From the NCBI GenBank assembly GCA_020048055.1, contig JAIFNA010000011.1, positions 62,001 through 126,000 of the forward strand: DNA of 64,000 bases, written 5' to 3'. The notes under the pieces are model-generated. The model had not been told where the DNA came from and did no database searches. It saw nothing but the letters and a program-made list of their open reading frames with translations. The stretch is from Arcobacter sp. (lineage in GTDB: Bacteria; Campylobacterota; Campylobacteria; Campylobacterales; Arcobacteraceae). The translations under genes were made by a program, and so were the position numbers. How positions within the stretch are numbered: the first letter of the stretch is position 1; every line of letters starts with the position of its first letter. Shown piece after piece: positions 1 to 64,000 of this stretch.

Positions 1-1497
1 AGAAGTATCGATTTTATTAAATTTAATCTCAGTTTCATTTCCAAAAATATCTTCTATAAATCCTCTTATGTAGGCAAAATTTTTATTCAATAATTTTCTG
101 CTTTCATCATCAGCATAGCTATCTATGGTTAGAATATTTTCTTCAAATGAATTAAATATAAAGCTTTTAGTAAAACAAACACCCAAATCATAATTTCTGT
201 CAAATATTAAATCTGTTACTTTTTGGTAGTTAGTTAGGTTTAGATTTTCCTCATTGTTTGTATTGTCTTTTTCTTCTATAAACACATTTGGTGGGATATC
301 AAAATTTGTTGATTTTTGAGTTTCATTTGTTTTTTCTAGTTCAATCGAGATATTTTCATTTTTTGTTGCTATTGGAATTGTATTGGTTTGAGCATTTTGA
401 TTATTTTGGCGTTCATTTTGTTTTGGAATTATCCCTTTTGTCTCTTCAATTATCTCTTCGATTGTTTTTAACCAAGAAGCCTCTTCTAGTTTCATCAGTG
501 TTAAGATAATAACAAATCCACCATCACTATTTTGTTTTAGTAGCTCTTTGGCATCACCTAAAATTCTAAAAAATCTATCAAAAAGATAAGTTGCAAATCT
601 TACATCGCGAGTCAACATTTTGTGTTTTAGATAGATTGAAATCTCATCTATAACTTGCCCAGCTTCATAAGATTCTAATATTTCCAAATATTCTCTTGTG
701 TCCCTTCCTTTTAATATAGAATCAAATAAAGTATCCATAAAAGATGGATCAATCATCCCCATCATATCAGTTACTGCGGAGGTTGAAACCCCACTTTTAG
801 AATAAATAATAGCTTGGTCAAGGAGCGTTAGAGTGTCTCTTAAGCTACCTTGCCCGCTTCTTATTAAGATATTTAAAGCTTCATTTTCATAAGCAATATT
901 TTCTAAATTTAAAATGTGAACTAGATGATGAAATACATTTTGTTCACTTATTTTTTTAAATCTAAAATGTTGAGTTCGACTTAAAATGGTAGCAGGAACT
1001 TTAAGTGGATCGGTCGTAGCTAGGATAAATTTTACAAAAGCAGGAGGCTCTTCAAGTGTTTTTAGTAAAGCATTAAATGCTTGAGTTGTAAGCATATGAA
1101 CTTCATCAATTATGAAAATTTTGTATTTTGCACTTGTTGGACGATATTTTGTATGCTCGATTAAGTCTTTGATATCATCAATCCCACGATTTGATGCTGC
1201 GTCCATCTCCACAATATCAAGATGTCTCCCTTCATTTGCACTCAAACATCCACTACAAACTTCACAAGGTTTAGATGTTGGAGCATTTTTACATACAAGT
1301 GCTTTTGCCATAATTCTAGCTGTACTGGTTTTTCCACTTCCTCTAAGTCCGCTAAAAAGGTAAGCGTGAGATAATCTATCTTTGTCAAGTGCAAGTGATA
1401 ATGTGCTAGAGATACTATCTTGTCCTATTAAATCTTCAAATTTTGACGGCCTATATTTAAGTGCTAAAACCTTATTTTCTAAATTTTCTTGGCTCAT
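1..1497 (-). CDS. dnaX: DNA polymerase III subunit gamma/tau (partial, 3' end outside window)
   Basis: Clamp-loader ATPase subunit of the replicative polymerase. I translated the minus strand from the ATG at 1497; 499 codons stay open to base 1, so the C-terminus is missing. Visible are the Walker A motif GLRGSGKTS (about residues 50-58), the four zinc cysteines C69, C78, C81 and C84 typical of DnaX, Walker B IFIIDEVHML (about 127-136) and the LLKTLEEPP segment. After about residue 370 the sequence becomes Asn/Glu/Thr-rich, as in the linker before the tau tail. The start overlaps the murI stop as ATGA and has AGGAA upstream, so the two are probably co-translated. I saw no convincing slippery site for a gamma form. 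Confidence 0.95.
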   Translation of the reverse strand, partial: MSQENLENKVLALKYRPSKFEDLIGQDSISSTLSLALDKDRLSHAYLFSGLRGSGKTSTARIMAKALVCKNAPTSKPCEVCSGCLSANEGRHLDIVEMDAASNRGIDDIKDLIEHTKYRPTSAKYKIFIIDEVHMLTTQAFNALLKTLEEPPAFVKFILATTDPLKVPATILSRTQHFRFKKISEQNVFHHLVHILNLENIAYENEALNILIRSGQGSLRDTLTLLDQAIIYSKSGVSTSAVTDMMGMIDPSFMDTLFDSILKGRDTREYLEILESYEAGQVIDEISIYLKHKMLTRDVRFATYLFDRFFRILGDAKELLKQNSDGGFVIILTLMKLEEASWLKTIEEIIEETKGIIPKQNERQNNQNAQTNTIPIATKNENISIELEKTNETQKSTNFDIPPNVFIEEKDNTNNEENLNLTNYQKVTDLIFDRNYDLGVCFTKSFIFNSFEENILTIDSYADDESRKLLNKNFAYIRGFIEDIFGNETEIKFNKIDTS

Positions 1498-2279
1498 ATT
1501 GTACATTTCCTGATTTTTATATTTTTGTTTTTTACTATTTTTTTTATCATCTGGTGGTTAATGTTTCCAGTATGACAAATATCTATTTTTAAAGAACCTT
1601 CGTTAATATGCCCTTTTTCTTGACTTAAAAGTTTTAGTCTATTTGCTATTGCATCACCAGTACTTATAATGGTGGTCTCGTTGCCCATAATCTTTTTGAT
1701 TGTGTCTTCAACTAATGGGTAGTGCGTACAACCAAGAACAATCGTATCTACATTATTATTTTTCATCGGGAGTAGCCAATTTTCGAGCATTTGAAAGGTT
1801 TTTGGACTGTTCGTTTCACCATTTTCAATTTGTTCAACCAAACCAATACAAGCTTGTTCATAAAGGGTAACTTTTTTAATGTTTGATAATTCATTTACTA
1901 AAAGTTGATATTTATCGCCCTTTAGTGTTGCTGGAGTTGCCAAAACACCAACATTTGAAGTTTGTGTTTTTAAAATTGCTGGTTTAACTCCAGGCTCTGT
2001 TCCGATTACTATTAGTGAAGGAAAGTGTGTTCTTAAATGTGTTATTGCAGCCGAAGTAGCGGTGTTACATGCTATTACTAAAGCTTCAATTTGGTGTGTT
2101 TTGATTAGATAGTTTGTGATATTCTCGCACCGATTTAATATTTCAGTGGCACTTTTTTCACCATAAGGTGAGTACTCTGTATCTGCTACATAAAAAAGTT
2201 CACCACCTTTAAAAATATTTTCAATCGAACTTACAACGGTTAGTCCACCTAGTCCAGAATCAAACACACCAACTTTCAT
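1494..2279 (-). CDS. murI: Glutamate racemase
   Basis: Converts L-glutamate to D-glutamate for peptidoglycan. At 261 residues it has the usual family length. The N-terminus carries FDSGLGG (residues 6-12, with the conserved Asp7), and the two catalytic cysteines sit in ACNTATSAA (C71) and GCTHYPL (C184). It lies between rho and dnaX on the same strand, 11 bases after rho, and its stop overlaps the dnaX start. This suggests one rho-murI-dnaX transcript. Identification rests on both cysteine motifs and is secure. Confidence 0.96.
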   Translation of the reverse strand: MKVGVFDSGLGGLTVVSSIENIFKGGELFYVADTEYSPYGEKSATEILNRCENITNYLIKTHQIEALVIACNTATSAAITHLRTHFPSLIVIGTEPGVKPAILKTQTSNVGVLATPATLKGDKYQLLVNELSNIKKVTLYEQACIGLVEQIENGETNSPKTFQMLENWLLPMKNNNVDTIVLGCTHYPLVEDTIKKIMGNETTIISTGDAIANRLKLLSQEKGHINEGSLKIDICHTGNINHQMIKKIVKNKNIKIRKCTI

Positions 2280-2290
2280 TTTATTACTTT

Positions 2291-3682
2291 TTAGCCATTC
2301 ATTGAGATTAAAAATTCAATATTACTTTGTGTTTTTTCCATTTTAGAGTATAAAAATTTAAGTGATTCAACTTCATCCATCTCAGCCATAGCATTTCGTA
2401 AAATCCATATTTTTTGTAACTCTTCAGGATGGAGTAATAATTCCTCTTTTCTTGTACCGCTTTTTACAACATTAAATGCTGGATAAACTCTTCTTTCGCT
2501 TGCTTTTCTACTAAGAACTACTTCAGAGTTTCCTGTTCCTTTAAATTCTTCAAAGATAACTTCATCCATTTTAGATCCAGTATCAACTAATGCAGTTGCG
2601 ATAATTGTTAAACTTCCACCCTCTTCAATATTTCTAGCAGCTCCAAAAAACTTTTTTGGTTTTTGTAATGCATTCGCATCAACTCCACCACTTAGAACTT
2701 TTCCACTACTAGGTGTTGTTGCATTGTAGGCTCTTGCTAGTCTTGTGATTGAGTCAAGTAATATAACTACATCTTTTCCTCTTTCAACCATCCTTTTTGC
2801 TTTTTCAATTACAAGTTCAGCAACTTTCACATGATTTGCAGCAGGAAGGTCAAAAGTTGAGCTATAAACTTCCCCTTTTACACTTCTTTGCATATCTGTT
2901 ACCTCTTCAGGTCGCTCATCAATTAATAAAACAATAAGAGTTGTATCGGGGTGATTAATACTTATTCCGTGAGCTAACTCTTTTAGAAGTTCTGTTTTAC
3001 CAGATTTTGGTTGGGCTACTATAAGTCCCCTTTGCCCTTTTCCCATAGGAGAAAACATATCCAAAATTCTCCCTGTCATTTTTGATTTATTGTATTCAAA
3101 AGTAAATTTTTCTGTTGAATAAAGTGGAGTAAGATTGTCAAAAAGTGGTCTATCTTTTGCTTCATTTACGGGGAGATAATTGATAGCTTCGATTTGTAAA
3201 AGTGCGTAGTACTTTTCACTCTCTTTTGTGGGTGGTCTAACCTGTCCACTTACAATATCACCATTTCTAAGGGCAAATCTTTTAATTTGAGTGGCACTTA
3301 CATAGCTGTCGTTTGATGTATCACTAAAATTTCCATCAAGTGCTCGGAGAAATCCAAAGCCACCATCTTTAATATCTAGAATACCTGTAAAAAGGACATA
3401 CCCACCGGCTGTTGTTTGACTTGAGAGTATCGCAAAGATTAAGTCTTGTCTTTTTAATTCTTGGGGATTTTCAATCTCTAAGTCTTTGGCTATTAAGATA
3501 AGCTCATCGGTTGTTTTCGCTCGTAAATCATCTATTGTAAGACCATTTACTGGTATATGTGTACGATTTTTTTGTTTGTGGTTGTGATTACTGTGGTTGT
3601 GTTTTGGCTGTTTTGGTTGCTCTTTTTGTTTTGTGGTTTCACTTTGCTCTTTTATTTCTGGTTGAGTTTGTTCTTCTGTCAT
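2291..3682 (-). CDS. rho: Transcription termination factor Rho
   Basis: RNA-dependent hexameric ATPase that ends transcription. Residues 1-42 are a hydrophilic, His/Lys/Gln-rich extension. A Rho N-terminal helical domain (about 46-90) and a cold-shock-like RNA-binding domain ([20 protein letters not shown], from about 94) follow. The ATPase core has Walker A AQPKSGKT (223-230) and Walker [11 protein letters not shown] (251-260). The 463-residue length is slightly more than usual because of the N-terminal tail. It is first in the minus-strand rho-murI-dnaX block; the promoter should lie in the 169-base gap at 3683-3851. Confidence 0.97.
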
Positions 3683-3851
3683 AGTTATTGTGTTTGACCT
3701 TTTGTGGAGTTTTGTAATGTAATATTACTTGAGTTACTTTTTTAGTGGTGCCATTGTAGCAAATAAATCTAAAGAATGGTATGAAAAGTATCCAAAATCA
3801 TACAAAATGTTTAAGTTTGAAGATGGTTATTAGAGTAAAATTACTATGAAA

Positions 3852-4907
3852 TTACTCTAAAAAAAGAGCAATTTCATCGCTTAATAAAAAGTCATTATTG
3901 AAAAGAAGATCATTTTTTAGAGTCACTTTATCTTCTTGAAGTAAAATGTTTATTTTCTCTTTTTGTTTCTCATCGAATAGCACAAGTGGAACACCACTTT
4001 TACTTCTAAGTCCCAAAAATATCCGCTCAAATCTAATATCATCCGCGTCAAGTATCTCGACATCTTCATAAATTAACGGATTTTGTATATACTTTTCTAC
4101 ATCTTTTTGTGGATAATATCTCTCATTTCCAACACACCCAACAGCACCAGCACCAACTCCCAAATAATCCTCTTTTTCCCAATATCCAAAGTTGTGTTTG
4201 CTTCTTGAATTTTCATCCGTGCTAAAATTTGAAATCTCATATTGTATAAATCCAAAACTTTCCAAACTTTCAAAGATATATTTTGTCATCTCTATATTTT
4301 CAATTTTGCTATTTGGTTTCTTGAAGAATTTTGTCCCCTCTTCGATTGTTAAACTATAAGCACTGATATGATTGATTGGAAGTGTTTTTATAATCTCTAA
4401 GTCACTTTTGATTAGCTTTTTTGAGTCTATCGCGGTATCGTAAATAATATCAAGATTTATATCTCTAAAACCAACTTCGTAAGCTAAATTTACACTATTT
4501 GTAGCCATATTTTTATCGTGATTTCTACCTAGAAATTTTAATTTTTCATCATTAAAACTTTGAACACCAAAACTAATGCGATTTACCCCTAGTTTTTTAA
4601 GATGAGTTAGCCACTCTTTTGTTGTTGAATTTGGGTTTGCTTCGATTGTAATTTCGGTATCTTTGTCTATAAAAGCTATTAATCTTAAAAAAATTTCATC
4701 ATAAAGATTTGCTTCAACACTACTTGGAGTTCCTCCGCCAATAAAAATGGATTTTAGTGGTTGGTCTGTTTTTGTTAGCTCATTTTGTAGTTGCGTATTG
4801 AGTGCTTTCATATATGAAGTTTTTAGATGAAAAAGATTTGTGTACGAGTTGAAAGAGCAGTAAAAGCACTTACTGTCACAAAAGGGGATATGTATGTATA
4901 AAAGCAA
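3852..4907 (-). CDS. hemW: HemW-like radical SAM haem chaperone
   Basis: Radical SAM protein of the oxygen-independent coproporphyrinogen oxidase family. The 4Fe-4S cluster motif is C10-x3-C14-x2-C17, followed by GGGTPS (57-62). The short form (351 residues) and the lack of the HemN N-terminal extension favour HemW, which binds haem for insertion, over the true oxidase HemN. The start is TTG at 4907 because the CxxxCxxC motif leaves no room for a later start and AAGGA lies upstream. It is divergent from rppH across 57 bases. The HemW/HemN distinction is inferred from length and family knowledge. Confidence 0.88.
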   Translation of the reverse strand: MLLYIHIPFCDSKCFYCSFNSYTNLFHLKTSYMKALNTQLQNELTKTDQPLKSIFIGGGTPSSVEANLYDEIFLRLIAFIDKDTEITIEANPNSTTKEWLTHLKKLGVNRISFGVQSFNDEKLKFLGRNHDKNMATNSVNLAYEVGFRDINLDIIYDTAIDSKKLIKSDLEIIKTLPINHISAYSLTIEEGTKFFKKPNSKIENIEMTKYIFESLESFGFIQYEISNFSTDENSRSKHNFGYWEKEDYLGVGAGAVGCVGNERYYPQKDVEKYIQNPLIYEDVEILDADDIRFERIFLGLRSKSGVPLVLFDEKQKEKINILLQEDKVTLKNDLLFNNDFLLSDEIALFLE

Positions 4908-4964
4908 TTTAAAAGTATCCTTTTGTTATTATCAGCGGATAAGATTATAAGGTAAATAAAGTAA

Positions 4965-5438
4965 ATGGAACATAAAGAGAAGAATTATAGACCAAATGTT
5001 GCAGCGATTGTGCTGAGTAGTTCATATCCTCTTAAATGCGAAATTTTGATAGCTTCTAGGATTGATATAAAAGATGCGTGGCAATTTCCTCAAGGTGGAA
5101 TTGATGGAAATGAAACACCACAAGAGGCACTTTTTAGAGAACTAAAAGAGGAGATAGGGACAAATGATATCGAGATAATTGCAGAATATCCAGGTTGGGT
5201 AAGCTACGATTTTCCAGCAAGTGTCGCTAAAAATATGGCACCGTTTGATGGGCAAACACAAAAATATTATTTGGTTAAGTTAAAAAAAGGTGCTATTGTA
5301 AATATAAACACAGAAATACCAGAATTTGGTGAATATAAGTTTGTAAAAAGAGCAAAGTTAAATGAGTACATTACATTTTTTAAGAGAACTGTGTATAAAA
5401 AAGTATTAAAACATTTTAAAGAAGAGGGCTATATTTAA
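4965..5438 (+). CDS. rppH: RNA pyrophosphohydrolase (Nudix)
   Basis: Nudix hydrolase of the RppH/NudH type, which removes pyrophosphate from 5' triphosphate RNA and so starts mRNA decay. The Nudix box GGIDGNETPQEALFRELKEE covers residues 44-63, and WQFPQGG precedes it as in RppH. The 157-residue length is normal. It opens a tight plus-strand run with lysC, hobA, holB and folP; lysC begins 16 bases after its stop. This gene order is familiar from Campylobacterota. Confidence 0.93.
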   Translation: MEHKEKNYRPNVAAIVLSSSYPLKCEILIASRIDIKDAWQFPQGGIDGNETPQEALFRELKEEIGTNDIEIIAEYPGWVSYDFPASVAKNMAPFDGQTQKYYLVKLKKGAIVNINTEIPEFGEYKFVKRAKLNEYITFFKRTVYKKVLKHFKEEGYI

Positions 5439-5454
5439 TGGAGGATAATAAATA

Positions 5455-6666
5455 ATGTTGAGAGTTTTAAAATTTGGAGGAACAAGTGTTGGTACGCTTG
5501 ACAGAATAGAAAATGTTGCGACTATTATCAAAAAAATGAGAGACAATGGAGATGATTTGGTTGTTGTAGTGAGTGCCATGAGTGGAGAAACAAATAAGCT
5601 TATAGATTATGCAAACCATTTTAGTAAAACTCCAGATGATAGGGAGCTTGATACACTTTTAAGTTCTGGGGAAAGAGTTACAAGCGCTTTGCTTTCAATT
5701 GCACTCAATGAACAAGGTTACAAAGCAACTTCTATGAGCGGAAGAGAAGCTGGAATTTATACAACTGATGATCACACTTATGCAAGAATAGAAAAAATAG
5801 AAACACACAATATGGAAAAAGCAATAAACGATGGAAAAATCATTATTGTTGCAGGATTTCAAGGGGTTAGCGTTAGTGAAAATAGGGTTACAACACTAGG
5901 TCGTGGTGGAAGTGATTTAACAGCTGTTGCTTTAGCTGGAGCACTAAAAGCTGATATTTGTGAAATTTACACTGATGTTGACGGTATATACACAACTGAC
6001 CCTAGAATAGAGCCTAAGGCTAAAAAATTGATGAAAATATCTTACGATGAGATGTTGGAATTAGCAAGTTTAGGGGCAAAAGTTTTACAAAATAGAAGTG
6101 TTGAGATGGCAAAAAAATTAAATGTAAATCTCGTATCAAGAAGCTCTTTTACACCTGATGTTGAAGGGACATTAATCACAAAGGAAGAAAATATTATGGA
6201 AGCACCAGTAGTAAGCGGTATAGCACTAGATAAAAATCAAGTTAGAGTTGGAATGTATGGAGTTATGGATAAACCAGGTATTGCATCGTCTATCTTTACA
6301 GCTTTGGCTGATGCAAATATCAATGTTGATATGATAGTTCAAACAATAGGAACTGATAGTAAGGCAAATTTAGATTTTACAGTTCCAATTGGAGATTTGA
6401 TTAAAACAAAAAATACAATGGAAAAATTTCAAAATGATGTTGAAAAAATAGATTATAACGAATCAATAGCTAAAGTTTCAGTTGTGGGTGTTGGTATGAA
6501 ATCTCATACTGGTGTTGCTTCAAAAGCATTTTCAGCATTAGCAAATGAAAATATAAATATCAGAATTATAAGTACAAGTGAGATTAAAATTTCTATGGTT
6601 ATAGATGAAAAATATAGCGAATTAGCTGTTAGAACACTTCATGAAGCTTATGAGCTTGACAAATAA
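5455..6666 (+). CDS. lysC: Aspartate kinase
   Basis: Phosphorylates aspartate, the first step to lysine, threonine, methionine and diaminopimelate. The N-terminal kinase domain starts with KFGGTSVG (residues 6-13) and has the TTLGRGGSDLTAVALA segment and the YTDVDGIYTTDPR active-site region. The last ~150 residues form two ACT domains, the usual site of lysine/threonine feedback. Length 403 matches monofunctional aspartokinases. A very good ribosome site (GGAGG, 5440-5444) precedes the ATG. It shares the operon with rppH and hobA. Confidence 0.96.
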   Translation: MLRVLKFGGTSVGTLDRIENVATIIKKMRDNGDDLVVVVSAMSGETNKLIDYANHFSKTPDDRELDTLLSSGERVTSALLSIALNEQGYKATSMSGREAGIYTTDDHTYARIEKIETHNMEKAINDGKIIIVAGFQGVSVSENRVTTLGRGGSDLTAVALAGALKADICEIYTDVDGIYTTDPRIEPKAKKLMKISYDEMLELASLGAKVLQNRSVEMAKKLNVNLVSRSSFTPDVEGTLITKEENIMEAPVVSGIALDKNQVRVGMYGVMDKPGIASSIFTALADANINVDMIVQTIGTDSKANLDFTVPIGDLIKTKNTMEKFQNDVEKIDYNESIAKVSVVGVGMKSHTGVASKAFSALANENINIRIISTSEIKISMVIDEKYSELAVRTLHEAYELDK

Positions 6667-6682
6667 ACAATAAGGCTATAAA

Positions 6683-7234
6683 TTGCAAGAATTTACAAAT
6701 TGGACCGTTAAAGCCATTAGAGAAGATAAATATATAGGCTCTTGGATGGAGGAGCGAAAATTTGATTGGATTCCTATCGTTGCAAAAACTTTGACCAATA
6801 TTATAGATAAAGGTAAGTCAGTTTTAATTGTAACTGATGATGAAAGGGAGTGGTTTTTACACTATATTTTTAGTAAAATAAATTCACCAAAAAATAGCCG
6901 TCCTTTTTTACCATTTTACGATTTTGCAAGCATGATGAAACATACACATAAACTAACAAGTGACGATGATATGGAGCTTACAAAGGATATGCTTGAGATT
7001 TCATTTCCCAATGGTTATATATTTTGGTATATTGGAAGAGGTCAAAGCAGTAAAGCAATACTTCCAAAAGTTTCTTATAACTCATTTTTATGGCTTTTTG
7101 ATGAAGATGCGCAAAATAGTTTCAATCTCAAAAGTAGTGATGAAACGCTCGATATGAAGCTATTGCAACTTTATCGATTATTTGATAAGACACTTGAAGC
7201 TACACTTTTTGCACAAATAGAGGTGGACAAATAA
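6683..7234 (+). CDS. hobA: DnaA initiator-associating protein HobA
   Basis: HobA bridges DnaA monomers at the replication origin and is restricted to Campylobacterota; this gene is the best taxonomic marker in the window. The 183-residue product has the expected length, opening (FTNWTVKAIREDKY) and position between lysC and holB. Start is TTG at 6683 with AAGG just upstream; no in-frame ATG lies close enough. Its stop overlaps the holB ATG by one base, so translation is probably coupled. The call rests on gene order plus the N-terminal pattern. Confidence 0.88.
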   Translation: MQEFTNWTVKAIREDKYIGSWMEERKFDWIPIVAKTLTNIIDKGKSVLIVTDDEREWFLHYIFSKINSPKNSRPFLPFYDFASMMKHTHKLTSDDDMELTKDMLEISFPNGYIFWYIGRGQSSKAILPKVSYNSFLWLFDEDAQNSFNLKSSDETLDMKLLQLYRLFDKTLEATLFAQIEVDK

Positions 7235-7854
7235 TGACTTTTAATACTTCAACTATATTGATTGTAAACAATATAGAGGATAGTTTAAAAGATGTAGTCT
7301 CAAGATTGCCAAGACACGACACAAGGGTGATAAAAAACGAAGAAGAGGGTAAAGTTGATTTCCTTCTTCCTCATGCAAGGCTGGTAATCAAAGAGGCATA
7401 TATAGCAACTGAAAGGATAAAATATATTATCCTTTGTGGAGCAACTTTTAATATTGAAGCACAAAATTCTCTTCTCAAGATTTTAGAAGAACCACCAAAA
7501 AATATTATCTTTATAATCATCACAAACAGTAAGAGTGGAATGTTAAAAACTATATTTTCAAGACTCCCACATTATTATCTCAAAACAGCAAAAAAAAGGG
7601 AAAATTTTCCACTTGATGTTTCAAGGCTAGAGCTTAAAGATGTTTATTCTTTTTTAAAACAAAATCAAAGAATTACAAAATCTGAAGCAAAAGAGGTTAT
7701 TGAATCTTTGGTTTATAGTGTCTTGGTGCAAAAAATAAAGCTTTCAAGCAAAGAACTCGATTCTTTTAGTATAGCTATGAAATTGTGTGAACTAAATAGT
7801 CGTCCTATTAATATTCTAACAACACTCCTTCTTGTTTTAATGAAACGAAGATAG
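7234..7854 (+). CDS. holB: DNA polymerase III subunit delta prime
   Basis: Clamp-loader subunit. The product (206 residues) is much shorter than E. coli HolB, as is usual in Campylobacterota. It keeps the clamp-loader signature AQNSLLKILEEPP and the following IIFIIITNSKSGMLKTIFSR, which matches the sensor/SRC region. No Walker A motif is present, as expected for a non-hydrolysing delta prime. It overlaps hobA by one base and is followed by folP after 13 bases. Confidence 0.88.
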   Translation: MTFNTSTILIVNNIEDSLKDVVSRLPRHDTRVIKNEEEGKVDFLLPHARLVIKEAYIATERIKYIILCGATFNIEAQNSLLKILEEPPKNIIFIIITNSKSGMLKTIFSRLPHYYLKTAKKRENFPLDVSRLELKDVYSFLKQNQRITKSEAKEVIESLVYSVLVQKIKLSSKELDSFSIAMKLCELNSRPINILTTLLLVLMKRR

Positions 7855-7867
7855 TAAAGTTAAAACT

Positions 7868-9007
7868 ATGAAGTTTTATAAAATAAATCCTAAGGATAGT
7901 GAAGAGTTTTATAAAAGTATAGGCTGTGAAGACGCTGGAGCAAAAATACTATCATTAAAATCAAATATCAATACTTTGTTTATTAAAGATTTACATACTG
8001 GTGCAGCTAATATTTTAAAGCAAGACGCCCTTTCAATTGGAGCTGATTTGGCTGTTCCAAGGGGTACAATATTAAATTCAACTCCAACTGTTGATGTTGT
8101 TTTGATTGGCAGTGATAGGCATTTTAAAATACTCGCTAAAAAAGAGCTTTTACAACCATTTGGACTAAAAAAAATAGCATTAGAATTAAAAAGCTTTATA
8201 AAAAAAGTACCTCAGAAAACTAAAATAATGGGTGTTTTAAATGCAAATGATGATAGTTTTTTTGAAGGCAGTAGATTTTTAGGTGAAGAAGCGATTTTAA
8301 AAATCAATGAGATGATAAGGGATGGCGCTGATATTATAGATATTGGTGCGGTCTCAACTAGACCAAATAGTCTTAGTGTTGATGTGGAGATAGAGTTACA
8401 AAGGATAAAACCAATTTGTGATGCTGTATTTAAAAATAAACTATATGAAAAAGTTCTTTTTAGTATCGATAGTTTTAGCCCAAGCTCAATCGAGTATGCT
8501 TTAAAATCTGGATTTAAAATCATAAATGATATTACTGGACTCATTAATGATGAGATTTGTGCTTTGGCTGTAAAATACGATGCAACAGTTGTTATTATGC
8601 ATATGCAAGGTACTCCACAAACTATGCAAAATAATCCAAAATATGAAGATGTAATTGTAGAAATAGACGATTTTTTTAAAAATCAAATTGAAAAAGCTAA
8701 TGGTTTTGGTATCAAAAATATTATACTTGATGTTGGAATTGGTTTTGGAAAAACACTAAAAGATAATTTGCTACTTTTGCAAAATATGGAGCATTTTGGT
8801 CATTTTGGATATGAGTTACTTTTGGGTGCCAGTAGAAAATCACTTATAGAGATGATTATTCCAAATACTCCACCAAAAGATAGATTAAGTGGGACTCTAG
8901 CTATTCATCTTGATGGGATAAAAAAAGGGGTTTCGATTGTTAGATGTCATGATGTAAAGGAGCATTTTCAAGCTATTAAGATAGCAGAGGCTGTTGAAAA
9001 TGTATAA
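7868..9007 (+). CDS. folP: Dihydropteroate synthase with N-terminal extension
   Basis: Joins p-aminobenzoate to the pterin precursor in folate synthesis. The TIM-barrel enzyme begins near residue 118 with KIMGVLNANDDSFFEGSR, a variant of the usual MGILNVTPDSF. It continues with DIGAVSTRPNS (about 158-168), IINDITGL, MHMQGTPQTMQ and the C-terminal LLGASRKS. About 115 extra N-terminal residues precede the catalytic domain, as I recall for Campylobacterota FolP proteins; their role is unknown to me. The 3' end overlaps the next gene by 8 bases. Confidence 0.94.
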   Translation: MKFYKINPKDSEEFYKSIGCEDAGAKILSLKSNINTLFIKDLHTGAANILKQDALSIGADLAVPRGTILNSTPTVDVVLIGSDRHFKILAKKELLQPFGLKKIALELKSFIKKVPQKTKIMGVLNANDDSFFEGSRFLGEEAILKINEMIRDGADIIDIGAVSTRPNSLSVDVEIELQRIKPICDAVFKNKLYEKVLFSIDSFSPSSIEYALKSGFKIINDITGLINDEICALAVKYDATVVIMHMQGTPQTMQNNPKYEDVIVEIDDFFKNQIEKANGFGIKNIILDVGIGFGKTLKDNLLLLQNMEHFGHFGYELLLGASRKSLIEMIIPNTPPKDRLSGTLAIHLDGIKKGVSIVRCHDVKEHFQAIKIAEAVENV

Positions 9008-10034
9008 AATTCCACTCTCTTTTTTTGCTTTTACATTTTTACTATATGGAGTAGAGCCTAGCTTAATTCAGATGCAAATGCTTTTGAATATAGAGTATGA
9101 GAACTATACTAATGAGCCTGATGGGACAAAATTTGACTATTATCCTGATGGTAAAAAAAAGCTAGAGGTGTATGTTAGAAATGGTCAGCGAAATGGTGCC
9201 GAAACTACCTATTATGCTGGAGGTCGGCTAAAGTCTCAAGCAATATTTAAAAACAATAAGCTAACTGGGTTGAAAAGAATATATTACTTAAGTGGTAAAT
9301 TAATGATGGCTATTCCTTATGAACATGGTCAAATAAATGGGATCAAAAAAACTTATTATTATGATGGAACTTTGCAATCAGAAAATCTTTATAGAGATGG
9401 TTTATTGCATGGTATATCAAGAGAATACTATAAAAGTGGCAATATAAGTTCCAAAATCTCATATTATAATAATAAAAAACATGGACTTGAAGAGTTTTAT
9501 AAACCAAATAAAGAGTTACAAAGCAAAAAGAATTACAAAAATGGAGTTATTTCTGATGAGAGAGAAAATTTTTCTGTAAAAGTTCAGAGAGCTTCTAATA
9601 TCGATCATGAATACTATCCAAATGGCGATATAAAATCTAGTGTTCCTATGCTTGATGGGTTAATAGATGGGGTTTACAAGGAGTATTTTGAAGGTAGAAA
9701 AATCAAACTTGAAGTAAATTATGTAAAGCATAAAAGGGTTGGCTCATCAAGAGAATTTTACACAAATGGAGTAATTAGAAGTGATGTTGTATATTTGGCT
9801 GACAAGAAACATGGTCTGGAGCGAAATTATCAAACAAATGGAAAATTATTGAGCGAATTTAGATATATAGATGGAAAGCTTCAGGGAATTGCAAAAGTTT
9901 ACCACACAAATGAGGAGCTAAAAGAGAAGCTTACTTTTTTAAATAATCAAAAACATGGAAAGCAATTTTATTATGATGAGAATGGGAAGTTAATTGGTGA
10001 GAAGTTGTTTAGAAATGGGATGCCGACTAACTAA
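9000..10034 (+). CDS. MORN-like (YwqK-type) repeat protein
   Basis: A 344-residue protein starting with a hydrophobic segment (IPLSFFAFTFLLYGVEP) that looks like a signal peptide, so probably exported. The rest is about a dozen ~23-residue repeats of the pattern EYYxxGKLKSExxYxNGxxxGxxxxYY, the MORN-variant found in proteins annotated as YwqK-family antitoxins. No toxin partner is visible, and the exported location argues against an antitoxin role; a surface or envelope binding role is more likely. The start is ATG 9000 with AGAGG upstream, overlapping folP by 8 bases. Function not assigned. Confidence 0.8.
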   Translation: MYKIPLSFFAFTFLLYGVEPSLIQMQMLLNIEYENYTNEPDGTKFDYYPDGKKKLEVYVRNGQRNGAETTYYAGGRLKSQAIFKNNKLTGLKRIYYLSGKLMMAIPYEHGQINGIKKTYYYDGTLQSENLYRDGLLHGISREYYKSGNISSKISYYNNKKHGLEEFYKPNKELQSKKNYKNGVISDERENFSVKVQRASNIDHEYYPNGDIKSSVPMLDGLIDGVYKEYFEGRKIKLEVNYVKHKRVGSSREFYTNGVIRSDVVYLADKKHGLERNYQTNGKLLSEFRYIDGKLQGIAKVYHTNEELKEKLTFLNNQKHGKQFYYDENGKLIGEKLFRNGMPTN

Positions 10035-10046
10035 AATAATTAGTCG
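10024..10046. terminator. Inverted repeat between convergent genes
   Basis: CGACTAA (10024-10030) and TTAGTCG (10040-10046) form a 7-bp stem with a 9-base loop at the very end of the MORN-like gene, facing convergent msrA. There is no clean T-run, so it is at best a weak terminator. Confidence 0.35.
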
Positions 10047-10094
10047 TTATTGCTCCACCATCAAATAATTTTAATAATAGTAATTTTATTATAA

Positions 10095-10652
10095 TTAAAA
10101 TCTTTTTTTGTAGCTATGACAATATGGTGCCTTTTTGTGCTTTAAGTAGTAATCTTGGTGATAATCCTCAGCTTTAAAAAACGGCGTATTTTTTGTTGAG
10201 ATAAGTTTTGTAGCTATTTTATATCCTTTGGTTTCAAGGATATCAAATAGTTTTTTTGAAACTTGTTTCTCTTCTTCGTTATTGTAAAAAATTGCACTTA
10301 AGTATTGTGAGCCAATATCTGGACCCTGTCCATTTTTTTGTGTTGGATCGTGAATCTCTAAAAATAATCTAGCAAGTGTTTCAAACGATACAATTTTGGA
10401 ATCATATCTCACCTCTACAACTTCAAGATGACCACTATTTCCGCTACAAACTTCTTTGTAGCTTGGATTATTTAAAGCTCCACCCATATACCCACTATCA
10501 GCGTGAATTACCCCTTTTAGTTTTTCAAAGTGATACTCTACTCCCCAAAAACAACCACCAGCGAAGTAAGCATTTTTTATATTTTCCATTTTTGCTCCAT
10601 AAAGATTTAGGCTTAGTAGCCAAAATAAGATTAGTGTTGATAATTTTTTCAT
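10095..10652 (-). CDS. msrA: Peptide methionine-S-sulfoxide reductase MsrA, exported
   Basis: Reduces the S form of methionine sulfoxide in proteins. The active-site GCFWG is at residues 33-37 (catalytic C34), with GYMGG and the C-terminal region holding a likely recycling cysteine (APYCHSYK). Residues 1-20 form a signal peptide (hydrophobic LILFWLLSLNLYGA), which places the enzyme in the periplasm. It follows msrB by two bases on the same strand, so the two are one operon that covers both sulfoxide stereoisomers outside the cytoplasm. Confidence 0.94.
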   Translation of the reverse strand: MKKLSTLILFWLLSLNLYGAKMENIKNAYFAGGCFWGVEYHFEKLKGVIHADSGYMGGALNNPSYKEVCSGNSGHLEVVEVRYDSKIVSFETLARLFLEIHDPTQKNGQGPDIGSQYLSAIFYNNEEEKQVSKKLFDILETKGYKIATKLISTKNTPFFKAEDYHQDYYLKHKKAPYCHSYKKRF

Positions 10653-10654
10653 AT

Positions 10655-11074
10655 CTATTTTGTTTTAAAATCAATAGATGCTGAGTTTACACAATGTCTT
10701 GTGTTTTTTTCAGTCATCCTTTCACCCTTAAAAACATGTCCCAAATGACCGTTACATTTAGAGCAAACAATCTCAACTCTTCTTCCATCTATATCTGGCA
10801 CCTCTTTTACTGAACCTTTTATAGCATCATCAAAACTAGGCCAACCACTCCCACTATCAAATTTAGTGTGTGAATGAAAAAGTGGAGCGTTACATTTTTT
10901 GCAAGTGTAGGTACCATCTCCTTTGTGATTCGTATATTTTCCGCTAAAAGCTCGTTCAGTCCCTTTGTGTTCGATGATATATCTCTCTTCATCGCTTAGT
11001 GTGTTGTATTGCATATTATCCCTTGTTTGTGCGATTGTTAAAAAAATCGCTATTAAAATTAGTAATGTTTTCAT
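10655..11074 (-). CDS. msrB: Peptide methionine-R-sulfoxide reductase MsrB, exported
   Basis: Reduces the R form of methionine sulfoxide. Zinc ligands C58/C61 and C104/C107 are intact, GSGWPSF is at 75-81 and the catalytic cysteine is C128 in RHCVNSASIDF. The first ~17 residues (LLILIAIFLTIAQT) are hydrophobic and read as a signal peptide, matching the neighbouring exported MsrA. Length 139 is normal. It is the first gene of the msrBA pair, about 80 bases downstream of the pseudopilin genes on the same strand. Confidence 0.93.
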   Translation of the reverse strand: MKTLLILIAIFLTIAQTRDNMQYNTLSDEERYIIEHKGTERAFSGKYTNHKGDGTYTCKKCNAPLFHSHTKFDSGSGWPSFDDAIKGSVKEVPDIDGRRVEIVCSKCNGHLGHVFKGERMTEKNTRHCVNSASIDFKTK

Positions 11075-11154
11075 AAGAGAAGTCTATAAAATCTTTTTAA
11101 ATTTAGTAAGTTTTTGAAATGTTAAGGGTTATTTTTTAGATTTTATGAAGATTT

Positions 11155-11544
11155 TTAGTTTTGTATAAAAAATTCTGTACAAAAAGTATCTGTTTGTTTT
11201 TGACAAATAGTTATAGCGATATGGTTTATATTTTGAGTTTTGCTAAAACTTTCTACATTTTCCATCAATAAATTATTTTGATAGAAAAGTTTATTTGCCT
11301 CAAGTGTTAGAAACTCTAAATCTTTATCGCTTTTGGTTTTTGTTTCTAAAAATAATCTTGTTGTTTCAAAATCTATCTTTTGTAATGCAATATCAAATGT
11401 TTTTTCGTTTTCTTTTTGAAGCAAATCTAAAACAATCATCGATGAGCTAACCAAAACACCTAAAATAATAATTGAAAATAAAAGTTCAATGATTGTGAAA
11501 CCATCTCTTTGGTTTATGCTATTTTTTAAAATTAAAATTCTCAT
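11155..11544 (-). CDS. Pseudopilin-like protein, canonical class III prepilin motif
   Basis: A 129-residue protein with the prepilin cleavage motif G^FTIIE preceded by a short basic leader (MRILILKNSINQRDG). The hydrophobic helix ELLFSIIILGVLVSSSMIVL follows. The C-terminal part is small and holds two cysteines near the end (CQKQTDTFC) that could form a disulfide. It overlaps the upstream 64-residue pilin ORF by 26 bases, so the two are probably made together. It likely belongs to a type II secretion or type IV pilus assembly whose main genes lie elsewhere. Confidence 0.72.
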   Translation of the reverse strand: MRILILKNSINQRDGFTIIELLFSIIILGVLVSSSMIVLDLLQKENEKTFDIALQKIDFETTRLFLETKTKSDKDLEFLTLEANKLFYQNNLLMENVESFSKTQNINHIAITICQKQTDTFCTEFFIQN

Positions 11545-11713
11545 AACTTCCTAGTTCTTTCTCTGTGTTTAGGTTGTTGTTTGCATTTTGGAGTTCGTTG
11601 TATCTTGTGATATTAGAGTTATTATTTATAAATTTTGTAACCCCACCTATTAATACAGCGATAATAATAAGTGAAATAAGTGTTTCAAGTAGTGTAAAAC
11701 TAGTTTTTTCCAA
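11519..11713 (-). CDS. Very short pseudopilin-like protein
   Basis: A 64-residue ORF starting at TTG (11713): MEKTSFTLLETLISLIIIAV is a prepilin-like N-terminus, but the residue before the cleavage Phe is Ser rather than Gly, and only about 35 residues follow the hydrophobic helix. It overlaps proC by 14 bases upstream and the next pilin by 26 bases downstream. It could be a minor pseudopilin, or the truncated front part of a larger pilin. The motif and the tight packing make it a real gene in my view, but function is uncertain. Confidence 0.6.
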   Translation of the reverse strand: MEKTSFTLLETLISLIIIAVLIGGVTKFINNNSNITRYNELQNANNNLNTEKELGSYENFNFKK

Positions 11714-12467
11714 GTAAAACAGCTTTTGCGTAAGCGTTATTTATAGCCTCAATCATACCGCTTCTTACCCCACTTTTCTCCATCGAAGCGTAGCCACTTG
11801 CAGTTGTTCCCCCTGGACTCATTACGCTATCTTTGATTTCACTTGGTTTGTTGTTTGCAATGAGTGCACTAAATCCATCAAATAGACCACTTACTAAAAT
11901 ATTTGCATCGTTTCTTGAAAGCCCATTGTTTACAGCTCCATCGCTAAGTGCTTCAGCAATAAGTGCTAAAAATGCAGGACCACTTCCAGCTACTGCTGTT
12001 GCAACATCAAGCTCTTTTTCACTTTTTACCCAAAGTGTTGTCCCAATGCAATTAAAAATCTCTAAAGCACTACTTTTTAAAGCTTCATCGCCAGTTATAG
12101 TTGTCATGGATTTTTGATAAGTTGCCCCAATGTTTGGCATTGTTCTGATGTAATTTGTTGCACATATTTTGTTTTTTAAAGTTTCTAATTTTGTCCCAGC
12201 CAAAACAGAATAAACACATCTTGCTTCACCTATCAATTTTAGTGACAAATCATCCAGTGAATTTGGTTTTACACATAAAACAATATTTTTGTTTTCGATA
12301 TCTAGTTTCTCACCAATTTTGCTAACTTCAATCATTGCGAGCTCATGTTTTAGTGCTTCTAGTGATTTTTCATTTCTACCCAAAACATCAATTTCATATT
12401 TGTTTGCAAGCCCTTTTATCATAGCTTTTGCCATATTTCCATTACCGATAAATGTTAGTTTTTCCAT
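11700..12467 (-). CDS. proC: Pyrroline-5-carboxylate reductase
   Basis: Last step of proline synthesis, NAD(P)H-dependent. The N-terminal Rossmann motif is FIGNGNMAKAMIKG (a Gly-Asn variant of GxGxMA), with VLCVKPN and TNYIRTMPNIGA in the middle and the family signature VAGSGPAF...SPGGTTASG in the C-terminal helical domain. At 255 residues it is close to the usual length. It sits in a minus-strand run after a membrane protein gene and overlaps the short pseudopilin ORF. Confidence 0.95.
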   Translation of the reverse strand: MEKLTFIGNGNMAKAMIKGLANKYEIDVLGRNEKSLEALKHELAMIEVSKIGEKLDIENKNIVLCVKPNSLDDLSLKLIGEARCVYSVLAGTKLETLKNKICATNYIRTMPNIGATYQKSMTTITGDEALKSSALEIFNCIGTTLWVKSEKELDVATAVAGSGPAFLALIAEALSDGAVNNGLSRNDANILVSGLFDGFSALIANNKPSEIKDSVMSPGGTTASGYASMEKSGVRSGMIEAINNAYAKAVLLGKN

Positions 12468-12501
12468 TTTTTCTCCATTTTGTTGTATCTTCTGATTATA
12501 A

Positions 12502-12993
12502 CTATTTGAGGGTTAATTTTAAGTTTTTTAAATACCCAGCTACTTTTGTTTTAACGATCTCAAACATCTCTTGAGTTTTGATAAAGAGCTTACTATTTTT
12601 CAGAATGTCAATTATTTTCATAACAAAAAAATAAATAACACTAAACCATTTGATACTTAAAAGTGCCTCTTTTGAATTATCTAAAACTGTAAATGCAATA
12701 GCAACAGGGATAAATTTTACAATATACATAATCACAAAAAATAAAATCAATCCATCAGCTAAAAACGCTAACGCAACAACACCCAAAACTTCTGAGAATA
12801 TAAAAAATAGTAAAAATATAAATAATACTAAGTATTTGTGTTGTTCTCTTATCCATATCAATAATCTCCTGTATGGTCTTAGGTTCTTCAATTTTTGATA
12901 AGTTGGTTCCAAAATAGTATTCCACAAAAAATACTCTAATGTAAGATATATAAAAGCAAATATTGAGACGATTAAGTGTTTAAAAAATTTCAT
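12502..12993 (-). CDS. Conserved-looking integral membrane protein of unknown function
   Basis: A 163-residue protein with an N-terminal hydrophobic helix (VSIFAFIYLTLEYFLW), a basic stretch (LRPYRRLLIWIREQHKY), then two or three long hydrophobic segments and a lysine-rich tail. I do not recognise a family. It is divergent from uvrA across a 59-base gap and precedes proC on the minus strand by 34 bases, so they may be co-transcribed. No catalytic motif is visible. Confidence 0.65.
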   Translation of the reverse strand: MKFFKHLIVSIFAFIYLTLEYFLWNTILEPTYQKLKNLRPYRRLLIWIREQHKYLVLFIFLLFFIFSEVLGVVALAFLADGLILFFVIMYIVKFIPVAIAFTVLDNSKEALLSIKWFSVIYFFVMKIIDILKNSKLFIKTQEMFEIVKTKVAGYLKNLKLTLK

Positions 12994-13052
12994 AGATGGA
13001 TTTTACTCAACTTGGATATAATCAACCCTTAATTTTTTTGGAGATACATACA

Positions 13053-15860
13053 ATGAACGATATGATAAAAATATACAATGCAAATGAAAATAATTTAAAA
13101 AATGTTAGCCTAGAGATTCCAAAAAACAAACTTATAGTTTTTACAGGACTTAGTGGAAGTGGAAAGTCAACCTTGGCATTTGACACACTTTATGCTGAGG
13201 GGCAAAGGAGATATATCGAATCTTTATCTGCTTATGCTAGACAATTTTTAGGCAAAATTGGTAAGCCTGATGTTGAAAGGATTGAAGGGCTGACACCTGC
13301 TATTGCGATTGATCAAAAAACTACAAGTAAAAATCCTAGAAGTACAGTTGGAACAATCACTGAAATTTACGATTATTTAAGACTTTTATACGCAAGAATT
13401 GGGATTCAACATTGTCATAAATGTGGTAAAAAAATCTCCAAAATGTCAAGCAGTGATGTAATTGAGCAAGTTTTAAATCTCCCAGAGGATTCAAAAATAG
13501 TGATTTTAGCTCCATTAGTAAATCGAAAAAAAGGGACATTTGCCGATTTATTTGATTCAATGAGGGCAAAAGGTTATGTAAGAGCAATGGTTGATGGTGT
13601 TATGGTTAGGCTTGATGAGGAGATTGAGCTTGGAAAATCTCAAATGCACACAATTAAAATCGTAATAGATAGGGTTGTTGTAAAAGATGAAAATCGTCAA
13701 AGGATAGCAGAAGGGGTAGAAAAAGGGTTAAAAGAGAGTTTTGGGGAACTTGAAATTGATGTCCTTAACCACGAAGAAGTAGGGGTTGAGGCACATATTC
13801 ATTATAGTGAACATATGGCTTGTTTTGATTGTAAGATTTCATTTGAACCACTTGAACCTCTTAGTTTTTCATTTAATTCGCCAAAAGGGGCTTGTTCGGC
13901 GTGTGATGGTTTGGGGATACGATACGCACTTGATATGAAAAAAGTGATAAATGAGGAGCTTTCGATTGATGAGGGAGCTGTAAAAGTTATCTATGGATTT
14001 AACAAAGGATATTATTTTAAGATGCTTTTGGCGTATTGTGAAGAGGCAAAAATTAACACAAAAATTCCATTTAGAGAGCTTGAAGATTACCAAAAAGGCT
14101 CAATTTTACACGGAAGTGTAGAGGAGTTTTCATTCTTTTGGAAACGACATAAACTTACTAGAAAATGGGAAGGAATAGTCAAAATAGCGTACGATATGAT
14201 AAAAGATGACAAAGATAGTAGCGATTATATGACTGAGAAAAAATGTGATAGTTGTGGTGGATATAGATTAAAACCAGCTAGTGCAAGTGTTATGGTTGCA
14301 AACAAAAAAATTGCCGATATTTTAGATATGCCTATCGAAGATGGATATAGTTTTTTCCACAATGATGAAAATTTTAGCCACTTTAATAACAAAGAGACAC
14401 TTATATCAAATCCTATTTTAAAAGAGATAAGGGAGCGGATATTTTTCTTGTTTGATGTTGGACTTGGATATATCACTTTAGGGCGAGATGCTAGAACTAT
14501 TAGTGGTGGCGAAGCTCAAAGGATAAGGATAGCTTCACAAATTGGAAGTGGACTTACTGGAGTACTTTATGTGCTTGATGAGCCAAGTATTGGACTTCAC
14601 GAAAGAGATACTGCAAAACTTATCAAAACACTTTTGGCTTTACGGGATAAAGGAAATACGGTTATTGTTGTTGAGCATGACAAAGAAACGATGGAAGCGG
14701 CAGACTTTATAGTTGATATTGGACCAAATGCTGGGAAATTTGGTGGAGAGGTTGTGTTTAGCGGAACGATGAAACAACTTCTAAAATCAAAAACGCTAAC
14801 TGCTGATTATCTAAATGGGACAAAACAGATTAAATATTACAAAAGACGACCACAAAAAGAGTGGATAGAGATACAAAATGTAAATTTAAATAATATAAAA
14901 GAGTTAAATGTAAAGATTCCGCTAAATAACCTTTGTTCAATCACGGGAGTTAGTGGAAGTGGTAAATCATCTTTGATTTTACAAACCTTATTGCCCGTTG
15001 CAAAAGAGCTTTTAAATCATGCTAAAAAAGTAAATAAGATAGATGGTGTAAGTATTGAGGGGCTTGATAAACTTGATAAAGTAATCTATCTTGATCAAAG
15101 CCCAATAGGAAGGACACCGCGAAGTAATCCAGCGACTTATACTGGACTTATGGATGATTTGCGAAAACTTTTCACAGAAACAAAAGAGGCAAAACTGCGA
15201 GGTTATCAAGTTGGAAGATTTAGTTTTAATGTAAAAGGTGGAAGATGTGAGAAGTGTCAAGGTGAGGGTGAGATAAAAATCGAGATGCACTTTTTACCAG
15301 ATATTATGGTGAAGTGTGAAGATTGTCATGGCAAAAGATACAACGCCCAAACTTTAGAGATTTTGTATCGAGGTAAATCAATCTCAGATGTGCTTGATAT
15401 GAGCGTAACAGAGGCTTATGACTTCTTTGTAAAAGTGCCAAAACTTCACCAAAAACTAAAAACTTTACTTGATGTTGGACTTGGATATATAACTTTAGGG
15501 CAAAATGCAATAACTCTAAGTGGAGGTGAAGCTCAAAGGATAAAGCTTAGTAAAGAACTTAGTAAAAAAGATACTGGAAATACCCTTTATATACTTGATG
15601 AGCCTACTACTGGACTTCACTTTGCAGATGTTGATAGACTTACTCAAGTGCTTCATCATCTTGTTGATATGGGAAATAGCGTGATAGTAATCGAGCATAA
15701 TCTTGACATTGTTCGTAACTCTGATTATGTTATTGATATGGGTTATGAGGGTGGTGCTAAAGGTGGACAAATCATCGCTATGGGAACGCCTGAAGAGATT
15801 GCTAGTGGACACAAAGAGAGCAAAAGCTATACGGGGTATTATTTAGAAAAAGAGCTTTAG
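13053..15860 (+). CDS. uvrA: Excinuclease ABC subunit A
   Basis: Damage-recognition ATPase of nucleotide excision repair. I place the start at ATG 13053 (935 residues, MNDMIKIYNANENN) because GGAG lies nine bases upstream and the sequence then matches UvrA from its normal beginning; the open frame extends to 12996. There are two ABC modules with Walker A GLSGSGKS (32-39) and GVSGSGKS in the second half. Each module has a signature (TISGGEAQR, TLSGGEAQR). Zinc CxxC pairs are present (CHKC, CFDC, CSAC, CEKC, CEDC). UvrC lies about 45 kb downstream in this window. Confidence 0.97.
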   Translation: MNDMIKIYNANENNLKNVSLEIPKNKLIVFTGLSGSGKSTLAFDTLYAEGQRRYIESLSAYARQFLGKIGKPDVERIEGLTPAIAIDQKTTSKNPRSTVGTITEIYDYLRLLYARIGIQHCHKCGKKISKMSSSDVIEQVLNLPEDSKIVILAPLVNRKKGTFADLFDSMRAKGYVRAMVDGVMVRLDEEIELGKSQMHTIKIVIDRVVVKDENRQRIAEGVEKGLKESFGELEIDVLNHEEVGVEAHIHYSEHMACFDCKISFEPLEPLSFSFNSPKGACSACDGLGIRYALDMKKVINEELSIDEGAVKVIYGFNKGYYFKMLLAYCEEAKINTKIPFRELEDYQKGSILHGSVEEFSFFWKRHKLTRKWEGIVKIAYDMIKDDKDSSDYMTEKKCDSCGGYRLKPASASVMVANKKIADILDMPIEDGYSFFHNDENFSHFNNKETLISNPILKEIRERIFFLFDVGLGYITLGRDARTISGGEAQRIRIASQIGSGLTGVLYVLDEPSIGLHERDTAKLIKTLLALRDKGNTVIVVEHDKETMEAADFIVDIGPNAGKFGGEVVFSGTMKQLLKSKTLTADYLNGTKQIKYYKRRPQKEWIEIQNVNLNNIKELNVKIPLNNLCSITGVSGSGKSSLILQTLLPVAKELLNHAKKVNKIDGVSIEGLDKLDKVIYLDQSPIGRTPRSNPATYTGLMDDLRKLFTETKEAKLRGYQVGRFSFNVKGGRCEKCQGEGEIKIEMHFLPDIMVKCEDCHGKRYNAQTLEILYRGKSISDVLDMSVTEAYDFFVKVPKLHQKLKTLLDVGLGYITLGQNAITLSGGEAQRIKLSKELSKKDTGNTLYILDEPTTGLHFADVDRLTQVLHHLVDMGNSVIVIEHNLDIVRNSDYVIDMGYEGGAKGGQIIAMGTPEEIASGHKESKSYTGYYLEKEL

Positions 15861-15861
15861 G

Positions 15862-15891
15862 AATCTAGCTTGGATGGCTCAAAGCTAGATT
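15862..15891. terminator. Perfect 10-bp hairpin between convergent uvrA and membrane protein gene
   Basis: AATCTAGCTT (15862-15871) and AAGCTAGATT (15882-15891) pair perfectly around a 10-base loop, immediately after uvrA and across the stop of the minus-strand gene. T-rich sequence lies a little beyond the stem on the minus strand. It probably acts as a shared end signal, but it lacks a classic U tract. Confidence 0.5.
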
Positions 15892-16694
15892 AAAAAGTAT
15901 GATAAAATAACAAGAACACCAATTTTTGCAAACCCAATCAATGTCGTCCCTATAATATTTCCACTTTGGCAACCAACACATGAGGTGTATTTTTTTGCTT
16001 CATAGTGTGCATAAAATAGATAAATCGTGTTTGTTAAAAATGCTCCAACAGATAAGCCAAAAGTGATATTCCAAATGTTTGATAGTGTGCTTTTATCGCT
16101 TATAAACAATGAGCTTACAAGCAAAACAAACATCAAAAGTATCTGTAATTTAAAAAGTTTCACAATATAGTCTCTTTTAAAAGTTGTAGGGCAACTCTCA
16201 GCAGTTGTGAGATTTGAGCCAAATTCTAGCTTTTGTTCAAATTGTTTTTTTTCATCTTTTGACATTTTGCTTAAAAATGTAGCACCAAAGTTGTAATCAA
16301 GTTTTCTTTGTATCAAAATACTCTTTTTGTCATCAGCTATTAAAGTTTTATTTGCCCCATCTCTATCTTGGTAAACAATACTTATTTGGTTATATCTTGT
16401 AATTTTTGCACTTAGATTTGGAAAATATGCTGTTGTTTCGGTTGTTGTAATTTTACCTTTTGTACTTATTAGCCTTGGATTGATAAGTTCTGTGAAACTA
16501 CCATCTTCATTTTTTAAAACAACTAGATTTAAGTGGTTTCCTATTTGAAATGAGGCTAAGGCTTCTAAGTTATTGTGGATAATCGTATCTTTTAAATCTT
16601 CTAAGATGGTAAAAAGTTCATCATTAAATATCCTAACATCAGTTCCATATTCCACACTTGGTATTTTTGGGTAGGTTGTTATTTCTTTTATCAT
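15885..16694 (-). CDS. Peptide-deformylase-like pseudoenzyme fused to three membrane helices
   Basis: A 269-residue protein whose first ~160 residues follow the order of peptide deformylase motifs. The start YPKIPSVEYGTDV matches the deformylase opening. LEALASFQIG (43-52) stands where GVGLAAPQVG is expected, with only the Gln and Gly kept. INPRLIS follows. ETTAYFP (86-92) replaces EGCLSVP with the cysteine gone, and QRKLDYNFG (129-137) replaces QHEIDHLNG with both histidines and the glutamate gone. All metal ligands are lost, so it cannot be a deformylase. About three transmembrane helices follow (near 179-198, 204-230, 247-269) with a CxxC pair (C239, C242) between the last two. It lies downstream of the sqr pair on the same strand. 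Confidence 0.7.
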   Translation of the reverse strand: MIKEITTYPKIPSVEYGTDVRIFNDELFTILEDLKDTIIHNNLEALASFQIGNHLNLVVLKNEDGSFTELINPRLISTKGKITTTETTAYFPNLSAKITRYNQISIVYQDRDGANKTLIADDKKSILIQRKLDYNFGATFLSKMSKDEKKQFEQKLEFGSNLTTAESCPTTFKRDYIVKLFKLQILLMFVLLVSSLFISDKSTLSNIWNITFGLSVGAFLTNTIYLFYAHYEAKKYTSCVGCQSGNIIGTTLIGFAKIGVLVILSYFLI

Positions 16695-16718
16695 TGAGTA
16701 TTTATTTTTTGAGTTTAT

Positions 16719-16743
16719 CCCTAAACTTTTGTGAAGTTTAGGG
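16719..16743. terminator. Perfect 10-bp hairpin downstream of the sqr pair
   Basis: CCCTAAACTT (16719-16728), loop TTGTG, AAGTTTAGGG (16734-16743). It sits eight bases past the stop of the small ORF and 25 bases before the start of the deformylase-like gene, so it could end or attenuate the sqr transcript. No U tract follows on the minus strand, so an mRNA-stabilising role is also possible. Confidence 0.5.
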
Positions 16744-16750
16744 TGTTTAT

Positions 16751-16915
16751 TTAGTGGCTTTTGCTAACAACAATTAGCATTTTGATATTTATCACAATAA
16801 ATCTAATTGCTTGAAAAATCACACAAGTTCTTAAAAATTTTGCAACAGGACCTGGAGTCATTGTTGTAAAATTGTTACCGTAAGCTTTTATATTGTTTTC
16901 GCCATATTTTGACAT
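16751..16915 (-). CDS. Small ORF co-transcribed with sulfide:quinone reductase
   Basis: A 54-residue ORF read on the minus strand from ATG 16915 to TAA at 16751, with a good ribosome site (AAAGGA). The product begins MSKYGENNIKAYGNNFTTMT and then has an amphipathic to hydrophobic stretch (VAKFLRTCVIFQAIRFIVIN) with a single cysteine. It begins 29 bases after the sqr stop with no promoter-sized gap. I do not recognise the family; the N-terminal half is polar and the C-terminal half could lie on or in the membrane. A partner of SQR or part of sulfide metabolism is inferred from position only. Confidence 0.65.
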   Translation of the reverse strand: MSKYGENNIKAYGNNFTTMTPGPVAKFLRTCVIFQAIRFIVINIKMLIVVSKSH

Positions 16916-16944
16916 TTTTATTCCTTTTTATTTTTTATTTTTTT

Positions 16945-18414
16945 CTATTCTGGAATCATAGTCCAGCCAAGTTTTAACTTAGCTTTCCAGATAAATAAGT
17001 GATGTAAGATATGTTTTATCCAGTGTCCAGCAAGTCCTATTTCACCAAAAGTATATTCTGTATCTCTTCCAGTTCCTGGGTATTTTTCAAAATCTGGAAC
17101 AACAGGATATATAGTCATAGCAGCAGCAGTTCCAGTTAATAAACCTTTTCCAGCACTTGCAACACAAGCGGCACCCATATTTGCCATAGAAGCCTTGTGA
17201 AGCTCCGCATTTGGTCCTTTTGTGATTAGAGCGCAAATAGATCTAGCAACCGCTTTACCCATAATACCTGATGGCATACCTGTTCTTGGTGGTGTTGGGT
17301 TAATTGGCGTTCCATTTGGTGAACTCATTGGTTTTGAAATCGGGTGAGGTGGTGCAAATGCTATACCACAAGCAAACATATTTTTGTATGTTGGATTTTG
17401 GTAAGTTGATGGCCAGTCACTAGCTTTCCAATTTTCATAAGCTCCAGCTGCATAATTTGCATCAACTTTCATAAATCCATTTGGTGCGAAAACAGTAGCT
17501 GTTATGTCTTCTCCTACTTTATTGTAAGCTTTTAATCCAGCCCCTGCAAATGGAGGTATTAACATAGAAAAATCAAAATCCTCTTCACCATAACTTCCAT
17601 CAAGTAATTCATAGTGAACTTTCCCTTTTTCAACTTTATTTACATGAGCTCCGATAATCCAGTCAACATTTCGCTCAGCAAACAAAGATTCAGCAAATAT
17701 TTTAGAACTAACAGCAAATCCCATAGCTTTCATATGAAGTCCACCAACTCCAAAATCACCCAAAAATGATTCATTTGAAATCCATTTTATATCAGCCATA
17801 TCTCTAACACCAGCTTTATTTATCTCATGTTCGATATTAAAAATATATTCAAAAGCAGCACCTTGGCAAGTACACATTCCATGACCCGTACCAATTAGGA
17901 ATTTTTGTCTCTCCCCTTGTTTCATTTTTTCTATACATTTTGCTAATTCATGACTTGCGTGAACTGCGTGGTCTGCTGTGCAAACAGATACTGTAAATTC
18001 ACCTAAACCATTTGCATCACCAAGCCCTGGAGTTGCAGCAAAGTTTAGTTTTGGTCCAGTTGCATTAATGAGATAGTCATACTCTATGTTTTCTATTGCA
18101 CCTAATTTGTTTGATTCTGTTGATTCAATAACAACATAAGCTCTTCCATTTTCTTCGTTTCCTTCAGGATGAATCGCAATAGCTTTAGCTTGATGATATA
18201 TTATCCCAGCTCCAGCATAAACAGGAGCTAAATCAAAAGTAACATCCTCTTTGCTCATCTGACCAACACCAACCCAAATGTTTGACGGAATCCAGTTCCA
18301 TTTTGCATTTGGTGTTACAACAACAACCTCATGAGAGTTTCCAAGCCACTTTTTAGCAAAAGTTGCAGCAGTGTGTCCAGAAACACCACCGCCCAATACA
18401 ACGAGTCTAGCCAT
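16945..18414 (-). CDS. sqr: Sulfide:quinone oxidoreductase family flavoprotein
   Basis: Membrane-associated flavoprotein expected to oxidise sulfide and pass electrons to quinone. The N-terminal FAD site is LVVLGGGVSGHTAA (4-17), with YLINATGPKL and a second dinucleotide-type motif LIGTGHGMCTCQGAA in the middle. Cysteines occur in SVCTADHA, GMCTCQG and MFACGIAF, positions comparable to the redox cysteines of SQR. The last ~30 residues (IKHILHHLFIWKAKLKLGW) look like an amphipathic membrane anchor. At 489 residues it is longer than many SQRs; I cannot assign the subtype. AAGGA precedes the ATG. Flavocytochrome-type relatives are the alternative. Confidence 0.85.
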   Translation of the reverse strand: MARLVVLGGGVSGHTAATFAKKWLGNSHEVVVVTPNAKWNWIPSNIWVGVGQMSKEDVTFDLAPVYAGAGIIYHQAKAIAIHPEGNEENGRAYVVIESTESNKLGAIENIEYDYLINATGPKLNFAATPGLGDANGLGEFTVSVCTADHAVHASHELAKCIEKMKQGERQKFLIGTGHGMCTCQGAAFEYIFNIEHEINKAGVRDMADIKWISNESFLGDFGVGGLHMKAMGFAVSSKIFAESLFAERNVDWIIGAHVNKVEKGKVHYELLDGSYGEEDFDFSMLIPPFAGAGLKAYNKVGEDITATVFAPNGFMKVDANYAAGAYENWKASDWPSTYQNPTYKNMFACGIAFAPPHPISKPMSSPNGTPINPTPPRTGMPSGIMGKAVARSICALITKGPNAELHKASMANMGAACVASAGKGLLTGTAAAMTIYPVVPDFEKYPGTGRDTEYTFGEIGLAGHWIKHILHHLFIWKAKLKLGWTMIPE

Positions 18415-18540
18415 AATTATTCCTTATTAAAAATATATCTATAAAATATAACACATTATTATACTTAACGGTCTTGAGTGTATTCCGCTAAAACTTATAA
18501 AATACTTAAAAAGTGATGTTGATTTTATAAAAAAATAATC

Positions 18541-18567
18541 TTGATACTTTTTTGATATTTTTTGATA
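18541..18567. promoter_or_regulatory. Three phased TTGATA repeats between sqr and the kinase gene
   Basis: TTGATA occurs at 18541, 18552 and 18562, about one helical turn apart, in T-rich sequence inside the divergent sqr/histidine-kinase intergenic region (18415-18612). It resembles a tandem operator or an UP-like element. Which gene it serves is unknown. Confidence 0.35.
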
Positions 18568-18612
18568 TTTATTTATAGATACTTGATTGTAAATCAAATA
18601 TACTCTCAATCT

Positions 18613-19644
18613 ATGAAAGCATACAAAAATGAGCAAAATTACCTTCGAAATATATTTAAATCACTACTTATACTTATTGTGATTACGGCAATTAGTCATA
18701 TTTTTAGAGAACACCTTGATATTATAAATATTGCCCTTATTCATATTATCCCTGTTGTAAGTATAGCAATGTATGGAAATCCAAAAGCTACTATTTTTAT
18801 AACTCTACTTAGTGTGATTTGTTTTAATTTTTTGTATGTTCCACCAATTTACAGTTTTTCTGTTCACAACGAACTTTATCTTTGGAGTTTTTTTATTTTT
18901 GGGATTGTTGGCTCAATCATCACAATTCAAGCCAAAAATCTCAATAGACAAAAAAGGGAAAATGAATTTAGAGAATCCCTTTTGCATATCATCTCCCACG
19001 ATTTAAGGACACCGCTCTCAACAATTCATGGGACAATAAACCTCATATTATCAAATAAAAATCTTGATACAGCAACAAGAGATAATCTTTTAAAAGATAT
19101 AGATTTGGCTTCCCATCGTATGAAAAGATTAATCACAAATATCTTAGATAGTACAAGATTTTCAAGTGGTGAGGCTGAATTGAAATATGAGTGGTGTGAT
19201 TTTGAAGATATTATTGGTGTTGCATTAGATGAATTTTCGCATCAACAAAATGCTGATTTAGTTGAGATTAAAATAGATAAGTTGGAGTTATTTTGGGGAG
19301 ACAATACTTTGCTTACTCAATTAATTATAAATCTTTTTGACAATTCTTTTAAATATTCAAATGAGAATTCAACTATTGTTTTGGAGATAAAAAATACAAA
19401 AGATAGTGTTTTTATCTCTATTTTCAATGAAAGTCAAACTATTGATGGGGAAAAATTAAAAAATATTTTTGATAAATTTTATCGACTCGAAGATACAAAT
19501 GATATTTCTGGAAGTGGAATTGGACTATCTATTTGTAAAAATATAGTTAAGCTTCATGGTGGAAATATTAAGGCTTTGGGAACCGCAAAAGGTATTGCTA
19601 TCGAGATAAGATTACCGATAGTAAAAAAGGCTGGTTTGTTATGA
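18613..19644 (+). CDS. Short KdpD-like sensor histidine kinase
   Basis: Membrane sensor kinase. I take ATG 18613 (343 residues), which leaves a normal N-terminus before the first helix; upstream frames use only TTG. A four-helix DUF4118-type membrane domain (about 14-108) is followed by HisKA with the phospho-acceptor HIISHDLRTPLS (His129) and a HATPase domain (DNSFKYS; GSGIGLSICKN). It matches the C-terminal half of KdpD but lacks the N-terminal KdpD and Usp sensor domains. Its stop overlaps the response regulator start (ATGA). The downstream Ktr/Trk genes suggest control of potassium uptake. Confidence 0.88.
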   Translation: MKAYKNEQNYLRNIFKSLLILIVITAISHIFREHLDIINIALIHIIPVVSIAMYGNPKATIFITLLSVICFNFLYVPPIYSFSVHNELYLWSFFIFGIVGSIITIQAKNLNRQKRENEFRESLLHIISHDLRTPLSTIHGTINLILSNKNLDTATRDNLLKDIDLASHRMKRLITNILDSTRFSSGEAELKYEWCDFEDIIGVALDEFSHQQNADLVEIKIDKLELFWGDNTLLTQLIINLFDNSFKYSNENSTIVLEIKNTKDSVFISIFNESQTIDGEKLKNIFDKFYRLEDTNDISGSGIGLSICKNIVKLHGGNIKALGTAKGIAIEIRLPIVKKAGLL

Positions 19645-20342
19645 ATTTGAAAGATTTAATTTTGGTTGTAGAAGATGATACGCCTGTGAAAAAATTATTA
19701 GAGATGAGTTTAAAAGAGTATGGTTTTGGGCAAGTATCTTGTGAAAATAGAGCTCAAGCTATGAAGATGTTTCTTTTAAATAATCCTAGTTTGATATTGG
19801 TTGATTTGGGTTTACCTGATGGTGATGGGAAAGAGTTTATAAAAGAGATTAGAGAGGTTTCAAAAGTCCCGATAATTGTAGTGAGTGCAAGATATGATGA
19901 AAGTGAGATTGTAGCTTCTTTAGACGCTGGAGCTGATGATTATATTAAAAAGCCATTTTCCGTAAATGAACTGATGGCTAGGATTAGAGTCAGTTTAAGA
20001 CGAGCAACAAACAATGAAATCACAGAAGATAAGATAGTTTGTGGCGAGCTTAGCCTTGATTTGATTTCAAGAGATTTCTTTTTTAAAGGTGAAATTTTAA
20101 AGCTTACACCAATTGAATATGAGTTGCTAAAATATTTTATGTTAAATCAAAATAAAACGCTAACCCATAAACAAATTTTAAAAGAAGTTTGGGGGGTGGC
20201 GTATCAGCATGAGATGCAATATCTTCGTACTTACGTAAATACTTTGCGGAAAAAAATCGAAAAAAATAGCACAAGACCAAGATATATCAAAACAGAATCA
20301 TGTATTGGTTATAGGTTTAGTAATTCAAATGAGGAGGAATAA
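19641..20342 (+). CDS. KdpE-like response regulator
   Basis: OmpR-family regulator of 233 residues. The receiver domain has the acidic pair EDD (11-13), the phospho-acceptor in LILVDLGLPDGDG (Asp55) and the conserved Lys in YIKKPF. The C-terminal winged helix contains LTPIEYELLKYF and the recognition region LRTYVNTLRKKIE. It is translationally linked to the kinase before it and to ktrB after it (stop/start overlap, with AGGAGGA for ktrB inside its 3' end). Sequence style is KdpE-like; no kdpFABC is present here. Confidence 0.92.
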   Translation: MNLKDLILVVEDDTPVKKLLEMSLKEYGFGQVSCENRAQAMKMFLLNNPSLILVDLGLPDGDGKEFIKEIREVSKVPIIVVSARYDESEIVASLDAGADDYIKKPFSVNELMARIRVSLRRATNNEITEDKIVCGELSLDLISRDFFFKGEILKLTPIEYELLKYFMLNQNKTLTHKQILKEVWGVAYQHEMQYLRTYVNTLRKKIEKNSTRPRYIKTESCIGYRFSNSNEEE

Positions 20343-21673
20343 TGGATGTAAGTCATAAGTATGTAAAAACAATATTTTATGGATATGTTTTTATTATAGT
20401 TTTTGGTGCTTTGCTATTGATGTTGCCAATTTCAAGGGTTGGGGATTTAAGCTTTATTGATGCACTTTATACTTCAACTTCGGCAACTTGTGTAACAGGA
20501 CTTATTGTTGTTAGCACTTCTGAAAATTTTACATTTTTTGGTGAAGCTGTTATCTTAACACTTATCCAAATTGGTGGGATTGGATATATGACTTTAGTTA
20601 CGGTGTTTTTACTTTTGGTGAAAAATAATCTAAATGTCACTGATAAGATAGCCATGAAGAACTCACTTGATATGACAACTCATGATGTTGGTGGATTTGC
20701 TAAAAAAGTTATAGTTTTAGTTTTGCTTCTTGAATTGGTTGGTGCTTTGATTATAACAATACAATTTAGTGAAAAATATGAGTTTTTTGATGCCTTATGG
20801 TTTGGCATTTTTCACAGTATTAGTTCATTTAATAATGCTGGTTTTTCACTTTTTACAGACAATATGATTGGTTATCAAAAAGACACTGTTACCCTTTTTA
20901 CTTTAGCATTGTTGACTATTTTTGGTGGGCTTGGATATTTTGTGTTGTTGGAGTTGTACGAAAAAAAGAGATATGCAAAAAGTTTCTCAATTCATACAAA
21001 AATAATGATTTATGGAACCATAATTTTGATTTTATTTGGGATGGTTTTATTTTTATCTATCGAGTGGAATAATCCAAAAATATTTGGTGGATTTGATTTG
21101 TATGACAAACTTTTAAATGCTTTTTTCTTATCGGTAAATTTTAGAACAAGTGGTTTTAATAGTGTTGATTTATCAGGACTTCAAGACTCTTCACTATTCT
21201 TTTCAACCCTTTTTATGATGACAGGTGCTGGACAAGGTGGAACAGCTGGTGGGATTAAAATTACAACAGTTGCTGTTTTAATTGTTGCGGTTTTTTATAT
21301 TTTAAAAGACACAAACCAAGAGCCACATATTTTTAAAAGAACAATTGAGCAAAAAACAATCAACAAAGCGTTAGTGATAATAATGACTTCATCATTTTTA
21401 GTGTTGGTTGTTACACTGTTGTTGGTTGAAACTCAAAAATTACCATTCATGAAGATGCTTTTTGAAGTTGTCTCGGCATTTGCAACAGTTGGAGTTTCAG
21501 TTGGAGATGGAGGGATACTTAGTTTATCTGCAAAATTTGATGAGTTTGGCAAGATGGTGATAATTGTATTGATGGTGGCTGGAAGATTAGGTGTTTTTGC
21601 ATTTGGAATAATATTGGTTGGTAAAGCAAAAACAAAACATTTTAAATACCCAAAAGGAAAGATATTAATATGA
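20342..21673 (+). CDS. ktrB: Potassium uptake channel, TrkH/KtrB family
   Basis: Integral membrane K+ translocation subunit. Its 443 residues carry the four pore-loop repeats of the Trk/Ktr/HKT superfamily, each with the key glycine: SATCVTG (about 47-53), SFNNAGF, NFRTSGF and SAFATVGVS, separated by paired transmembrane helices. The length and the absence of the extra TrkH N-terminal helices suggest KtrB. It partners with the RCK protein encoded four bases into its 3' end. The two-component genes are immediately upstream in the same overlapping run. Confidence 0.93.
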   Translation: MDVSHKYVKTIFYGYVFIIVFGALLLMLPISRVGDLSFIDALYTSTSATCVTGLIVVSTSENFTFFGEAVILTLIQIGGIGYMTLVTVFLLLVKNNLNVTDKIAMKNSLDMTTHDVGGFAKKVIVLVLLLELVGALIITIQFSEKYEFFDALWFGIFHSISSFNNAGFSLFTDNMIGYQKDTVTLFTLALLTIFGGLGYFVLLELYEKKRYAKSFSIHTKIMIYGTIILILFGMVLFLSIEWNNPKIFGGFDLYDKLLNAFFLSVNFRTSGFNSVDLSGLQDSSLFFSTLFMMTGAGQGGTAGGIKITTVAVLIVAVFYILKDTNQEPHIFKRTIEQKTINKALVIIMTSSFLVLVVTLLLVETQKLPFMKMLFEVVSAFATVGVSVGDGGILSLSAKFDEFGKMVIIVLMVAGRLGVFAFGIILVGKAKTKHFKYPKGKILI

Positions 21674-22329
21674 AAACAGTAGCAGTTATAGGTTTAGGAA
21701 AATTTGGTTTTTACATCGCAAAAAGCTTATCTAAGTTGGACGATTTTACAGTTATTGCAGCAGATAACAATGAGCATACAATACAAGAGGTGAGTGAGTA
21801 TGTAGAAAATGCTTTTATTTTAGATAGTACAAACAAAAATGCATTAGAAGAGGTTGGGATCACTAATCTTGATATAGTTATTGTAAGTATTGGGGAAAAT
21901 ATTGAAGCAAGTATCTTAACAATTATGGCACTTAAAGATTTAGGAAATAAAAATATTATTGCAAAGGCAATAACAACAACTCACGGTGAGATACTAGCTA
22001 AACTTGGGGCTTCAAGGGTTGTTCATCCAGAAAAGATAGCAGGTAGAATATTGGTTCATGATTTAGTGGATAATATCAATTTTGAGAAAATTGATTTGAG
22101 TAATAGTATGAGGATTATAAAATTTAATGCACCTTCAAATATTATAGACAAAACCCTTGAAGAGATTAGAGAAAAAGATAATTTAGCGACAATCATAGCT
22201 TACAAAGAGAAAGGGGAGTGGCATAAAACTATTGATTATGGATATAGAATCCAACAAGGTGATATGCTAGCGTATCTAGGGGAATCTAAAGTCGTTGAAG
22301 ATTTTTATAAAAAATTGTTAACACTTTAG
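21670..22329 (+). CDS. ktrA: Potassium uptake regulatory protein, TrkA/KtrA family
   Basis: Cytoplasmic RCK protein that gates the channel subunit in response to bound nucleotide. The N-terminal Rossmann motif is VIGLGKFG (6-13), with the acidic end of the second strand at AADNN. The second part is an RCK_C domain (RIIKFNAPSNIIDKTLEEIREKDNLATIIAY). Its 219 residues fit the single-module KtrA type rather than the double TrkA. It starts inside ktrB and its 3' end overlaps aroE on the other strand by four bases. Confidence 0.93.
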   Translation: MKTVAVIGLGKFGFYIAKSLSKLDDFTVIAADNNEHTIQEVSEYVENAFILDSTNKNALEEVGITNLDIVIVSIGENIEASILTIMALKDLGNKNIIAKAITTTHGEILAKLGASRVVHPEKIAGRILVHDLVDNINFEKIDLSNSMRIIKFNAPSNIIDKTLEEIREKDNLATIIAYKEKGEWHKTIDYGYRIQQGDMLAYLGESKVVEDFYKKLLTL

Positions 22330-23132
22330 TTTTGGGAAGTTTTCTTTAGAGCCTCTCTCATTGTTGCGATAATTTTTTCATCTACTTTTGTATTTGTAAA
22401 AAGCTCAAATGCCAAAACACCCTGATAAAGAAGCATATCTTCACCATCTTTTGTGGCACAACCATTTAATTTTGCTAACTCTAAAAATGGTGTAACTTTT
22501 CCATAAATGCAATCTATACAATATGGAGAGTTTGTAAGTAAATTTTCAAGAATATTTTGTGGGGCAGGTAGTAAGTTATCGCTAAGTCCAGCACTTGTTG
22601 AGTTTATAATTAACTCAAACTTTTGATTTGATTCAAAATTATCCCAAGTGTAGAATAAACACCCAATTGAGGTAAAAAAATCCTCACCATTTGAGCTTCT
22701 ATTTAAAATAGTAACGGCGAAATTTTTACTTTTTAGTACAACAGCCAAAGATTTAGAGGTTCCGCCAGCACCAAAAATAAGGATAGACTTGATATATTTA
22801 AGTTCTTTGATTGATTCATAAAAGCCTAACGCATCTGTGTTATATCCTTTGATTTTGCCATCAGACTGTAAAACAAAAGTATTAACTGCACCTATTTGCT
22901 TAGCCAATGGGTCAAGGATATCGGCGTGTTTAAAGGCAAATTCTTTGTGAGGAACAGTTATATTTGCACCACTAAAGCCACCAGCCATAAAAGTATTTTT
23001 AATATCATCACCATCTAATAGATGAGTTCTTGTATATTGTGCATCAAACCCTAAAGCTTGAAATCCAGCATTGTGCATAAGCGGTGATTTTGAGTGTGAT
23101 ACTGGATTTCCAAAAATAGTAAATTTTTTCAA
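22326..23132 (-). CDS. aroE: Shikimate dehydrogenase
   Basis: NADPH-dependent reduction of 3-dehydroshikimate in the aromatic amino acid pathway. The substrate-binding lobe shows NPVSHSKSPLMHN (9-21) and NITVPHKE with the catalytic lysine; the nucleotide lobe has ILIFGAGGTSKS. The 268-residue length is normal. It is the last gene of a minus-strand run ybiT-hemB-aroE, starting 13 bases after hemB, and converges on ktrA. Confidence 0.95.
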   Translation of the reverse strand: MKKFTIFGNPVSHSKSPLMHNAGFQALGFDAQYTRTHLLDGDDIKNTFMAGGFSGANITVPHKEFAFKHADILDPLAKQIGAVNTFVLQSDGKIKGYNTDALGFYESIKELKYIKSILIFGAGGTSKSLAVVLKSKNFAVTILNRSSNGEDFFTSIGCLFYTWDNFESNQKFELIINSTSAGLSDNLLPAPQNILENLLTNSPYCIDCIYGKVTPFLELAKLNGCATKDGEDMLLYQGVLAFELFTNTKVDEKIIATMREALKKTSQN

Positions 23133-23145
23133 AATTTCTCTTTTG

Positions 23146-24117
23146 TTATCTTTTATTTAAAAGCTCACACGCTTCTTTTGCATGATATGAAATTATGATA
23201 TTTGCTCCAGCTCTTTTAAAACCAAGCAGAGTCTCCATCATAACCCTTTCATAGTCTATAATTCCAGCTTTTTTTGCTGCTTGTAGCATCGCGTATTCCC
23301 CACTTACATTGTAAATGGCAAGTGGGAGTTTTGAGGCATTTCTTATCTCTCTTATCACATCAAGGTAGGCTAAAGCTGGCTTGACCATAAGTATATCAGC
23401 CCCCTGTCTCTCATCTTCCAATGATTCCTCTATCGCTTCAAGACGATTTGCTGGGTCCATTTGGTACATTTTTCTATCACCCTTGCTTGGAGATGATTCT
23501 GCAACATCACGAAATGGTCCATAATATGCACTAGCAAATTTTGTACTATAAGCCATAATTGGAAGATTTTCAAAACCATTTGCATCAAGTGCAGTTCTAA
23601 GTGCTTCGATGATACCGTCCATCATACCGCTTGGTGCAATCATATCTGCACCAGCTCGTGCATGAATAAGTGCTTGAGTTTGCGAGATTTCTAACGTTGC
23701 ATCGTTATTTACTGTGCTATTTTCATCTAAAATTCCACAATGTCCATGGTCTGTATATTCGCAAAAACAAAGATCAGTTACAACAAACATATCAGGAAAC
23801 TCTTTTTTTATCGCTTTGATCGTTCGGCTTATGATGCTGTGTTCGCACAAACACTCACTCCCGATACTATCTTTTGTATCAGGGATAGCAAATAAAATGA
23901 TGCTATTTAGTCCAATAGTTCTTATGTAAGCACACTCTTTTAATATCTCATCGATTGACATTTGAAAAACACCAGGCATTGAGCTTATTTCGTTTTTTAT
24001 CCCCATCCCTTCTTTTACAAAAAGTGGATAGATAAAATCGTTTGAGCTTAGTGTTGTTTCTTTTACTAAACTTCGTAAAGTTTCATTTATCCTTGTTCTT
24101 CTAAATCTTTTGAACAT
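23146..24117 (-). CDS. hemB: Porphobilinogen synthase (delta-aminolevulinate dehydratase)
   Basis: Condenses two molecules of 5-aminolevulinate in tetrapyrrole synthesis. The metal-site region [15 protein letters not shown] has the cysteines of a zinc-type active site. The two Schiff-base lysines lie in [15 protein letters not shown] and [11 protein letters not shown]. At 323 residues it has the usual length. Its ATG abuts the ybiT stop directly (24117/24118). It supplies both haem and the siroheme needed by the nirA product encoded later in the window. Confidence 0.96.
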
Positions 24118-25722
24118 CTATTTCTCGCTTTTGTTTTTCATTTTAAATTCGTTGTACTCTTCATAAGTTCCTTCAAAATCAACAATTGAACCATCAGCTT
24201 GAATTTCAAGAATTCTATTTGCAAATACATCAAGAAGTTCTCTATCGTGAGATACACAAATAACACTACCTTCAAATGAAAGTAGTGCTTCACCAAGAGC
24301 GATAATTGCTTCTAAGTCAAGGTGATTTGTAGGCTCATCTAAAAGTAAAAAATTTCTTTTTTCTAACATTATTTTTGAAAGCATCATTCTGTGTTTTTCA
24401 CCACCAGAACAATTTTTTATAGATTTTTCTTGCTCAGTTCCATTAAATAACATTCTCCCTAAACAGTTTCTGATTTCGCTAATATCAGCATCTCTATCAA
24501 AATCTCTTAACCAATCATACAAAGTACTATCCCCTTGAATTAAATCTGTTGCATTTTGTGGAAAATAACTCATATTGACAGTTGCTCCACATTTTACCTC
24601 ACCACTATCAGCTTTTAGATTTTCAATAATAATTTCACAAAGTGTAGTTTTACCAACCCCATTTGCACCAATAAGAGCTATTTTGTCTTTTTTATCCATC
24701 ATAAAGCTAATACCATTTAAGACAACTTTTCCATCGTAACTTTTTTTAATATCAACAAGTTCCAAAATCTCTTTACTTATTGGTTTTTCTTGTTTAAATA
24801 CGATAGATGGGTCTCTTCTTGAACTTACTTCAATCGCTTGAATATCAAGTTTATCTAGTTGTTTTGCTCTACTTGTTGCTTGTTTTGCTTTTGAAGCATT
24901 CGCACTAAATCTTCTAACAAACGCTTCAAGGTCAGCTTTCTCTTTTTGCTTTTTGTCAAAATCTGTTTGTGCTTGTTTTGCTAAAACAGTTGAAGCAATA
25001 TACCAATCATCGTAAGTTCCTGTGAATTCTCTAATTTTTTTGAAGTCAACATCCAAAATATGTGTACAAACAGCATTTAAAAAGTGTCTATCATGTGAGA
25101 TTACAACCATTGTCCCTTCGTGATGTTGAAGTTGATTTTCAAGCCAAGAGATAGTCTCAATATCAAGATTATTTGTAGGCTCATCAAGGAATAAAATATC
25201 AGGTCGTGGAAATAAAACTTGGGCTAAAAGGATTTTGAATTTATCTCCACCTGTAAGTGTACTCATAAGATTTTGGTGAGTTGATGCAGCAAAACCAAGA
25301 GATTCTAAAATTTTTGTAATTTTTACATCATACTCATAAGTTGGGTCCTCTTCGCAGCAAACTATTTCAAGTTCACCAAGTTTTTCACCAATCTCATCTG
25401 TATATTCTTCCATATAAAGTCGCTCTTTCTCTTTGATTGCATCAAATAATCTTTGATTTCCAGCAAGAACAGCATCGGCTAATGTAAACTCATCAAAAGC
25501 AAATTGATTTTGACTTAGGGTTCCAACTTTTTTACCAGATTGAATTTGTACTTCACCTTCAGTTATCTCCTCTTGTCCACTTAGCATCTTAAGAAATGTA
25601 GTTTTTCCAGCACCATTTGCCCCAATTAAACCATATCTTTTACCAGCATTTAGTGCCATATTTATATCTGCAAAAAGAACTCTAGGTCCGAAAGTTTTTT
25701 TAAGTTTTACAATTTTTACCAT
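24118..25722 (-). CDS. ybiT: ABC-F ATPase, YbiT-like
   Basis: Soluble tandem ABC protein of the translation-associated ABC-F family; no membrane segments. Two Walker A motifs (GANGAGKTT, GANGVGKTT), degenerate/normal signatures (TLTGGDKFK, NCSGGEKHR), two Walker B motifs with DEPTN, and the charged linker (VRRFSANASKAKQATSRAKQ) between modules. The N-terminal part (RYGLIGANG, QFAFDEFTLADAV, ISHDRHFLNAVCTHI) follows E. coli YbiT closely in my memory. Length 534. It begins the ybiT-hemB-aroE run, divergent from the TIGR02757 gene. Confidence 0.9.
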   Translation of the reverse strand: MVKIVKLKKTFGPRVLFADINMALNAGKRYGLIGANGAGKTTFLKMLSGQEEITEGEVQIQSGKKVGTLSQNQFAFDEFTLADAVLAGNQRLFDAIKEKERLYMEEYTDEIGEKLGELEIVCCEEDPTYEYDVKITKILESLGFAASTHQNLMSTLTGGDKFKILLAQVLFPRPDILFLDEPTNNLDIETISWLENQLQHHEGTMVVISHDRHFLNAVCTHILDVDFKKIREFTGTYDDWYIASTVLAKQAQTDFDKKQKEKADLEAFVRRFSANASKAKQATSRAKQLDKLDIQAIEVSSRRDPSIVFKQEKPISKEILELVDIKKSYDGKVVLNGISFMMDKKDKIALIGANGVGKTTLCEIIIENLKADSGEVKCGATVNMSYFPQNATDLIQGDSTLYDWLRDFDRDADISEIRNCLGRMLFNGTEQEKSIKNCSGGEKHRMMLSKIMLEKRNFLLLDEPTNHLDLEAIIALGEALLSFEGSVICVSHDRELLDVFANRILEIQADGSIVDFEGTYEEYNEFKMKNKSEK

Positions 25723-25814
25723 TTTTTTAATTCCTCAATATTTTTCATAAGTCGCGATTGTACACAAAATTTGATAATATACTTATAATAAATTTTAAAG
25801 AATAAAGGATAGTG

Positions 25815-26591
25815 ATGACTTTAAAAGAGAGATTGGATTTGGAGTGTGAACAAAGAAACTGCATTGGTGAATTGTGTTTGGAAAAACCAGATCCCATTAT
25901 GGTAGCTTTAAAATTCAAAGATGAATATATATCTTTGATGTGTGCTTTATTTGCTTATGGAAATGCAGGACAAATTGTAAAATTTTTGAATTCTCTTGAT
26001 TTTGAGATATTAAATCTTGATGAAGATGAAATGAGGGGGCAATTGCAAGGGAAATATTATAGATTTCAAACTTATGAAGATGTTGTACATATATTTTTAG
26101 TTTTTAAGCAAATGAAACAAATTGGTAGTTTGGAGGGTATTTTTTGTGATGGTTATTTATCCACGAGTGATGTTATTTTAGGAATTGAAAATATTATTAA
26201 AACAGTTAGAGGCTTAACTAACTTCACCTCACAAGGATTTGATTTTTTCTTTGGACAAATTCCAAAAAAAGATAAATTTGGCAAAATCAAAGAGAAGGGC
26301 AACTCACCATACAAAAGATACAATATGTTTTTAAGATGGATGGTAAGAGATGACAATATAGATTTGGGACTTTGGAGCAGGGTAGATAAAAAAGATTTAA
26401 TTTTGCCATTAGATACTCATACTTTTAAAGTTTCACAACAATTAGGGCTTGTTCCTAAATGCTCTTATGATTTGAGTGCAGCTATAAAAATAACTCAAAA
26501 ATTGAGAGAATTTGATAGTTTTGATCCAATAAAGTATGATTTTGCAATTTATAGAATGGGTCAGGAGAAGCTAGTAGGAGAAATAATATAA
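25815..26591 (+). CDS. TIGR02757-family protein of unknown function
   Basis: A 258-residue soluble protein with the pattern of the TIGR02757/DUF2400 family: an early DPIMVALKFKDEYISLMCALFAYGNA block, a central FFGQIPKKD...SPYKRYNMFLRWMVRDDNIDLGLW segment and LPLDTHTFKVSQQLGL. The RWMVR...DLGLW and PLDTH parts recall HhH-GPD-like DNA glycosylase folds, but no function is established to my knowledge. Start ATG 25815 has AAGGA six bases upstream; a GTG sits three bases earlier. It stands alone between ybiT and eno. Confidence 0.8.
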   Translation: MTLKERLDLECEQRNCIGELCLEKPDPIMVALKFKDEYISLMCALFAYGNAGQIVKFLNSLDFEILNLDEDEMRGQLQGKYYRFQTYEDVVHIFLVFKQMKQIGSLEGIFCDGYLSTSDVILGIENIIKTVRGLTNFTSQGFDFFFGQIPKKDKFGKIKEKGNSPYKRYNMFLRWMVRDDNIDLGLWSRVDKKDLILPLDTHTFKVSQQLGLVPKCSYDLSAAIKITQKLREFDSFDPIKYDFAIYRMGQEKLVGEII

Positions 26592-26643
26592 GTAAGATTA
26601 TGTTAGTATCTTTACCTAAAAAACTTAAAAAGGATTAATTAGA

Positions 26644-27918
26644 ATGGTATATATTGATAATATTTATGCAGATGAGGTTATGGACAGTAGAGGTAACCCA
26701 ACAGTAAGAGCAACGGTAATTTTAAGTGATGGAACAAAAGCAAGTGCGATCGTTCCAAGTGGTGCAAGTACTGGGAAAAGGGAAGCGTTAGAGTTAAGAG
26801 ATTGTGATCATAGATATATGGGTAAAGGTGTTTTAAAAGCGGTTGAAAATGTAAATACAGCAATCTCTGAAGAACTTATTGGGCTTAGTCCATACAATCA
26901 AGCTGAAGTTGATGCAACTATGAAAGATATAGATGGAACTTCAAACTATGCAAACTTGGGAGCAAATGCCGTTCTTGGTGTTTCGATGGCTGTTGCACGT
27001 GCAGCAGCAGCTAGTTTAAAAATGCCACTATATAGATATTTGGGTGGTGCAAATGCTATGACTATCCCTGTACCTATGTTGAATATTATCAACGGTGGGG
27101 CCCATGCAAATAATTCTGTTGATTTTCAAGAATACATGGTTATGCCTGTTGGGTTTGACAATTTTCCTGAAGGTCTTAGAGCATGCGCTGAGGTGTATCA
27201 TAATCTTAAAAAAATAATAAATGATATGGGTGAAAGTACAGCTGTTGGTGATGAGGGTGGGTTTGCTCCAAATTTAAAATCAAATGAAGAACCAATTCAA
27301 ATTATTATGGAAGCTATCAAAAAAGCTGGTTATGAAGCTGGAACACAAATTGCTATTGCACTTGATGTTGCTGCTAGTGAATTGCACGGGGAGAATGGAA
27401 AATACAAACTAGAAAGTGAAAACAGAGAACTTACAAGTGAAGAGCTTGTAAATTATTATGCTGATCTTTGTGAAAAATATCCAATTGTATCTATTGAAGA
27501 TGGTTTAAGTGAAGATGACTGGGCTGGTTGGAAAATATTAACTGATAGACTTGGCTCTAAAGTTCAACTTGTAGGAGATGATTTATTTGTTACAAATGCA
27601 AATATTTTAAATGAAGGTATCCAAAAAGGTATCGCAAATTCAATCTTAATCAAACCAAACCAAATTGGAAGTGTAAGTGAAACTATGCAAACAATTAGAT
27701 TAGCTCAAAGAAACAATTATAATTGTGTTATGAGTCATAGAAGTGGTGAGAGCGAAGATACATTTATTGCAGATTTTGCAGTTGCACTTAATTGTGGACA
27801 AATTAAAACGGGAAGTACAGCAAGAAGTGATAGAATTGCTAAGTACAACAGACTTCTTGATATTGGAACTGAAATAGGATATGGTGAATATCTTGGGGGA
27901 CAACTTTTTTCTAAATAA
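26644..27918 (+). CDS. eno: Enolase
   Basis: Interconverts 2-phosphoglycerate and phosphoenolpyruvate. Full-length (424 residues) with MDSRGNPTV near the start, [32 protein letters not shown], the metal ligands in [21 protein letters not shown] and [10 protein letters not shown], and the catalytic lysine region [12 protein letters not shown] followed by MSHRSGE. A clear AAAGG ribosome site precedes it. Its stop overlaps the next ATG by one base, placing it in one operon with the FtsB-like and AMIN genes, an order I know from Campylobacter. Confidence 0.98.
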
Positions 27919-28160
27919 TGAAAGATTTGTTTAGGGATTTTGAATTTACACCAAAGATTGTAATTTCTATAATTATTACAATCTTTTTTGCCCATCACAT
28001 TGCTAGTTTGTTATTTTCTGGTACAAATTCACTTTCTACTTATGAGGATTTGAAAACAAAAAAAATACAACTCGAAGAGGAGATAATCAGATTGCAAAAA
28101 GAGAATGCTTCTTTGCAAAAGGATTATTTTGAACTTAAAAATTTGGAGCCTGAACAATGA
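27918..28160 (+). CDS. FtsB/DivIC-like septum formation protein
   Basis: An 80-residue bitopic membrane protein: short cytoplasmic N-terminus, one transmembrane helix (IVISIIITIFFAHHIASLLF, about 14-33) and a periplasmic coiled coil (YEDLKTKKIQLEEEIIRLQK...) with leucine/isoleucine heptads. This matches the FtsB/DivIC family that links FtsL and FtsQ in the divisome. The family is weakly conserved, so the call rests on topology, length and position after eno. It overlaps the AMIN gene by four bases. Confidence 0.72.
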   Translation: MKDLFRDFEFTPKIVISIIITIFFAHHIASLLFSGTNSLSTYEDLKTKKIQLEEEIIRLQKENASLQKDYFELKNLEPEQ

Positions 28161-29062
28161 TTAAATTTGTAGTTATTTTATCTTTTGTGTTGACAAGTAT
28201 GTTTGCTAGATTGAATCCATTTGAGCCAAGTGATGGCTCAGTTGGGACAACTGAAGAGTTGAAGCCAATTCCGGTTTCAAATCTAAAAAGTGCAGATGAT
28301 GGGACTAGGACAGTAAAAATTATCACTGATGAAAAAGGAAAAAAATCTGAAAAGGTGGAAAAGGTTGAAAAGAAATCCCCACCAAAAGAGCTTAAAATAG
28401 TATCGTTTGAGAAAAAACAATCAAAAGATTTACCAATTAGACATCTTGAAAAAGAAACTAAAGAGTTAGATACTCATAAAACTGATACACATCAAACTTC
28501 ACATGGTGAAGTTAAAAAAAATGTCGCAGTTAAAAAACACATAAGTGTAAAAAAAATGCGTACAAAAAAAGTAGCCAATAAAAAACAAATTGTAAAAACT
28601 AAACATCAAAAAACTTCACAAAAAGAACAATCAAAAGTTGTAAAACATAATCCGAAGATTATCCATAAAGAGCCTAATGAAGTAGTTGTAAAAGCAGATG
28701 ATGTACATAAAAATGAAAATATGGTGCAAATCCCACCCATTGAAAATGCAACAAGATACAATGTTTTACCACTGTTAGCAATTGATTTACTTGACAAATC
28801 TCTCACTATACAAACTGGTGGAAATTATAAAATTATCAAATATTTTGAAGACCATGCAACTAAGAAATTTGTTTTTGATTTTAAAGCAAAAGTTGTTGTT
28901 TCAAATACAAAAGAGAATTTTAAATCACCTTATTTTAAATCTTACACCCTTGGAAATCATAATGAAGATGGATTTTTTAGAGTTGTAATCCCGGCAACTG
29001 AAGAGTTGTCAAACTATACAGTTGAGATAAAAAATAATATAGGGACAATCATACATCACTAA
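28157..29062 (+). CDS. Exported AMIN-domain protein
   Basis: A 301-residue exported protein with a signal peptide (FVVILSFVLTSMFA, ~4-17). A long Lys/Glu/Thr/His-rich linker (about 50-195) is followed by a C-terminal ~100-residue domain with the AMIN pattern (LLAIDLLDKSLTIQ, KFVFDFKAKVVV, FFRVVIPA). AMIN domains bind peptidoglycan and localise envelope proteins. The related protein in C. jejuni, which follows eno and the FtsB-like gene in the same order, is a glycoprotein; the basic linker here could likewise be modified, but that is inference. Confidence 0.72.
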   Translation: MIKFVVILSFVLTSMFARLNPFEPSDGSVGTTEELKPIPVSNLKSADDGTRTVKIITDEKGKKSEKVEKVEKKSPPKELKIVSFEKKQSKDLPIRHLEKETKELDTHKTDTHQTSHGEVKKNVAVKKHISVKKMRTKKVANKKQIVKTKHQKTSQKEQSKVVKHNPKIIHKEPNEVVVKADDVHKNENMVQIPPIENATRYNVLPLLAIDLLDKSLTIQTGGNYKIIKYFEDHATKKFVFDFKAKVVVSNTKENFKSPYFKSYTLGNHNEDGFFRVVIPATEELSNYTVEIKNNIGTIIHH

Positions 29063-29076
29063 ATTTCTGTTTTTAA

Positions 29077-29106
29077 ACATCACAAATTTTAGATATTTTG
29101 TGATGT
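29077..29106. terminator. Bidirectional terminator between AMIN gene and exonuclease gene
   Basis: ACATCACAAA (29077-29086) and TTTGTGATGT (29097-29106) form a perfect 10-bp stem with a 10-base loop, followed on the plus strand by CTTTTAGGTTTTT. It ends the eno operon and may also serve the convergent exonuclease gene. Confidence 0.75.
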
Positions 29107-29117
29107 CTTTTAGGTTT

Positions 29118-29858
29118 TTACCTTAGTAAACTATCGATTGTAAATCTCATATCCTCATCTAAATCTTCCATATTGTTTCTCATCCAAAGAAGATAACTAC
29201 TATCTTTTTTTGCTATCTCTTCTATGTTGGAGCCTTTATATTTCCCAAATTTGAAAGTTTTAATTAATACTGGAGTTTTTGTTAGTTCAGCGAGCTTTAC
29301 CATTGGATTTGTGTTTCCAAAATTCTCTTTTACTTTTTGAACCAATTTGCTTAAAAAAAGTTTCATTACCAAAACATCACCAATAGCATCATGTGCTTTA
29401 ATGGTAATCCCTAATTTTTTTGCTTCTTCATCTTCTGTTTTAAAAAGTTCAAGTGCATATCTTAGATATTGTAATCTATGGTATGGCATATCATTAAAAA
29501 GGTGTTTAGCGCATCTTAAGGTATCGATTAGAGTGTAATTGTTTTCGAATCCCTCTTTAATTAACATAGATAGATCAAAGTTAATATTGTGGGCGATTAG
29601 GTAATTTTCATTGTTGTTGTACTTAATTAATAAATTTGCACTTTTAGTTTCATTAAAAGTTGGTTTGTTTTTTATCATCTCTTCTGTTATGTTGTGTACT
29701 TCCATCGCTTCTAATTTAATTGGTAAAGTTGTACTGCAAAGTTCATCATTTATTTCAATTTCGTCTTTACCATGTACTACCATAAGTCCTATTTGGATAA
29801 TTTTATCCTCTTGGCTTGTCCCTGTTGTTTCAGTGTCAAATAGTATATATTTAGCCAT
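29118..29858 (-). CDS. DnaQ-like 3'-5' exonuclease, ExoX type
   Basis: A 246-residue DEDDh exonuclease: DTETTGT (Asp8, Glu10), LIAHNINFDLSML and the final motif AHDAIGDVLVMKLF with the catalytic His and Asp. The C-terminal ~45 residues (FKFGKYKGSNIEEIAKKDSSYLLWM) form the small DUF3820-type domain that follows the nuclease core in exodeoxyribonuclease X-like proteins. It probably degrades single-stranded DNA in repair or proofreading-like roles. It converges with the AMIN gene. Confidence 0.85.
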   Translation of the reverse strand: MAKYILFDTETTGTSQEDKIIQIGLMVVHGKDEIEINDELCSTTLPIKLEAMEVHNITEEMIKNKPTFNETKSANLLIKYNNNENYLIAHNINFDLSMLIKEGFENNYTLIDTLRCAKHLFNDMPYHRLQYLRYALELFKTEDEEAKKLGITIKAHDAIGDVLVMKLFLSKLVQKVKENFGNTNPMVKLAELTKTPVLIKTFKFGKYKGSNIEEIAKKDSSYLLWMRNNMEDLDEDMRFTIDSLLR

Positions 29859-29942
29859 AAAAATTTCTCTCTTTTGTTTTTTAAGTAGATTGTATATGTT
29901 GTGGATTTTTACAAATTATATGTAAGTATAAAATAATATTTC

Positions 29943-29972
29943 AAAAAAGGAAATTGCTAAGCGCAATTCCTT
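29943..29972 (-). terminator. Intrinsic terminator after fumB
   Basis: Read on the minus strand, AAGGAATTGC pairs with GCAATTTCCTT (one bulged base) and is followed directly by a run of T (29943-29948). A textbook terminator closing the mdh-fumA-fumB transcript. A second small palindrome, TTAAAGAG/CTCTTTAA (29981-30001), spans the fumB stop codon. Confidence 0.8.
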
Positions 29973-29990
29973 GTGACAAATTAAAGAGTT

Positions 29991-30551
29991 TTACTCTTTA
30001 ATTTCATATTGAGCTCTTCCAATTTGATATAAATCATCTCCAAATGTATCATTTATTACTGTTACTGGAAAATCAACAACAGTTATCTTTCTTATGGCCT
30101 CAGGACCTAGTTCTGGATATGCTATAACTTCTGAACTTGTAATTTTTTTACCAAGTAAAGCGCCAGCACCACCAGTTGCACCAAAATAAATTCCACCATA
30201 CTCTTTGCAGGCATCTTTGACACCTTGATCTCGTTTTCCTTTACCAATCATACCAAGACTACCATTTCTTAAAAGAGTGGGCGAATAGCTATCCATTCTG
30301 TAGCTTGTAGTTGGTCCAGCACTTCCAATTGGATCGCCTGGTTTTGGAGGTGTTGGTCCTACGAAATATATGATGCTACCTTTAAGATCAAATGGGAGTT
30401 CTGCTCCAGCTTCAATCAAATCAACAAGTCTTTTATGCGCTGCATCTCGTGCTGTGTAAATTGTCCCATTTAGATAGACAATATCACCAGCTTTTAGTGT
30501 TCTTGTAACTTCCTCAGTTAATGGTGTTGTTAGGTAATATGTTTTGCTCAT
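29991..30551 (-). CDS. fumB: Class I fumarate hydratase, beta subunit
   Basis: C-terminal subunit of the oxygen-sensitive 4Fe-4S fumarase, which hydrates fumarate to malate. I take ATG 30551 (186 residues, MSKTYYLTTPLTEE) because AAGGAG lies just upstream; the open frame to 30608 runs into fumA. Features are LKAGDIVYLNGTIYTARDAAHKR, YFVGPTPPKPGDPIGSAGPTTSYRMD and GATGGAGALLGKKI, as in the FumA C-terminal domain. Tartrate dehydratase subunits are similar; the mdh/idh neighbours favour fumarase. Confidence 0.92.
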   Translation of the reverse strand: MSKTYYLTTPLTEEVTRTLKAGDIVYLNGTIYTARDAAHKRLVDLIEAGAELPFDLKGSIIYFVGPTPPKPGDPIGSAGPTTSYRMDSYSPTLLRNGSLGMIGKGKRDQGVKDACKEYGGIYFGATGGAGALLGKKITSSEVIAYPELGPEAIRKITVVDFPVTVINDTFGDDLYQIGRAQYEIKE

Positions 30552-30564
30552 AGAAGTCTCCTTA

Positions 30565-31416
30565 TTAAATAACGATATGTGTATGTCTTGAGCTGTGACA
30601 TTGAACATTAACAGATACTGGCAATGAAGCTATATGACAAGGATTTGATTCTATATGAACAGCTAATGCAGTTTGTGTTCCACCCATACCCATAGCACCA
30701 ATCCCAAGTTTATTTAATTCTTCTAAGATTTTTGTTTCAAATTCTGCCATTTCTGGGTCTTCGTTTACACTTCCAAGTGTTCTAAAAAGTGCATGTTTGC
30801 TTGAAATTGCAGCTCTTTCAAACGTTCCACCAATTCCAACACCAACTGTAATTGGTGGGCATGGATTTGGTCCAGCATTTGAAATACACTCTTTTACAAA
30901 TTTAAGTACACCATCTTTTCCAGCAGCTGGTGCTAAAACGGTTGCTCGACTTACATTTTCACTCCCTCCACCTTTTGCTGCATATTCGATGTCTATTTTG
31001 TCACCAGCAACTATGTCAAAATGGATAATTGCAGGGAGGTTGTAGCCAATTTTATCCTTTAGATTTGCCCGCGAGAATGGCTCACAAGTTGAAGCCCTAA
31101 GGTAAGCATCTGTATAGCCTTGTTCCGTCCCTTTGTTTATCGCATCTTTTAAAAGCCCACCATTTATTTTTACTTCATCACCAACTTTAACAAAAAATAC
31201 CGCTAACCCTGTATCTTGGCAAAGTGGTCTTTTTTCACTTTTTGCAATATCTGCGTTGTCAAGTATTTGTTTTAATACCTCTTTTGAAACTGGTGATTTT
31301 TCATTTTCCATGGCAGTTTGTAAAGCATTATAAGCATCTTGCGGAAGATCAGTTCCACAGTGTACTATAATATCTCGAACCGCTTTTACTACTTCGTCAA
31401 ATTCTATAACTCTCAT
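30565..31416 (-). CDS. fumA: Class I fumarate hydratase, alpha subunit
   Basis: Iron-sulfur subunit of the two-part class I fumarase. At 283 residues it has the cluster cysteines in RPLCQDTG, AGPNPCPP and the C-terminal region SNPCHIASLPVSVN, plus KGGGSENVSR and GVGIGGTFERAAI typical of the family. It follows mdh by 29 bases and precedes fumB by 13 bases. Together they make the malate/fumarate steps of an oxidative or reductive TCA cycle; the direction cannot be told from these genes. Confidence 0.93.
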   Translation of the reverse strand: MRVIEFDEVVKAVRDIIVHCGTDLPQDAYNALQTAMENEKSPVSKEVLKQILDNADIAKSEKRPLCQDTGLAVFFVKVGDEVKINGGLLKDAINKGTEQGYTDAYLRASTCEPFSRANLKDKIGYNLPAIIHFDIVAGDKIDIEYAAKGGGSENVSRATVLAPAAGKDGVLKFVKECISNAGPNPCPPITVGVGIGGTFERAAISSKHALFRTLGSVNEDPEMAEFETKILEELNKLGIGAMGMGGTQTALAVHIESNPCHIASLPVSVNVQCHSSRHTHIVI

Positions 31417-31445
31417 TTTAGCGTCCTTTTATCCAAAAAATTAGA

Positions 31446-32399
31446 TTATCTTGTGTAAAAATTGTTTGTATAAAGTGCATCAACAAGCTCAACAACACTT
31501 CCAACTGATTTTGCAAATTTTCTATCTTGGTCATCATTTAGATTTGCTTCTATAACTTTTTCAGCACCAGTAGCACCAATCATAACAGGAACACCACTTA
31601 CTTTATGTTTATAACCATATTCACCTTCAAGCATAACACTGCAAGGATAAATTTGTTTTGTGTCACTAAGCACTGCTTCAGCCATTAATGAAGCAGCTTT
31701 TGCTGGTGCATAATAAGCACTCCCATCTTTTAAAAGTGCAACAATTTCTGCCCCACCTTGTTTTGTTTTCTCAACTATTTCATGTATCTCATCCCAAGAT
31801 AATAAATCAGTTAGTGGAACCCCTGCTACTGTTGAAAATCTAGGAAGTGGCACCATCTCATTTCCGTGCCCACCCATGACACTACATCTAATTTGTCCAG
31901 CACCATAACCAAGTTTTTCATACACAAAGTGAGCCATTCTAGCACTATCTAAAATTCCAGCCATACCCATAACTCTATTTCGTGGCCAACCACTTTCTTT
32001 AAGAGCTACATAAACCATTGCATCAAGTGGATTTGACACAGGGATAACGATAGCATTTGGTGAATATTTAACAATATCAGCCATAACTGTTCTCATAATT
32101 TCTGCATTTTTGATAAGTAAATCATCTCTATTCATCCCTGGAAGTCTTGGACTTCCAGCTGCTATGACAACAACATCACAATCTGTTAAATCCTCAGGTT
32201 TTTCAGCGTGTTTTACAACTGTATGTTTTCTGGCTGCTTGAACTGCTTGTGACATATCAAGCGCTAAACCTTTAGCTTTTGTAGGATTGCTACTTGATCT
32301 TAAAATAACCTCATGACATGCCCCATTCATAGCTAAAATGTATGCACAAGTTGCTCCAACATTGCCAATTCCAACTATTCCTACTCGTTTTCCTCTCAT
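31446..32399 (-). CDS. mdh: Malate dehydrogenase (LDH-like)
   Basis: NAD-dependent interconversion of malate and oxaloacetate. Residues 6-12 give the Rossmann GIVGIGNVG motif; the substrate-binding region has GSPRLPGMNRDDLL (mobile loop arginines), VIPVSNPLDAM and the catalytic histidine in CSVMGGHGNEMVPL. At 317 residues it is of the LDH-like MDH class. The arginine-rich loop favours malate over lactate. It lies between idh and fumA, so three successive TCA enzymes are encoded together. Confidence 0.92.
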   Translation of the reverse strand: MRGKRVGIVGIGNVGATCAYILAMNGACHEVILRSSSNPTKAKGLALDMSQAVQAARKHTVVKHAEKPEDLTDCDVVVIAAGSPRLPGMNRDDLLIKNAEIMRTVMADIVKYSPNAIVIPVSNPLDAMVYVALKESGWPRNRVMGMAGILDSARMAHFVYEKLGYGAGQIRCSVMGGHGNEMVPLPRFSTVAGVPLTDLLSWDEIHEIVEKTKQGGAEIVALLKDGSAYYAPAKAASLMAEAVLSDTKQIYPCSVMLEGEYGYKHKVSGVPVMIGATGAEKVIEANLNDDQDRKFAKSVGSVVELVDALYTNNFYTR

Positions 32400-32451
32400 T
32401 ATGACTCCTTTTGGTTGTTATTTTGATATTTTTGATTATATATTAAAATGA

Positions 32452-32486
32452 TTAAAGACTGAAGTTTAAATAACTTCAATCTTTAA
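32452..32486. promoter_or_regulatory. Long inverted repeat upstream of mdh
   Basis: TTAAAGAcTGAAGTT (32452-32466) and AACTTCAaTCTTTAA (32472-32486) pair over 15 positions with one mismatch around a 5-base loop, in the 169-base gap between idh and mdh. No U tract follows toward mdh, so an operator or mRNA-processing hairpin is as likely as a terminator. Confidence 0.45.
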
Positions 32487-32504
32487 GCTTTCTAATATTC
32501 TAAA

Positions 32505-32537
32505 CCAAAAAAGCTACAAGAAGTAATCAAACTTCTT
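32505..32537 (-). terminator. Intrinsic terminator after idh
   Basis: AAGAAGT (32518-32524) and ACTTCTT (32531-32537) pair around a 6-base loop; on the minus strand the stem is followed within a few bases by six T (32505-32510). It likely separates idh from mdh. Confidence 0.6.
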
Positions 32538-32568
32538 ACAACTTTTTCTACTCAACAATATCAAATGA

Positions 32569-34746
32569 TTAGATATTGTTTATTATGTTATTTAGTGTAG
32601 CAGATGGTCTCATAGCTTTTGTTGCTAACTCATCGTTCGGATGGAAGTATCCACCAATATTTTGTGGCTTACCTTCAACTGCAAGTAACTCAGTCATAAT
32701 TGTAGCTTCATTATCGATCAATGCTTGAGCTATTGGCGCAAATTTTGCAGCTAATTCAGTATTGTTCCCTTCAGCTAATGCTTTTGCCCAGTATTGTGCT
32801 ACAAAGAAATGACTTGCTTTATTGTCAGGCTCCCCAGCTTTTCTCCCTGGCTCTTTAGAATTGTCAAGATAAGCATTATTTGCAACATCAAGTGCAGTTG
32901 TAATAGCAGTAATTTTTGCATCATTGTGTTTTTGCCCTAAGAATCTTAAGGATTCAGCAAGTGCTAAAAACTCACCTAAAGAATCCCATCTTAAATGTCC
33001 TTCATTTAAAAATTGTTCAACATGTTTAGGGGCAGATCCACCAGCACCAGTTTCATATAATCCACCACCAGCTAATAATGGAACGATTGATAACATTTTT
33101 GCAGATGTTCCAAGCTCTAAAATTGGGTACATATCTGTTAAGTGGTCTCTTAAAACATTTCCAGTTACTGCAATTGTATTGAGTCCTTGTCTGCTTCTAG
33201 TGTTTGTAAATCTAGTTGCAGCTGTAATATCCATAAAACTAATATCTAAGCCAGTTGTGTCAAAGTCTTTTAAATAAGTTTTAACTTTTTTAATAACTTG
33301 TGCATCATGAGCTCTATTTTCATCTAACCAAAACACAGCAGGGATATTTTCTAATCTTGTCCTTTCAACTGTCAATCTAACCCAGTCTTTGATTGGAATA
33401 TCTTTACATCTACTCATTCTCCAAATATCACCAGCTTCACATTCAAATGACATTAAAACAGCACCATCTTCAGAAGTTACTGTTACGGTTCCAGCTTCAC
33501 TTAATTCAAATGTAGTTGGGTGTGAACCATACTCTTCAGCTTTTTGAGCCATAAGTCCTATATTTTGCATTGTTCCCATAGTTGTAACATCATATTGACC
33601 ATGTTTTACACAATCGGCTACCATCTCAGCATGGAACATCCCGTAAGTTGAATCAGGGATTACAGCTACACATTCACATGCAGCTCCTGTTCTATCCCAT
33701 TGTTTTCCACCTTCTCTTACAACGACTGGCATAGAAGCATCAATAATGATGTCGTTTGAAGCGTTGAAGTTTGTTGTCCCTTTATCAGAATCAACCATAG
33801 CTAATTTTGGAGAATCAGATTCTAAAACAGCAAGGAAATCAGCTTTAATTTCAGCTTCTTTTGGATGACCTTTGATTTTTTTCTCTAAATCAGACATACC
33901 TTGGTTTGGATTAACTTTTAATTCTTTAAATGTATCAGCATGTTTTGCAAATACATCTTCAAAAAATGCAACAAATCCATAACCAAACATAATTGGATCA
34001 CTAATTTTCATCATTGTCGCTTTTAAGTGCAATGACCATAAAACACCATTTGCTTTCGCGTCTGTGATAGTTTTTTTATAAAATGCTTTTAAAGCAGATA
34101 CAGACATAAATGTACCATCAAGAATCTCTCCATTAAGTGCGTTGATTGTTTTTAACTCTTTACCATTTAGTGCGATTGTAACTTTTTGATCTTTTGATAG
34201 TGTTACAGATTTTTCATTACCATAAAAATCACCTTTACCTTCCATATGAGCTACGTAAGATTTAGAATTTTCACTAAAAGCTCTTAATTTGTGTGGATTT
34301 TTTTTAGCGAAGTTTTTAACAGCAACAGCTGCTCTTCTATCACTATTTCCCTCTCTAAGTACTGGATTAACTGCACTTCCTAGACATACACTATATTTTG
34401 CTTGGATATCTTTTTCATCATCATTTATTGGATTTTCTGGATAACTTGGAATCTTGTAACCTTGACCTTGAAGCTCAGCAATACAATCTTTAAGTTGACC
34501 AACAGAAGCTGAAACGTTTGGAAGTTTTATGATGTTTCCATCTTCTTGTAAAACTACTTCACCTAATTTTGCTAATTCATCTTCTGCTAATCCTTGGCTC
34601 GCAAGAACTCTACCTGCTAGTGAAATATCACTTGTTACAACCTCTACATTTGCTGCTTTTGTAAACGCATTTACGATAGGTAAAAGTGAATAAGTTGCTA
34701 AAGCTGGAGCTTCGTCTATTTTTGACCAAATTATTTTTGCTGACAT
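32569..34746 (-). CDS. icd: Isocitrate dehydrogenase, monomeric NADP-dependent type
   Basis: Large single-chain IDH (725 residues) rather than the ~420-residue dimeric form. It starts with IIWSKIDEAPALATYSLLPI and ISLAGRVLA and carries the family blocks SNSDRRAA-like GNSDRRAAVAVK, ATMMKISDPIMFG, DSDKGTTNFNASNDIIIDASMP and LLAGGGLYETGAGGSAPKHV. It converts isocitrate to 2-oxoglutarate, or the reverse in a reductive TCA cycle; Campylobacterota autotrophs use such an enzyme. The start has a moderate ribosome site (AAAGGAAA). A terminator lies downstream. Confidence 0.95.
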   Translation of the reverse strand: MSAKIIWSKIDEAPALATYSLLPIVNAFTKAANVEVVTSDISLAGRVLASQGLAEDELAKLGEVVLQEDGNIIKLPNVSASVGQLKDCIAELQGQGYKIPSYPENPINDDEKDIQAKYSVCLGSAVNPVLREGNSDRRAAVAVKNFAKKNPHKLRAFSENSKSYVAHMEGKGDFYGNEKSVTLSKDQKVTIALNGKELKTINALNGEILDGTFMSVSALKAFYKKTITDAKANGVLWSLHLKATMMKISDPIMFGYGFVAFFEDVFAKHADTFKELKVNPNQGMSDLEKKIKGHPKEAEIKADFLAVLESDSPKLAMVDSDKGTTNFNASNDIIIDASMPVVVREGGKQWDRTGAACECVAVIPDSTYGMFHAEMVADCVKHGQYDVTTMGTMQNIGLMAQKAEEYGSHPTTFELSEAGTVTVTSEDGAVLMSFECEAGDIWRMSRCKDIPIKDWVRLTVERTRLENIPAVFWLDENRAHDAQVIKKVKTYLKDFDTTGLDISFMDITAATRFTNTRSRQGLNTIAVTGNVLRDHLTDMYPILELGTSAKMLSIVPLLAGGGLYETGAGGSAPKHVEQFLNEGHLRWDSLGEFLALAESLRFLGQKHNDAKITAITTALDVANNAYLDNSKEPGRKAGEPDNKASHFFVAQYWAKALAEGNNTELAAKFAPIAQALIDNEATIMTELLAVEGKPQNIGGYFHPNDELATKAMRPSATLNNIINNI

Positions 34747-34910
34747 TGATTTGTTTCCTTTTGTTATGATTTATTGTGAAAACATTCTAGCATTAAAAAG
34801 TTTTGTAAGATTATTTTTGTTTCTAATTTTTGTAATATTTTGGGTTTAATGTTTCTTTTTGATACATTAAAGAAAATATTAAAATTTATGCTACTTTTTT
34901 ACACATAGTC

Positions 34911-36419
34911 CTATTGTACGCTCTTCCATATCTCTTTTGGGCTTTTCTCTTTAGGTGTTTGTTCTTTTTTTGTTTCTTTGTGTAACTTATTGCTCTCTTT
35001 TGTTGATTTTTCTATATTGTTATTTTTTTCTTTATTTTTAGGTTTCTCTTTTGTAGCTTGCTTCTCTTTTGTAGGTTTTGATTTTTCCTCTTTTTTAATC
35101 TCTGGTTTCGTTTTTTCATCTTTTGAAGTATGTTGTTTTTGGATTTTCTCTGCTGTTTTATCAACTCTTTTTGTTGTCTCTTTTGAGCTTTTGTTGCTAT
35201 TTTCTTGATGTTTGTTTTGTGTTTTATTTGTTTGTTTTTTTGTATCTTTTTGTTCAGATTTTGTATTGTTATTTGGAGTTTCTTTTTTGGCTTCAGCTTT
35301 TGTTTCTTTTTTAACTTGAATGATAGGAGGTGTAGGTTTTTGAATCTCCTTACTTACCTCTGATTTCTCTTGTTTGATTTCTCTGATACTAGTTGTTTCT
35401 ACTTTTTTTTTTACTTCAATAACATTTTCGATGTTTGCTTTGTGGTTTTCAAAATCTTTGGCAAAAGAGTGCCCACTTCCATCGGCTTTTTTCATAAAAA
35501 ATAGGTAACTAGATTTTGCAGGGAAGAGTGCAGCCTTGATTGCTTCAAATTCAACAGCACAAACAGGATCACTAGGTATTCCTGAAAATTTGTAAGTATT
35601 GTATGTGCTTTCATCATTTGCAATCATAGTTGGCGTTACTTTTTGATGTGAATAGGGACCGTAATTTAAAGTTCCATCCATTTGAAGCCTCATTTTTTTA
35701 CACAACCTGTTATAAACAACACTTGAAACTTGCATCATCTCCTCTTTTGAGCCAGATTCTTTTTGGATAACTGAAGCGATAGTTATATACTTGTACCATT
35801 CTTCTTTGACATATTTTCCTAAAATTTTCATGCTATATTTTTTATATTCATCATCTGTGTATTGAAAAAGATAGGTTATTAAATCTTTTGGATTCATACC
35901 GACTGGAAGGTTGTATGTTTGAGAGATGATGTTACCATCTTTTTTGTATGCCAATTTATAATATTCTTGAAATAGCTCCTCTTTTGGTAGTTTTAATTTT
36001 GTTGCTAATTCATTTAAGAAGAAATAGTAAGTTTCCCCAGGAATTAGTACAACTTTTGCAAGAGCCGCTTTTGAAGTTGTAAGTTTGTATAAAAAATCAA
36101 GTTTTGAGATTTTTGTTGTTTCGTTTTTCATCTCCATATCGATCCAGCCACTTTGAGTGTAGCCGATAAAAAACAAAGAAATTCTGTCAATCAAATTAAG
36201 GCTATATCCATTTTCATTTAGGTAAGATATAGCATTTGATGTTGAGCCTTTTGGGATAAAAACAACCCTCTTGGATTCGATAGGTAGGGTTAAATAAAAT
36301 AGCATGGTAACAAAAAGTACAAGAATAGCATCGATAATATTTAGAGCAATAATCTTTCTGCTGGAATTTTTAATATTTTCAATAGTTGTATTTATAGTTG
36401 TTTTAATGTATGGTATCAA
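34911..36419 (-). CDS. mltG: Endolytic murein transglycosylase MltG with long charged tail
   Basis: Cuts nascent peptidoglycan strands. An N-terminal membrane helix (IIALNIIDAILVLFVTMLFYLTL, ~23-45) is followed by the MltG/YceG domain: VFIPKGSTSNAISYL, the catalytic glutamate in IASVIQKESG (Glu221), VVYNRL (235-239) and MDGTLNYGPYS. From about residue 338 to 502 there is a Lys/Glu/Thr/Pro/Gln-rich tail of low complexity that MltG normally lacks. The start is TTG 36419, the only start codon before the helix. The first ~116 bases overlap the start of the AsmA-like gene on the other strand. Confidence 0.85.
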   Translation of the reverse strand: MIPYIKTTINTTIENIKNSSRKIIALNIIDAILVLFVTMLFYLTLPIESKRVVFIPKGSTSNAISYLNENGYSLNLIDRISLFFIGYTQSGWIDMEMKNETTKISKLDFLYKLTTSKAALAKVVLIPGETYYFFLNELATKLKLPKEELFQEYYKLAYKKDGNIISQTYNLPVGMNPKDLITYLFQYTDDEYKKYSMKILGKYVKEEWYKYITIASVIQKESGSKEEMMQVSSVVYNRLCKKMRLQMDGTLNYGPYSHQKVTPTMIANDESTYNTYKFSGIPSDPVCAVEFEAIKAALFPAKSSYLFFMKKADGSGHSFAKDFENHKANIENVIEVKKKVETTSIREIKQEKSEVSKEIQKPTPPIIQVKKETKAEAKKETPNNNTKSEQKDTKKQTNKTQNKHQENSNKSSKETTKRVDKTAEKIQKQHTSKDEKTKPEIKKEEKSKPTKEKQATKEKPKNKEKNNNIEKSTKESNKLHKETKKEQTPKEKSPKEIWKSVQ

Positions 36420-39400
36420 GCTTAATAATCTTTCTTTTAGTAATTTAAATTTTGGGGAATTGTATTTAAAATATGATAAAAAACTCTTTGTAGAAGCTAA
36501 AGATTTTAGTTATGACACACATAAACTAGATTTTAATATTACCCTTGATGGTGATGGTTCTGATTTTGTTTTGAAGTTGGAAAATGTTGTTTATAAAAAT
36601 CTAAATATGAATTTGGGCGGTGAAATACTACTTAGTGATGAGGCAATTGATAAGTTACTTGGTGATCCAAAAAAAGAGCTTATGATTGATAAATTTAATA
36701 TAGTTTTTGATAAAAACCTTCCATCTTTAAAAAGTGATAAACTTTTTGTAACTTTAAATAAAGATATTTTTTTAAATTTCAATAAGCCAACACTTGATGG
36801 GATAAAACTTGATAAATCAAATATTAGTCTTCTAAATCTTGATAGTGATGGAATCCTTAAAATTGAGCTTTTTACAAATAATATTTTAGATTTAAAGCTT
36901 TTAAAGGTTTTAGCACATTATGAAGTTGAACTCCCTGCTTTACAATTAAGTGGGAGAAATAGCACAAGTTTAAAATTAGATTTTCCATTTAAAAAAGGGG
37001 AATACACAAATCTTTTGGTTGTTTCAAAACTGCAAAATGGTGTTATAAAAATTGGTGACAATGGTATCAAAGTTAAAAAAACACCACCAAATCCAGAAAC
37101 AAAAATAAATGTAAAAGTTTTGGTTGAATTAGCAAATAATACTCTCCTTTATGAAAACAATATTGTAAAATCAAAACTATTAAATGTCTCAATAAATAAC
37201 TCTAAAATTGATGTTGCATCAAAAGAAAATCAACTAATTAATCCAAAAATAAATGCAATTATAGAAAATCTTAATCTTTCACTTTTGAATAATCAAATCA
37301 AATTTAGCTCCGATGTTAAAGATGAAAAAACAAACTCAATAGCTCTTAGTGGGGATACAAACCTAAACACAAAAGAAACAAGCGGTATTTTAAAAATATA
37401 TAATATTACAGATGGAAAAATGGTTTCACTTGATTCAAAAGAATTGCAATTTAAAGTGTGGCATAAGCCTTTAGCTGTACATCTTAACGGTAATTTTGGT
37501 GCAAATATCAAATTTGGAAATAACCAATCCAAAAGGGTAGAATTTACCAATTTTGTTGCTGATTTTAAAAATAAAATTGTAAATATTGCAACAAACATTT
37601 TAGAAGAAAATAATATTTTTAAACTTCTAAACACTACAAGCCTTGATACAAATAGCTCAAATGGTGAAGTGTTTGTATCAAATTTTGAATATGAAAAAAC
37701 AGCACAAATCAAAAACCAAACTATTAGATATAACGCAATTCATTCTCCACTTAATGTGAACATAAAAACTAATCTAGAAGCACTAATCACACTAAATAAC
37801 AATGATACAAATAGTTCAAAAATTGTTTCATTGGAAAATTTAAATGGGGATTTTAAAAACAATCAGCTTGCTATTGAAGCTATCTTAAAAGAGGGAGCAA
37901 ATAACGCTACAATAAGCCATAGAAGTGATTTTGATAAAAATGTCTCTAGTGGAATTTTTGTTGTAAATAACTTTACAAATGATTTTATTTCAAAGTTACA
38001 AAATCAAACTTTAAATTATACGATAACACATAATCCACTTAAAGCTCACATTGTATCAAACATAAGCGCTACCATTAAAGATAGAGATATTAGATTGGAA
38101 AATCTTGATGTTATTTATGACAAAAATATCATCGATATAAATACAAATTTAATCGAAAATAACAACTCACTTTTTATAACAAATAGTACAAGTCATGATA
38201 CAAATATCTCAAATGGATTTCTTTATATAAGCAATCTTTTTATCGATAAAAATTTAAACTTTGTAAATGAGTTTTTGCCTTACAGTTTCTCATTTTTAGG
38301 TGGCTTAGAAGTTAGAATTCCAAAATATGATTTACTTTATAAAAAAGATGAGGAGAAACAAAATATTGTAGTTGGAAAATTAAATTCATTTTTATCAAAA
38401 ATAAATCATATAGAGGATAAAAAAGAGTTTGATGGAAGTTTGTATCTCTATACAACTGATAACTTTAACAGTATGAACGTATTTGTCAATGATTTAGGGA
38501 TAGATATAAATAGTTCGTTGTTTAAAGATGAAAATAAAACAAATAATCAAGAAACTCAAAATACAAAAACATCTTCAAATGAAATAAGTGAAACAAAAGA
38601 CACATTTGTGATACCAAAAATATCTGCAAAAATCTTTAATTCAAAAGTCCAAGTTGATGGGGCATTATTTAATTCGGCATATATTTTTGGAGATATCAAC
38701 AAAGAAAAAATCGATATAAAATATCAACCAACAGAAGAGGAAAATACTATAGATTTCCATAAAGATGGAGATAATTTGACTTTAAGAGCTAGGGATTTAA
38801 CTAATAGCTTTTTAAAAAATCTTGCAAATAAAGATATTTTACAAGATGGGCGATTTGATATAAGTGTTGATGGAAATAAAACAAATCTATTTGGTTCTGT
38901 TTATGCTAGAAGTACAACGGTTAAAAATGTAAGAATTTTAAACAACTTAATAACTTTTATAAACACAACCCCAGCTCTTATAAATCCTATTTTGGTTTTA
39001 CCAACATTGTTTAGGATGGGAGAGACTAATTTTGATACAAATGGATATTTTGTAAAAGATGGATATTTGAGTTTTGATTACGATTATGGTTCAAAAATAT
39101 TAAATCTCCCGTCGTTTCATACAAAAAGTAAAATGATGGATTTTAAAGGGAGTGGCGTGGTTGACTTAAAAAATGAAACCATAAGTATCCCTATAAATAT
39201 CATTTTCTTAAAAGATTATTCAAAATTCTTAAATCATATCCCTATTATTGGACATATTATTACTGGTGATGATGGAAATTTTGTTACAAATGTAGATATT
39301 AAGGGTAATTTTGAAGAGCAAGAGTTTGAAACACATATTGTTAAAAATACAAGTGATGGGGTGTTTGGAGTTGTAAAAAGAATTTTTATGACCCCTTTTA

Positions 39401-39492
39401 GATTGTTTGAAAAACTAACAAATACACTGAATGAAGAAGATAAAAAAAGTGATAATTCAAATGAAAATACAACAAAAAATGAAGGAAATTAA
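36304..39492 (+). CDS. Giant AsmA-like (DUF3971/YhdP-type) envelope protein
   Basis: A 1062-residue protein anchored by one N-terminal helix (IIFRAIIFLLEFLIFSIVVF) with a very long periplasmic part rich in beta-strand patterns and Asn. The C-terminal ~230 residues have the AsmA-like signature: FDISVDGNKTNLFGSVYA, a repeated DLKNETISIP element and a final amphipathic region. In the middle, three ~95-residue repeats share Lx(F/Y)xxxHxPLxxxIxxN (near residues 376, 469, 565). AsmA-family proteins form grooves that carry lipids between membranes; such a role here is inference. The 3' end overlaps the dnaB ATG by one base. Start ATG 36304 is provisional. Confidence 0.75.
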   Translation: MVTKSTRIASIIFRAIIFLLEFLIFSIVVFIVVLMYGIKLNNLSFSNLNFGELYLKYDKKLFVEAKDFSYDTHKLDFNITLDGDGSDFVLKLENVVYKNLNMNLGGEILLSDEAIDKLLGDPKKELMIDKFNIVFDKNLPSLKSDKLFVTLNKDIFLNFNKPTLDGIKLDKSNISLLNLDSDGILKIELFTNNILDLKLLKVLAHYEVELPALQLSGRNSTSLKLDFPFKKGEYTNLLVVSKLQNGVIKIGDNGIKVKKTPPNPETKINVKVLVELANNTLLYENNIVKSKLLNVSINNSKIDVASKENQLINPKINAIIENLNLSLLNNQIKFSSDVKDEKTNSIALSGDTNLNTKETSGILKIYNITDGKMVSLDSKELQFKVWHKPLAVHLNGNFGANIKFGNNQSKRVEFTNFVADFKNKIVNIATNILEENNIFKLLNTTSLDTNSSNGEVFVSNFEYEKTAQIKNQTIRYNAIHSPLNVNIKTNLEALITLNNNDTNSSKIVSLENLNGDFKNNQLAIEAILKEGANNATISHRSDFDKNVSSGIFVVNNFTNDFISKLQNQTLNYTITHNPLKAHIVSNISATIKDRDIRLENLDVIYDKNIIDINTNLIENNNSLFITNSTSHDTNISNGFLYISNLFIDKNLNFVNEFLPYSFSFLGGLEVRIPKYDLLYKKDEEKQNIVVGKLNSFLSKINHIEDKKEFDGSLYLYTTDNFNSMNVFVNDLGIDINSSLFKDENKTNNQETQNTKTSSNEISETKDTFVIPKISAKIFNSKVQVDGALFNSAYIFGDINKEKIDIKYQPTEEENTIDFHKDGDNLTLRARDLTNSFLKNLANKDILQDGRFDISVDGNKTNLFGSVYARSTTVKNVRILNNLITFINTTPALINPILVLPTLFRMGETNFDTNGYFVKDGYLSFDYDYGSKILNLPSFHTKSKMMDFKGSGVVDLKNETISIPINIIFLKDYSKFLNHIPIIGHIITGDDGNFVTNVDIKGNFEEQEFETHIVKNTSDGVFGVVKRIFMTPFRLFEKLTNTLNEEDKKSDNSNENTTKNEGN

Positions 39493-40937
39493 TGGATAAT
39501 ATCTATGCTATCAATATTGAAAGAGCAGTTTTAAGCTCAATTTTTTTTAATCCAGAAGTTATTGAGGATATCCTTGGGATACTAAAACCAAAAGATTTTT
39601 ATCTTCCAGCACACAAAAAGATCTTCGAGGCAATGGAAAAGTTAAATAGCCAAGATTTGCCAATTGATGAGGATTTTATACGAAGAAGAGTTGACTCTAA
39701 AGAGGTTGATGATAGTGTTTTAATTGAGATATTAAGTGCAAATGCTATCTCAAATACTTTAGCTTATGCAAAAGAGATTAAAGATGGTTCGGTTAAAAGG
39801 GAACTTATTGCGCTTGCGACTTCTATTAAAAAAGTAACAATTGAAGATGAGCTACCTGCAACTGAAGCGGTAGATTTTGTCCAAAATGCACTCTATAAAA
39901 TCACAACAGATAGTGCAAGTAGTGAACTAAAAAATATGTATCAAATCACAACAGACACATTACTTCACATGGAGGAGATGAAAAAGAGAGGTAACTCATA
40001 TTTAATAGGTGAAACTACTGGTTTTGATGGGCTTGATAGGAAAACAACAGGATTTAACAATGGTGATCTTGTGATAATCGCAGCTCGTCCAGCTATGGGA
40101 AAAACATCATTTGTTTTAAATACCGCTTTGCAAAATATAGAAAAAGGGAGCGGGGTGATATTTTTCTCCCTTGAGATGCCAGCTGAACAACTTATGATGA
40201 GGCTTCTGAGTGCAAAAACAAGAATTCCTTTACAAAATGTTAGAAAGGGTGATCTTGATGATAGGCAATGGAGCACTATAACACGAGCTTTTGAGGACTT
40301 AAATAAAAAGAAACTTTTTGTAGATGATAGTGGGAGCGTTAATATCAATCAGCTTCGTGCAAGGGTTAGAAAAATCGCTGGAAATAAAGAAAATAATATC
40401 AAAATGGTTGTGATAGATTATCTTCAACTTATGCAAGGGACAGGTGGAAAAGATAGACATTTGGAGGTTTCTGAAATAAGTAGAGGACTTAAGATGTTAG
40501 CAAGGGAGATGGGAATTCCTATTTTGGCACTTTCTCAACTTAACCGTGGACTAGAAAGCAGACCAGATAAAAGACCGATGCTTAGTGACATACGAGAATC
40601 AGGCTCGATTGAGCAAGATGCGGACATCATAATGTTTGTGTATCGTGATGATGTTTATAAAGAGAGAGATGAACAGCGGAAAGAGAAAGAATCAAAAGAT
40701 AAAGGGGAGGCTTACAAAAGTGCTTTTATAAACAAACCAATTGAAGAAGCTGAGATAATCATTGGAAAGCAAAGAAATGGACCAACAGGTACTGTAAAAC
40801 TTGATTTCCATAAAGAGCTTACTATGTTTGTTGATAGGGAAAATCCAAAATATACTTCAAATGCCCCAGTTATAACAAGCTATGAATCCGTTTCTGATTC
40901 TCATATTGACACAGTAGTTGATATTCCTGATATATAA
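39492..40937 (+). CDS. dnaB: Replicative DNA helicase DnaB
   Basis: Hexameric helicase of the replication fork. The N-terminal DnaB domain (IERAVLSSIFFNPEVIEDI) is followed by the RecA-like core: Walker A ARPAMGKTSF, VIFFSLEMPAEQL, Walker B VVIDYLQLMQG, LSQLNRGLESRPDKRP and SDIRESGSIEQDADIIMF, plus the IIGKQRNGPTG end. At 481 residues it is of normal length, and no intein interrupts it. It is coupled to the AsmA-like gene by a one-base overlap. Confidence 0.97.
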   Translation: MDNIYAINIERAVLSSIFFNPEVIEDILGILKPKDFYLPAHKKIFEAMEKLNSQDLPIDEDFIRRRVDSKEVDDSVLIEILSANAISNTLAYAKEIKDGSVKRELIALATSIKKVTIEDELPATEAVDFVQNALYKITTDSASSELKNMYQITTDTLLHMEEMKKRGNSYLIGETTGFDGLDRKTTGFNNGDLVIIAARPAMGKTSFVLNTALQNIEKGSGVIFFSLEMPAEQLMMRLLSAKTRIPLQNVRKGDLDDRQWSTITRAFEDLNKKKLFVDDSGSVNINQLRARVRKIAGNKENNIKMVVIDYLQLMQGTGGKDRHLEVSEISRGLKMLAREMGIPILALSQLNRGLESRPDKRPMLSDIRESGSIEQDADIIMFVYRDDVYKERDEQRKEKESKDKGEAYKSAFINKPIEEAEIIIGKQRNGPTGTVKLDFHKELTMFVDRENPKYTSNAPVITSYESVSDSHIDTVVDIPDI

Positions 40938-40977
40938 ATATTTCATTTTGTAACCAAATTTTAGAAATAAAAAAAAT

Positions 40978-40996
40978 TTTGTAATGGCTTTGTAAT
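40978..40996 (+). promoter_or_regulatory. PhoB-box-like direct repeat
   Basis: TTTGTAAT occurs at 40978-40985 and 40989-40996, an exact 11-base period. As 7-mers, TTGTAAT-GGCT-TTGTAAT has the spacing of a Pho box (two 7-bp repeats with a 4-bp gap) bound by OmpR/PhoB-type regulators. It precedes a phosphatase-type lipoprotein gene, which fits phosphate control, but this is inferred. Confidence 0.5.
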
Positions 40997-41007
40997 TCTT
41001 TACATTT

Positions 41008-41029
41008 AAAATGCAAAGAAAATGCAAAG
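41008..41029 (+). repeat. Perfect tandem 11-mer in the leader of the lipoprotein gene
   Basis: AAAATGCAAAG is repeated exactly at 41008-41018 and 41019-41029, directly before the ribosome site of the gene at 41037. It continues the 11-base phase of the repeats a little upstream only approximately. It may be an operator element or a slippage product. Confidence 0.75.
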
Positions 41030-41036
41030 GGAAAAA

Positions 41037-44000
41037 ATGAAAATAGCTATAAGTTTATGTTTATCGATGACACTAGCTAGTGTCTTTGTTGGTTGTAATG
41101 GTGGAGATTCATCTCAAAATGATACCTCTAATGTTGTTACGGTTGAGCGTGGTGCAGTCTTAGAAGCTGAGGTAAAAGATGCAAGTGGACAAATTGCAAA
41201 AGTAACACAATTTAATAACTACAAATTTGATAATGAGATAAAGTATCCGATTAGTGTGACTGGTGGTTTTATTGATGTTGATGATTCTGGTGACAAAAAT
41301 CAAGGTGATATTCCTCTTACATTTCCTCTAAAAGCTGATTTTGGAAAAAATATCACACTTATTACAACTGCAATTTCAGACTCAAGCCAAGAGGTAAGAA
41401 CTCAAAGACTTGATGCAATGGCTAGAGATTTGAATATTAGTAAAGATGAGTTGTTAAAGTTACCTTCTGAGAGTTTTGATAGCTCGATTTTGTCAAATGA
41501 ACTTTTTAAAGTTTTAAAAGAAAACAACACAACCGATTTAACTCAAATTGTAACTAACTTAACAAGTCATCCAATAATTACTAATTTCAAAACAAAAAAA
41601 GATTCAGTTGATACTACAAAAGATAAAAAAGAGTTTGCTATAAATCTAGAAAAAGAGTATGTGGAAAACTTAGCACAAACTGGAAAAGTTACAAAAATTG
41701 AGTATGAAGATATAAAAAATACCCTTACAAATAAAGCATTTGAACTTTCTATTTTTCATGTGAATGATGTTCACTCACACATTACAAGCGAAGATTTAAG
41801 CTACACAATAAATGGAGTTTCAAAAAAAGTTCAAACAGGTGGATACGCTAGGATAGCGACAAAACTTAATGAATTAAAAACAGCAAAACCAAACTCTCTT
41901 ACTTTAAATGCTGGAGATGCGTTTCAGGGAACTTTGTACTACTCTTTATTTAAAGGTGAAGCAGACGCAACGGCTATGAATCTTATCCCATGGGATGCAT
42001 ATACATTAGGAAATCATGAGTTCGATGATGGCGATATTGGATTAAAAAGCTTTTTAGATAGATTGGATAAAAAGATTCCTGTTGTCTCAGCAAATGTTGT
42101 TCCAAGTTCAACAAATATTCTAAAAGATTATTGGAAGCCATATATTATAAAAGATATAAATGGGCAAAAAGTTGGGATTATTGGGATAGATACAGCTTCA
42201 AAAACAAAAAATTCATCAAATCCAAGTAGTGAAATTACATTTTTAAATGAAGTTGAAACTGCACAAAAATATATAGATGAAATAAATGGAAAAGGTGTTG
42301 ATAAAATTGTTTTATTAACACACCAAGGTCTTAATAATGACTTATCGATGGCAAAAAAATTAACTGGTGTGGATGTTATAATCGGTGGGGATTCACACAC
42401 ATTGATGGGGGATTTCTCTAATATTGGATTAAAAAGTGTTACAAATTCTTATCCACTTCAAGCAAAAGCAAAAGATAATAAAAAAGTTTGTATAGCTCAT
42501 GCTTGGGAATACGCACATATTTTGGGAAATTTAGACGTTGTATTTAATGATAAAGGTGAAGTTATAGCATGTGATGGAAAACCTTTATTATTGGTAAATG
42601 AAGACTTAAATGTTACAAATAAAAATATTGCTGTTACGGCTGAAAATAGTATGGCAGTAGCAGCAATAAAAAGTTTTGAAAACCAAGTTGCGACGAAAAA
42701 AGCCACTCAAATAGGTATTTCATCACAAAAACTAGGACACAACAGAATACCTGGAGATAAACAAGATGGTGTTTCTATTTTACCACTCGGAAGCGATATA
42801 GCTCCAATAGTTGCAAAATCTTTTTACGATTTGAGTAATTTAGCTGATGCTTGTATCCAAAATGGAGGTGGTGTTAGAGTTGCTGTTGAGAGTGGAAAAA
42901 TCACTCTCGGTGATGCTTATACGCTTTTACCTTTTGCGAATACTTTGTTTGAAATAAAAATGACAGGTAAAGAGATAAAGCAAGTTTTAGAAGATGCTTT
43001 AAATGCTACTTATGCTATTGGCGGTTCAACTGGTTCTTTCCCTTACTCTTATGGCTTGAGATATGACATTGATGCTAGTTTATCTGATAATAACAGAATC
43101 TCTAATCTTGAAATAAAAGATAGAAAAACTGGAGTTTGGGGAAATATTGAAGCTGATAAGATGTATACAATAGTTACAAATTCATTTACAGCTGGCGGAA
43201 AAGATGGTTATTTGACATTTAAAACGGTTCAAGATAAAAGAGGTGCTGGAGTTGATACGTATCTTGATTATGCTATGAGTTATGTAAAATATGTTGAAAA
43301 TAAAACACTAAAAGGTGAAAATATCACTAAATTGCCCAACGAAGATCACCCAATAAAAAGCTATAAAAATAAATTAGGTGAAGCTATAAAATTTGAAATC
43401 AGCGATATTAAAAAAATAACAAATTATGAAAGCACAAAAGTAGCAGGTAGTGAAATTGTAGCTTACGATGAAGTTTCTAAAAAAATATTTGTAACAAATG
43501 GTGCCGAAAATAAAATTGATATTTTGCAACTAAGTTATGACAAAGCGACAAATATTTCAACTTCAAATAAAGTAAGTTCAATTGATTTGGGTACTTATGG
43601 TGCAAGCGTTCAAAGTGTAGCTGTTAAAAATGAAAAAGTTGCAGTTGCCCTTGGAAGTGCAAATAAAGCTCAAATTAAAGGTTCTGTTGTTATTTTTGAT
43701 ACAACCGGAAATCATATAAAAACAGTAGAAGCTGGATATCTTCCTGACATGGTAACTTTCAACGAAAGTGGATCAAAAATAGTTGTTGCAAATGAGGGCG
43801 AACCTGATGCAAACTATGTTGACCCAATTGGCTCAGTTGGAATTATAGATGTAGCAAATAATTATGCTTATAGTGATGTTGCTTTTGAAAGTGTGACAAT
43901 TCCAGAAAATGTGATTATAAAAAAAGGCTCAAATGCTTCTGTTGATTTGGAACCGGAATATATAACTGTAAAAAATGATATAGCTTATGTAACTCTTCAA

Positions 44001-44807
44001 GAGAATAATGCTTTAGCAATAGTCGATTTAAATACAAAAAATGTAAGTGTAAAAGCGTTAGGATTTAAAGATTATTCACAAGATAGCAACTCACTTGATA
44101 TAGAAGAGGATGGAATTATTGAATTTAAAACATATAAAAATCTTTATGGTATGTATATGCCAGATTCAATTGCTTCGTATAATGTCGCTTCAAGTACATA
44201 CCTTGTAACAGCAAATGAAGGAGATGGAAGAGAGTGGGGAAGTTATGTAAATGATGCAAAAATCTCAAAACTTCTAAAAGATTCTAAATTAAGCGATGAA
44301 CTAAAGGCAATTTATACTGGTGAAAAAAATGATTTAAAAGTTCACACGGAGCTAGGTTTAGTAAATGGAAAATATGAAAAACTTTATACTTTTGGGGGAA
44401 GAAGTTTTTCTATCTGGGATAATAATGGTGCTTTAGTTTTTGATAGTAAAAATGAATTAGAAAAATTAACACAAACAAATATGCCAGCTCTATTTAACCA
44501 AGAAGATGGAGTACTTGATGGAAGAAGTGGAAATAAAGGTGTTGAACCTGAAGCTTTAGCTATTGGGGAGATTCAAGGTAGTGTTTTTGCTTTTGTTGGA
44601 CTTGAAAGACAAAATGCTATTGTTGTTTTTGATATCACAAATCCTTCAAATGTTAAATTTTCAACATATATTCAAACAAAAGATAATGGAGGAACTTCAC
44701 CTGAGGGGATGAAGTTTGTTTCTGCTTCAAACTCACCAACTGGAAATCCACTTTTAATGGTAGCCTATGAAGTAAGTGGCTCAACAGCTGTTTATGAAAT
44801 AAAATAA
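41037..44807 (+). CDS. Large lipoprotein: UshA-like 5'-nucleotidase plus choice-of-anchor I domain
   Basis: Surface or periplasmic lipoprotein of 1256 residues. The start is ATG 41037 because AAAGGG lies seven bases upstream. The signal ends in a lipobox (SVFVGC, Cys20). Residues ~25-235 are a linker region I do not recognise. A metallophosphatase/5'-nucleotidase follows, with FHVNDVHSH (~240), NAGDAFQG, TLGNHEFDDGD, VIIGGDSH and the C-terminal UshA-type substrate domain (LPFANTLFEIKMTG). From ~798 on there is a beta-propeller-like domain of the choice-of-anchor I type (VANEGEPDANYVDPIGSVGII; TANEGDGREWG; ERQNAIVVFDITNP). Expected role is release of phosphate from nucleotides or other esters. 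A terminator follows. Confidence 0.85.
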   Translation: MKIAISLCLSMTLASVFVGCNGGDSSQNDTSNVVTVERGAVLEAEVKDASGQIAKVTQFNNYKFDNEIKYPISVTGGFIDVDDSGDKNQGDIPLTFPLKADFGKNITLITTAISDSSQEVRTQRLDAMARDLNISKDELLKLPSESFDSSILSNELFKVLKENNTTDLTQIVTNLTSHPIITNFKTKKDSVDTTKDKKEFAINLEKEYVENLAQTGKVTKIEYEDIKNTLTNKAFELSIFHVNDVHSHITSEDLSYTINGVSKKVQTGGYARIATKLNELKTAKPNSLTLNAGDAFQGTLYYSLFKGEADATAMNLIPWDAYTLGNHEFDDGDIGLKSFLDRLDKKIPVVSANVVPSSTNILKDYWKPYIIKDINGQKVGIIGIDTASKTKNSSNPSSEITFLNEVETAQKYIDEINGKGVDKIVLLTHQGLNNDLSMAKKLTGVDVIIGGDSHTLMGDFSNIGLKSVTNSYPLQAKAKDNKKVCIAHAWEYAHILGNLDVVFNDKGEVIACDGKPLLLVNEDLNVTNKNIAVTAENSMAVAAIKSFENQVATKKATQIGISSQKLGHNRIPGDKQDGVSILPLGSDIAPIVAKSFYDLSNLADACIQNGGGVRVAVESGKITLGDAYTLLPFANTLFEIKMTGKEIKQVLEDALNATYAIGGSTGSFPYSYGLRYDIDASLSDNNRISNLEIKDRKTGVWGNIEADKMYTIVTNSFTAGGKDGYLTFKTVQDKRGAGVDTYLDYAMSYVKYVENKTLKGENITKLPNEDHPIKSYKNKLGEAIKFEISDIKKITNYESTKVAGSEIVAYDEVSKKIFVTNGAENKIDILQLSYDKATNISTSNKVSSIDLGTYGASVQSVAVKNEKVAVALGSANKAQIKGSVVIFDTTGNHIKTVEAGYLPDMVTFNESGSKIVVANEGEPDANYVDPIGSVGIIDVANNYAYSDVAFESVTIPENVIIKKGSNASVDLEPEYITVKNDIAYVTLQENNALAIVDLNTKNVSVKALGFKDYSQDSNSLDIEEDGIIEFKTYKNLYGMYMPDSIASYNVASSTYLVTANEGDGREWGSYVNDAKISKLLKDSKLSDELKAIYTGEKNDLKVHTELGLVNGKYEKLYTFGGRSFSIWDNNGALVFDSKNELEKLTQTNMPALFNQEDGVLDGRSGNKGVEPEALAIGEIQGSVFAFVGLERQNAIVVFDITNPSNVKFSTYIQTKDNGGTSPEGMKFVSASNSPTGNPLLMVAYEVSGSTAVYEIK

Positions 44808-44811
44808 TATA

Positions 44812-44838
44812 TTTCCCCTCTTATAAAAAGAGGGGAAA
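44812..44838 (+). terminator. Strong intrinsic terminator after the lipoprotein gene
   Basis: TTTCCCCTCTT (44812-44822), loop ATAAA, AAGAGGGGAAA (44828-44838): a perfect 11-bp stem, then TCTCTCTTTTTG. It is the clearest terminator in the window. Confidence 0.88.
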
Positions 44839-44972
44839 TCTCTCTTTTTGCTTTAATATTATCTCTACACTTTTTAATATACACTTGTATCGCATTTTTA
44901 AAAATCGTAAAATCTTATTTCTTCTTATTTTAATACTGATACAATATTTAAATTTTTTTGAAAAGGGAAAAT

Positions 44973-45947
44973 ATGGAATACAAAAATTATCAGTTTGAAT
45001 TTACGGGCAATGGATTTGATTTTTTTAAAATATGGATTGTAAATATTTTATTAACAGTTGTAACTTTAGGGTTTTATTCACCTTGGGCGAAAGTTAGAAC
45101 AAACAGATGGTTTTACTCAAATACAATTTTAAATGGGGATTCTTTTGTGTATCTCGCTTCCCCTTGGCAAATTTTAAAAGGTAGATTGATTGCAGTTGGT
45201 TTTTTTATCATCTATATCATCTCAACAGCTTTATTTCCTATCTTGTCTCTATTGTTTGTTTTGGGTTTGTTTTTGCTATTCCCTTTTATCTTGGTTAAGT
45301 TTATGAAATTTCAAGCAAAATATAGCTCATACAGAGGGATAACTTTTGATTTTGTTGGTGGATATGTTGAGGCATTAAAAGCTTATCTATTTTTACCAAT
45401 CGGTGTTGTTTTTACTTTAGGTTTATTAGCTCCTTACACAATCAAAAAACAAGTTGAATTTCTCGCAAACAACACTTATTTTGGTTCGATTCGAGGTGAT
45501 TTTAGTGGAACTACTGAGCTGTATTGGAAGATATTTTTCTTTTATCTTGCTATGGCGATGCTTCTTATTTTACCTGGATTTCTAGGACTTAGTGGTGTTT
45601 TTGTTTTACTTATACCTTTGGCGTATATTGGGTTTTTACTTGGTGGGGTTTTTACAAAAGTTGTTAAAACAAATACAATGTACAACCATACAAGATTTGA
45701 AAATATCACCTTTGAAAGTAGTATGAAAACAACTTCTTTGGCTTTGATTTATACAAAAAATACAATATTATCAGTTTTAACTTTGGGGCTTTATATCCCA
45801 TTTGCGATGGTAAATCTTGCAAAATACAAAGCACAAACACTAAAGCTACAAGCATCTGATTTTGAGCATTTTATAGCTCTTGAAGGTGAAACACAAAGTG
45901 CTACTGGTATGGAAGTAGCTGATATATTTGATTTAGATATCTCTTGA
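44973..45947 (+). CDS. DUF898 (YjgN-like) membrane protein
   Basis: A 324-residue polytopic membrane protein. Start ATG 44973 (MEYKNYQFEFTGNGFDFFKIW) has AAAGGGA upstream. It carries the two-fold DUF898 pattern: FTGNGFDFFKIWIVNILLTVVTLGFYSPWAKVRTNRWFY-type segment at the front, and TLGLYIPFAMVNLAKY near the end. Six to eight hydrophobic segments alternate with positively charged loops. Function of the family is not known. Its stop overlaps the start of the M48 peptidase gene, so the two work or are made together. Confidence 0.82.
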   Translation: MEYKNYQFEFTGNGFDFFKIWIVNILLTVVTLGFYSPWAKVRTNRWFYSNTILNGDSFVYLASPWQILKGRLIAVGFFIIYIISTALFPILSLLFVLGLFLLFPFILVKFMKFQAKYSSYRGITFDFVGGYVEALKAYLFLPIGVVFTLGLLAPYTIKKQVEFLANNTYFGSIRGDFSGTTELYWKIFFFYLAMAMLLILPGFLGLSGVFVLLIPLAYIGFLLGGVFTKVVKTNTMYNHTRFENITFESSMKTTSLALIYTKNTILSVLTLGLYIPFAMVNLAKYKAQTLKLQASDFEHFIALEGETQSATGMEVADIFDLDIS

Positions 45948-46939
45948 TGTTTAGTGGAAAATTATTTAATTCTAAAAGCTCAAAGGCTGCAAAGGTAACT
46001 TTTTACTTTGACAATCACCATCTAAAATATGATACAAGCGATGGTGATGTTGAGGTTTTAATCTCTAAAATAGAGGTAATATCATCTTCTTATGCAGATA
46101 CCATTGTGATGTTATTTCCTGATGGCTCACAACTTCATTCTGATGATAAAGCAGTGCTTAAAAACTTAACCAGTAGTGATACATTTTTGGAAAAAATAGC
46201 AACAAAAATAGAAAATAAAAAAATAGGAGTTTTTATAGGTTCCATCTTTGCTGTTTTGCTTTTGGTGTTTGTTTTTCTTTTTTTAATCCCATCTGTTTCA
46301 AAGGTATTTATCAAGATTATCCCAGATGAGGTCGCTTTTGAATTAAATAGTGCGAGTCTGGAGGCATTAGAAAATTCATATTTTGAAACAACAAAAATTT
46401 CACAGCAAAAACAAAATGAACTAAATAATAGTCTAGCAAAATTATGTAGTTCTGGTGATTGCCCAAAATACACACTTTTATTTCGTAATTCACCAATTAT
46501 AGGTGCAAATGCTTTTGCTTTGATGGGCGGTGAAATAGTTGTAACTGATGATTTGGTAAAACTTGGGACAAATGATGAAATAGTGTCTGTTTTGGCTCAT
46601 GAAGTGGGACATATTTATTATCAGCATGGCTATGAGCTTTTTTTAAATTCATTGGGATTAAATGTTGTATTTACACTTATGCTAGGTGATGTTAGCGGTT
46701 TGTCTAGTTTTGTCCTTAACTTACCTATTGTTTTAATCCAAAATGGATATTCAAGAGATATGGAGAGAGATGCCGATAAATTCGCAACAAAACTCCTACA
46801 AAATGGTGGAATATCATCTAAAGTCTTTGAAAGTATTTTAAATAAACTAAACAAAAACCATGGAGATGCAAATGAAATTGGAACATTTTTTAGTACACAT
46901 CCAAGCACAAATGAGAGGATTACAAATATTACAAAGTAA
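45947..46939 (+). CDS. Membrane-anchored M48 family metalloprotease
   Basis: A 330-residue zinc protease. The first ~90 residues are a small beta-rich domain (KVTFYFDNHHLKYDT; IEVISSSYADTIVML) as in DUF7092-type N-termini, then one membrane helix (IGSIFAVLLLVFVFLFLIP), then an Oma1/BepA-like M48 domain with HEVGHIYYQHGYE (HExxH near residue 218) and the third ligand region DMERDADKFA. FSTHPSTNERI closes the domain, as in this family. The catalytic part should face the periplasm. Start ATG 45947 overlaps the DUF898 stop. Confidence 0.88.
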   Translation: MFSGKLFNSKSSKAAKVTFYFDNHHLKYDTSDGDVEVLISKIEVISSSYADTIVMLFPDGSQLHSDDKAVLKNLTSSDTFLEKIATKIENKKIGVFIGSIFAVLLLVFVFLFLIPSVSKVFIKIIPDEVAFELNSASLEALENSYFETTKISQQKQNELNNSLAKLCSSGDCPKYTLLFRNSPIIGANAFALMGGEIVVTDDLVKLGTNDEIVSVLAHEVGHIYYQHGYELFLNSLGLNVVFTLMLGDVSGLSSFVLNLPIVLIQNGYSRDMERDADKFATKLLQNGGISSKVFESILNKLNKNHGDANEIGTFFSTHPSTNERITNITK

Positions 46940-46953
46940 ATAATATTTGTAAT
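46919..46953. terminator. 12-bp inverted repeat at the end of the M48 gene
   Basis: ATTACAAATATT (46919-46930) and AATATTTGTAAT (46942-46953) pair perfectly around an 11-base loop that contains the M48 stop codon. No T-run follows directly, so it may be a weak terminator or a stabilising hairpin. Confidence 0.45.
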
Positions 46954-47038
46954 AAAAATGTAGTAATTGCCCCTTTTAATAGTAACTTTATATAGTTTGA
47001 TATGCTATGATTTTATTTATTAATAAATAGGGGTTGAT

Positions 47039-47926
47039 ATGGAACAAATCATTTTTATAATTTTCTTACTTGTTGTTGGTTACTGTTTAAAATTTTTTGA
47101 TTTTCAACAAAATTTTGCTCAAGGATTAAATCTTTTTATAATCTACATTACAATTCCTGCGACAGTTTTACTACAAGTTCCAAAAATACATTTTGATACA
47201 ACATTCTTACTTCCCGCTGTTATACCTTATGTTGTTTTGATTGTTTCTATTTTGATAGTTCGTATATTTTTTAAAAATGAATCAGACAATACAAAAGCAG
47301 CCCTTTATTTGGTTATACCACTTTGCAACACCTCATTTTTTGGTTTCCCGATGCTTGAAGCTTTAGTTGGAACTGAAGCTATAAGATATGGAGTCGTTTA
47401 CGATTTATTTGGTAGCTTTGTTATTTTAACTTTATATGGTGGCTTTATAGTTGCATATTTTAGTGGTGATGTGGTAAATAGAAAAACAGTTACGAAACGA
47501 ATCTTAGTATTTCCACCTTTTGTAGCATTATTCGTCTCTTTGATTATTGGTGAATTACCAAGTGTTACGATTCCATACGCAGAAACACTATCAAAAACAC
47601 TTGTTCCTCTTGCTATGATAAGTGTTGGATTTTCTTTACAGCTTAGACTTGCTGAGGAGAAAGTTGTTTTCTTTAAAGCACTTTTTGTAAAAATGTTTGT
47701 ATTGCCATCGATTGTTTTTGCTATTTTATATTTTATGGAGTTTAGGGGAATTATTGCACTTACAACTTTATTGGAATCTGCTATGCCATCTATGATAACA
47801 GCTGGAGCTTTAGCAATAAATGCAGGTTTTGCACCACGATTAACCGCTGCTCTTGTAGGATATGGGATACTTTTAGCACTACTTAGCGTGTCTATGTTTA
47901 AACACTTGTTTGTTTATTTTACATAA
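47039..47926 (+). CDS. AEC-family transporter
   Basis: A 295-residue polytopic membrane protein of the auxin-efflux-carrier/malate permease family: about ten hydrophobic helices in two halves. Family-like motifs include FIIYITIPATVLLQVPK, PLCNTSFFGFPMLEA (the conserved N-x-xFxGxP pattern), LVPLAMISVGFSLQLRL and ESAMPSMITAGALA. Substrates in this family include dicarboxylates, so malate is possible but cannot be decided. AGGGG lies before the ATG at 47039. It stands alone and converges with the alcohol dehydrogenase gene. Confidence 0.85.
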   Translation: MEQIIFIIFLLVVGYCLKFFDFQQNFAQGLNLFIIYITIPATVLLQVPKIHFDTTFLLPAVIPYVVLIVSILIVRIFFKNESDNTKAALYLVIPLCNTSFFGFPMLEALVGTEAIRYGVVYDLFGSFVILTLYGGFIVAYFSGDVVNRKTVTKRILVFPPFVALFVSLIIGELPSVTIPYAETLSKTLVPLAMISVGFSLQLRLAEEKVVFFKALFVKMFVLPSIVFAILYFMEFRGIIALTTLLESAMPSMITAGALAINAGFAPRLTAALVGYGILLALLSVSMFKHLFVYFT

Positions 47927-47964
47927 GTATGATTTCAAAATTTTTCTTGAAAATGAAAATAAGT

Positions 47965-49113
47965 TTATAGTGCCATCTTTAAGATATTTTCTATAACACA
48001 AGGGGTGTAAACTTTTTCAAGTCCACCTCTTAAGCGAGCCAAATCTGTCCCCATGGTTGAAAGTTCTTCAATATCCTTTTCACAAATACCAAGTTCCCCA
48101 AGTCGTACAGGCGCACCAATTTTTTTAAACCAAGCTTCAAGTGCATCTATTCCCTCATTTGAAGTGTTTAGATCAAAAATACTCTTGGCAAATCTTTCAA
48201 ATTGTGCTTTGTTTTGATTTTCATACCACTTCATCCATGCTGGTATAACAACACTAAGCCCAGCACCATGAGCTACATTAAACTTAGCACTAAGTGGAAG
48301 TTCAATGATATGGTTTGGAAATGAAAACCCAGAAATTCCAGTTTGCATCAGTCCATTTAGAGCCAAACAGCTTGCCCACATAAACTGCCCACGTGCTTCA
48401 TAATTTACGGGATCTTTTAAAATCATCTCTGTTGATTCTATGATTGTTAAAATAACACTCTCACACAGTCTATCCACAAAACTATTTGGTTTTTGTTTTG
48501 TGAAATACCCCTCAATAACATGGCTAATAGCATCAACAGCACTGTATACCAAATAATCATTTGGAACACCCAATGTTAGCATAGGATTTAGAGCTGATGC
48601 TAATGGATAAATCAAAGCTGAATTGGTATTGTATTTTTGAAGTGTATCATCGTTTGTAACGACGCTATTGCCGTTCATTTCACTTCCTGTTGCAGCCAAT
48701 GTCAAGATTGTGTATAGAGGAAGTGCTTTTTTGATAAGTGCTTTTTTGGTAAAAAAATCCCACACATCCCCCTCATAGCAAACACCAGCAGCAATAGCTT
48801 TTGCTTCATCAAGTACAGAACCGCCACCAATCGCAACAATCGCATCAATTTTAAATTCCCTGCAAAGTTTTATACCTTCGTTTGTGTGTGAAAGAAGAGG
48901 GTTTGCACTCACCCCTTCAAACACAAATACAGTATGTCCAAAAGAGATTAGTTCATTTTGGATACTTTCTAATAATCCTGATTTTCGAGCAGAACTTTTC
49001 CCACTTACTAAAAAAATATTTTTAAATGATTTATCGATATTTTCAATTAAAGTGTGTTGACTGTTTGTTCCAAAATATATTTTTGTGGGGTTTGAAAATT
49101 GAAAATTATCCAT
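47965..49113 (-). CDS. Iron-containing alcohol dehydrogenase
   Basis: Group III alcohol dehydrogenase of 382 residues, closest in pattern to butanol dehydrogenase/YqhD (FQFSNPTKIYFGTNS at the start). The NAD(P) region has AIVAIGGGSVLDEAKAIA; metal ligands lie in SAVDAISHVIEGYF and in FPNHIIELPLSAKFNVAHGAGLSVVIPAW. It reduces aldehydes or oxidises alcohols; the true substrate is unknown. Its promoter should lie in 49114-49180, before a decayed gene fragment. Confidence 0.9.
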   Translation of the reverse strand: MDNFQFSNPTKIYFGTNSQHTLIENIDKSFKNIFLVSGKSSARKSGLLESIQNELISFGHTVFVFEGVSANPLLSHTNEGIKLCREFKIDAIVAIGGGSVLDEAKAIAAGVCYEGDVWDFFTKKALIKKALPLYTILTLAATGSEMNGNSVVTNDDTLQKYNTNSALIYPLASALNPMLTLGVPNDYLVYSAVDAISHVIEGYFTKQKPNSFVDRLCESVILTIIESTEMILKDPVNYEARGQFMWASCLALNGLMQTGISGFSFPNHIIELPLSAKFNVAHGAGLSVVIPAWMKWYENQNKAQFERFAKSIFDLNTSNEGIDALEAWFKKIGAPVRLGELGICEKDIEELSTMGTDLARLRGGLEKVYTPCVIENILKMAL

Positions 49114-49182
49114 TTGTTTGTTATCGCTTTGCTTTAAATTTGAATCGATTTTATCGCGACATTGGTAAAATCTTGCTAAAAA

Positions 49183-49410
49183 TTTAAATCAAAAAAACAT
49201 CATATAGAACAACTTTCAGCAATTGCAAATAATGAGATATTAGCAATCGATTCAAGAACATCATATACTATTAAAAGCTCGCTAGAAGATATGGGACTAA
49301 TCAGTAAAATAGATAGGGGCAAATATAGGATAAATGATATTTTTTTAAATATTACACTGAAAAATTTAACACTTCAAATTGAGGATTTTGTGAAGAAAAC
49401 GCGCGATTGA
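49183..49410 (+). pseudogene. C-terminal remnant of an AAA-type ATPase
   Basis: An open stretch on the plus strand with no usable start, following an in-frame TAA. It reads ...KKHHIEQLSAIANNEI, SYTIKSSLEDMGLISKIDRG and KYRINDIFLNITLKNLT, ending at TGA 49408-49410. This is the winged-helix tail seen at the end of small bacterial/archaeal AAA ATPases (ATPase/DUF234-like), where the helix-turn-helix is followed by YRxxDxFLxxWL. The ATPase core is absent, so it is a relic of a lost gene. The family assignment is from memory. Confidence 0.5.
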
Positions 49411-49430
49411 AAACTTTGTTTTTCTAGTTG

Positions 49431-49500
49431 CAAAGCTTTAGCTTTGAAATTTATACTGAAATTTATATCCCTATCTGCATTCCCAATCTCCATATTGGGA
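49431..49500. repeat. Paired small palindromes resembling a dispersed intergenic element
   Basis: CAAAGCT-TT-AGCTTTG (49431-49446) and TCCCAAT-CTCCAT-ATTGGGA (49481-49500, followed by GCGAG) stand 34 bases apart. I recall very similar doubled hairpins scattered between genes of sulfur-oxidising and methane-oxidising bacteria. A related string, ATCTCCATATTTGGGAT, occurs at 50041-50057 beyond the next gene. It may mark a mobile or REP-like element. Confidence 0.5.
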
Positions 49501-49519
49501 GCGAGTAAGCCATTTTCAT

Positions 49520-49846
49520 TTACCAAGGACCTTGAAATCTATTTGGTTTATGATCACATTTTTTGGTATGTTTTGTGATTCGCCCTTGAACTCTTTTTCT
49601 CCATCTGTCATATGCTTTTTTACTTATAAGTGTTCTCATTTTATTTTTAAGTTGATTTTCTGTAAGCCCAAATTGAGAATATATAATATCAAAAGGAAGT
49701 CTATCTTGCCATGCCATCTCAATAAGCCTATTTTCATCGCACTCTTCAAGTTCCTTATCTCGTACTTTTTTCCTTAGAGTAAAATTTGCTTTCTTGTTTG
49801 TTATTTGATTAGTTGATGATGAAATCTTGCAGATTTGTTTTTCCAT
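49520..49846 (-). CDS. TIGR03643-family protein
   Basis: A 108-residue protein. I choose ATG 49846 over 49861, because GGAG lies nine bases before it. The core ENRLIEMAWQDRLPFDIIYSQFGLTENQL followed by RWRKRVQGRITKH is the TIGR03643 (DUF2805) pattern, a small helix-turn-helix-like protein often found near photolyase or UV-response genes. The UV-damage endonuclease gene next to it on the same strand fits that. Biochemical function is not known. It is flanked by decayed sequence and palindromes. Confidence 0.82.
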   Translation of the reverse strand: MEKQICKISSSTNQITNKKANFTLRKKVRDKELEECDENRLIEMAWQDRLPFDIIYSQFGLTENQLKNKMRTLISKKAYDRWRKRVQGRITKHTKKCDHKPNRFQGPW

Positions 49847-50124
49847 AATAAATATCTCCATTTGAAGTTTTGATTTTGTGTGCGATTATCCCCATCAAAA
49901 TTTTTACCCCTTTTGTTTTTTTAGGGTCAGCAAGTGGTAAAAACCGAACTTTTAGGGCATCATCTTTGATTGAGAGTTGAATAAAAAAGTTTTGATTTTT
50001 CCATCTTCTATAATAGTACTCTCAATTACAAGGATTAAATATCTCCATATTTGGGATATTTTATTCTCATAATTTTGTTAATTTTAATAAAAATTAATTT
50101 GAATTCGTAGAGTTAAAATTCCAT

Positions 50125-50988
50125 TTAATAAAGATTTTGTATTTTTTCTATCGCTTCTTCTTTCTTTTTTGCTTCTATCATAATATCCACTTCAAAAAAA
50201 TCATCACCTAAAAATTTTTGAAGGTTAAGAAATTCTTCCTCGTTTATAAAATCAGCATGATGTCCTACTTTTCCATCTCCTTGTGAAGAGATGTGTACTT
50301 TTGGTCTCTTCTCTTTCCAGCTTTTTTTAATTTCTTCCCAAGTTATTTCACTTTGGTTTATCGAGTGATGAAAGATATCAAATATCATCCCAATTCCACA
50401 TCTATTAGCTACTTCTAAAGTTTCACTTGCTGTAAAATTATATTCATCATTTTCCAAAGCCAAATACTTTCCAAGCCATATATTTTTTGTAAAAACTTCA
50501 AAAAATCTCTCCATCGTTGCTTTTCTATCTCCATTAGTTCCGCCAAGATGAAGTGTAATAACACCATCTTTTGCATCTAATAAATCTAAAATATCACAAC
50601 AATATCTAAGTTCAGCCAAAGAAGATTCTACCACTTTTGGATTTTTACTTCCAAGTTGAATAAACTGTCCAGGATGTATTGTAAGTCGTATATTTTTCTC
50701 TTTATTTGAATTCTTTCCAACTTCAAATAGCGGCTTTAAAACTTCCCAAACATTTTTATCAAATTTTTGATGGGAAGCAAATGGGACAATAGAATTTCCA
50801 AGGCGAAACATTGTGATATTTTTTTCATAGCAAAACTCTATAATTTTTGGAAAATCTTCTAAATTCTTAGTTGCTACTTCAATCACTTTATCGGTTGCTA
50901 AAGAGGCAAGTCTTATTGTTCTATTTGTAGAAAGTATCCCATCGTGTGTGGAGCAAAAAAGTCCTAATCGTGGTTGTCTATTTTTCAT
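50125..50988 (-). CDS. uvsE: UV-damage DNA endonuclease
   Basis: Nicks DNA 5' of UV photoproducts, an alternative to photolyase and UvrABC. Start ATG 50988 (287 residues, MKNRQPRLGLFCSTH) has AAGGGA upstream. The TIM-barrel metal and substrate motifs are visible: FRLGNSIVPFASH, LTIHPGQFIQLGS, VITLHLGG, LALENDEYNFT, MIFDIFHHSIN and VHISSQGDGKVGHHADFI, which together supply the His/Glu/Asp metal ligands. A palindrome lies about 34 bases upstream. Together with uvrA and uvrC this organism has two routes for UV lesions. Confidence 0.93.
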   Translation of the reverse strand: MKNRQPRLGLFCSTHDGILSTNRTIRLASLATDKVIEVATKNLEDFPKIIEFCYEKNITMFRLGNSIVPFASHQKFDKNVWEVLKPLFEVGKNSNKEKNIRLTIHPGQFIQLGSKNPKVVESSLAELRYCCDILDLLDAKDGVITLHLGGTNGDRKATMERFFEVFTKNIWLGKYLALENDEYNFTASETLEVANRCGIGMIFDIFHHSINQSEITWEEIKKSWKEKRPKVHISSQGDGKVGHHADFINEEEFLNLQKFLGDDFFEVDIMIEAKKKEEAIEKIQNLY

Positions 50989-51297
50989 ATCTTCCCTTTT
51001 AGTAGTAATAATCATAAGGAGATGATTTAGGTTGATAAATCATTCTTGTACTATTTTTACTTTTGTCATTATTTTTTCTATGTAAAATTTATTTAGGGAT
51101 TTTATAAAAATACAATGGTCATTTGTACTTACTTTATGGTTATTAATGAGATTGTTGCAAAATCTCTAATACTTTTTACAATAAACAAATAGATGATTTA
51201 AATCTTTTATGAAATGATAAAAAAAATCGTTTCGGTGAAATTATTCAGACGAAATCCTGGGGTCATTACACCCTATAAAACTGTTTACATTGGCTTA
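50989..51297. other. 309-base gap between uvsE and nasA
   Basis: No gene seen. It holds the uvsE upstream palindrome ATGATTTA-GGTTGA-TAAATCAT (51022-51043) and the 3' region of nasA. Near 51259 there is GGGGTCATTACACCC with a short GGGT/ACCC stem. No clear terminator with a T-run was found. Confidence 0.6.
51022..51043. promoter_or_regulatory. Palindrome upstream of the UV endonuclease gene
   Basis: ATGATTTA (51022-51029) and TAAATCAT (51036-51043) form a perfect 8-bp inverted repeat with a 6-base spacer, 34 bases before the uvsE start. Its position suits an operator; the regulator is unknown. Confidence 0.4.
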
Positions 51298-53331
51298 TCA
51301 GTTAGAGATTTCATAATTTGTAGAATATACTTTTTTAATCCTCACTGCACTATGATTATAATCTGGTTCTTTTGAAAGTGGATCTAGTAAATCATCTGTC
51401 AAAAAATTTATTTCTCTATTCGTTATTGGGATAAAAATTGTTTTTGGCAAGATAGTATCTACAACTTTTGCAAAAGATATTAGTTCCCCTCTTTGTGATT
51501 GTATAATCACTTTTTCGCCATCTTTTATCTCTAACTCTTTTGCATCAGAAGGATGAATTTCAACAAAATTTAGTTTTTTATATTTACTCAGACTATCCAC
51601 AAAACTTGTTTTTGTACCACTATGCCATTGATCTCTTGTTCTACCTGTTAAAAGAGTGAATGGGTAAATTTTATTTGTTTTTTCAGATAACAACTTATTT
51701 GTCACAAAAAAAAGATTCGCTTTTTTATTTGGTGTAAAAAACTCTTTATTATCAAAAAGTCCTTCACCCCAAACAAAAGGTTTATTTCTAAGTTCATCAT
51801 AACTTGTTTTATAAATATCAAGATGGGCATCACAGCTAAGATAACACATTTGTTGATACTCTTTGAAAATATCTTCTGGACATCTATAATTAAATTTTTC
51901 TCCAAACCCAAGTTTTTGTGCAATTAGTTGGAAAATCTCCCAATCATCTTTACAGTCAATTGACCTTCTTGTGAGTCTCTCTTGTTTTGTGATAGTTCTA
52001 TCAAGATTTGTTTGGGTTCCCTCTTTTTCACCCCATGGAGATGCAGGAAGTCTTATGTGCGCAAAAGCTGCTGTTTCGCTATTTTCATAAGCATTTATCT
52101 CCACAACCATCTTAATTTTTGAAATAGCTTTTTCCATTTTTTTTCTATTAGGAAGGTGATAGATGGGGTCTGTATGGCAAATGATAAGCACTTCAATATT
52201 TTCTTTGAGTGCTTCTCCAAAAATCTCAACTGCTGTTAATCCATTTGATACAGGAGTATTTGAAGTTCCCCAAAATTTATTTACTTTTGATACATTTTCT
52301 TCATTATAATCTAAATGAACCGCCAACATTGTAGAAAGCCCTCCAACTTCTCTTCCACCCATTGCATTTGGCTGACCTGTAAGTGAAAATGGACCATTCC
52401 CTTTTTTACATATTTTTCCACTTAAGAGATGAAGATTTATAAGGGCAAAGTTTTTATCTACACCTTGGCTACTTTGATTAAGCCCCATAGTCCAAGCACT
52501 TATAATATTTTCATTTTCATAAAAGAGGGTGATGAACTCCTCAAATAACTCTTTACTTAATCCTGTTCGTTTTAGTAATTTTGTTTTTGGTAACTTGAGA
52601 AGCTGTTTTTTTAAACTCTCATAATCATTACAATGATTAGCTACAAACTCTTCATCTATTTTATTATCTTCAATAAGCCTTATTGCTACTAGATTTAAGA
52701 AATCGATATCAGTCCCAACTTTTATTGGAAGATGCAAATCGGCATATTTTGCACTCTCTGTTAATCTTGGATCAATGACTACAAGTTTTAATCCTTGTTT
52801 TTTTAATTTTTTTATCTTATTAAATAAAACAACATGAGCTTCAGCTGGATTTGCACCCACAAGGATAAGGAGATTTGAATCTTTTAAATCATCCATTCGT
52901 ACAGGCACGTAATCAATCCCAAAAACTTTTTTATGAGCTACTACGGCTGATGCCATACAAGTTCTACTATTAGTATCAAGATTATTTGTACCAATAAATC
53001 CTTTTGCTAATTTATTTGCAATATAGTAATCTTCAGTCATTAATTGCCCTGAAATATAAAAAGCAATTTTATTTGGATTAGTTTGTGATATTTGAACAGC
53101 AATCTTTTCTATTGCACTATCCCAGTTTATCTCTTTATATTCATCATGAATTGAATCTCTATATTTTACCCGTAAAAGTCTTGTTGCGGTTAGTATTGAT
53201 TGGAGTTCACTTGCCCCTTTAGAGCAAATAAGTCCTTCATTTGTAGGATATGATATATCACCAATTAATTTAGTTTCATCAAATTCAATTCCACAGCCAA
53301 CACCACAATATCCACATACTGATTTTATCAT
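51298..53331 (-). CDS. nasA: Assimilatory nitrate reductase catalytic subunit
   Basis: Molybdopterin enzyme that reduces nitrate to nitrite in the cytoplasm. Start ATG 53331 (677 residues, MIKSVCGYCGVGCG) has GAGG upstream. The single 4Fe-4S cluster is C6-x2-C9-x3-C13...C36. The molybdopterin core shows NTNSRTCMASAVVAHK, LVGANPAEAH, VVIDPRLTESAKYADLHLPI and the C-terminal TGRTRDQWHSGT. No signal peptide and no NasB-type diaphorase gene nearby, so ferredoxin or flavodoxin is the likely donor (NarB-like). It is divergent from nrtA across 167 bases. Confidence 0.93.
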   Translation of the reverse strand: MIKSVCGYCGVGCGIEFDETKLIGDISYPTNEGLICSKGASELQSILTATRLLRVKYRDSIHDEYKEINWDSAIEKIAVQISQTNPNKIAFYISGQLMTEDYYIANKLAKGFIGTNNLDTNSRTCMASAVVAHKKVFGIDYVPVRMDDLKDSNLLILVGANPAEAHVVLFNKIKKLKKQGLKLVVIDPRLTESAKYADLHLPIKVGTDIDFLNLVAIRLIEDNKIDEEFVANHCNDYESLKKQLLKLPKTKLLKRTGLSKELFEEFITLFYENENIISAWTMGLNQSSQGVDKNFALINLHLLSGKICKKGNGPFSLTGQPNAMGGREVGGLSTMLAVHLDYNEENVSKVNKFWGTSNTPVSNGLTAVEIFGEALKENIEVLIICHTDPIYHLPNRKKMEKAISKIKMVVEINAYENSETAAFAHIRLPASPWGEKEGTQTNLDRTITKQERLTRRSIDCKDDWEIFQLIAQKLGFGEKFNYRCPEDIFKEYQQMCYLSCDAHLDIYKTSYDELRNKPFVWGEGLFDNKEFFTPNKKANLFFVTNKLLSEKTNKIYPFTLLTGRTRDQWHSGTKTSFVDSLSKYKKLNFVEIHPSDAKELEIKDGEKVIIQSQRGELISFAKVVDTILPKTIFIPITNREINFLTDDLLDPLSKEPDYNHSAVRIKKVYSTNYEISN

Positions 53332-53400
53332 TTTATCCTCTTTAATATTTTTTATATAAATGTATTTTAACATCTTAGCTTAATAAACTTTAAGTATAAC

Positions 53401-53427
53401 TGTATATTAAATATACAATTAAATTGT
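53401..53427. promoter_or_regulatory. Overlapping palindromes in the nasA/nrtA control region
   Basis: TGTATATT-A-AATATACA (53401-53417) is a perfect 17-base palindrome; ACAATT-A-AATTGT (53415-53427) overlaps its right end by three bases. They sit between two divergent promoters of one pathway, the usual place for a shared operator. The regulator is not encoded in the island. Confidence 0.6.
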
Positions 53428-53498
53428 TTATTAAAAGACAATTAAGGAGTATAGTTTCAATACAAGATTAAATCTTAGAAATATTTAAGGAAATTAAA

Positions 53499-54851
53499 AT
53501 GAAAAACAGATGTTTAAAAATTGGTTTGGGACTTTCATTAATTGTTAGTTCACTTTTAGCAGTTCCAGAAAAAACAAATCTCAAAATTGGTTTTATCGCT
53601 TTAACTGATTGTGCTCCAATTGTGATTGCTAAAGAGAAAGGATTTTTTGCAAAATATGGACTGAGTGTTGATGTTGTCAAAGAAGGCGGTGGTTGGGCTG
53701 GAATCCAACAAAAAGTTGGAAATGGGGAGTATGATTTTTCTCATATGTTAGCACCAATGCCAATCGCTTCAACTTTAGGAATCAATGGGAATATCCCAAT
53801 GAATGCTGTTATGAGTTTGGATTATAATGGAAATGCTATCACTTTAGAAAATAAACTTATTGATGAGATGAAAGCTCAAGGGATGAATGAAGCAGCAAGA
53901 CCAGTGAGTGCATCATATCTTAAAAAAGCACTTGATGCTAGAAAAAAAGCTGGAAATAAAGATATTGTAGAGTTTGGAATGACTTACCCAACTGGAACTC
54001 ATAACTATGAACTCAGATATTGGTTAGCTGCTGGCGGAATTAATCCAGACACTGATGTAGCTTTAAAGGTATTTCCACCTCCAACAATGGTATCTAATAT
54101 GCAAGCTGGAAACACAAATGGGTATTGTGTAGGTGAACCTTGGAATGAAAGAGCTGTTATGGCAAATTTGGGACACGCCATTGCTACAAAATATGAAGTT
54201 TGGAATAATGGGCCAGAAAAAGTTATAGGTTCAAGAGCAGATTTTGTATCAAAAAATCCACAAACTACAAAAGCTGTTATAAAAGCTATTTTAGAAGCAT
54301 CTATGTGGCTTGATGCTAGCTGGGAAAATAGAAAAGAGGCTTCAAAAATCCTTTCTAAAAAAGAGTATGTAAATGCTCCTGTGGATGTACTTGATAACTC
54401 TATGACGGGAACATTTATGTATATGAATGGAAAAGTTGAGCCAAATCCAACATTTAATATTTTTTCAAATAACTATGCATCTTATCCATACTATTCTCAT
54501 GCAGTGTGGTTTATGACTCAAATGTATAGATGGGGGCAAATTGATAAAGCTGTTGATATGAAAAAAGTAGCAGAGCAAGTTTATAGACCAGATTTATTTA
54601 CAGTTGCTGCAAAAGAAGTAGGGTACAAAATCCCAACTGGTGCTTGGAAAAAAGATGGCGAGACAAAAACAAATAAATTCTTAGATGGAAAAATATTTGA
54701 TCCAAATAAAGCTGTTGATTACATCTATAGCTTTGGAATTAAAAATGTGAAAGTGAAACAAGCTGACTTGGCAAAAATAAACAAATGGCAAGTAAAAACC
54801 GTAGCAGTCGATTATAACTGTCCAGCGGGAAAACCAGGTTGTTCTAAATAA
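53499..54851 (+). CDS. nrtA: Nitrate ABC transporter substrate-binding protein
   Basis: Periplasmic nitrate-binding protein of the NrtA/CmpA family, 450 residues, with a signal peptide ([14 protein letters not shown], ~9-22). Typical family segments are [28 protein letters not shown], the [22 protein letters not shown] region, [23 protein letters not shown] and [13 protein letters not shown]. Bicarbonate (CmpA), nitrate and nitrite binders are similar; the nasA/nirA context points to nitrate. AAGGA precedes the ATG. It opens the plus-strand nrtABD-cysG-nirA operon. Confidence 0.9.
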
Positions 54852-54896
54852 ATAATTTTATAAAGATGGAGTAGCTCCATCTTGATCGGAAAAAAT

Positions 54897-55676
54897 ATGA
54901 AAACAAAATTAATAGAAAAAGTGTTATTCCCAATACTTTTGTTGGGTATTATTATCCCCATTTGGTCATTTCTTTCAAGTATTGTAGAGGGATTCCCAAC
55001 GCCACTTGATACATATGTAAGAGCCACTGAAGTTTTATCTGACCCTTTTTATATCAATAGTGAAAATGATAGAGGAATTTTTTGGCAACTCTTAAATTCT
55101 TTAGAGAGAGTTTTTGCTGGATTTGTACTTGCTTGTATTGTTGGGATTCCAGTTGGACTTGCAATTGGGATGAATAGTAGATTTTATGATGCACTTAACC
55201 CATATATTCAAATATTTAAGCCTGTTTCTCCACTAGCTTGGCTTCCTTTGGCACTTTTTGTGTTTAAAGATATAAATTTAACAGCTATTGCTACTATTTT
55301 TATAACTTCAATTTGGCCAATTATTATCAATACAGCATTGGGAGTAAAAAGTGTAAATACAGATTTCATGAATGTTGCAAAAGTATTGCAATTCACACCA
55401 ATAGAAAAGATTATAAAAATAATTTTACCAGTTGCTGTCCCTTTTATTTTTGCAGGGATGAGACTTTCTTTGGGAACTGCTTGGCTTGTAATTGTAGCTG
55501 CTGAGATGTTAACTGGAGGAATTGGAATTGGATTTTGGATTTGGGATGAATACAACAACCTAAATTATACTTCTATTATTGTTGGTATCTTTCTTATTGG
55601 AATTGTAGGATTTATATTAGATATTTTGATGGGGATAGTTGCAAATAAATTTGATTACAGAAAGGGGATGAGATAA
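54897..55676 (+). CDS. nrtB: Nitrate ABC transporter permease
   Basis: Inner-membrane permease of the NrtB/SsuC type, 259 residues from ATG 54897 (MKTKLIEKVLFPILLL), with CGGAAA upstream. It has about six transmembrane helices. The loop that contacts the ATPase is AKVLQFTPIEKIIKIILPVAVPFIFAGMRLSLGTAWLVIVAAEML, the EAA-type motif of this family. It starts 45 bases after nrtA and ends with a stop/start overlap into nrtD. Confidence 0.93.
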   Translation: MKTKLIEKVLFPILLLGIIIPIWSFLSSIVEGFPTPLDTYVRATEVLSDPFYINSENDRGIFWQLLNSLERVFAGFVLACIVGIPVGLAIGMNSRFYDALNPYIQIFKPVSPLAWLPLALFVFKDINLTAIATIFITSIWPIIINTALGVKSVNTDFMNVAKVLQFTPIEKIIKIILPVAVPFIFAGMRLSLGTAWLVIVAAEMLTGGIGIGFWIWDEYNNLNYTSIIVGIFLIGIVGFILDILMGIVANKFDYRKGMR

Positions 55677-56467
55677 TGAAAAAGTTTCTAACTTTAGAGG
55701 GTGTTAATAAAGTATTTCCACTACCGAACAATCAAAAGTATATCGCACTAAAAGATGTTAATCTTACAATAAAAGAGAATGAAGTAGTCTCTATTATAGG
55801 ACATAGTGGATGTGGTAAATCGACTATTTTAAATATTATCGCTGGACTTGATGATGCTACAAATGGTGTACTTCTTCTTGAAAACAAAGAGATAAAAGGA
55901 CCTGGACCTGAAAGAGCAGTTGTATTTCAAAATCATTCACTTCTTCCATGGCTAAGTGTTTATCAAAACATAGAACTTGCTGTAAAAAAAGTTATGCCAG
56001 AGCTTTCAAAAGAGGAAACAAAAGAAAGAATCATTAAATTTGTTGATATGGTCGGACTTACTCAAGCAAAAGATAAAAAGCCAGATGAGATAAGTGGAGG
56101 GATGAAACAAAGAGTTGGAATTGCAAGAGCTTTATCAATACGACCAAAAGTTTTGCTAATGGATGAACCTTTTGGAGCTTTGGATAGTTTAACAAGAGCA
56201 TCTCTTCAAGAGCATCTTATGAGAATTCAACAAAAGATTCAAAATACTGTAATTATTATAACACACGATGTTGATGAAGCTGTGCTTTTAAGTGATAGAA
56301 TCGTGATGATGACTAATGGTCCAGAAGCAACTATTGGGGAAATTTTAGAAGTGAATCTTCCAAGACCAAGAGATAGAGTAGCACTTCAAAGCCACCCTGA
56401 ATATATCAGATGTAGAGAAGCTATTTTAGAATTTTTGTATAAAAAATTTGCAAAAGAAGAGCATTAA
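55676..56467 (+). CDS. nrtD: Nitrate ABC transporter ATP-binding protein
   Basis: ATPase of the nitrate importer, 263 residues. Walker A GHSGCGKST, Q-loop VVFQNHSLLPWLSV, signature EISGGMKQRVGIARAL, Walker B VLLMDEPFGALD and the switch histidine in IIITHDVDEAV are all intact. The single ABC domain without a fused NrtA-like C-terminus is NrtD rather than NrtC; no nrtC is present, so the importer is a simple NrtA/NrtB/NrtD set. It overlaps nrtB by one base; cysG starts one base past its stop. Confidence 0.93.
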   Translation: MKKFLTLEGVNKVFPLPNNQKYIALKDVNLTIKENEVVSIIGHSGCGKSTILNIIAGLDDATNGVLLLENKEIKGPGPERAVVFQNHSLLPWLSVYQNIELAVKKVMPELSKEETKERIIKFVDMVGLTQAKDKKPDEISGGMKQRVGIARALSIRPKVLLMDEPFGALDSLTRASLQEHLMRIQQKIQNTVIIITHDVDEAVLLSDRIVMMTNGPEATIGEILEVNLPRPRDRVALQSHPEYIRCREAILEFLYKKFAKEEH

Positions 56468-56468
56468 G

Positions 56469-57743
56469 ATGAGCTTGCCAGTACTACTTAAAAACCCAAA
56501 GATACTTTTGCTTGGTGCTGGGAATGTAGGTTTACAAAAAGCAAAAGTATTAAATGAAAATGGGATTGATTTTTGCACTATTGCACAAGAGTTTTTAGGG
56601 ATTTTTTTACGCTATTCAAAAAGAAATAAAAACAAAAGTTTTGAACTAAAAGACCTAGAAGGGTTTGATTATGTTATAGATGCAACTGGAAATAGTAAGG
56701 TAACACAACTTCTTATAGAAGAAAAAACAAAACGGTTTTTTTTATTGAATGTTGTTGATGTTCCTCATTTATGTGATTTTTATTTTATGGCTTTATTGAA
56801 TATTGGAAAAGCTCAAATAGGTGTTTCTTCAAACGGTGCTTCACCACTATTAGCAAAAAAGATAAGAGATAAAATAAAAAGTGCCCTACCAAATGAAAAA
56901 CTTGAAGATTTACTAGAAATTGCAAATAATGAAAGAGAAAATGGGATTATTAATAAAGAAAAATTGGAAGCAAAAGCAAATGAAATATTTGCAAAAGCTT
57001 ATATTATAGGATGTGGTATCGGCGATGTGGAACTCCTTACCATCAAAGCTTACAAAGCCATACAAACTCTTGAAGTAGCACTTGTTGATAATCTTATCAG
57101 TGATGAGATATTAGACATAATCCCAAAGAGTTGTGAAATTATCGATGTTGGAAAAAGTAAAGGATTCCATAAAAAATCTCAAGATGAGATAAACGAAATC
57201 TTTTTGAAATATCTAAAATTAGGAAAAACTGTAGGTCGTCTTAAAAGTGGTGACCCTTATTTGTATGGAAGAGGTGCAGAAGAGGCACTCTATCTTATAC
57301 ATAATAATTTCTCAAATATTGAAGTGATTGCAGGTGTAACTTCAGCTTTGAGTGGTTGTACAGTTGCTGGAATCCCAGTCACGCATAGAGATATTTCAAA
57401 AAGTTTTTCAGTAGTTACGGCACATCTCAAAAATAATTCACTCAATCTTGACTGGATAGATTTTTTAAAAATTCCACAACATACAACAGTTGTATTGATG
57501 GGGCTTAGTCGTGTAAAAGCTATCAAAAATGAGGCTTTAAAAATTGGAATATCAAAAGATTTCCCATGCGCGATTATTTCAAATGCTAGTAGAAAAAACC
57601 AAGAGGTGATAATTACCACTTTAGAGTCTTTAGAAGAAAAAGCGAAATTAACAATTCAACCATCGATTTTGGTTTTCGGAGATGTTGTCAATTTAGGGAA
57701 AATACTTCCAATCATGAAATTAAAAGGGGTTAGAAATGACTAA
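56469..57743 (+). CDS. cysG: Siroheme synthase (precorrin-2 dehydrogenase/ferrochelatase plus uroporphyrinogen methyltransferase)
   Basis: Makes siroheme for the nitrite reductase encoded next. Start ATG 56469 (424 residues). The N-terminal Met8/CysG-type half has LLLGAGNVGLQKAKVL and FDYVIDATGNSKV for NAD binding. The C-terminal CobA methyltransferase half begins near 180 with IIGCGIGDVELLTIKAYKAI and has GRLKSGDPYLYGRGAEE and GVTSALSGCTVAGIPVTHR. It overlaps nirA by eight bases, which supports a dedicated supply of cofactor. Confidence 0.93.
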   Translation: MSLPVLLKNPKILLLGAGNVGLQKAKVLNENGIDFCTIAQEFLGIFLRYSKRNKNKSFELKDLEGFDYVIDATGNSKVTQLLIEEKTKRFFLLNVVDVPHLCDFYFMALLNIGKAQIGVSSNGASPLLAKKIRDKIKSALPNEKLEDLLEIANNERENGIINKEKLEAKANEIFAKAYIIGCGIGDVELLTIKAYKAIQTLEVALVDNLISDEILDIIPKSCEIIDVGKSKGFHKKSQDEINEIFLKYLKLGKTVGRLKSGDPYLYGRGAEEALYLIHNNFSNIEVIAGVTSALSGCTVAGIPVTHRDISKSFSVVTAHLKNNSLNLDWIDFLKIPQHTTVVLMGLSRVKAIKNEALKIGISKDFPCAIISNASRKNQEVIITTLESLEEKAKLTIQPSILVFGDVVNLGKILPIMKLKGVRND

Positions 57744-59286
57744 ATTACAAATTGCTAAACATGCAAGAGATGGAAAACTCAATAAAATAGAACTCCTTAA
57801 ACTTACAGGAAACCCAATAGATTTTTTTGATAATCTTGAAAATTTGTGCAAAGGATCTATTGAAGATTTAAGCGATGCAGATAAAAATTATTTTTTGAAA
57901 TGTTTTGGGATATTTCATAAAGATGATGATACTTTTATGCTTCGGGTAAGAATTCCAGCAGGGCAACTTACTTTCGTTCAAGCAATTGAAATAGGTAAAA
58001 TTGCTACTCTTTACGGTGAGAATTATATTGATATCACTACAAGACAGCAAATTGAACTACGATATTTAAAATTTAATGATCTCTTTGAAGTTATACAAAG
58101 GCTTCAAAATATTGGAATAAGCACATTTCAAACAGGAATTGATAACTTTAGAAATATTGTAACCTCTTCATTTGATGGACTTGGAAATCAAAAAATTATT
58201 GAGTGCAAACCACTTATAAATAGTATGCAAGAGATATTTTTAGAAAATGAAGAGTGGCTTGGAACCCTACCACGAAAATTTAATACGGCTATTTTAGGGA
58301 CATTTGTAAATGACTGCAATATTTATGGGCATGATTGTTGTTTTATTGTAGCCAAAAAAAATGAGAAGATTGGATTTAATCTTTATTTGGGTGGAAAAGT
58401 AGGAGTTCAAGCTACAAATAGTGGAATTTTTGTGGAGCAAAAAGATGTAATAAGTGTCTATAAAGCTATCATCAATCTTTTTAAAGAGTTTGGTTTTAGG
58501 GATAATAGAAATAAAAATCGACTCCACTTTTTACTTGAAGCTGTTGGGATGGATGAGTTTGTAAATGCTATCAAAAGTTATAGTGGATTGGAGTTTGAAG
58601 AAGCAGGGGAGATTTTGGCCGTAGGGGAATTTATCCTTGATAGTGATGGAATTTTGGCTTTAAATGAAAATCTTATCGCTTATAGTTTTTCAATTCCAAG
58701 TGGTATTTTTACAGGCGAAGCGATGATAGAAGCTGGAAATTTAGCGAAAATTGTGCAAGGGCAAATCAGACTTTCAGTAGAACAAAGTTTTTATATTGTT
58801 TGTCAAAAAGAGTATCAAGAGGTTTTGGAAAATAGTTCTTTATCAATGCAATATCACAAATATCAAAACATCTTTTTTAGAAATATGATTGCTTGTGCGG
58901 GGACTAAAACTTGCTCTTTTGGTGTGATTGATTCTAAAGGATTGGCTATAGAGATGGCTAATTTTCTAAAAAATGAATTTCCAAAAATAGATGGAAAGAT
59001 AAGATTTTATTGGTCAGGATGCCCAAAAGGATGTGGAATTCATGGGGTTGGCGATATTGGATTTGAAGGATGTAAAACAAAAGATGAAAATGGTAATAAA
59101 GTTGATGGAGTTCATATTTTTATTGGTGGTAAAGCTACTAAAGAAGCAAAAGAAGCAAAAATTTTATATAAATCACTTCCATTAGATATTGCAAAAGAAA
59201 AAGTAAAAGAACTTGTTGCTCGTTACAGAAATGAAAAAATAGACAATGAAAGCTTTGAGGAATTTGAATCAAGAGTAGAGATTTGA
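57736..59286 (+). CDS. nirA: Ferredoxin-nitrite reductase
   Basis: Siroheme/4Fe-4S enzyme that reduces nitrite to ammonia with six electrons. It has 516 residues in the duplicated fold of nitrite/sulfite reductases: MLRVRIPAGQLTFVQ, DITTRQQIELRYL and TGIDNFRNIVTS at the substrate side, and the cluster cysteines in ACAGTKTC (C-x5-C) and SGCPKGCG (C-x3-C). Sulfite reductase is the alternative; NasA, NrtABD and CysG beside it favour nitrite. It is the last gene of the operon, with no strong terminator visible right after it. Confidence 0.93.
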   Translation: MTKLQIAKHARDGKLNKIELLKLTGNPIDFFDNLENLCKGSIEDLSDADKNYFLKCFGIFHKDDDTFMLRVRIPAGQLTFVQAIEIGKIATLYGENYIDITTRQQIELRYLKFNDLFEVIQRLQNIGISTFQTGIDNFRNIVTSSFDGLGNQKIIECKPLINSMQEIFLENEEWLGTLPRKFNTAILGTFVNDCNIYGHDCCFIVAKKNEKIGFNLYLGGKVGVQATNSGIFVEQKDVISVYKAIINLFKEFGFRDNRNKNRLHFLLEAVGMDEFVNAIKSYSGLEFEEAGEILAVGEFILDSDGILALNENLIAYSFSIPSGIFTGEAMIEAGNLAKIVQGQIRLSVEQSFYIVCQKEYQEVLENSSLSMQYHKYQNIFFRNMIACAGTKTCSFGVIDSKGLAIEMANFLKNEFPKIDGKIRFYWSGCPKGCGIHGVGDIGFEGCKTKDENGNKVDGVHIFIGGKATKEAKEAKILYKSLPLDIAKEKVKELVARYRNEKIDNESFEEFESRVEI

Positions 59287-59961
59287 AGTGCACTATTGTT
59301 TGACACTAAAAAGAAATTAAGCTTAACAGTACCAGTAATTTAAGATTATTTTCAACGAGATATAATTTTTTTCATGAAATTTTTCGATAATTTCTAACTT
59401 AACTGACCCCTAGAGTACAATAATTTCCGTTTACGGTTGTGACCTCTATTAGACCTACATAAAGATGAAATTAAAAAACATTTATAGATATCACTTAGCA
59501 AAACTAATCTTTTAAAAATAAAATCTCAGCTTAAAAAAGCAATTTCACTAACAGCATTTAGATATTTTATTGAAAACGATAAAGTACTTTCAAAAACATA
59601 ATAATTGGCACAAAGGTACAAAATGCGACAAGCAATATTTAAATCGCATAGGGAAAAAAATCTCTTTGTAGGTTTACACCCAATGTCATTACTGACACGA
59701 TTGAAACAATATACATAGGGATAAATACAAAAAATTGTAAGCAAATTTTGAGCAACGATATGCATCGTCCATCAGATATTTCTTACTTATACAATAATAA
59801 GTTAAAAATTTTATGACTTTCAATACTATATGTAAGTTATAAAATATTTCAATCACTAAATATCATATAAAAATAACAAAATAAAGGTTATATTGTAATT
59901 GAAAGTTCAGATTAAAATCCTTTCAAAATGAGCCTTAAACAACAAAACACTATAATCCAAA
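59287..59961. other. 675-base gap with no convincing gene, probably decayed sequence
   Basis: Between nirA and uvrC. Short open stretches exist but have in-frame stops and no ribosome sites; on the plus strand one reads ...KSQLKKAISLTAFRYFIENDKVLSKT and another ...LAQRYKMRQAIFKSHREKNLF before stopping, which look like broken coding remnants I cannot name. A small repeat TGTCATTACTGACA (5-bp arms) is near 59681-59695, and AACTGACCCC is at 59401-59410. The uvrC promoter should be in the last ~100 bases. Confidence 0.5.
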
Positions 59962-61773
59962 ATGACCTTAGAAGAAAAACTACAAAACCTCCCAAGCGAT
60001 GCTGGCGTATATCAATACTTTGACAAAAATAATCGTCTTTTATATATTGGTAAAGCAAAAAATCTTAAAAATAGAATCAAAAGCTATTTTCAATTTACAC
60101 CAAATTTAGCCCCATCTTCACAACTTTCATATCGGATATTTAAGATGATTAGTGAGGTAGTAAATTTGGAGTATATAGTTGTTCCAAATGAAAATGATGC
60201 TTTGATTTTAGAGAACTCACTTATCAAGCAACTCAAACCTAAATTTAATATACTATTAAGGGATGATAAAACTTATCCATATATCTATATAGATACAAAC
60301 GAAACTTTCCCAAGACTTGAAATAACTAGAAAAATCATTAAAGGAAAAGGGATAAGATATTTTGGTCCATTTAGTGTTGGAGCTAGAGATATGCTTGATA
60401 GTATCTATGAGATACTCCCTTTGGTTCAGAAGAAAAGTTGCATCAAGAGTGGTAAAGCTTGTTTGTTTTACCAGATACAGAAGTGTTTGGCTCCTTGTGA
60501 AGAAAAAGTTACAAAATTAGAATATGACAGTATAATTGAAAAAGCATTATATTACATATACAATAAGGGAAAATTGATTGAGGATTTAAAGCAAAAAATG
60601 GAAAAACTCAGTATTGATTTTAGGTTTGAAGAGGCTATGGTTTTACGAGACAGGATAAAGACGATAGCAAAATCTGAACTCAAATCTACACTAGATTTTG
60701 CAAATGATGACAACCTTGATGTATTTGCAGTAAAAATGGGTAATGATAGAGCTATAATTGTAAAAATGTTTATAAGAGCTGGAAAGCTAATCTCTGCAAC
60801 TCACAACTTTGTTAACACAACAGAGATAACACAAATTGACGATATTTATAAAACAGCCATCATTAACTATTATACAAATGATATGCCTACTGTACCAAAT
60901 GAGATAGTTGTTCCGTTTTTGATAGAAGATATAGAGGAGATGGAAGCTTTTGTGATGTCACAAGTTGGTAAAAAAGCACCAATCAATATCCCTAAAATCG
61001 GCAAGAAAAAAGACCTTTGTGAGGTTGCATTAAAGAATTGTGATGAGCTTTTAAAGATAGATAATATCAATACAAATCAAGATATTTATAGTGAAATTGC
61101 AAATTTATTTAACTTTGAAAGTGTATCTTATAGATTTGAATGCTTTGACAATTCTCACATTATGGGTCAAGCAACAGTGGGCTCTATGGTCGTTTGGGAT
61201 AATAATGGATTTCTTAAAGAGGATTATAGATTATACAATCTTGAAAGCAAAGACGAATATGCTCAGATGAGAGAGATGCTAAGTAGAAGAGTTGAGAGAT
61301 TTAAAGAAAATCCACCGCCTGACGTTTGGATAATAGATGGTGGGAAAACACTGATTACTTTAGCCAATTACATACTCGCTAGCGTTGGAGTTTGTATAGG
61401 TGTAATAGGTATTGCAAAGGAAAAAATCGATACAAAAGCTAATAGAAGTAAAGGTGGAGCTAGGGATATAATTTATACAAAAGATGATATTTTCAGGCTG
61501 GAGCCAAGTGATAAGAGATTGCAGTTTATCCAAAGGCTAAGAGATGAAGTTCACAGAACAGCAATAGGTTTTCATAAGAAACAAAAACGAAAAGAAGATA
61601 AGCAAATATCACTTCTTAGTGTCAAAGGGATAGGTGAGGCTAAGGTGCAAAAACTTTTATCTTATTTTGGTACATTTGAGGCTATCAGAATGGCAACCCT
61701 CACGCAATTGAAAGAGGTCTTAAATGAAAAAGATGGTAATATCCTCCTTCAATATTTTAAATCAAAAGAGTAG
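59962..61773 (+). CDS. uvrC: Excinuclease ABC subunit C
   Basis: Dual-incision nuclease of nucleotide excision repair, 603 residues. The N-terminal GIY-YIG domain is AGVYQYFDKNNRLLYIGKAKNLKNRIKSYF (first half about 14-30). A UVR coiled-coil domain follows (IDFRFEEAMVLRDRIKTI), then the RNase H-like nuclease (ECFDNSHIMGQATVGSMVVW; VWIIDGGKTLI) and a C-terminal helix-hairpin-helix (LLSVKGIGEAKVQKLLSYFGTFEAI). It is followed three bases later by alr, so the two likely share a transcript. Confidence 0.97.
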   Translation: MTLEEKLQNLPSDAGVYQYFDKNNRLLYIGKAKNLKNRIKSYFQFTPNLAPSSQLSYRIFKMISEVVNLEYIVVPNENDALILENSLIKQLKPKFNILLRDDKTYPYIYIDTNETFPRLEITRKIIKGKGIRYFGPFSVGARDMLDSIYEILPLVQKKSCIKSGKACLFYQIQKCLAPCEEKVTKLEYDSIIEKALYYIYNKGKLIEDLKQKMEKLSIDFRFEEAMVLRDRIKTIAKSELKSTLDFANDDNLDVFAVKMGNDRAIIVKMFIRAGKLISATHNFVNTTEITQIDDIYKTAIINYYTNDMPTVPNEIVVPFLIEDIEEMEAFVMSQVGKKAPINIPKIGKKKDLCEVALKNCDELLKIDNINTNQDIYSEIANLFNFESVSYRFECFDNSHIMGQATVGSMVVWDNNGFLKEDYRLYNLESKDEYAQMREMLSRRVERFKENPPPDVWIIDGGKTLITLANYILASVGVCIGVIGIAKEKIDTKANRSKGGARDIIYTKDDIFRLEPSDKRLQFIQRLRDEVHRTAIGFHKKQKRKEDKQISLLSVKGIGEAKVQKLLSYFGTFEAIRMATLTQLKEVLNEKDGNILLQYFKSKE

Positions 61774-61776
61774 CAG

Positions 61777-62796
61777 ATGTCTTATATCAAACTAAATAAA
61801 CAAAATCTTTTTTACAATCTTGAAGTGTGCGCAAAACAAGCTGGAGATAAAAATAAGCTAGCAATTGTTTTAAAAGACAATGCATATGGTCACGGATTGC
61901 TTCAGATAGCAACTTTAGCAAATGAATTTGGTATCAAAAAAGCAGTAGTTCAAACATACAAAGAGGCTATCACGATTGAGCATTTATTTGATGCTATCTT
62001 AATATTAGCTGACACCAAAATAGACACTTTGTCACATTCTTTTCACATTGCAATCAATGATTTACAAAGTCTTGAGGAGCTGTGTGAAAATACCAATATT
62101 CACATCAAAATAGACACAGGAATGCATAGAAATGGTATATCACCTGAAATGTTAGAAGTGGCTATTTATAGGGCTTTAGAGCTAAAATTAAATATTTGTG
62201 GAATTTTTACTCATCACAAAAGCGCAGATGAATTAACAAGCGATTTTTTCTACCAAAACACTATTTTTCAAGGGTTGAAAGAGGAAGTGAAAAATATATG
62301 TGAAAAACTTAATATGCCTAAAATTGCCTTCCATAGTTGCAACTCAGCAGCACTATTTAGAACCAAAAATTTCACAGAAGATTTTGCAAGAATTGGAATT
62401 GCAAGCTATGGCTATCTTGATGGTGTGGATGCGCTTAATTTTCCAAGCCTTAGGCCTGTTTTATCTCTTTATGGAAACAAGTTGTCTTCAAGAACTTTAA
62501 AAAAAGCTCAAAGAGCTGGTTATGGTGGAACATATAGTGCTTCAGAGGATATGACTGTATCAACTTATGACATTGGATATGGAGATGGTTTTAGAAGACT
62601 TGGTGGTACAGAATTTAAAACAAGTTGTGGAAAAAGGATTCTTGGAAGAGTTTCAATGGATAGTATTATTGTTGAAGGAAATGATGAGGAAATTTGTATT
62701 TTTGATAATGTAAGTGAATTGTCAAAAATTCATGAAACTATAACTTATGAGATGCTGACATCTTTAAATCAAAATCTAAAAAGAGTGATAGACTAG
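61777..62796 (+). CDS. alr: Alanine racemase
   Basis: PLP enzyme that makes D-alanine for peptidoglycan. The PLP lysine is K33 in VLKDNAYGHG; HIKIDTGMHRNG and FARIGIASYGY follow, the second catalytic residue (Tyr) is in RAGYGGTYSA, and GRVSMDS closes the active-site set. At 339 residues it is slightly shorter than most. It is the downstream partner of uvrC and converges on the recombinase gene with two bases between stops. Confidence 0.93.
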   Translation: MSYIKLNKQNLFYNLEVCAKQAGDKNKLAIVLKDNAYGHGLLQIATLANEFGIKKAVVQTYKEAITIEHLFDAILILADTKIDTLSHSFHIAINDLQSLEELCENTNIHIKIDTGMHRNGISPEMLEVAIYRALELKLNICGIFTHHKSADELTSDFFYQNTIFQGLKEEVKNICEKLNMPKIAFHSCNSAALFRTKNFTEDFARIGIASYGYLDGVDALNFPSLRPVLSLYGNKLSSRTLKKAQRAGYGGTYSASEDMTVSTYDIGYGDGFRRLGGTEFKTSCGKRILGRVSMDSIIVEGNDEEICIFDNVSELSKIHETITYEMLTSLNQNLKRVID

Positions 62797-62798
62797 AA

Positions 62799-63428
62799 TT
62801 AACTAGCCATCTTGTCATCATCTCTAATGTGTCTTTTTTTAACATAGTTATTAAGTCCGATATGGTTGTTGTATCCCAATAATTTAGCTATTTTTCTTAC
62901 ACTTAATCCAACAGATAATAACTCTTCAATTTGTTCTCGTTTTTTATCAAATTTTGATTTTTGAATTGTTCCTTTTGGCTTACCAAGGCTTATACCATCA
63001 AGTTTTTTTGCTGTTAATGCTTCTTTTGTTCTTAAGCTCATAAGGTCTTTTTCCAAAGAGATTGTCATACCAATAATCCCCAATATCATCTTAGTTAACA
63101 TATCATCTTTACTTTCAAGGTCAAGATTTTGGCTGATACTAACTATTCTAACCCCACCATTAAGAAGATTTTTGAGCATCTCTAAAATTGTAGATATGGT
63201 TCTCCCAAATACATTCAAGTCATAAACCAATATAGTGCAGCCCCTTTTACAATTAATAAGAAGCCCGGCAATTTTCTCTTCATCTTCTGGAATATTGATT
63301 TCTATTTCAACATTATTATTCAATTTAAGATTATTTTTGTGCAAATAATTTGCTATTCCAATTGCTTGATTTTGAGTATATTCCTCGTTATTTTTGTTAA
63401 TTCTTATAAAACTAATTACCTTTTCCAT
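62799..63428 (-). CDS. Serine-recombinase-like protein with altered active site
   Basis: A 209-residue protein of the small resolvase/invertase family, most like the Mpi-type invertases: VISFIRINKNNEE (N-terminus), LVYDLNVFGRTISTILEML, VRIVSISQNLDLES and a C-terminal helix-turn-helix (SVRKIAKLLGYNNHIGLNNYVKKRHI) preceded by GKPKG. The usual RVS/T active-site block is RIN here, so the nucleophilic serine is Asn, and LSRLGRS-type sequence is LNVFGRT, losing a conserved Arg. It may bind DNA without recombining it. No inverted crossover repeats or transposon genes are seen next to it. Confidence 0.75.
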   Translation of the reverse strand: MEKVISFIRINKNNEEYTQNQAIGIANYLHKNNLKLNNNVEIEINIPEDEEKIAGLLINCKRGCTILVYDLNVFGRTISTILEMLKNLLNGGVRIVSISQNLDLESKDDMLTKMILGIIGMTISLEKDLMSLRTKEALTAKKLDGISLGKPKGTIQKSKFDKKREQIEELLSVGLSVRKIAKLLGYNNHIGLNNYVKKRHIRDDDKMAS

Positions 63429-63678
63429 CTTTATTCCTTTTATATATTTTGTATAATTATATCATATATTTTTACAATATTGTCAATAATTTATATATAA
63501 ATTTATACATTTTGTAAGTTTATTTTTGTTACAAAAGTTGTAAATCTTTTTGTTGCTATTTGTTAAAGATTGATAATTCAAAGATATTTTGTTTGCTTGC
63601 TCGAACTGTGTTTGTTGTTTTTCGTGTTCTCTTAAAGTGCTTTTTTGCTAAAATCCCAATCTTTTAAGGAATAAAAAT
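63429..63678. promoter_or_regulatory. Very AT-rich divergent region between recombinase and ubiX
   Basis: 250 bases holding the two divergent promoters. It contains several small AT palindromes (for example around TTTACAATATTGTCAA near 63473 and TTTTGTTACAAAA near 63525) that could bind the adjacent recombinase-like protein. No ORF of note. A GCTAAAAT string near 63646 could be the -10 of ubiX. Confidence 0.4.
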
Positions 63679-64000
63679 ATGAAATTAGTTGTTGGAATAA
63701 CTGGGGCTAGTGGAGTTGGTTTGGGATTAAAATTCCTAAAACTTTTGCCAAGTGATGTTGAAGTTTATTGTGTCATATCAAATTCGGCGAAAATCGCTTT
63801 GAAATATGAACAAAATATAGCTATGCCAAATAGCTCAAATTTTTTATTTTATGATGATGATAGTATCGGTGCTTGTATCGCTTCTGGTTCTTTTAAGACA
63901 GACGCTATGATAATTTTGCCTTGCAGTATGAATACTCTGGCAAAAATTTCGGTTGGTATCGCAGACACACTCATTACTAGAGCCTTTAGTGTTGCACTAA
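63679..64000 (+). CDS. ubiX: Flavin prenyltransferase UbiX (partial, 3' end outside window)
   Basis: Makes the prenylated flavin cofactor used by UbiD-type decarboxylases. From ATG 63679 (AAGGA upstream) the 107 visible codons read MKLVVGITGASGVGLGLKFL, with the flavin-binding GITGASG motif at 6-12, SNSAKIALKYE in the middle, and the start of the conserved block GSFKTDAMIILPCSMNTLAKIS. About half of the usual ~190 residues are inside the window. Confidence 0.92.
   Translation, partial: MKLVVGITGASGVGLGLKFLKLLPSDVEVYCVISNSAKIALKYEQNIAMPNSSNFLFYDDDSIGACIASGSFKTDAMIILPCSMNTLAKISVGIADTLITRAFSVAL

Follow-up and report, generated by a model that had tools for sequence, protein, structure and literature searches.

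A conserved membrane-anchored pseudoenzyme of the peptide deformylase fold encoded in a sulfide:quinone oxidoreductase operon of Campylobacterota

The window, that is, the whole stretch of 64,000 nucleotides of Arcobacter sp. DNA that was analysed, was found to carry on its minus strand an open reading frame of 269 aa with an ATG start (15885..16694), here designated pPDF. Its product is a membrane-anchored pseudoenzyme and a member of a conserved family, which belongs to the peptide deformylase (PDF) superfamily by descent and fold but is not a peptide deformylase. The gene is the third and last of an operon on the minus strand, following the gene for a sulfide:quinone oxidoreductase (SQR) and a 54-aa gene, and it very probably serves the metabolism of sulfide or sulfane sulfur in some way. 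The feature had been described in a sequence-only reading; the gene is real, but its place in a three-gene SQR operon had been missed.

A deformylase fold with a replaced active site

Residues 2-149 of pPDF match Pfam family PF01327 (E=3.3e-25, 88.9 bits, cut-off 22.8), and the closest sequence match in the PDB is the PDF of H. pylori (2ew5, E=8e-14). The AlphaFold2 model, built with 55 family sequences, has a mean pLDDT of 89.6 and displays the PDF fold in residues 1-158, while a Foldseek comparison with the PDB returned PDFs for all of the best 50 matches, with TM values of 0.87 for 2ew5 and 0.85-0.92 for E. coli PDF. The PDF-fold domain was assigned to residues 2-158 (16221..16691, minus strand). 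A chance match to the deformylase motifs is ruled out by the Pfam score, the predicted fold and the Foldseek matches, and the structure prediction proposed in the sequence-only reading as a check of its deformylase pseudoenzyme thus came out in favour of that claim. Among the Foldseek matches were E. coli PDF structures containing hydrosulfide (4al2 and 4az4), a curiosity only, as the hydrosulfide is presumably held at the metal, which pPDF has lost. A phage or defence origin was also considered and rejected; no relative was found in viral contigs, and the PADLOC match was weak (E=0.036).

The score of pPDF against the NCBIfam equivalog model for PDF (TIGR00079) was 60.1 bits, below the cut-off of 103.95, and an ordinary intact PDF is encoded elsewhere in the same genome (L191 4567-5124). 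In a quick, midpoint-rooted tree, all pPDFs were found on one side of a branch (support 99) and the 21 ordinary PDFs, taken from the same order, on the other.

Like the PDF enzymes, pPDF retains the fold, the domain length, the oxyanion glutamine (Q50), the glutamate of the EGCLS motif (E86) and the aspartate of HExDH (D133), but it differs from them in the absence of the Cys/His/His metal ligands and of the catalytic glutamate, and in the possession of a three-helix CxxC membrane module and of the SQR operon. In motif 1 (GxGLAAxQ) the glutamine is retained in 54 of 55 relatives, the glycines being largely replaced. Motif 2 reads ETTAY instead of EGCLS, with Thr88 (16431..16433, minus strand) at the position of the metal-binding cysteine; Thr is found here in 53/55 relatives and Cys in none of the 55. 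Motif 3, which in PDF provides the two histidine ligands and the catalytic glutamate, reads RKLDY in place of HExDH (R130 K131 L132 D133 Y134, 16293..16307, minus strand), with Arg and Lys each conserved in 54/55, Asp in 55/55 and Tyr in 53/55 relatives. Thus Thr stands in for the cysteine, Arg and Tyr for the two histidines and Lys131 for the catalytic glutamate, as had been noticed from the sequence, and the original residues are missing throughout the 55 aligned relatives. The same substitutions (53-54 of 55) and the same C-terminal tail are conserved across Campylobacterota, where such conservation had previously been only a matter to check. Glu86, Arg100, Gln129, Asp133, Cys239, Cys242 and Asn246 are invariant in the 55 diverse sequences.

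Both halves of the protein are under purifying selection, with dN/dS (omega) values for the closest pairs of about 0.04-0.14 in the PDF part and 0.07-0.18 in the membrane part, as calculated from few pairs, several with near-saturated dS. As the replacements themselves are conserved and omega is low (about 0.1), the dead site is being maintained, and decay of a paralogue is ruled out. Hence, although the Pfam and NCBIfam PDF models do match pPDF, it is extremely improbable that the gene encodes an ordinary active deformylase, given the loss of the ligands and catalytic glutamate in 55/55 relatives and the intact PDF at L191, or that it is a decaying gene without function.

The membrane module and its cysteines

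The C-terminal module, residues 159-269 (15888..16220, minus strand), contains three transmembrane helices (174-195, 201-233 and 237-268), as assigned from DSSP analysis of the AlphaFold2 model and from hydropathy, in agreement with the about three helices and CxxC described earlier. No curated Pfam family matched the module above its cut-off, the best being FeoB_associated (E=1e-4, in 3/15 members), and comparison with the PDB gave nothing convincing. Three cysteines are conserved. Cys168 (16191..16193, minus strand) lies in a CPT motif before the first helix and is present in 54/55 relatives, while C239-x-x-C242 (15969..15980, minus strand), followed by Q243 and N246, is located where the second helix meets the third in the model; both cysteines and N246 occur in 55/55 relatives and Q243 in 53/55. 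No signal peptide is evident in the large soluble domain, which was taken as cytoplasmic; in that case the three helices would bring C168 and C239xxC242 together at the cytoplasmic face of the membrane, according to the predicted topology.

A search of the genomes with the membrane part as query disclosed one protein lacking the PDF domain, a 98-aa membrane protein of genome G013 (L159 3151-3447, plus strand; E=2e-6), in which the CxxC and the asparagine are conserved. It is encoded directly after SQR and the 54-aa gene, in the slot usually taken by pPDF. This single case of weak similarity suggests that the part belonging with SQR and the 54-aa gene is the membrane-CxxC module, with the PDF domain attached to it.

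The operon and its distribution

The first gene of the operon (16945..18414, minus strand) encodes a 489-aa SQR resembling the Type I/IV enzymes; it matches the Aquifex SQR (PDB 3hyv) with E=6e-38, and all three catalytic cysteines align (SVCTADHA, CTCQGAAFEY and GAACVAS). To our knowledge, Type I/IV SQRs such as that of Aquifex are single-gene enzymes, unlike the SQR of the window, with which two further membrane proteins are encoded. Type IV SQR was reported to be conserved in all sequenced Sulfurimonas (review, PMC4584964), and because of this distribution the operon SQR is probably of type IV. The SQR of the window is up to 89% identical to SQRs of another family (f16, Sulfurimonas-like) whereas its identity to the SQRs from three further members of its own family (f1) is only 70-72%, a relationship that suggests horizontal transfer of the operon. 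Divergent from the operon, at 18562-22329 on the plus strand, are genes for a sensor kinase and response regulator pair followed by two TrkH/TrkA-like potassium-uptake genes, none of which is conserved at other loci.

The second gene (16751..16915, minus strand) encodes a conserved 54-aa membrane peptide (SMALL) with the approximate consensus MxPGxxxKxxRTCxIWQFIRFxxINIKMxxVVxKSH, which belongs to no known family and found no match in Pfam or NCBIfam. It follows 112 of 113 Campylobacterales SQRs of this type, whether or not pPDF is present, with a median gap of 27 bp. Between the 54-aa gene and pPDF there is a predicted mRNA stem-loop (16719..16743, minus strand; -12.6 kcal/mol, z -5.4). A stem of 7 or more pairs was detected in this gap at 52/59 loci, beginning a median of about 8 nt past the 54-aa stop codon and usually lacking a U tract, and the gap between SQR and the 54-aa gene mostly has no stem-loop. 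With this structure in between, the segments of the operon before and after it may differ in mRNA level.

The order SQR, 54 aa, pPDF, with SQR on the same strand and less than 1 kb away, was found at 76 of 89 pPDF loci. The remaining 13 comprise two contig ends, where pPDF still has the 54-aa gene before it, together with 11 loci of a paralogue class, so that the order holds for 76 of the 78 loci outside that class, the contig ends accounting for the other two. With matches of 150 bits or more counted, pPDF was present, full-length or truncated, in 93 of the 299 Campylobacterales genomes sampled, and SQR in 92 of these 93, the exception being a genome that is 57% complete. These operon and co-occurrence counts share ancestry and do not represent independent events. 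SQR occurs in 157 genomes, 65 of which lack any pPDF, and in those examined the pair of SQR and 54-aa genes occurs without pPDF beside it. Therefore, pPDF is not essential to SQR of this type; as the pair is common without it, SQR and the 54-aa peptide constitute the more widespread and presumably the older unit, to which pPDF is an addition.

The genome collection contained 220 relatives of pPDF, and in the best 80 of these 220 every named taxon belongs to Campylobacterota, mostly Sulfurimonas, with none from outside the phylum; the genome search itself covered the phylum of the window only. Sulfurimonas indica is one of the carriers of pPDF. One record labelled Helicobacter pylori PMSS1 (CAMCYD010000077.1, L073) carries the SQR operon, and its label looks wrong.

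The 11 loci unlinked to SQR correspond to a paralogue clade (support 97), which also draws in L036, an SQR-linked member on a long branch. At 7 of the 11, genes for AhpD-like (CMD), exported DsrE-like and/or two Sulf_transp (YeeE/YedE) proteins lie directly upstream on the same strand, and a MerR regulator gene is found near 5 of the 11, on the opposite strand. YeeE/YedE genes are also neighbours of pPDF at one SQR-type locus (L033), where two Sulf_transp genes and a rhodanese gene come after it. The YeeE/YedE sulfur transporters and the DsrE-type carriers are membrane or carrier proteins that use conserved cysteines; comparison of the Pfam families found no sequence relation between them and pPDF. 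A real exception is provided by members in other families (L180, L188 and L189), which occur in unrelated contexts away from SQR. In one of these (L188 3664-4515), C168 and a portion of the CQxGN motif have been lost but the CxxC is retained.

A proposed role in sulfide oxidation

The SQR operon, the sulfur-gene neighbours of the paralogue and the domain context together point to a role of pPDF in sulfide oxidation and the handling of sulfane sulfur. Most probably, pPDF is an accessory membrane component of this pathway, and more tentatively its cysteines are proposed to handle sulfane sulfur. SQR oxidises sulfide at the membrane and reduces quinone with the electrons, and the sulfane sulfur stays behind as a persulfide or polysulfide. 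Sharing the membrane with SQR and the 54-aa peptide, pPDF may contact SQR, its inactive and predicted cytoplasmic PDF domain acting as a docking or ligand-binding domain, while C168 and C239xxC242 would accept this sulfur or hand it on. The position of three conserved cysteines beside an enzyme that produces sulfane sulfur suggests that they are a sulfur acceptor or relay, and that they carry sulfur is plausible at a confidence somewhat short of even. Candidate ligands of the former active site, now lined with Thr, Arg, Lys and Tyr, are an anionic form of sulfur, an acceptor with a thiol group and a partner protein. A more specific form of the proposal, in which the PDF fold stripped of its metal and the CxxC module make up the sulfur-accepting subunit of a complex of SQR, 54-aa peptide and pPDF, with the old active site binding the sulfur species or its acceptor, seems rather unlikely.

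The gene neighbourhood is consistent with sulfur transfer, assembly and regulation by pPDF alike, and other functions have to be weighed. The PDF domain might be only a docking platform keeping SQR at the membrane, and possibly the 54-aa peptide too, in a structural or assembly role, the cysteines binding a structural metal or forming a disulfide. This agrees with the operon linkage, with SQR being a monotopic membrane protein and with the conserved, non-catalytic T88, R130, K131 and Y134 at the old active site; however, it is judged unlikely, as SQRs of this type often occur without pPDF, the paralogue is found among genes for sulfur handling where SQR is absent, and the PDF-less module in the same slot indicates that the PDF domain is not the constant part. 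The pocket evolved to hold peptides that begin with formyl-Met, Q50 and the surrounding fold persist, and pPDF is co-encoded with membrane proteins, all of which would suit a biogenesis factor; its dead pocket would recognise the N-terminus, with formyl-Met or free, of SQR or the 54-aa peptide during their synthesis and guide membrane insertion or cofactor loading. Such a function is improbable, since Arg, Lys and Tyr have taken the place of the metal site that acts on formyl groups, SQR without pPDF is common, no ribosome-binding feature was found in pPDF, and the CxxC would be left unexplained. The binding of nascent formyl-methionine peptides or ribosomes near the membrane, as put forward from the sequence, likewise drew nothing from sequence or context, the contexts pointing to sulfide oxidation. 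The redox part of the other role suggested there, a redox-linked sensor, fits the invariant CxxC; its sensor part, however, gained no specific support. Sensing of sulfide, polysulfide or redox state at the membrane through the cysteines, with regulation of SQR or sulfur metabolism, would accord with the CxxC and with the MerR genes of the paralogue loci, and is nevertheless highly doubtful; pPDF has no output domain, the neighbouring kinases and regulators vary by locus, and the MerR gene lies on the other strand.

In the open-access literature, no paper was found that joins PDF with SQR or that describes a PDF pseudoenzyme, in line with the earlier remark that the sequence-only reading knew of no such system. 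The family is easily misannotated as peptide deformylase, and it provides a clear case in which the fold of a translation enzyme has been adopted by a conserved pseudoenzyme with a place outside translation. The first step of sulfide oxidation is carried out by SQR in those Campylobacterota that are dominant at vents, seeps and redoxclines, and the fate of the sulfane sulfur is poorly known. The pPDF protein and the universally co-encoded 54-aa peptide are concrete candidates for the missing sulfane-sulfur step, and the operon link suggests a new accessory component of the energy-yielding oxidation of H2S in marine and groundwater bacteria.
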